From: a virus
IMG/VR virus record: IMGVR_UViG_3300006100_000108
Span: 1-20,233 of that record
Reading direction: 5' to 3' (one strand)
DNA: 20,233 nucleotides
Numbering within the stretch: the first letter of the stretch is position 1; every line of letters begins with the position of its first letter. The position numbers and the translations under genes are program-made. Of this stretch, positions 1 to 20,233 are shown piece after piece. The notes beneath the pieces are model-generated. The model saw nothing but the letters and a program-made list of their open reading frames with translations, was not told the DNA's origin and ran no database searches.

Positions 1-1
1 A

Positions 2-385
2 GTTGGCAAAAAGTACCCACTCCTACCAGGAACCGTTAGCGTCAAGCAACTCTCAGGCGCCCTTGCAAAGTTTAGAAAGCAATACGCAACAACTCCATTG
101 ATTGAGTTAGAACTTCTGCGCCTGTTTATGGCAGATGAAAGCAACTTTAAAAACATCGGGGATGAAGCCCCATTCCTGTATAAGTTATATCTTTCTTCTT
201 TTGGCAAGAAGATGAACCAGGCAAGAGAGAACCTTGGACTTGCAAAAGTAACTTCCAAGGTAGAGACTACAGAAAGTGCAGCGACCCTTGTAGCCAGCGA
301 TGGTCGTGTATTCCAGAATTCACTATCTGGTAGAAAACAACTAGAACGACACGAAGCACGCCTAAAGGAGGCAAGCAATGGCTAA
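2..385 (+). CDS. Hypothetical phage protein, 5'-truncated by window edge
   Basis: The reading frame is open from base 2 to the TAA at 383-385, so the true start lies upstream and about 127 residues are visible. A TTG at 98 is in frame but has no reason to be the start, since coding continues before it. The visible part is a mixed helical protein with a basic C-terminal third (RKQLERHEARLKEA). It shows no catalytic motif, cysteine pair or membrane segment that I can see. It overlaps the next gene by 8 bases, which points to translational coupling. I do not recognise the family. Its position just upstream of the helicase loader suggests the early or replication transcript. Confidence 0.8.
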   Translation, partial: VGKKYPLLPGTVSVKQLSGALAKFRKQYATTPLIELELLRLFMADESNFKNIGDEAPFLYKLYLSSFGKKMNQARENLGLAKVTSKVETTESAATLVASDGRVFQNSLSGRKQLERHEARLKEASNG

Positions 386-689
386 AAAGAAATCAGCAGT
401 GTTCACTGCTTCAATCACACTCAATCCTGAAAAGGCTGGAGCATGGTTGGCTTATTACAATCTCACAACATTTGAAACTTCTAGCGCAGGATTAAATTCA
501 CTTCCTGACCAAGAAGGCAAAGGCGCACAAACAGCGTGGAAAAATGCTTCTGCTGCAAAGCGTTGGGTTAAAGAGATGGTTCTGCAAAACACAACTCGCA
601 AGAGTGTAAAGATGAATCCAACAAAGTTTAACGAGGCTGAAAAGCCAACAGCATTTGAAGGTCGTTTGGAGTTCAAGGTCGACGCATGA
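378..689 (+). CDS. Hypothetical protein, 103 aa
   Basis: The ATG at 378 is preceded by a near-perfect Shine-Dalgarno (AAAGGAGG, 363-370) at 7 bases, which fixes the start. The product is a basic soluble protein with a Lys-rich N-terminus (MAKKKS), a Trp- and Lys-containing middle (WKNASAAKRWVKEM) and a C-terminal strand-like tail ending in FEGRLEFKVDA. I see no known motif. It overlaps the previous gene by 8 bases and the next by ATGA. It is not recognised. A nucleic-acid-associated role is conceivable from its charge and its replication neighbours, but nothing in the sequence proves it. Confidence 0.8.
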   Translation: MAKKKSAVFTASITLNPEKAGAWLAYYNLTTFETSSAGLNSLPDQEGKGAQTAWKNASAAKRWVKEMVLQNTTRKSVKMNPTKFNEAEKPTAFEGRLEFKVDA

Positions 690-910
690 CTTTTGATTGG
701 AACGAAGACAACTGGGTGAAGCAAGAATATCCAAATAGATTTTTTCGCTGGTATGGAAACTTTATGGGAAAAATTGCTCATTGGTTTTTAATGCGTGCAT
801 TGCCATACCAAACTACGTACAGCGTTCCAAGAACTGATGACAGTCACGACTACGATTGGGAAAAACTTCATAGAGAATATTTAAAATGGAGGGAAGACAA
901 CGATGTATGA
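686..910 (+). CDS. Hypothetical aromatic-rich small protein, 74 aa
   Basis: The gene starts in an ATGA overlap with the upstream gene and ends 8 bases inside the helicase-loader gene. The product is unusually rich in Trp, Tyr and Phe (for example WNEDNW, RFFRWYGNFMGK, DYDWEKLHREYLKW). The stretch at residues 24-40 is hydrophobic and aromatic, but it is too short and too interrupted by charge to call a membrane segment with confidence. The family is not recognised. Its reading frame is supported by the tight overlaps on both sides and by continuity with the operon. Confidence 0.75.
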   Translation: MTFDWNEDNWVKQEYPNRFFRWYGNFMGKIAHWFLMRALPYQTTYSVPRTDDSHDYDWEKLHREYLKWREDNDV

Positions 911-1625
911 CATAAACACGTTATCGCCACTTAAGAAACATTGGTTACTTCGTACATCAAACATCCCTCGTAGATTTTTAGGTCTTGAGCCAGAAGACAT
1001 AGCCAATCACACTGGTCACTTCTCGCCAGAAGTGGGTAGTTGGATTGATGACACTGTTAGTGGGCAGGTTATCAAGCAGATTGGCAACATCGGCACCAAC
1101 GGTGTCGGTCTGTTGTTTGATGGCGGTCCTGGGATAGGCAAGACCACTCATGCGGTCGTGGCTGCTATGGAAGTTATTCGTCGCCTGCCAGACGAAGATG
1201 CCCTAGCAGCCAAGGCTCTTGGTATGAGTCCAACTGATTACGGATTAAGTGCACGTCCGATTTATTACATGACTTATCCAGAGTTCTTATCAAGAAAGAA
1301 ATCTACTTTTGATGCAGACCCTGAAGATAAGCGAAACATGGTTTATGAGTTAGACGGATTTCATGGGCGTTGTAAGTTTGATTGGCTTAATGTGCGTGTA
1401 TTAGTTATTGACGATTTAGGTAAAGAATATGGCTCTAAATACGATGATTCTTCTTTTGATGAAATTCTTCGTTTGCGTTATGACAAGGGCTTACCAACCA
1501 TTGTGACAACAAATGTTCGTCTTGAAGATTGGGAAGCAAATTACCGTGAAGCAATGTCGAGTTTCGCACACGAAGCCTTCATTAGAGTGCCTATAGTTGG
1601 TTCTGACCTACGAGGCGCCCAATGA
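903..1625 (+). CDS. DnaC/IstB-like AAA+ helicase loader
   Basis: This is an ATPase of the DnaC/DnaI/IstB group, which loads the replicative hexameric helicase onto DNA. The 240-residue length fits the family. Visible motifs are Walker A GGPGIGKT (residues 74-81), Walker B VLVIDD (166-171) and a sensor-1-like TTN (202-204) after a strand (LPTIVTTN). A C-terminal region follows with R228 as a possible arginine finger or sensor. The start has GGAGG upstream (888-892). The gene ends in an ATGA overlap with the SWIM protein, and the DnaB-like helicase it would serve lies about 0.7 kb downstream. The loader role is inferred from the family and from synteny. IstB-type transposition helpers share the fold, but no transposase is present. 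Confidence 0.9.
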   Translation: MYDINTLSPLKKHWLLRTSNIPRRFLGLEPEDIANHTGHFSPEVGSWIDDTVSGQVIKQIGNIGTNGVGLLFDGGPGIGKTTHAVVAAMEVIRRLPDEDALAAKALGMSPTDYGLSARPIYYMTYPEFLSRKKSTFDADPEDKRNMVYELDGFHGRCKFDWLNVRVLVIDDLGKEYGSKYDDSSFDEILRLRYDKGLPTIVTTNVRLEDWEANYREAMSSFAHEAFIRVPIVGSDLRGAQ

Positions 1626-1930
1626 AAGGTATGAGCATGGATACACCGTGGAGAACGGTCCAAATGTTCCTCTCTGCCCAAGGTGCTGGTGTTTTTGAAG
1701 TTGAGATTGATACCGATACAAAAGAGACTCGTTGTAATTGTCCTGTCTATATTAAACGCGGGTCTTGCAAACATATTCTTTTTGTAAATTTAAAGATGAG
1801 ACTAAACGATGGTCATTACTCAATTACAATTCCAGGAGAAGTCCCAGAAGAACTTGCTTTGGTTGCCAGTGAAGACCCTAAGAAGTTTCGTGAATTTATT
1901 CTTAAGTACGCTACAGTAGAGGTAATATGA
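1622..1930 (+). CDS. SWIM-type zinc-finger protein
   Basis: This 102-residue protein carries a C-x-C-x8-C-x-H arrangement (C38, C40, C49, H51) in RCNCPVYIKRGSCKHILF. That is the signature of the SWIM zinc finger, a DNA- or protein-binding module also found in SWI2/SNF2 ATPases, MuDR transposases and recombination mediators of the Shu type. Around it is a small N-terminal strand-rich part and a C-terminal helical tail. It is joined by ATGA overlaps to the helicase loader before it and to the unknown gene after it. It therefore probably acts in replication or recombination, perhaps as a partner of the SNF2-type ATPase encoded downstream. That partnership is inference. Confidence 0.75.
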   Translation: MKGMSMDTPWRTVQMFLSAQGAGVFEVEIDTDTKETRCNCPVYIKRGSCKHILFVNLKMRLNDGHYSITIPGEVPEELALVASEDPKKFREFILKYATVEVI

Positions 1931-2343
1931 AAAACGGAGACATATCCAATGTCTCCTCACCACAGGTAATTTGCGCCACTGATGTGGTCTGTCAGTTATT
2001 GACAGAGGAGACAAAGAAATTTCTTTCTACAAAAGTAGAGAGCAAAATAGGGCAAATCAATTTGCTTGCTGCAAACAAGTTGTGGAACCTTGCTAACAAT
2101 TATGGTATCTCACTAGAGTTGGCTGGATTTGAAAGCGAAGGTTGGACAGAACAACTTCTTGAGAAAGCATTTGAAAAACTTGAACGCCGTGTAGTTAATC
2201 CATTTAACTATTGGCAACTTTACGAAGATGTGGATGAATTGGTAGGCATGCTACCGTACCGTCCTAATCTAAAGGGCGTAATAGACATACCAGGCCGAGT
2301 TGCGCGATATGGGTCAGCAGGAGTAGAACTAGACAACTTGTAA
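1927..2343 (+). CDS. Hypothetical protein between loader and helicase, 138 aa
   Basis: The ATG lies in an ATGA overlap with the SWIM gene, with GAGG upstream (1919-1922). The product is mostly helical. It has a Thr/Ser/Val-rich N-terminus with two cysteines (C16, C22), a central amphipathic segment and a short C-terminal IPGRVARYGSAG loop. No recognised domain is visible. It sits between the helicase loader and the DnaB-like helicase in one tightly packed transcript, so a role in the primosome is plausible. The sequence itself does not show one. Confidence 0.8.
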   Translation: MKNGDISNVSSPQVICATDVVCQLLTEETKKFLSTKVESKIGQINLLAANKLWNLANNYGISLELAGFESEGWTEQLLEKAFEKLERRVVNPFNYWQLYEDVDELVGMLPYRPNLKGVIDIPGRVARYGSAGVELDNL

Positions 2344-2354
2344 GAGGGGGAGCA

Positions 2355-3614
2355 GTGGCAGCAGAAAAATTTAGTAACGAACATCGGCTACTTAGTCGCA
2401 TCATTAAGACTCGTGAGATAACGTCAGTACTACAACGTGGCGTTAATGAATCTTGGTTCTTAGACGATGCTGACCGCAAAGTATGGGCGTTTGTTAGAAA
2501 GCATTACGCTGAATACAGCGAAGTTCCTTCAGAAGTAGTTGTTAACGACCATTACCCAAATTATCTTGTTTTAGATTTTGAAGATACAACCGAATATTTG
2601 CTAGATACGTTGGTGGAGTTTCGCCGTCGTATGCTTACTCGACAAGGTTTAGAAGCAGCAGTTGAAAATCTTCAGTCACAAGACCACGAAGCCGCTTTGC
2701 TTTCGATGGAACAAACCATTACACGAGTTAATGAACAAGGCATCTCTGGAACTCATGAGATTGACCTTAGTAAAAACACTGAAGAACGTTATAAAAGTTA
2801 CCAGTCTTTACAGAACAATGATTTCTTAGGTATTCCAACTGGGTTTACAAAAGTTGATGAAGCAACCGCAGGACTGCAAGGCGGACAACTTATTACGATT
2901 ATTGCCCCTCCTAAAACTGGTAAATCACAAATTGCTTTGCAAATGGCTATAAATGTTCACCAACAAGGGTATACCCCTATGTTTCAATCATTTGAGATGA
3001 ATAACCACGAGCAACAACAGCGTCACGACGCTATGCGTGCCCACGTTGACCACAATAGGTTGCGTAGAGGAAAGTTGTTACCAGAAGAAGAGTCTAGATA
3101 TATAGACACTTTGAATGAGATGGAAAAAGAACACTCTTTTCATCTTGTAGATGCAGTACATGGAATTACTGTCTCAGCACTTGCAGCAAAAATTGAACAG
3201 ACTAAACCAGACATTGTCTTTGTAGATGGTGTGTATTTGATGTTAGATGAAATTACAGGAGAGATGAATACTCCTCAAGCCATTACTAACATTACTCGCG
3301 CAATGAAGCGGTTAGCACAGCGCGTTAATAAACCAGTTATTATCACTACTCAAACACTTCTTTGGAAAATGCGTGCAGGAAAAGTTACTGCCGATTCTAT
3401 TGGTTACTCCTCTTCTTTCTTTCAAGATTCAGATGTCATTCTTGGTTTAGAACCAATTGAAGAAGACGATGGAATTCGTAATTTAAAAGTTGTTGCTAGT
3501 CGTAACTGTGGTCCAGCAGAAACTGCTTTGACTTGGCGTTGGGAGACAGGTTGCTTCCATGATGAGTCACAGATGATTAAATGCGTTCATTGTGCTAAGT
3601 GGTCATCTAGATGA
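2355..3614 (+). CDS. dnaB: DnaB-like replicative DNA helicase
   Basis: This is a RecA-fold hexameric helicase that unwinds the fork 5'-3'. It is 419 residues, a little shorter than bacterial DnaB. The N-terminal helical domain (about 1-130) matches the DnaB N-domain layout (HRLLSRIIKTREI). The motor domain carries Walker A APPKTGKS (184-191), the catalytic glutamate in QSFEM (E214), Walker B IVFVD (287-291) and an H3-type glutamine in TTQT (Q333). The GTG start at 2355 is supported by the AGAGGGGGA immediately upstream. The C-terminus is unusual: C400, H402, C410 and C413 could form a metal site. It overlaps the primase gene by ATGA, the classical helicase-primase pairing. Confidence 0.93.
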   Translation: MAAEKFSNEHRLLSRIIKTREITSVLQRGVNESWFLDDADRKVWAFVRKHYAEYSEVPSEVVVNDHYPNYLVLDFEDTTEYLLDTLVEFRRRMLTRQGLEAAVENLQSQDHEAALLSMEQTITRVNEQGISGTHEIDLSKNTEERYKSYQSLQNNDFLGIPTGFTKVDEATAGLQGGQLITIIAPPKTGKSQIALQMAINVHQQGYTPMFQSFEMNNHEQQQRHDAMRAHVDHNRLRRGKLLPEEESRYIDTLNEMEKEHSFHLVDAVHGITVSALAAKIEQTKPDIVFVDGVYLMLDEITGEMNTPQAITNITRAMKRLAQRVNKPVIITTQTLLWKMRAGKVTADSIGYSSSFFQDSDVILGLEPIEEDDGIRNLKVVASRNCGPAETALTWRWETGCFHDESQMIKCVHCAKWSSR

Positions 3615-4549
3615 TTGACATTGAAAAGGTTCTTCTTTCTCTTGATATAAGCCTTGTCTCACAACGTGGTGAAGAAGTTCAAGGGTTGTGCCCAATGCAT
3701 AAAGCACGTACAGGTAAGGAAGACCATAACCCATCTTGGTGGATTAATTCTGAGACAGGTGCTCACATTTGTTTTTCGTGTGGGTATAAAGGAAACATTT
3801 ACACACTTGTTGCAGATATTAAAGGTATGGATTACTTTGACGCAAAAGATTATGTTAATGCAAGTCCCGAATTAGACATTGATGTGTTGTTAAAGCGTAT
3901 CCGTGAGTTGCCACAATACATCCCCGCTGAAGAGCCACTGACAATGTCTGAAGCACGATTAGCAGTATTTACAGACCCACCAGAAAACGAACTACGGAAG
4001 AGGTTCATTAATGCAGACTCAGCAAAACACCACGGCATCCTCTGGGATACCAAGCATAACTCGTGGATTCTCCCTATCCGTGACCCGAACGATTACAGTC
4101 TCTGGGGATGGCAAGAGAAAGGAGCAAGTGGTCGTTTCTTTAAAAACCAACCAGCAGGGGTTAAAAAATCACGTACTGTATTCGGAGTCGAGGTCATGGC
4201 AACAGACATCCTTGTCGTTGTCGAATCCCCTTTAGATGTTGCACGGTTAGCATCTGCTGGAGTTGGCGGTGCTATCTCTACTTACGGAGCAATTTTAAGT
4301 GAAGAACAAGCCAAGATTATGAGACGTGCAGAGAAAGTTATTGCAGCATTTGATAAAGACGAGGCTGGTAAAAAAGCATGCGAACAAATGCGTGGATATG
4401 CACGTAAATATGGTTTAGAACTTTCTTACTTTAATTACACAGGCATTGATGTTAAAGACCCAGGAGATATGACTGTAGATGAAATTCATCGTGGGATAGA
4501 AACAGCAAGAGACGTTATTTACGGAAAAAAAGCATACGCATGGTCTTAG
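3611..4549 (+). CDS. dnaG: DnaG-type primase (CHC2 zinc finger and TOPRIM)
   Basis: This enzyme synthesises RNA primers for lagging-strand replication. The N-terminal zinc-binding domain has C27, H30, C54 and C57 (CPMH ... CFSC), the CHC2 type. The TOPRIM domain shows the conserved glutamate in VVVESPLDV (E205) and the D-x-D motif in AAFDKDEAG (D248, D250). At 312 residues it is compact and appears to lack the long C-terminal helicase-binding domain of bacterial DnaG. The helicase interface must therefore differ. It starts in an ATGA overlap with the DnaB-like helicase and overlaps the zinc-ribbon gene by 10 bases, so the three are probably co-translated. Confidence 0.92.
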   Translation: MIDIEKVLLSLDISLVSQRGEEVQGLCPMHKARTGKEDHNPSWWINSETGAHICFSCGYKGNIYTLVADIKGMDYFDAKDYVNASPELDIDVLLKRIRELPQYIPAEEPLTMSEARLAVFTDPPENELRKRFINADSAKHHGILWDTKHNSWILPIRDPNDYSLWGWQEKGASGRFFKNQPAGVKKSRTVFGVEVMATDILVVVESPLDVARLASAGVGGAISTYGAILSEEQAKIMRRAEKVIAAFDKDEAGKKACEQMRGYARKYGLELSYFNYTGIDVKDPGDMTVDEIHRGIETARDVIYGKKAYAWS

Positions 4550-4728
4550 ATGCTCGTGGAGTTCCTACACACGCTTGCCCAAATTGTGGTCATTTAATTT
4601 TTCGTATAAAGGCAATTTTTGAAAATGGAGATATTTCTTTGTGGTTTACTGACGCTGAGTGTGATGATTGTGGGGCTTTATTAACCGCACCAACCCCAGT
4701 AGATGGAGTTGAGTTTCATGGCATTTAA
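4540..4728 (+). CDS. Small zinc-ribbon protein, 62 aa
   Basis: Two CxxC pairs (C13-C16 in CPNC, C41-C44 in CDDC) are separated by a strand-rich segment, the layout of a zinc ribbon. There is no catalytic motif. The gene overlaps the primase by 10 bases and the SNF2-type ATPase by 11. Such ribbons are often single-stranded nucleic acid or protein adaptors, so it may dock onto the primase or the ATPase, but that is inference. The translation start is weakly supported, with only A-rich sequence upstream. It may rely on translational coupling. Confidence 0.8.
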   Translation: MVLDARGVPTHACPNCGHLIFRIKAIFENGDISLWFTDAECDDCGALLTAPTPVDGVEFHGI

Positions 4729-6352
4729 AGGAACATTGTTACCTTATCAACCAGAGGCTGTTGACAAAATGGTTGCTAGAAAGAAGATGTTAGTAGCCTA
4801 TGAAATGGGTCTTGGAAAGACTGTCTTGACTATTGCTGCTATTGAAAAACTTAAAGAAGAAGGCGCTATTACAAAACCAGTTCTTGTTATTGCTTTAGCA
4901 AGTTTAAAGTATCAATGGGAAAAGGAAATACACAAGTTCTCTGATGCAGGTGCAACAGTTATTGATGGGTCAAAATCTACTCGACACATTCGTTGGTCAA
5001 GGGATATGGATTGGGAAAACCATACCGATTATGAGATTTGCAATTACGAAACAATAGTTGCTGATTGGGAATTGATTAAAGATTACGAGTGGGGAGCCAT
5101 AATTTGTGATGAAGCGACTGCTATTAAAGGATTTAAGTCTAAGCGTTCTAAGGCTGTAAAGAAGTTATCTCAAGATGTTCCTATTAGATTTGCTTTAACA
5201 GGTACTCCAATTGAAAACGGCCGTCCTGAAGAGTTATATAGCATTATGCAGTTTGTGGATGAAAAAGTATTAGGTCGGTTTGATTTGTTTGACCAAACGT
5301 TTATTGTTCGTAATCATTTTGGAGGAGTACAACGGTACAGAAATTTGCCCTTGTTTCATGAAAAAATGAAAGCATCATCCGTACGTAAAACTCAAAAAGA
5401 TGCAGACGTTGCTCCTTATCTTCCAGAAACAATCCATTACGACCCAATATTTGTGCACTTAGATAAAAAATCAGCCGAATTATATGACCGCATTTCAACA
5501 GATTTATTTACAGAATTAACAGAAGCCCAAGCACTTATGGGTTCTTCTTTTTCTTTAGAAGCGCACTATGGGCATGGATACCAACAAGGAAGCGCAGCAG
5601 ATGAATTGCGTGGAAGTATCATGTCTAAGATAACCGCTCTTAGAATGCTTGTAGACCACCCACAACTGTTAGTTAACAGCGTTGATAAGTTTAAGAATGG
5701 CTGGCAAGTTGTGGATGAAGACACTTCAGTCAATATTGAGGGCTCACGAGGTGGAAGTGCTTACTTGGCTGGATTGTCAGATGCAGGTGCTCTGGATGAC
5801 CTCAGCAAAAAATCGCCCAAATTAGATACAACCATTGAATATGTAATGGACCATCTAGAGATTGATGAAAACTCAAAGGTAGTTATCTTTACTTGCTACC
5901 TGGGTATGTTGCCAATAATTCAAGACATTTTGACTCAAAAGAAGATAGAAAGCAGAACTTACTCAGGTCAGATGAATGCCAACCAAAAAGAAACGGCTAA
6001 GACAGAGTTTCAAACGTCTAAAGAAGTTAGAGTTCTTATTTCTACAGACGCAGGAGGTTACGGTGTCGATTTGCCCCAGGCTAACTTACTAGTAAACTAT
6101 GACTTACCTTGGGCATCTGGAACTGCAGTACAAAGGAACTCAAGAATTCGTCGCGCTTCTAGCACGTGGAAAAGCGTCGTAATCCAAGACTTCCTTGTAG
6201 ACGGTTCTATAGAGGAGCGGCAATACCAGATGCTCAATCAAAAGAACGCTGTAGCAGACGCTGTTATGGACGGAGAAGGCATTAACGTTCGGGGTGGAGT
6301 TGATTTAACGGTAGGTAGTTTGTTAAAGTTCATACAGGAAAACAAAAAGTAA
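4718..6352 (+). CDS. SNF2-family SF2 helicase/ATPase
   Basis: This is a superfamily 2 DNA translocase of the SWI2/SNF2 type, 544 residues, with both RecA lobes. Motif I is EMGLGKT (29-35), motif II is DEAT within IICDEATAIKG (131-134) and motif III is LTGTPIENG (160-168). Motif V is STDAGGYGVDL (442-452) and motif VI is QRNSRIRRA (472-480). I chose the ATG at 4718 because GGAG lies 9 bases before it (4705-4708). An in-frame ATG at 4703 would add five residues but has no ribosome site. Its place beside the primase and polymerase genes suggests fork remodelling, branch migration or recombination. Many actinophages carry such an ATPase in their replication region. Confidence 0.9.
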   Translation: MAFKGTLLPYQPEAVDKMVARKKMLVAYEMGLGKTVLTIAAIEKLKEEGAITKPVLVIALASLKYQWEKEIHKFSDAGATVIDGSKSTRHIRWSRDMDWENHTDYEICNYETIVADWELIKDYEWGAIICDEATAIKGFKSKRSKAVKKLSQDVPIRFALTGTPIENGRPEELYSIMQFVDEKVLGRFDLFDQTFIVRNHFGGVQRYRNLPLFHEKMKASSVRKTQKDADVAPYLPETIHYDPIFVHLDKKSAELYDRISTDLFTELTEAQALMGSSFSLEAHYGHGYQQGSAADELRGSIMSKITALRMLVDHPQLLVNSVDKFKNGWQVVDEDTSVNIEGSRGGSAYLAGLSDAGALDDLSKKSPKLDTTIEYVMDHLEIDENSKVVIFTCYLGMLPIIQDILTQKKIESRTYSGQMNANQKETAKTEFQTSKEVRVLISTDAGGYGVDLPQANLLVNYDLPWASGTAVQRNSRIRRASSTWKSVVIQDFLVDGSIEERQYQMLNQKNAVADAVMDGEGINVRGGVDLTVGSLLKFIQENKK

Positions 6353-6362
6353 GAGGGGAAAA

Positions 6363-6803
6363 ATGGCAAGAGTTAAAGAATCCGAACCAAGGTTTGCTAA
6401 TCAAGATGACTTAATTAGCCAAACAAAACAGTATTCGTTTCTTAAATCACAACTTGATTATTTAGAAAAACAACAAAAAGAACTTCGCGCTAAGTTGTTT
6501 GAGGTTCTTGATGAAAACGGTGAGCCAGATTCTAAAGGCAACATTGTTTTAGAGTTACCACAAGATGTAGACGGCTACGTTGCACTAACAAAACAACGTC
6601 GTACACTTCGCAAGATTGATGAAGCCGCTGCTGAAGAAATCATTGCTCAAAAAGGTTTAGAAGAAACTTTGTACAAAACCATTCGCGTTGTTGATGAAGA
6701 TGCTCTCATGGCTGCTTTGTACAGTGATGAACTTACTGCAGAAGAGATTGAACTTATGTACCCACAAACAATTACGTGGGCATTGATTTTAAGTAAGAAG
6801 TAA
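6363..6803 (+). CDS. Coiled-coil protein of unknown function, 146 aa
   Basis: There is a strong Shine-Dalgarno (GAGGGG, 6353-6358) just before the ATG. Residues about 18-50 (FLKSQLDYLEKQQKELRAKLFEVL is the core) form a clear heptad-like coiled coil. A beta-containing middle (GNIVLELPQDVDGY) and an acidic helical C-terminal half follow. The whole protein is charged and soluble, with no enzyme motif. The family is not recognised with a function. Coiled-coil proteins next to phage helicases sometimes act as accessory or nuclease-inhibitor proteins (Gam-like), but similarity to Gam is not evident here. Confidence 0.8.
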   Translation: MARVKESEPRFANQDDLISQTKQYSFLKSQLDYLEKQQKELRAKLFEVLDENGEPDSKGNIVLELPQDVDGYVALTKQRRTLRKIDEAAAEEIIAQKGLEETLYKTIRVVDEDALMAALYSDELTAEEIELMYPQTITWALILSKK

Positions 6804-6805
6804 TT

Positions 6806-6931
6806 GTGAAATGTTACGTTGATGGATGTTTAAATCCAGTTAAGTGGCGTGTTTGGATAGACGATTCTTTGTGTTGTGATGACCATGCAGAAGATATTGG
6901 TAGTTATGTAGAACAGTTAGAGAGTAATTAA
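6806..6931 (+). CDS. Cys-rich mini-protein (putative zinc-binding), 41 aa
   Basis: A GTG at 6806 opens a frame of 41 codons ending in TAA at 6929-6931. It begins 2 bases after the previous stop, and its stop shares a base with the next gene's ATG (TAATG). It therefore fills the gap exactly. The protein has C3, C8, C23, C24 and H27 (MKCYVDGC ... CCDDH), a plausible zinc-binding set, then an acidic helix. It is too short for most gene callers. The function is unknown. The cysteine pattern and perfect fit make it credible. Confidence 0.65.
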   Translation: MKCYVDGCLNPVKWRVWIDDSLCCDDHAEDIGSYVEQLESN

Positions 6932-7416
6932 TGCCTGGCTTACGTGGGGAAGACGAGATAGCAGCAGCCTTTGCTGACCTCGAATATGTTCCTGGGTCAA
7001 AACGTAAACGCCGTGAAGCAGACCCAAAAGTTTCCCGCAAAAAAGTGGGAGAAACAAATGGTTGGGATGAACACCCAATCAGCAAAACATTAGGTGGACA
7101 AGATGTTGAAGTGTTTACTATCAGTGCTTTAGCAAAAGCATTAGAGAAAAACATTGTGACAGTTCGCCTATGGGAGCGCAAAGGATACATTCCGCGAGCG
7201 CCTTACCGTTTAAGGTCAAAGACTTTAAACAACAGTAAGACGGGAGGGAATCGGGTGTATACCCGCGCTCTTATTGAAGTCACGATAGAGGAGTTTTCCA
7301 AACGTGGCTTAATCGGCTCCGACCGTGTAGAGTGGAGCCAACTTGAAGACCTGACAGATGCTTTAGTAAGGCGCTGGAAGGACATCACTGCCAAAGAGAG
7401 CCAAAGTGCCTCATGA
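6931..7416 (+). CDS. MerR-type helix-turn-helix DNA-binding protein
   Basis: A charged, flexible N-terminal arm (about 1-58, rich in Lys/Arg at 23-39) is followed by a winged helix-turn-helix resembling MerR/excisionase domains. It has FTISALAKALEKN (about 62-74), TVRLWERKGYIPRAPYR (77-93) with the WE-x-x-G-x-I-P turn, and a wing with an R-V-Y strand. A helical C-terminus follows. There is no metal-binding effector domain. It is most likely a site-specific DNA-binding protein: a transcription regulator or an origin/recombination architectural factor. It starts on the shared base of a TAATG junction and precedes the ssDNA-binding protein. Confidence 0.8.
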   Translation: MPGLRGEDEIAAAFADLEYVPGSKRKRREADPKVSRKKVGETNGWDEHPISKTLGGQDVEVFTISALAKALEKNIVTVRLWERKGYIPRAPYRLRSKTLNNSKTGGNRVYTRALIEVTIEEFSKRGLIGSDRVEWSQLEDLTDALVRRWKDITAKESQSAS

Positions 7417-7430
7417 CCCAAAGGAAAAAA

Positions 7431-8084
7431 ATGCCTATAACAAAACCAGCGGTGGAAGCCGCAGACTATCTTGATGAAGATAGTTCAGAAGTCCAACCTA
7501 AAGTTGGAACAACCGTACAACAAGGTTGGGATTCTCTTGATGCGTTGATGAACAACGACTCAACTGAGTTTCCAACTGACTTCCGTTTTTCAGAGGACCC
7601 ACAACTTGTGAAATTCCTTGATAAGACTGGACCATTTGCAACATACGAACAGCACTGGATTGAGCGTCCAAAGGGCAAGAAGTCTTTTGTATGCATTGGT
7701 GCTGGATGCCCACTTTGCGAAATCCTTGGCGATAAGCCACGTGGAAAATTTGCATTTAATGTTTTGGTTCTTTCAGACCCAGAACCAACAGTACAAGTAT
7801 TAACTGCACCACCATCACTCGCACGTCAAATAAAGAAGGCTCATGATGATGAGCGTAAAGGTCCTATTGACCGCGAGTTTTGGGAAGTTTCTCGGTTGGG
7901 AACAGGTCCAACAACGCAGTACACCCTCGACTTCGTTCGTGGGCGTGACCTGACAGAGGAATGGAAGTTACCGCAAGAACGCGTAACTGAGTTAGTAGCA
8001 AACGCTGAGTTATTCTCAGCCGATGAAGTAGTGCGTGAAACCCCCCGTTCTGAACTGCTTGAAATCGCTCGCTCTTTAGCGTAA
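7431..8084 (+). CDS. gp32-like single-stranded DNA-binding protein
   Basis: The 217-residue product has a zinc site H75-x12-C88-x4-C93-x2-C96 (in FVCIGAGCPLCEI). This resembles the H-x12-C-x9-C-x2-C zinc site of T4 gp32, with a shorter central gap. It lies in a region of alternating strands expected of an OB fold (KFAFNVLVLSD, TQYTLDFVRGRD). An acidic N-terminal arm precedes it. Such a protein would coat single strands at the fork and interact with the polymerase and RecA encoded downstream. I placed the start at 7431 because AAGGA sits 5 bases before it. An in-frame ATG at 7413 overlaps the previous stop by ATGA and would add six residues (MTQRKK). The family call is from motif and context. 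Confidence 0.72.
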   Translation: MPITKPAVEAADYLDEDSSEVQPKVGTTVQQGWDSLDALMNNDSTEFPTDFRFSEDPQLVKFLDKTGPFATYEQHWIERPKGKKSFVCIGAGCPLCEILGDKPRGKFAFNVLVLSDPEPTVQVLTAPPSLARQIKKAHDDERKGPIDREFWEVSRLGTGPTTQYTLDFVRGRDLTEEWKLPQERVTELVANAELFSADEVVRETPRSELLEIARSLA

Positions 8085-8093
8085 CTTCCACAA

Positions 8094-8133
8094 GTATGGG
8101 AGCCTGTGTTATTCCGTTCGCAGGCTCCCGTAC
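8094..8133 (+). terminator. Strong 15-bp hairpin upstream of polA
   Basis: The arms GTATGGGAGCCTGTG (8094-8108) and CGCAGGCTCCCGTAC (8119-8133) pair over 15 positions with two G-T wobbles. They leave a 10-base loop. This is the most stable hairpin I see in the window, and it sits in one of the few real gaps, 9 bases after the SSB stop. No T-run follows. It could be a U-tail-less terminator, as proposed for actinobacteria, or an attenuator or mRNA-stability element for the polymerase transcript. Confidence 0.6.
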
Positions 8134-8153
8134 ACTAACTTCTAGGGGGACAC

Positions 8154-10151
8154 ATGAATATAATTACAACAAAAGAACAATTAGATGACCTTGTTGAGTA
8201 TTACTCCAAGGTTGATGGTTTTGCATTTGACGTTGAAACTGTTGGAGAAAATAGAGTTCAACCAGTAGTTAACGATGTACTTTGGATTTCCTTAGCAACT
8301 GAAGGTCGTACTGACGTTATTCCAATGGGACATCCTAACGGTGAATTCTTGCGTTGGGACAAAGAATTACTTCTTAGTGGACAACGTAAAGTTGATGCGG
8401 GTAAAGAGTTAAAAGAAACTGATTACTCTAAGAACCAAGCAAAATGGAAACCAGTATTTGATACACCTCCAGGCCAATTACTTCCTGGAGAAGTATTTAA
8501 AGCATTAAAACCACTATTCTTTAGTGACCAATTAAAAGTTGGGCACAACATTAAGTTTGACCTTAAATCAATTGCTAAGTATTACCGTGGAGTAGTTCCA
8601 AAGAAACCTTTTTTTGATACGTTAATGGCTGCTTTTGTTATTGATAACCGCAATCGCGGAGGACTTGGATTAAAAGATTGTGCTGAAAAGTTTCTTAAGA
8701 TTAAAGTTGAAAAAGGTATTGGAGTAGAGGTGGAAGCCCACTCATTTTCAGATGTTGCTCATTATTCTGGGTTTGACTCTGAAGTAACATGGAAGTTGTA
8801 TAAAGAATTAGAGCCTAGATTAACTGGAAGTTTGGCACGGGTATGGTCACTTGAGATGGACGTTGTTGCTGCCCTATGTGACATGGAATTACAAGGTGCA
8901 AGTATTGACGTAAAAGAGTTAGAGAACCTTGCTAAGCGTTTAGAGATAGACATTGATGCTACTAAGGCAAAGGCATGGAAACTTGCTGGTAAAGCATTTT
9001 CTATGAACTCTGTTAAAGAAAAACAAGAATTGCTTTTTTCTCCTAAAGAAGAAGGTGGTCGTGGTATCAAGCCCAACGTTCGTATTAAAGTTGCATTAAC
9101 AGCCAAAGGTCAAAATCTTGCTTTTGCAAATCAACCGTTGACTATTTATAACTACTCGGTATCGTCAGATGCTTTAGAGTTTTATAGAGCCAAGGATGAA
9201 CTAGTTGATGCCATTCTGGAATACCAAGATTTAAACAAGTTAGCAACAACATATGTTATTCCGTATTTAGGTGGAGAAGTTACTCGTACTACATCTGGGA
9301 AATCGCGCATTGTCGATAAAAAGAGCCTTCTTATTAATGGAAAAGTGCACACAAACTTTAAATCCCACGGTGCAGAAACTGGGCGTTTTTCCAGTAGTGA
9401 CCCAAACTTACAAAACATACCTAGTAGCGGACAGTATGGAAAATTAATTCGTAACCTTTTCTATGCCCCAAAGGGATACAAATTAGTAGTAGCAGACTAC
9501 TCACAAATTGAACCACGAATTATTGCGGCATTTTCTAATGACCCAATTCTGATGGACAACTACTTAACTGGTGGAGATGTGTACACCACTATTGGAAACA
9601 CTGTAGGCCTTGACCGTAAAGCAGGTAAGGTCTTGGTTCTGGCTATGTCATATGGCGTGGGACCTGACAAGATTGCATCTTCTTTGGGCCTTAAAGTTCC
9701 AGAGGCTAAAAAACTTCTCAATGATTTTATGGAACAGTTTCATGACATTGATAAATACAAAGCCAGAGTTATTAGACGAGCCAGAGAGTTAGACGTTCCT
9801 TATGTAGAGACGATTTTTGGCCGTAGAAGGTATTTGCCAGACCTTAAAAGCAAAGAACAAGGATTGAAGGCTAGGGCTGAAAGACAGGCTTTTAACACCG
9901 TTATTCAAGGTTCTGCAGCCGATATTATGAAATTGGCTATTGTAAGGGCGCACTCTTGTTTTGTCGATGAACCAGACGTCAATGTCCTTTTGACTGTGCA
10001 CGATGAATTGGTTACAGTTGCTCGTGAAGATTTAGCAGAAGAAACTGCTGAAGCAATCCGCGATTCAATGGAAGGAATTATCTTGAAAGAGATTACAGTT
10101 CCATTGATTGCAGACGTAAAGATAGTTAACAAATGGGGAGAGGCCAAATGA
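8154..10151 (+). CDS. polA: Family A DNA polymerase with 3'-5' exonuclease
   Basis: This is the replicative polymerase of the phage, 665 residues, without the 5'-3' exonuclease domain of bacterial Pol I. Proofreading motifs are intact: Exo I D26-x-E28 (FDVET), Exo II D136 (HNIKFD) and Exo III Y204-x3-D208. Polymerase motif A is DYSQIEPR (448-455), motif C is HDE (616-618), and the O-helix runs R488, K492 to Y500-G501. The residue equivalent to E. coli Phe762 is Leu496. In published virioplankton work, leucine at this site was linked to slower or temperate-like lifestyles. The start has a strong GGGGGA (8145-8150). The gene ends in an ATGA overlap with the zinc-ribbon gene. Confidence 0.96.
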   Translation: MNIITTKEQLDDLVEYYSKVDGFAFDVETVGENRVQPVVNDVLWISLATEGRTDVIPMGHPNGEFLRWDKELLLSGQRKVDAGKELKETDYSKNQAKWKPVFDTPPGQLLPGEVFKALKPLFFSDQLKVGHNIKFDLKSIAKYYRGVVPKKPFFDTLMAAFVIDNRNRGGLGLKDCAEKFLKIKVEKGIGVEVEAHSFSDVAHYSGFDSEVTWKLYKELEPRLTGSLARVWSLEMDVVAALCDMELQGASIDVKELENLAKRLEIDIDATKAKAWKLAGKAFSMNSVKEKQELLFSPKEEGGRGIKPNVRIKVALTAKGQNLAFANQPLTIYNYSVSSDALEFYRAKDELVDAILEYQDLNKLATTYVIPYLGGEVTRTTSGKSRIVDKKSLLINGKVHTNFKSHGAETGRFSSSDPNLQNIPSSGQYGKLIRNLFYAPKGYKLVVADYSQIEPRIIAAFSNDPILMDNYLTGGDVYTTIGNTVGLDRKAGKVLVLAMSYGVGPDKIASSLGLKVPEAKKLLNDFMEQFHDIDKYKARVIRRARELDVPYVETIFGRRRYLPDLKSKEQGLKARAERQAFNTVIQGSAADIMKLAIVRAHSCFVDEPDVNVLLTVHDELVTVAREDLAEETAEAIRDSMEGIILKEITVPLIADVKIVNKWGEAK

Positions 10152-10522
10152 GTAACTCTGATTGGTGGTCTAAACAATTAGGTGGACAAACACCTACTGC
10201 TCAACCACGTCAAGCAAACGTACCAATGCCACCATCGCAACAACCAATGACTCCATACACTCCACCGCAACCGCAACAACCAGTGACAAAAGCAATGAGT
10301 GCAAATCAAACTCAAACATGTCCTGAATGTGGAAGTGCTAACTATATGGCTGTTGCAAATGCTGCACCTCGTTGTTATGACTGTGGTTATCCAATAGGAC
10401 AATCTGGTTCTCGCTACGGAGCATTAACAGGTGCTAAAGTGGAAGGTGGCGCTAAACAAGCGTTAGGTAATGACACAACAAGTAATTGGAACCCACAAGG
10501 AATTATTGGAAGGATTAATTAG
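10148..10522 (+). CDS. Pro/Gln-rich protein with C-terminal zinc ribbon, 124 aa
   Basis: The start at 10148 lies in the ATGA overlap with polA and has GGGGAGAGG upstream. A frame-compatible ATG at 10133 inside polA would add five residues and is less likely. Residues 14-46 are a low-complexity Pro/Gln/Thr segment. Residues 58-79 hold two pairs, CPEC and CYDC (C58, C61, C76, C79), forming a zinc ribbon. The tail is Gly/Asn-rich. It ends in a TAGTG overlap with the RecA gene, so it is probably coupled to both polymerase and recombinase. It may be an adaptor, but no function is shown. Confidence 0.8.
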   Translation: MSNSDWWSKQLGGQTPTAQPRQANVPMPPSQQPMTPYTPPQPQQPVTKAMSANQTQTCPECGSANYMAVANAAPRCYDCGYPIGQSGSRYGALTGAKVEGGAKQALGNDTTSNWNPQGIIGRIN

Positions 10523-11571
10523 TGATAACAGATGAGGCTAAAAAAGTTGTTGCATTACTTAACAAAAAGTTTGGCGACAATGTGGTGGTGTTTGCGAGTG
10601 CTATTCGTAGCGACATCATTCCTCGTATTACTAGTGGTTCTACCACTCTTGATTACGTTCTTGGTGGCGGGTTCCCTGGTAATCAATGGAATGAACTCAT
10701 TGGAGAACCATCGCACGGAAAAACAGCGCTTGCACTAAAGACAATTGCAGCCAATCAAGCATTAAATCCAAATCACACAACGGTTTGGGTAGCAGCAGAA
10801 CAATGGGTTCCAGAGTATGCTGAAATGTGTGGCGTAGATACAGACAGGGTTATTGTTGTAGAAACATCTATTATGGAAGAGGCATATGATGCAGTTATTG
10901 CGTTCGCGGAATCTAAAGCGGTTGATGCTATCGTTATTGACTCTCTCCCTGCTTTATCTCCTTCTCCAGAGATGGAAAAAGATATGGGAGAAGCGACTGT
11001 TGGACGAGGAGCCTTACTAACCAATAAGTTTTTCCGTGTAGTCGGTACAGCGATGAAACGTAGCCTTGTTGAAGATGAGCGCCCAGTCTTGGGGCTTATC
11101 ATTAACCAATACCGCATGAAGATTGGCGTCATGCATGGCGACCCAAGAACAACCCCAGGTGGGGAAGGAAAGAACTACGCATTCTTTACGCGTTGTGAAG
11201 TACGGCGCGATGAATGGATTGAGATTGGTTCTGGAAATAATAAGGTTCGTATTGGACAAAGAATTAAAGTCCGTACATTGAAAAACAAGACTGCTCCACC
11301 ACAACGTGTTGCTTATTTTGATTTTTATTTTGCCGAAGGTGGAGATTGTGCACCAGGAGACTTTGACTTTGCAAAAGAAATTGCATCTCTTGCTGTAGTT
11401 AAAGAAATTATCGAACGCAAAGGCGGTTGGTATTACTACGGAGAACGTAAATGGCAGGGCATTGAACCTGTTATACAAAGTATTAAGGAAGAACTTGACC
11501 TCAAGGAAGAAATCCAAAGGTTAGTTCTTACTTCCAGCGATACCCCTATGGCTGGTGTTAATGAAGAGTGA
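10522..11571 (+). CDS. recA: RecA-like recombinase
   Basis: This is an ATP-dependent strand-exchange protein, 349 residues. Walker A is GEPSHGKT (61-68), where bacterial RecA has GPESSGKT. The catalytic glutamate aligns with E93 (VAAEQW), and Walker B is AIVIDS (D140). The DNA-binding L2 region and adjacent strand are well kept (NQYRMKIGVM, then TTPGGEGKNYAFFTRCEVRR in two parts). The GTG start shares a base with the previous TAG and has AAGGA upstream. It would support recombination-dependent replication and repair. The following nuclease overlaps its 3' end by 11 bases. Confidence 0.93.
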   Translation: MITDEAKKVVALLNKKFGDNVVVFASAIRSDIIPRITSGSTTLDYVLGGGFPGNQWNELIGEPSHGKTALALKTIAANQALNPNHTTVWVAAEQWVPEYAEMCGVDTDRVIVVETSIMEEAYDAVIAFAESKAVDAIVIDSLPALSPSPEMEKDMGEATVGRGALLTNKFFRVVGTAMKRSLVEDERPVLGLIINQYRMKIGVMHGDPRTTPGGEGKNYAFFTRCEVRRDEWIEIGSGNNKVRIGQRIKVRTLKNKTAPPQRVAYFDFYFAEGGDCAPGDFDFAKEIASLAVVKEIIERKGGWYYYGERKWQGIEPVIQSIKEELDLKEEIQRLVLTSSDTPMAGVNEE

Positions 11572-11878
11572 AGGTCAAAAGCAATCCCTCAAGCATGAGA
11601 AGCGATTAGCCAAAGCAATTGGTGGAAGTCGCAACGCTGCTTCAGGAGCCTTTTGGTCTCGCAAAGGCGATGTTCGTTCAGACGACCTGCTGATTGAACA
11701 TAAGTGGACTGGTAAGAAATCTTTTTCTTTAAAGTCTGACGTCTTAAAAAAGATTGTTAGAGAGGCCATCCTTGATGGACGTGTTCCAGTATTGGGCGTT
11801 CATCTAGACGGGGAGAATTACGTTATTCTCCTTGAAGACGATTACTTAGAAATGAGGGACCGACTTAAGGATGACTAA
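11561..11878 (+). CDS. Small PD-(D/E)XK nuclease, putative Holliday junction resolvase
   Basis: The 105-residue protein has the core of a restriction-like nuclease. A basic N-terminal helix (HEKRLAKAIGGSRN) is followed by an acidic pair D41-D42, then E46-x-K48 in LLIEHKWT, and a further helix and strand. The gene overlaps the RecA gene by 11 bases, which fits a recombination nuclease or resolvase. ATG 11561 is preferred. A GTG at 11555 is in frame and would add two residues. Small phage members of this fold have been named resolvases or generic PD-(D/E)XK nucleases, and substrate specificity cannot be read from the sequence. Confidence 0.75.
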   Translation: MKSEGQKQSLKHEKRLAKAIGGSRNAASGAFWSRKGDVRSDDLLIEHKWTGKKSFSLKSDVLKKIVREAILDGRVPVLGVHLDGENYVILLEDDYLEMRDRLKDD

Positions 11879-11881
11879 CAC

Positions 11882-12196
11882 ATGGAAGAACCAGAGTACG
11901 CTTGGCGATATGAGGCGCGGTGTCGAGGAGAAGACACTGACCTTTTCTATCCCCCACGCGATAAAGAGCAGTACAAGATTATTGCAAATCAAGCAAAATC
12001 TTTTTGTTTTGGTGACAGCACTAAACGTGCGTGTCCAGTACAGAAAGAATGTTTATGGGATGCAGTAAAGCGTGAAGAACCTCATGGAATTTGGGGAGGA
12101 CTTTCTCACAGAGAAAGAAATGCCCTAGTTCGTAAGTGGAAAAAAGTACACAAAAAAACAATGACACTAGAAGAGTACATCTTCAGTAGGGGCTAA
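11882..12196 (+). CDS. whiB: WhiB-family iron-sulfur transcription regulator
   Basis: WhiB-like proteins are found only in Actinobacteria and their phages. They bind a [4Fe-4S] cluster and act with the sigma factor at promoters. Here the four cysteines are C14, C42, C51 and C57, followed by the diagnostic turn GIWGG (69-73) and a basic C-terminal segment (RERNALVRKWKKVHKK). The middle spacing is C-x8-C-x5-C rather than the canonical C-x2-C-x5-C, a six-residue expansion. Length (104) is normal. It is placed between two nuclease genes in the recombination block. It is the best evidence that the host is an actinobacterium. Confidence 0.93.
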   Translation: MEEPEYAWRYEARCRGEDTDLFYPPRDKEQYKIIANQAKSFCFGDSTKRACPVQKECLWDAVKREEPHGIWGGLSHRERNALVRKWKKVHKKTMTLEEYIFSRG

Positions 12197-12199
12197 TAA

Positions 12200-13039
12200 A
12201 TGGAAAAAGAGTTAAAGAAGTTCTTAGATGCTAAGAAGACTGAAACACGTCTACTAGGCGACATTGAACGACATCTTATTAAACGACCATTAGATGACCG
12301 TTCAACAACAGTCCTGCACCCGTCAGAAATGATTAAACCTGACTTTTGTCATAGGTATTCTTATTATTTAATGACAGGTGGTAAGCCAAAGACTGATAAG
12401 CCTAATTTGCGTTTGCAGAACATCTTTGATGAAGGTCATTACATCCATGCAAAGTGGCAAAAAAGATTTCAAGAAATGGGAGTTTTATACGGCAAATTTA
12501 AATGCCTAGCCTGTGAAATAACTACAACAGGAATTTCCCCTGAATGCCCTACGTGTGGTCGTACAGATGTTATGGAGTATAAAGAAGTTACTCTTGTAGA
12601 TGACAAACTACGTATTGCTGGCCATACAGATGGTTGGATTAAAGGTATAAAAGAAGATTGCCTTATTGAAATTAAGTCAATTGGAGCAGGAACTTTGCGA
12701 TTTGAGGCTCCAGACCTTCTTTTTGATGCAGGCGGTGACCTTACTAAAGCCTGGAAAAATATTCGTAGACCTTTCCGTTCACACTTACTCCAAGGGCAAA
12801 TGTATTTAGAACTTGCCAAAAGAATGTACGGCGATGAAGCCCCTAATGAAATTGTTTTTCTTTATGAACTAAAAGCAGACCAAGATACCAAAGAGTTTAC
12901 AGTTAAAGCAGATTATGAAATTGTTGCTAGAGTCTTCTACCAAGCAGAACAAGTTATCAAAGCAGTGGATGCAGGAGTTATGCCAGACTGTAATGTTGAC
13001 CCTAATGGTTGCAAATACTGTAATTTAATTGGAGCATAA
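12200..13039 (+). CDS. Cas4/RecB-like PD-(D/E)XK exonuclease with Fe-S and zinc sites
   Basis: The 279-residue protein has the RecB-nuclease motifs: H80, D144 (GHTDG), E157-x-K159 (IEIKS) and Q198/Q200 (QGQMY). C50 near the N-terminus and a C-terminal trio C264, C271, C274 match the split four-cysteine Fe-S arrangement of Cas4 and AddB nucleases. An inserted CxxC-x10-CxxC (C102, C105, C116, C119) adds a zinc ribbon. Its role is probably resection of DNA ends for the phage RecA. No CRISPR array or other cas gene is in the window, so an adaptation role is unsupported. AGGGG (12188-12192) precedes the ATG. Confidence 0.85.
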   Translation: MEKELKKFLDAKKTETRLLGDIERHLIKRPLDDRSTTVLHPSEMIKPDFCHRYSYYLMTGGKPKTDKPNLRLQNIFDEGHYIHAKWQKRFQEMGVLYGKFKCLACEITTTGISPECPTCGRTDVMEYKEVTLVDDKLRIAGHTDGWIKGIKEDCLIEIKSIGAGTLRFEAPDLLFDAGGDLTKAWKNIRRPFRSHLLQGQMYLELAKRMYGDEAPNEIVFLYELKADQDTKEFTVKADYEIVARVFYQAEQVIKAVDAGVMPDCNVDPNGCKYCNLIGA

Positions 13040-13528
13040 ATGTTAAATTTAGGACCAGCATCAGAAGACGCTGTTAAGAAACTAAAGGAACAAAACATTG
13101 AGATGTGGCCTGAGCAATCTCGCCAACCTTTAATGCCTGGAGATATCTCTGTTCTTGATAGTGAAGCCTTAAGTGAACTATTTACTAAATTAACTGCTTG
13201 GTCAAACTTTGTAGCAGGACAACTAGCCGCAGCAGAAGTTGACGAAAAGTATTTAGAAAAAAGAAAAAACACTTTAGAAGCCAAATTATTGTTAGCAAAA
13301 GATGGCGATAAAGTGAAGGGAGAAAGAATAACCCTTATTAAAGCACAAGTAAATGCGGACCCAATGATTGTTGAACTAGACGAACAGTTGATGAAAAATT
13401 ATGCATATCGTAAGATGGTAGAAGTTATTGCAAATAATTTTGAACGAGATGTTGCCTTAGTCTCACGAGAAATTACTCGCAGAACAAACGATATTCGTGC
13501 TATGAGAAAGGATAGGTATTCAATATGA
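13040..13528 (+). CDS. Coiled-coil protein downstream of the Cas4-like gene, 162 aa
   Basis: The ATG directly abuts the previous TAA, with GGAG upstream at 13031-13034. The protein is almost all helix. Residues about 66-90 and 130-160 have heptad-like, highly charged stretches (DEKYLEKRKNTLEAKLLLAK; VSREITRRTNDIRAMRKDR). No catalytic motif or cysteine is present. It is not recognised. Location directly after the nuclease and an ATGA overlap with the next gene suggest a partner in DNA-end processing, but that is inference from order alone. Confidence 0.8.
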   Translation: MLNLGPASEDAVKKLKEQNIEMWPEQSRQPLMPGDISVLDSEALSELFTKLTAWSNFVAGQLAAAEVDEKYLEKRKNTLEAKLLLAKDGDKVKGERITLIKAQVNADPMIVELDEQLMKNYAYRKMVEVIANNFERDVALVSREITRRTNDIRAMRKDRYSI

Positions 13529-13680
13529 GATGTTTTGAAAAAATTAGGTATATTAATCGCAAAGAAGCAAAGCGTGCTAGAAATATTAGAGCAATGGCAA
13601 TGGGAATGCATTTGTATGTGTATAAATGTCCTGAATGTACTTTCTTTCATTTAACTAAATACAGAATTGGAAATTACTAA
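13525..13680 (+). CDS. Basic zinc-binding mini-protein, 51 aa
   Basis: The gene fits exactly between its neighbours. ATG 13525 is in an ATGA overlap with the previous stop, and TAA 13678-13680 shares its last base with the next ATG (TAATG). The product has C3 and, after a strongly basic helix (RKEAKRARNIRAM), the motif YKCPECTFFHLT with C35, C38 and H42. This resembles small phage zinc-finger proteins whose tail reads C-P-x-C-x3-H-L. It probably binds nucleic acid. The function is unknown, and the short length makes it easy to overlook. Confidence 0.75.
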   Translation: MRCFEKIRYINRKEAKRARNIRAMAMGMHLYVYKCPECTFFHLTKYRIGNY

Positions 13681-14219
13681 TGATTATTGGATTATCAGGG
13701 TACGCTAAAGTTGGCAAAGATGAAGTTGCACAGATACTAGTTAAGAAATACGGTTTTAAACGTATAGCCTTTGCAGACCCTATTCGTGAATTGTTACTAG
13801 AGATAAATCCAATTCTTGCAAACGGTTATCATCTTAAAACAATAATTAATGAAGAAGGATGGACATTAGCCAAAAATAAAGAAGAAGTTCGTCGTCTTTT
13901 ACAAGAACTAGGTGTAGGTGCTCGTCAAGTTTTGGGTGATGATGTTTGGGTTGTTGCTGCTTTAAGAAAGATGGAAAACTTTAAAGAAAATTATGTTATT
14001 ACAGATGTACGTTTTGAAAACGAAGCAGTAATGGTAAGACAACTAGGTGGGGAAATTTGGCGTATTCAACGTCCAGGAATTCAAGCAGTTAATAATCACG
14101 TTTCTGAATTAGAGATGGACGGTTACAAGTTTGACCGAGTATTACGTAATGAGGGCACATTAGAAGAGTTAGAGTCACTAATTCAAACAAGAATGGATGC
14201 CCCATTACATGCCAACTAA
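13680..14219 (+). CDS. Deoxynucleoside monophosphate kinase (T4 gp1-like)
   Basis: The 179-residue P-loop kinase has Walker A G7-x4-G12-K13-D14 (GYAKVGKD), the substrate-region motif FADPIR (31-36) and the DVRFENE motif (109-115) typical of the phage dNMP kinase family. A variable lid (RRLLQELGVGARQVLGDDVW) lies between. It would phosphorylate dNMPs released from host DNA to supply phage replication. The start is on the TAATG junction with the mini-protein. The 3' end overlaps the RuvC-like gene. Confidence 0.88.
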   Translation: MIIGLSGYAKVGKDEVAQILVKKYGFKRIAFADPIRELLLEINPILANGYHLKTIINEEGWTLAKNKEEVRRLLQELGVGARQVLGDDVWVVAALRKMENFKENYVITDVRFENEAVMVRQLGGEIWRIQRPGIQAVNNHVSELEMDGYKFDRVLRNEGTLEELESLIQTRMDAPLHAN

Positions 14220-14796
14220 ACTTTTTGAAGGCAAACCAATAAAGAAAGATTCTTTAGTAAGCATTGGTATTGACCAATCTTTGACAGGATTTGCCCTTAC
14301 AGTTATGAGCGTAAAATTGCCCGATGAATATTTGACGTGGGTATATAAATCTCCTTATTTCGGTATTGAGAGACTGTCAGATATACGACAGTGGTTAACA
14401 GATAACTTGTATTACGCAGAAGAACATTGGTCTGTCAAAGACATTGCCATGGAAGGAACAGTACTAGCCAGCCAATCAGCATTGGTGCTTGGAGAACTAT
14501 CCGCCGTTGTTCAACTTTCGGTGTTTGATTTCTTCGAAGAAGGCGATGCTCGCCGTTTTATATTAAAAGTTCCACCAATGACCTTAAAGAAGTATGCAGC
14601 AGGCAAAGGAAATGCCAAGAAACAAGAGATGTTGTTACAGATGTACAAGAGATGGGGAGTTGAGTTTAACGACGATAATGCTGCTGACTCCTATGCCCTA
14701 GCCAGACTAGTGTCAGGTAACGCAATTGGCACAATTGAAAAGTCAATTGTTGAGCAAATGTCAGACCCTAAATACAGAGACCAACCACGACTTTAG
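14209..14796 (+). CDS. ruvC: RuvC-like Holliday junction resolvase
   Basis: This RNase H-fold nuclease resolves four-way junctions. Counting from ATG 14209, the first catalytic aspartate is D22 in GIDQSLTGFA, the glutamate is E82 in AMEGTV, and the C-terminal acidic cluster is NDDNAADSYALA (154-165, with D160 the probable last catalytic residue). A basic stretch (KKYAAGKGNAKK, 127-138) precedes it. ATG 14209 gives an 11-base overlap with the kinase gene. An in-frame ATG at 14197 would add four residues, and neither start has a good ribosome site. With the PD-(D/E)XK protein near RecA, the phage may have two junction nucleases. Confidence 0.87.
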   Translation: MPTKLFEGKPIKKDSLVSIGIDQSLTGFALTVMSVKLPDEYLTWVYKSPYFGIERLSDIRQWLTDNLYYAEEHWSVKDIAMEGTVLASQSALVLGELSAVVQLSVFDFFEEGDARRFILKVPPMTLKKYAAGKGNAKKQEMLLQMYKRWGVEFNDDNAADSYALARLVSGNAIGTIEKSIVEQMSDPKYRDQPRL

Positions 14797-14850
14797 CCCT
14801 ACCCTTTGGTGAGGAGCGGCACACTAATTCGAACCAAAGGACTAACACAC

Positions 14851-15141
14851 GTGGAAAAACCTGAAGTACTATCTCAAGAAGAGCCGTTCTTGCGTGTAAG
14901 CGCAAGTTCCAATCCTCAAAGCGTTGCCTCCGCAATCGCCCACGCAATCTATGACAAAGGTGAAGTAAAACTTCGCGCTGTAGGTGCTGGAGCCGTTAAT
15001 CAGGCAGTCAAAGCAATGGCAATTGCCAGTGGTTACGTAGCCCCAAGGGGTATGCGTCTCTACAACGTCCCTGGATTTACAACTATTGAATCCAGAGATG
15101 GCGAAATCTCAGCCATTGTATTTAGCATTAACAAGTTCTAA
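14851..15141 (+). CDS. spoVS: SpoVS-family protein
   Basis: The 96-residue product aligns by eye with stage V sporulation protein S over its whole core. FLRVSASSNPQSVASAIAHA (13-32) and then VGAGAVNQAVKAMAIASGYV (44-63) are the conserved parts, followed by a P-R-G turn and a terminal strand. SpoVS has an Alba-like fold. It is needed for spore maturation in Bacillus and occurs widely in other bacteria, where its role is unclear. I chose GTG 14851 because AAAGGA (14836-14841) lies 9 bases upstream. An in-frame TTG at 14806 would add 15 unconserved residues. In a phage it may bind nucleic acid or modulate host physiology. Confidence 0.88.
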   Translation: MEKPEVLSQEEPFLRVSASSNPQSVASAIAHAIYDKGEVKLRAVGAGAVNQAVKAMAIASGYVAPRGMRLYNVPGFTTIESRDGEISAIVFSINKF

Positions 15142-15179
15142 ATCAGCCGTATCCTTGTACCAGAGTTAAGGAGTCAGTT

Positions 15180-15638
15180 ATGGCAAAATGGACATCACTA
15201 GGTCACGCAATGCGTCGTCGCATGGGTGCACCTTCATCACACCTAGAAGCGGCAGGAAAAAACATGAGCAAAGACCATTTAACACCAGAAGAAGTTATTG
15301 CTTCTGCTGAACACGCAAACAGCCCACGCCGTTATGTTGGCATGGACCAAACACAATTTAGCAATGTAAGTGGTACTCCAGTTGCTGGAACACAAATGCC
15401 ACGTAAGAACACTCAAGCAGCAGATTCAACAATTGCTGATAAAGCAAATCGTTCAAATGTTTCTGCAGGTGGTGCAGTTGCATCAGAGCGCATGGGTGCA
15501 CGTTACGCAACATCAGTAAAGTTTCCAGCAGGAACAGAACCAGCAGCAGGCCCAACAATGGCAAACGCTCGCGTTGTTCCATCTGTTGCAGGTAAGAACC
15601 GCCCAAACTTTGAAGACGGCGTTCACAGCAACTATTAA
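15180..15638 (+). CDS. Ala/Ser-rich, probably disordered protein, 152 aa
   Basis: A strong AAGGAG (15168-15173) precedes the ATG, after a 38-base gap that may mark a new translation unit. The N-terminus is basic (MAKWTSLGHAMRRRMG), then a short helical part (HLTPEEVIASAEHA). Most of residues 60-152 is low-complexity Ala, Ser, Thr, Gly and Asn with few hydrophobic clusters. No motif is recognised. It opens a run of about a dozen small genes. Low complexity and basic ends could suit a virion-associated or nucleoid-like protein, but this is not shown. Confidence 0.75.
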   Translation: MAKWTSLGHAMRRRMGAPSSHLEAAGKNMSKDHLTPEEVIASAEHANSPRRYVGMDQTQFSNVSGTPVAGTQMPRKNTQAADSTIADKANRSNVSAGGAVASERMGARYATSVKFPAGTEPAAGPTMANARVVPSVAGKNRPNFEDGVHSNY

Positions 15639-15639
15639 T

Positions 15640-15918
15640 ATGGGTTACGGAACTCTATCTCTTAATCAGTTCGGTGGTGAATCAGAAACCCCTGTTTCAT
15701 CACCAACTGTTGAGCACCCTGATTACGAAAAACCATTATCTTTAAGTAGTCAAACACGTGGCAGTAATGCTGCAGGCTCAGTATTTAAAAGTGAAGATAT
15801 TGCAAACCGTCCAGGACACATTGCTGGATATAACAAACAAAACCGTGGCACTGCTTACTCATGGGATTCAGAGTCCCCAATAGAAGCACCTAAGTCCGAT
15901 AAAGGCGCAAACGTTTAG
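15640..15918 (+). CDS. Hypothetical disordered small protein, 92 aa
   Basis: ATG 15640 starts one base after the previous TAA. Longer readings upstream would overlap the previous gene in a different frame and are unlikely. The product is Ser/Gly/Asn/Pro-rich and hydrophilic (SLSSQTRGSNAAGS, KPGS-type turns) with no cysteine and no motif. Its TAG (15916-15918) overlaps the stop of the reverse-strand gene that follows, so the two genes converge. Function is not recognised. Confidence 0.7.
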   Translation: MGYGTLSLNQFGGESETPVSSPTVEHPDYEKPLSLSSQTRGSNAAGSVFKSEDIANRPGHIAGYNKQNRGTAYSWDSESPIEAPKSDKGANV

Positions 15919-16076
15919 TCTACGTCAGCAAGGCCATGAAGTTGGCGATGCTCAGCCTCTTGGCTATCTACTAAAGTTCCATCAGTAGTTGGTTCCGTGA
16001 CAATTTGGTCGCAAATGTCACAACGAACCGCCCAAGTAATAGGTTCAAAATCAACCGCAACAATATCTACAGACAT
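15915..16076 (-). CDS. Reverse-strand zinc-finger-like small protein, 53 aa
   Basis: This is the only credible gene on the - strand. Its ATG (complement of 16074-16076) has an AAAGGAG six bases upstream, an excellent ribosome site. Its TAA (complement of 15915-15917) overlaps the + strand gene's stop by three bases. The 53-residue product has C19-x2-C22 and H43-x3-H47 (CDIC ... EHRQLH), a C2H2-like metal site with an acidic body. A longer in-frame start at 16133 exists but lacks the ribosome site. It occupies an otherwise empty 209-base gap on the + strand. Opposite orientation suggests independent expression, perhaps a regulator. Confidence 0.75.
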   Translation of the reverse strand: MSVDIVAVDFEPITWAVRCDICDQIVTEPTTDGTLVDSQEAEHRQLHGLADVD

Positions 16077-16133
16077 ATTAGGCTCCTTTATACAGACAGT
16101 TATTAGTCTACAAGGGAAAATATAAACATGCAA
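16077..16133 (-). promoter_or_regulatory. Divergent intergenic region with possible - strand promoter
   Basis: The 51-base gap (16077-16127) between the reverse gene and the next + gene must hold any promoter for the reverse gene. On the - strand, TTGCAT (complement of 16128-16133) and TAGACT (complement of 16105-16110) are spaced by 17 bases. They are a weak sigma-70-like match and would give a short leader with the AAAGGAG. A small AGAC ... GTCT inverted repeat (16094-16109) overlaps it. The + strand gene has AAGGG (16112-16116) but no clear promoter. Confidence 0.25.
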
Positions 16134-16673
16134 AAGAAGACTGAAAGCCTCTCATGGGTTAAGAAATCACGTCCAGAGTACACCAAGGAAGAAGTCCGTA
16201 CCCTTGCTAGTAACCCAAAGGGCGCCCAAGATTTCATTAATAGCACCCGCGAACATGGCGGAGCCACAATGTCGTTAGCAACTGGCAAACTTGCACAGCC
16301 AGGAGATAGCGCATATATTGTTGGTAAAGAACCTTCAAAGCGAACAGGTCAAGCAGTCCCAACAGCATTTGAAAGTGCAGGAAGTTCTCATCCTTCTTTA
16401 AGTGCAAAACAATTTGCATCTCACTTTAATCGTTTAAAATCTGAGTCTTCTGGTCGCAATGCAGCCATGGGAAGTTGGGTTGATGAAGAAGCACCTCATA
16501 AAGGTGTTCAACTAGATTTGTCTACAGCATATAAAACAAAAGCATCTGCTGAAAAGAAGATGGTAAACCGTAATGAAGATGCTATTTGGGATATGAAGAA
16601 TATGAAAAATATTCGCAATGAAGAAATTCGACATAAGTACACCTCTGAACCTCGTCCAGAGAAGGAAAACTAA
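16128..16673 (+). CDS. Hypothetical protein with small alpha/beta domain, 181 aa
   Basis: AAGGG precedes the ATG by 11 bases. The protein has a basic N-terminus, a GGATMSLATG turn (44-53), a Ser/Gly-rich linker, and a better-structured second half. That half has GSWVD (115-119), VQLDLS (127-132), an Ala/Lys helix and EDAIWDM (150-156). The order turn-strand-helix-strand resembles a small domain I associate from memory with actinophage proteins of unknown function, but I cannot name the family. No cysteines are present. The stop overlaps the next ATG (TAATG). No function is assigned. Confidence 0.78.
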   Translation: MQKKTESLSWVKKSRPEYTKEEVRTLASNPKGAQDFINSTREHGGATMSLATGKLAQPGDSAYIVGKEPSKRTGQAVPTAFESAGSSHPSLSAKQFASHFNRLKSESSGRNAAMGSWVDEEAPHKGVQLDLSTAYKTKASAEKKMVNRNEDAIWDMKNMKNIRNEEIRHKYTSEPRPEKEN

Positions 16674-17206
16674 TGGCTGGTGCAGTTAATAATTTTTCCG
16701 CATCACAAAACTGGCAATCACTAGGTGGTAACGGTTTTGCTGGTTATAACAACCAGGGCGGTGCTGGCACACCTGTAGCCCGCGACACAATGGACCAACT
16801 CCGTATTGGTGTAGGTCGTGTTCCATCTGCAGAATATCCTGACGGTTATCTAGGAACAATTCGTTCACGTCGTGATGACAGACTTTTAGATTCAATTAAA
16901 AACCGCGTAAATCAAAAAGCATATCAACGTGGAGTCCATAAAGGTGAACGCATTGAGCCATCAATGTATTTTTGGCCACAAGAGTTTAACGCTGACATGG
17001 GTATTGCTCGCCAGATGAAAGCACAACAAATGCGTGTAAACGGTGTTACAACTTACATGTCTGAACGCAATGCGCCCCAAGTTCAACTTACACCTGCTCC
17101 ACATCTAGTTAACGACGGTAAGTCAAACATGATGGCAAGTGAGCCAGGGCAGATTAATGAGCGTCGTCAAACAATGTTGGCTTACTTAAAGCCAGCCTGG
17201 AGATAA
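16673..17206 (+). CDS. Hypothetical protein, 177 aa
   Basis: AAGGA (16661-16665) precedes the TAATG junction with the previous gene. The N-terminal 35 residues are Gly/Asn/Ser-rich and probably flexible. The middle is basic and structured (LGTIRSRRDDRLLDSIKNRV ... YQRGVHKGERI), with an aromatic patch (MYFWPQEF). The C-terminus is a Pro- and Arg-containing tail ending in LKPAWR. The function is not recognised. The mixture of a flexible arm and an arginine-rich core would suit a virion or nucleic-acid-associated protein, but that is a guess from composition. Confidence 0.78.
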   Translation: MAGAVNNFSASQNWQSLGGNGFAGYNNQGGAGTPVARDTMDQLRIGVGRVPSAEYPDGYLGTIRSRRDDRLLDSIKNRVNQKAYQRGVHKGERIEPSMYFWPQEFNADMGIARQMKAQQMRVNGVTTYMSERNAPQVQLTPAPHLVNDGKSNMMASEPGQINERRQTMLAYLKPAWR

Positions 17207-17207
17207 T

Positions 17208-17570
17208 ATGGCGCAAAAGTTTGATGGTAATTATGACTACACAAAATCATGGCGTGCTCCAGTACAGCCAGACCAAGTAGCAAAACGGTATTCATATAAC
17301 GGCCCTTGGTCATCAAATATGGAGCGCTTAACTTCTCAAGCGCTAATGATTATGAATGTTCCTGGAAAAGATATTCAAGATATGGTGCGCCCACCAATGC
17401 CGCAGATTCGTTTGTTTCCAGAGCGTTTTGGATATGGTGAACGCACTCAACCAGGTATTGAAGATATTGTTAGCGTAGACCGTAACTACATTGAACCACG
17501 AGTATCTTGGTACTCAGGAAGTCCTGCAGGATTTAGCGGTTCTGATAGAAACAATTTAGGGAGCAACTAA
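17208..17570 (+). CDS. Hypothetical Tyr/Pro-rich protein, 120 aa
   Basis: The gene starts two bases after the previous stop, with GGAG just before it (17199-17202). The sequence has many Tyr, Trp, Pro and Arg residues (NYDYTKSWRAP, YSYNGPWSSN, PPMPQIRLFPERFGYGERTQ). There are few long hydrophobic runs, and a Ser/Gly/Asn-rich tail ends it. It contains one likely helix (MERLTSQALMIMNV). No motif is recognised. It belongs to the same packed small-gene run, and its stop overlaps the next ATG (TAATG). Confidence 0.76.
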   Translation: MAQKFDGNYDYTKSWRAPVQPDQVAKRYSYNGPWSSNMERLTSQALMIMNVPGKDIQDMVRPPMPQIRLFPERFGYGERTQPGIEDIVSVDRNYIEPRVSWYSGSPAGFSGSDRNNLGSN

Positions 17571-17776
17571 TGTCAGGTAATTATGGTGATGGCGCAGAGC
17601 CACTAGAATGGCAAGCCAAGCAAATTGCTGAAAACGCAATGAAGTATAAAGGTTCTCATCCTTGCCCAACATGCGGCGTTATTATGAACCCAGTAGAAGC
17701 CCTGTATAACAGTGGACATTGCCTATCTTGTATTTCACAAATGAAAGTAGCAAGAGCCAAAGGTAAGATGGCATGA
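17570..17776 (+). CDS. Small zinc-ribbon protein, 68 aa
   Basis: GGGAG (17560-17564) precedes the TAATG start. Two CxxC pairs, CPTC (C32, C35) and CLSC (C51, C54), are separated by 15 residues, forming a compact zinc ribbon. A helical N-terminus and a basic C-terminal tail (QMKVARAKGKMA) flank it. The gene ends in an ATGA overlap with its neighbour. It is probably a nucleic-acid- or protein-binding adaptor. The specific role is unknown. Confidence 0.8.
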   Translation: MSGNYGDGAEPLEWQAKQIAENAMKYKGSHPCPTCGVIMNPVEALYNSGHCLSCISQMKVARAKGKMA

Positions 17777-17979
17777 GTGGTTTTGAACAAATAGGGCACG
17801 ATTACATTCAAAGACAATTTAATGAACGTCGTAAAGGCCACGATAAACACAGTGGAGTACATTATCCAAAAGGTGGTAATTGGCGTCCAGATGCTGGTGG
17901 AAGTTCTGTTGTTAAAGGAAAGCCACGTAACCCAAAGCCTTATTTGCCTATGGGAATGAAGTTGGAGCGCCCAAGATAA
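17773..17979 (+). CDS. Hypothetical basic small protein, 68 aa
   Basis: The ATGA overlap with the zinc-ribbon gene sets the start, with AAGG nearby (17759-17762). The product is strongly basic, with His/Lys/Arg/Gly throughout (NERRKGHDKHSGVHYPKGG; KGKPRNPKPYLPMGMKLERPR). It has no cysteine and no clear fold, and is probably flexible and nucleic-acid-binding by charge. It ends in a TAATG overlap. The family is not recognised. Confidence 0.72.
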   Translation: MSGFEQIGHDYIQRQFNERRKGHDKHSGVHYPKGGNWRPDAGGSSVVKGKPRNPKPYLPMGMKLERPR

Positions 17980-18548
17980 TGGCAACAAAACGTCCAAGAA
18001 AAGCAACTCGTACTGGTAAGAAGTTAGATAAAGCAACTGGCAAAATTGCTGTTCCCCTTGTTAAACATGGTGAGGGTGGAAAGATAGTTGCAACTACACC
18101 AGAAGAACGCTCTGCAGCGGTTCGTACAGAGTTGCCTCCAGCCAAATTAGAATCAATTGGTGCAATAACTCCAAAACCTAGAAATGCAGAAAGAGGAATG
18201 GGTGTTGCCCCAGTTAAAAAAGGATTTGCTGCTGGATATCCAAAAGTTAAAGCAGCGGTAGATGCAGCGATGCATCATCTGACTGGGTTGATGAGTGCTG
18301 CTCCTGGTTCTGAAGAACACACCACACACAGAGGGGCGTTTGAAGGAATTCACGAAAATATTCGCGCCATGTCTCCAGAGTTACATGCCACGTTGGGACA
18401 GGCATACCACCAAGTTTTGCATCCAACCCCTCAGTTACAGCAACATTTAGCAGGAATTCACAAGGCGATACAGGCTAGACTTGCTATTGGTAAAGCGGCC
18501 CATGAAGACCGTCTTGCTAGAGCACAACAAGGACAAGGTGGACAATAA
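17979..18548 (+). CDS. His-rich helical protein with basic N-terminal arm, 189 aa
   Basis: The first 25 residues are a Lys/Arg/Thr arm (MATKRPRKATRTGKKLDK), typical of a nucleic-acid contact. From about residue 85 the protein is helical and strikingly rich in histidine (MHHLTG, EEHTTHRGAFEGIHENIR, ELHATLGQAYHQVLH, QQHLAGIHKAI). It closes with an Arg/Gln/Gly tail. The histidines recur at helical spacing and could bind metal or give pH-dependent packing. No family is recognised. It is flanked by TAATG overlaps on both sides. Confidence 0.76.
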   Translation: MATKRPRKATRTGKKLDKATGKIAVPLVKHGEGGKIVATTPEERSAAVRTELPPAKLESIGAITPKPRNAERGMGVAPVKKGFAAGYPKVKAAVDAAMHHLTGLMSAAPGSEEHTTHRGAFEGIHENIRAMSPELHATLGQAYHQVLHPTPQLQQHLAGIHKAIQARLAIGKAAHEDRLARAQQGQGGQ

Positions 18549-18754
18549 TGGCAGTTAACTCATCCCGTTCAATGAACGCATCGTTAGCCGAGGGCGCAAC
18601 AGACGGCAAGTATCGTAAGGTACGCCCAAATACAGAAGTTATTCCTGGTCAAGGAAATGAAGAGACCATGGCTAATCGTCAATCACTTAACCCATTTTGG
18701 GGTTATGGTTTTATTACTTCTGAATATCCAAACAAGGTTAACCCAGGTAAGTAA
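18548..18754 (+). CDS. Hypothetical small protein, 68 aa
   Basis: The ATG shares a base with the previous stop. The product is hydrophilic, Ser/Asn/Gly-rich, with a basic middle (DGKYRKVRPNTEV) and an aromatic C-terminal segment (NPFWGYGFITSEYPNKVN). It has no motif or cysteine. It is separated by two bases from a 54-residue gene. The function is not recognised. The gene is supported by its fit in the packed run and by normal codon use. Confidence 0.7.
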   Translation: MAVNSSRSMNASLAEGATDGKYRKVRPNTEVIPGQGNEETMANRQSLNPFWGYGFITSEYPNKVNPGK

Positions 18755-18756
18755 TT

Positions 18757-18921
18757 GTGGCAAATAACGATGACAAATATGTAGTTGCTAATCCAAATAC
18801 ATATGCTTCAGGAAATAAAATGATGGCAACATGTGGTCACGAAGACCCGCTAGGTCATCTTACTGGAACAGTATGTGGTAAATGTGCTCGTAAAAACCAT
18901 AAGAAAGTAATGGGTAAGTAA
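18757..18921 (+). CDS. Cys/His mini-protein (putative zinc-binding), 54 aa
   Basis: A GTG at 18757 opens a 54-codon frame ending at TAA 18919-18921, two bases before the next ATG. It fills what would otherwise be a 169-base gap. The product carries C26-x-H28 (CGHED) and C40-x2-C43 (CGKC), a likely zinc site. It ends in a basic tail (ARKNHKKVMGK). The ribosome site is weak. Coding is supported by the conserved-looking Cys/His pattern and exact packing, not by length. Confidence 0.7.
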   Translation: MANNDDKYVVANPNTYASGNKMMATCGHEDPLGHLTGTVCGKCARKNHKKVMGK

Positions 18922-18923
18922 TC

Positions 18924-19307
18924 ATGGCTAAAAGAGTCTCTAATCGTAATGCTGGTCCACTTATTGCAGCACGTGAACCGTTTAAAGGTAATAACTTTGA
19001 AGGACACGAGGGAGGACCTCGTTCTCATGGGTGGTTACATGGAACACAGTTTGCAGAACAACTTAAGGGATTAAAAAATCCTGACTACACAGTTAATGAC
19101 CCACGTTCAGATACGCCGTTAGCAGTTCACCATGAAGGTGGATGGCACTACCCAGATGTTTACCACAGCGCAACTACAGCGCAGAAGCAGGCAGTAACTC
19201 GCCGTGCAATTGGCGTAAAGAGTGAGCGTGAAAAGACAATGGAACGCCGTGCAGCAAAGCGCAAGGCAAAGGCTGATACTACTGAATCGAATTTGTGGAA
19301 CTCATAA
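18924..19307 (+). CDS. His-rich hypothetical protein with basic tail, 127 aa
   Basis: The product starts with a basic arm. It then has a Gly/His-rich region (FEGHEGGPRSHGWLHGTQF; LAVHHEGGWHYPDVYHS) and a C-terminal Arg/Lys-rich helix (SEREKTMERRAAKRKAKAD). There is no cysteine and no recognised motif. The His clusters recall the gene at 17979, although I see no sequence homology between them. It is the last gene of the compact small-gene run, and a probable promoter for the next unit overlaps its 3' end. Confidence 0.75.
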   Translation: MAKRVSNRNAGPLIAAREPFKGNNFEGHEGGPRSHGWLHGTQFAEQLKGLKNPDYTVNDPRSDTPLAVHHEGGWHYPDVYHSATTAQKQAVTRRAIGVKSEREKTMERRAAKRKAKADTTESNLWNS

Positions 19308-19321
19308 TCTGTTAAGATAAT
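19293..19321 (+). promoter_or_regulatory. Candidate sigma-70-like promoter before the 19343 gene
   Basis: TTGTGG (19293-19298) and GATAAT (19316-19321) are separated by exactly 17 bases. The -10 matches five of six consensus bases, while the -35 matches three. Transcription would begin near 19328, leaving about 15 bases that include AAGGAG (19334-19339) before ATG 19343. It lies at one of the few intergenic gaps, and the -35 is inside the 3' end of the upstream gene. Confidence 0.45.
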
Positions 19322-19342
19322 CGGACTACTACAAGGAGCACA

Positions 19343-19894
19343 ATGAGTAACGTACCTATTTTAGGCGAAAAAAAGCCAGCAGCCAATGAACCTATGTTTA
19401 GATTGTTGTTCTGTTTTGTCTGCCAAACATTAGAAGAATTACCACCATACGATGGTGACCCAGAGTTAGACCATCTACTTACTATTGCATGTGAACCACA
19501 TGTCTTCCCTTCAGGTGAGCCACACAAGGGTAAGTTATTTGTTTTGCCATTAAAAGCATGGGCAAAAACTGAATCTAAAAAAGAAATTATTCGCCAGATT
19601 AAAGGCGGAGGCTCTAAGGGCCTTGCAGAAATTGATGATAGTTTCTATGACTCTCGTTCCACCTTTATGGAAGGTGCCATGGAGTGTTATGGGCGCCATA
19701 ATAAACCTAAAGATGGATGTGCTGATTGGCATAGCAAAGAAAAAATGCTTGTTCCTAAAACTGTTAAAGAGCGTAAAGCCGAAGGATTGGGACGTTATCA
19801 AGATGAGGCAGGTCCAAAGACCTACCTATGTGATTTTTGCCCTGTAGCAATTGGCGTAGCACAACGTAAACAAAAGTTACTAGGTTTAGCATGA
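19343..19894 (+). CDS. Multi-Cys/His protein of unknown function, 183 aa
   Basis: This gene has the best-defined expression signals of the region: a candidate promoter and AAGGAG. The protein has several potential metal sites: C24-x2-C27 with C50 and H53, then C115-x3-H119-x6-C126-x3-H130 (CYGRHNKPKDGC), and C163-x2-C166 near the end. Regions between are helical and charged. The layout of paired cysteines with an H-N-x-P-K-x-G-C-x-D-W segment resembles, from memory, a conserved actinophage protein of unknown function. It ends in an ATGA overlap with the next gene. No function is assigned. Confidence 0.82.
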   Translation: MSNVPILGEKKPAANEPMFRLLFCFVCQTLEELPPYDGDPELDHLLTIACEPHVFPSGEPHKGKLFVLPLKAWAKTESKKEIIRQIKGGGSKGLAEIDDSFYDSRSTFMEGAMECYGRHNKPKDGCADWHSKEKMLVPKTVKERKAEGLGRYQDEAGPKTYLCDFCPVAIGVAQRKQKLLGLA

Positions 19895-20181
19895 GTGACT
19901 CTAAAGACGTTTTATTTGCCTACAGTATTGGTGTCCATAAAGACGGTACCATTACTACGCATTTTATTCCAGCAGCGGAAGATATTGAGCGAACTGCAAA
20001 CCGCTATGACGTTTATGTAACCAGCAAAGAACTAATTGCTGACATTGAGAATCAATTGTTGGCTGACCGAGTAGCCCGTGCTGTAGCGGCTCAATTAGCC
20101 CCTAAAGATGAAGGCAAAGAACTTAGAGAAGGTTTAATAAATGCACTACGAGATAGAGGCATAGACCCCCTACAATCGTAA
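19891..20181 (+). CDS. Hypothetical protein, 96 aa
   Basis: The start is in an ATGA overlap with the multi-cysteine gene. An N-terminal strand region (VLFAYSIGVHKDGTITTHFIP) is followed by a long amphipathic helix (IADIENQLLADRVARAVAAQL) and a short charged C-terminal helix. It has no cysteine and no catalytic motif. It is not recognised. The compact size and a likely helix for oligomerisation are all that can be seen. Confidence 0.76.
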   Translation: MSDSKDVLFAYSIGVHKDGTITTHFIPAAEDIERTANRYDVYVTSKELIADIENQLLADRVARAVAAQLAPKDEGKELREGLINALRDRGIDPLQS

Positions 20182-20200
20182 ATCCCTCTAAACTAATACT

Positions 20201-20233
20201 ATGTTTAGGTCATTAGGAAGCACGGCTCAGCCG
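20201..20233 (+). CDS. Possible start of next gene, truncated by window edge
   Basis: ATG 20201 opens the only frame that stays open to the window end (MFRSLGSTAQP, 11 codons). It lies 19 bases after the previous stop, and no ribosome site is obvious. TACTAT just before it could be part of a -10. This is only a tentative call, because 11 codons carry almost no coding evidence. Confidence 0.3.
   Translation, partial: MFRSLGSTAQP

Follow-up and report, generated by a model that had tools for sequence, protein, structure and literature searches.

A core spoVS gene and its predicted leader RNA in phages related to Streptomyces phage BRock

Introduction

What use does a phage have for SpoVS, a protein family annotated for sporulation? 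In the available text of one study of soil viromes, spoVS and whiB are reported as spore-related genes (PMC6172770), and a study of the ETNP oxygen minimum zone lists spoVS in its accessible part (PMC8940887). PHROGs assigns phrog_35646, the corresponding family, to the category 'moron, auxiliary metabolic gene and host takeover', and the literature examined does not assign SpoVS an established molecular activity. The question is raised again by a complete virus record of 20,233 bases, analyzed here at full length and referred to below as the window. An earlier sequence-only reading had noted a SpoVS homologue encoded directly after the replication genes of this phage, and had proposed that the protein could bind nucleic acid, act at cell division, or divert host development.

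Results

Identity and predicted fold of the phage SpoVS protein

The spoVS frame at 14851-15141 on the plus strand is open and intact, with 96 codons counted from its GTG start. Its product matches the Pfam SpoVS model PF04232.17 over profile positions 3-82 of 83 (E 2e-27; 95.2 bits against a cut-off of 24), a strong match through the whole domain that bears out the homologue call, and phrog_35646, annotated 'sporulation protein', matches it as well (E 2.5e-25). A sequence search of the PDB at E 0.001 returned Thermus SpoVS (2eh1/2ek0) as sole relative (E 1.3e-18). The top match in BFVD is the SpoVS of an uncultured Caudovirales phage, at 61% identity.

An AlphaFold2 model built from 40 sequences (pLDDT 91.1, pTM 0.79) is closest, by structure comparison, to the SpoVS structures, with Z scores of 16.7-17.1 (for 2eh1, Z 16.9 and rmsd 1.3 over 86 residues). 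The next-best fold is Alba, with Z about 10-11, RNA- and DNA-bound forms included (protein-RNA complex 3wbm, Z 10.4; Alba2-DNA complex 3u6y, Z 9.7), and the predicted structure thus agrees with the Alba-like fold suggested earlier. A likeness to the cell-division protein SepF reached a Z score of only 6.4 and was dropped. Alba, an archaeal chromatin- and RNA-binding protein, shares the predicted fold at 13-22% identity in the aligned rows; no match between the window SpoVS and Alba was found at the level of sequence.

The window protein shares its profile, fold, and G-A-x-A-V-N-Q-A-V-K-A core with the SpoVS family as represented by Thermus 2eh1/2ek0 and Bacillus SpoVS. It differs from that family in a set of phage-fixed residues (Y34, R42, R66, D83, I86, and S87), in a more basic core, and in being the product of a phage core gene with its own predicted leader RNA. 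In an alignment of 23 phage and 17 cellular rows, the phage copies have Y34 for Arg or Lys, R42 for Gln, V63 for Leu, D83 for Gly, I86 for Arg, and S87 for Thr, while R66 is fixed in all 23 phage rows; net charge of the core is +4.0 in the phage set versus +0.5 in the cellular set. R42 may correspond in position to a basic, nucleic-acid-contacting residue in Alba. From the modeled fold, we infer that the window SpoVS is a small protein of the Alba superfamily, expected to bind nucleic acid, and of the activities proposed earlier this is the most plausible.

Gene order around spoVS and its relatives

The genes before spoVS form a replication and recombination block, which opens with a DnaB-like helicase, a primase-like protein, and an SNF2-type helicase, and continues through PolA, RecA, a Holliday junction resolvase, a WhiB-like protein, a Cas4-type exonuclease, a dNMP kinase, and a RuvC-like protein. 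The position directly after the replication genes, as first described, is therefore what the gene order gives.

8154-10151, plus strand: DNA polymerase A with exonuclease domain (PF00476, E 5.5e-87; PF01612, E 1.9e-14)
10522-11571, plus strand: RecA/UvsX-like recombinase (PF00154, E 9.9e-48; phrog_97)
11555-11878, plus strand: Holliday junction resolvase (phrog_2002, E 4.1e-24)
11882-12196, plus strand: WhiB-like regulator (phrog_472, E 9.3e-18)
12200-13039, plus strand: Cas4-type exonuclease (phrog_2506, E 3.8e-32; phrog_1990, E 6.7e-8)
13680-14219, plus strand: dNMP kinase (PF21448, E 7.7e-19; phrog_139)
14197-14796, plus strand: RuvC-like Holliday junction resolvase, upstream neighbour of spoVS (phrog_159, E 5.4e-22)
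14851-15141, plus strand: spoVS, 96 aa, GTG start, stop included (PF04232; phrog_35646; AlphaFold2 model)

Two further features were seen in the polymerase region. The spacer before the polymerase gene (8085-8153) contains a long inverted repeat, GGGAGCCTG ... CAGGCTCCC, and positions 10004-10172, inside the end of polA, gave Rfam matches to group-II-D1D4-3 and FuFi-1 that are weak, below gathering scores, and probably due to chance.

Among 50,697 records in a phage collection, 14 match SpoVS, six of them records of Streptomyces phages (BRock twice). The closest isolates by SpoVS are the Streptomyces phages BRock, LuckySocke, Alone3, GiJojo, and pSt2308, and a search with the RuvC-like neighbour matched BRock as the only isolate. 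The homologues in these five phages (gp51 in BRock), annotated as 'sporulation protein' or 'hypothetical protein', lie in the same gene block and order as in the window. Fourteen window proteins, from PolA to gp42, match BRock with their order kept, at identities of 53% for SpoVS, 40% for RuvC, and 37% for PolA. BRock, whose genome measures 112,523 bp, is described as a virulent myovirus with no lysogeny genes predicted (PMC7453282).

A scan with BRock SpoVS found 104 relatives, of which the best 80 were kept. In the 48 of these 80 with at least 5.5 kb of upstream sequence, the Cas4-type exonuclease is present in 48 and WhiB in 45, and the order Holliday junction resolvase, WhiB, Cas4, SpoVS holds in 54/54 of the wider loci (again from the best 80 of 104) that have all three neighbours. 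A RuvC gene upstream of spoVS is found in 8 of these 80 by tblastn and in 9 by profile, and the idea of a universal RuvC-SpoVS pairing was dropped for that reason. Judged from these sequences, the phage group related to BRock is large, and spoVS is kept in its replication and recombination block.

spoVS as a core gene of the phage lineage

A scan of IMG/VR with the window SpoVS found 426 relatives, of which the best 80 were kept. To avoid selecting loci by SpoVS itself, we also anchored collections on neighbouring genes. Among the best 80 matches to the RuvC-like protein, spoVS lies downstream in 79 and the remaining locus is too short; among the best 80 matches to the Cas4-type exonuclease (52-100% identity), it lies downstream in 67 and the remaining 13 are too short. 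Restriction to the best 80 matches biases both sets toward near relatives; within them, no spoVS-free locus with room for the gene was found among 79 RuvC-anchored and 67 Cas4-anchored loci, nor the patchy, accessory presence expected of an auxiliary gene. A second SpoVS copy, sought in 13 longer relatives, was found in none, each record giving one match. In a survey of 75 loci of the Cas4-anchored set, in which the number measured per gene ranges from 1 to 75, median identity is 83.8% for SpoVS (62 loci) and 84.8% for RecA (61 loci). In the window phage lineage, spoVS is a syntenic core gene.

The evidence of constraint agrees with this status. In the 12 comparisons with the window copy whose pS is lowest, dN/dS is 0.09-0.15, indicating purifying selection; median pS over all 283 comparisons is 0.71. 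In a tree of 55 rows, from which seven long-branch rows were omitted (L091, L097, L102, L115, L116, L365, and L368), the 27 phage rows of the window lineage fall on one side of a branch with support 100/100. In a tree of all 62 rows, the phage label needs two changes, and a single change is found in 27% of bootstraps. The SpoVS sequences of Lysinibacillus phage LysYB1, Stenotrophomonas phage TS-12, and two faecal phages are placed among cellular copies, which suggests separate captures.

These placements show that capture happens, and the window gene might likewise be a host gene recently acquired and functionless for the phage, or even decaying. The single deep phage clade (with long branches left out), the intact frame, a dN/dS of about 0.1, and retention wherever a locus has room all argue against such an origin, which we regard as scarcely credible; with synteny added, recent capture or decay of a host spoVS is rejected for this lineage.

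Some other phages and plasmids carry SpoVS in different settings. In phages of Stenotrophomonas, Lysinibacillus, Bacillus, and Bacteroides (L113, L114, L115, and L116) the gene has unrelated surroundings, and the L113 and L114 proteins group with Bacillus-type copies. Plasmids of Priestia megaterium encode a SpoVS of a second kind; in one case (L364) its neighbour is annotated as HU family DNA-binding protein.

Host context

An actinobacterial host of the window phage is suggested by its WhiB-like gene together with its relatives among Streptomyces phages. We sampled genomes of the class around one genome (G040) of 9.2 Mb, whose 11 WhiB genes indicate that the class is probably Actinomycetia. 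SpoVS is matched at E 0.001 in 5 of 296 genomes of this sample and above the cut-off in 1. That sole instance lies on a contig of 110,447 bases with BRock-like gene order. The contig (L371; C44 of genome G629) is phage-sized, with 62% GC in the stretch read, and in a probably actinomycete genome of 8.3 Mb it represents either a carried phage or an assembly contaminant. A wider sample of the phylum has SpoVS above the cut-off in 123 of 396 genomes, so the family is not rare across the phylum.

The isolated relatives are phages of Streptomyces, which form spores, and spoVS shares its block with WhiB; an auxiliary 'sporulation' gene, with SpoVS, perhaps together with WhiB, altering septation, sporulation, or dormancy of the host, is accordingly a reading to be weighed. 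It is in print for soil and marine viromes, in the available portions of those studies (PMC6172770, PMC8940887), and effects of SpoVS on polar septation and on sporulation are reported for Bacillus thuringiensis in the accessible text of one study (PMC8510167). The distribution of the gene argues otherwise: spoVS is present in every anchored locus with room and sits among recombination genes, BRock has been characterized as virulent (PMC7453282), and a likely host class mostly lacking SpoVS (1/296) offers no host SpoVS pathway to feed. The available text of a gut-phage survey names spoVT and spoVG, and not spoVS (PMC10294663). We consider the auxiliary reading unlikely. The earlier suggestion that the phage protein could divert host development is unsupported on the same grounds: nothing points there, the gene being core and kept with recombination genes, its relative BRock virulent, and the one host-class copy on phage-like DNA. 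The observations can be explained without a role in host development, for which support is poor. The protein probably works for the phage and not to steer host spore formation.

A conserved leader hairpin predicted to pair with the spoVS Shine-Dalgarno sequence

A 54-nt spacer separates the stop codon of the RuvC-like gene from the spoVS start and is nearly filled by the following elements.

14800-14846, plus strand: conserved leader RNA element of spoVS, 47 nt, by covariance model R1 (57.9 bits, E 1.9e-14)
14803-14810, plus strand: 5' arm CCTTTGGT of the predicted leader hairpin, overlapped by the -10-like TACCCT at 14800-14805
14833-14840, plus strand: 3' arm ACCAAAGG of the predicted leader hairpin, holding most of the Shine-Dalgarno (SD) sequence AAAGGA at 14836-14841

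The SD sequence AAAGGA occurs in 205 of 217 spoVS leaders; the start codons of these 217, chosen by SD strength, are TTG in 147, GTG in 41, and ATG in 29. Conservation was measured in a gap-free alignment, A2, of 53 of the 93 unique leaders, namely the 59 with equal arm spacing minus six out of register (L218, L220, L225, L233, L254, and L263); the window leader itself is excluded, as its arm spacing differs. Mean column identity in A2 is 85%, and the loop core GGAG.GG is invariant. Over 1326 pairs, identity averages 0.79 in the leader versus 0.52 at third codon positions of spoVS and 0.49 at fourfold sites. The 30 nt 3' of spoVS are also fairly conserved (0.66), and part of the leader conservation is therefore a general constraint on spacers.

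The window leader folds with a z score of -2.31; of the 93 unique leaders, 77 have an SD that pairs mostly with upstream sequence, and the mean fold z is -1.47. Burial of the SD is in itself nothing special, several other window genes scoring similarly at 0.7-0.98, and was dropped as stand-alone proof. RNAalifold found no pairs in a first alignment, A1. Gaps split the arms in A1, and for this reason the gap-free set and a duplex test free of register were used next. With the register fixed, pairing is seen in 402 of 540 cells, versus at most 302/540 (or 295/480) when the arms are slid by one, and in none of 2000 permutations did the variable arm positions pair as well. The paired share in A2 is 81.8% of cells, versus at most 55% when slid; pairs changed on both sides number 3, against 3.4 in shuffles, which is no excess. 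Because the arms slide between lineages, the register-free test is weighed above the RNAalifold and A2 counts. It used 41 non-redundant leaders (<75% identity), drawn from the 286 of 298 with an SD motif. A leader's own arms form a duplex of -10.3 kcal/mol, versus -7.6 +/- 0.3 kcal/mol for permuted arms, and 0 of 1000 permutations were as strong; in 10 of the 41 leaders the own-arm duplex does not surpass the average for crossed arms. In a control with equal geometry (13 non-redundant leaders), ten other genes give z scores of -1.0 to +2.7 versus -4.4 for spoVS. Leaders L253, L254, L256, and L257 show compensated arms. By the permutations and the control genes, the SD is paired with an upstream arm and the pairing is kept by covariation.

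Searched with the covariance model R1, 26 sources each gave a single strong site. Eight long records likewise have one strong site each, the next best reaching E 0.1, and thus have one dedicated operator-like element, placed before spoVS. Weaker matches occur in divergent relatives (e.g., L281 and L277). An Rfam search returned four weak matches at E values of 5 or below, all of them away from the leader, and the notion that the leader is an intrinsic terminator was discarded, no terminator being called there. BRock-type phages differ from the window lineage upstream of spoVS, where a terminator-like hairpin, a TATAAT-like stretch, and an ATG start take the place of the SD-pairing leader; the terminator-like site was called by program, and no promoter was called in the TATAAT-like stretch. 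In two distant loci, L285 and L294, the SD is paired with an arm of other sequence and position upstream of spoVS (TTAAGGTAT with ATACCTTAA in L285), and a stretch GGTGGGCA is shared by the two. On comparative sequence evidence, then, the 5' arm of the leader hairpin pairs with the spoVS SD and this pairing is conserved. It probably limits spoVS translation.

A promoter-like motif in the same element

The 5' arm contains a conserved hexamer, TAYCCT, that resembles a -10 element; its T, A, and T are invariant across the leaders of A2. It is a candidate later promoter. The motif AGCCNTAYCCTT has exactly two mismatch-free sites in the window, at 14795-14806 and 15145-15156, which flank spoVS. The spacer holding the second site (15142-15179, between spoVS and the next gene) may carry a promoter-like or other shared element. 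A second hairpin considered in that spacer was rejected, its arms looking alike but without covariation (z +1.7).

The upstream element might then be mainly a promoter rather than a regulatory RNA, with incidental arm pairing. The invariant positions of TAYCCT would fit, as would the repetition of AGCCNTAYCCTT on both sides of spoVS with no arm covariation in the second spacer. Set against this, the first site does show register-free covariation, which is absent for ten other genes; no -35-like conservation was found upstream of TAYCCT; and in eight long records (possibly fragments) the strict motif occurs at most once per record, with no sigma-70 region 2, as a phage sigma for TAYCCT would have, found in them. 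We think it rather improbable that the element is chiefly a promoter; promoter and hairpin may coexist.

Discussion

The explanation that we favour, by a little more belief than doubt, is that the window encodes a phage-owned and phage-adapted SpoVS of Alba type, belonging to the replication and recombination block and under translational control through its leader. While the phage genome is replicated and recombined, SpoVS would coat or remodel phage nucleic acid; the leader hairpin would set the amount of SpoVS made. Phage T4 offers two precedents, each taken from the available text of its source. Late transcripts of gene e lack the 5' strand of an inhibitory helix (PMC3014915), and gene 32 has an autogenous translational operator by which gp32 regulates itself (PMC535899). 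The spoVS leader resembles that of gene e in that a helix would hide the SD and a promoter-like hexamer lies in the 5' arm (PMC3014915), and a nucleic-acid-binding replication protein as a possible autoregulator recalls gp32 (PMC535899). It differs from the T4 leaders in sequence and in the protein encoded, which are unrelated, in its invariant loop core GGAG.GG, and in being described so far from sequence.

Two forms of leader control can be envisaged. Transcripts starting inside the hairpin would leave the SD free, as at T4 gene e, and the -10-like TAYCCT inside the 5' arm favours such control by timing. Alternatively, SpoVS may bind its own leader, as gp32 does, a model favoured by the invariance of the loop and by there being one dedicated copy. 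More specifically, SpoVS could be an RNA-binding autoregulator that recognizes the invariant loop AGGAGYGGCACAC and shuts the SD once the protein exceeds the phage DNA present, which would tie SpoVS production to replication and recombination. We offer this only tentatively, as more doubtful than probable. Were it true, SpoVS would gain a defined molecular activity and phages a new class of cis-regulatory RNA.

It could also be that SpoVS is a DNA coat or recombination accessory whose leader is a weak damper of translation, with no regulator. The SpoVS/Alba fold and the surrounding recombination genes would suit such a role, and the prevalence of TTG and GTG starts (147 and 41 of 217) suggests low translation. 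The loop GGAG.GG, invariant over 53 unique leaders, goes beyond what pairing needs, and we judge this account very unlikely.

Phage SpoVS proteins were already known; what is new is the core, phage-specific status of the gene and its dedicated leader RNA. Neither was found in the literature searched, and Rfam has no match at the leader. A small phage SpoVS with one dedicated, covarying leader RNA makes a directly testable pair of ligand and circuit. SpoVS genes in viromes are currently read as viruses steering host sporulation, as in the accessible text of two studies (PMC6172770, PMC8940887). With spoVS a core gene beside recombination genes, and with a likely host class mostly without SpoVS, the inference of sporulation control should be dropped for this widespread group of phages.
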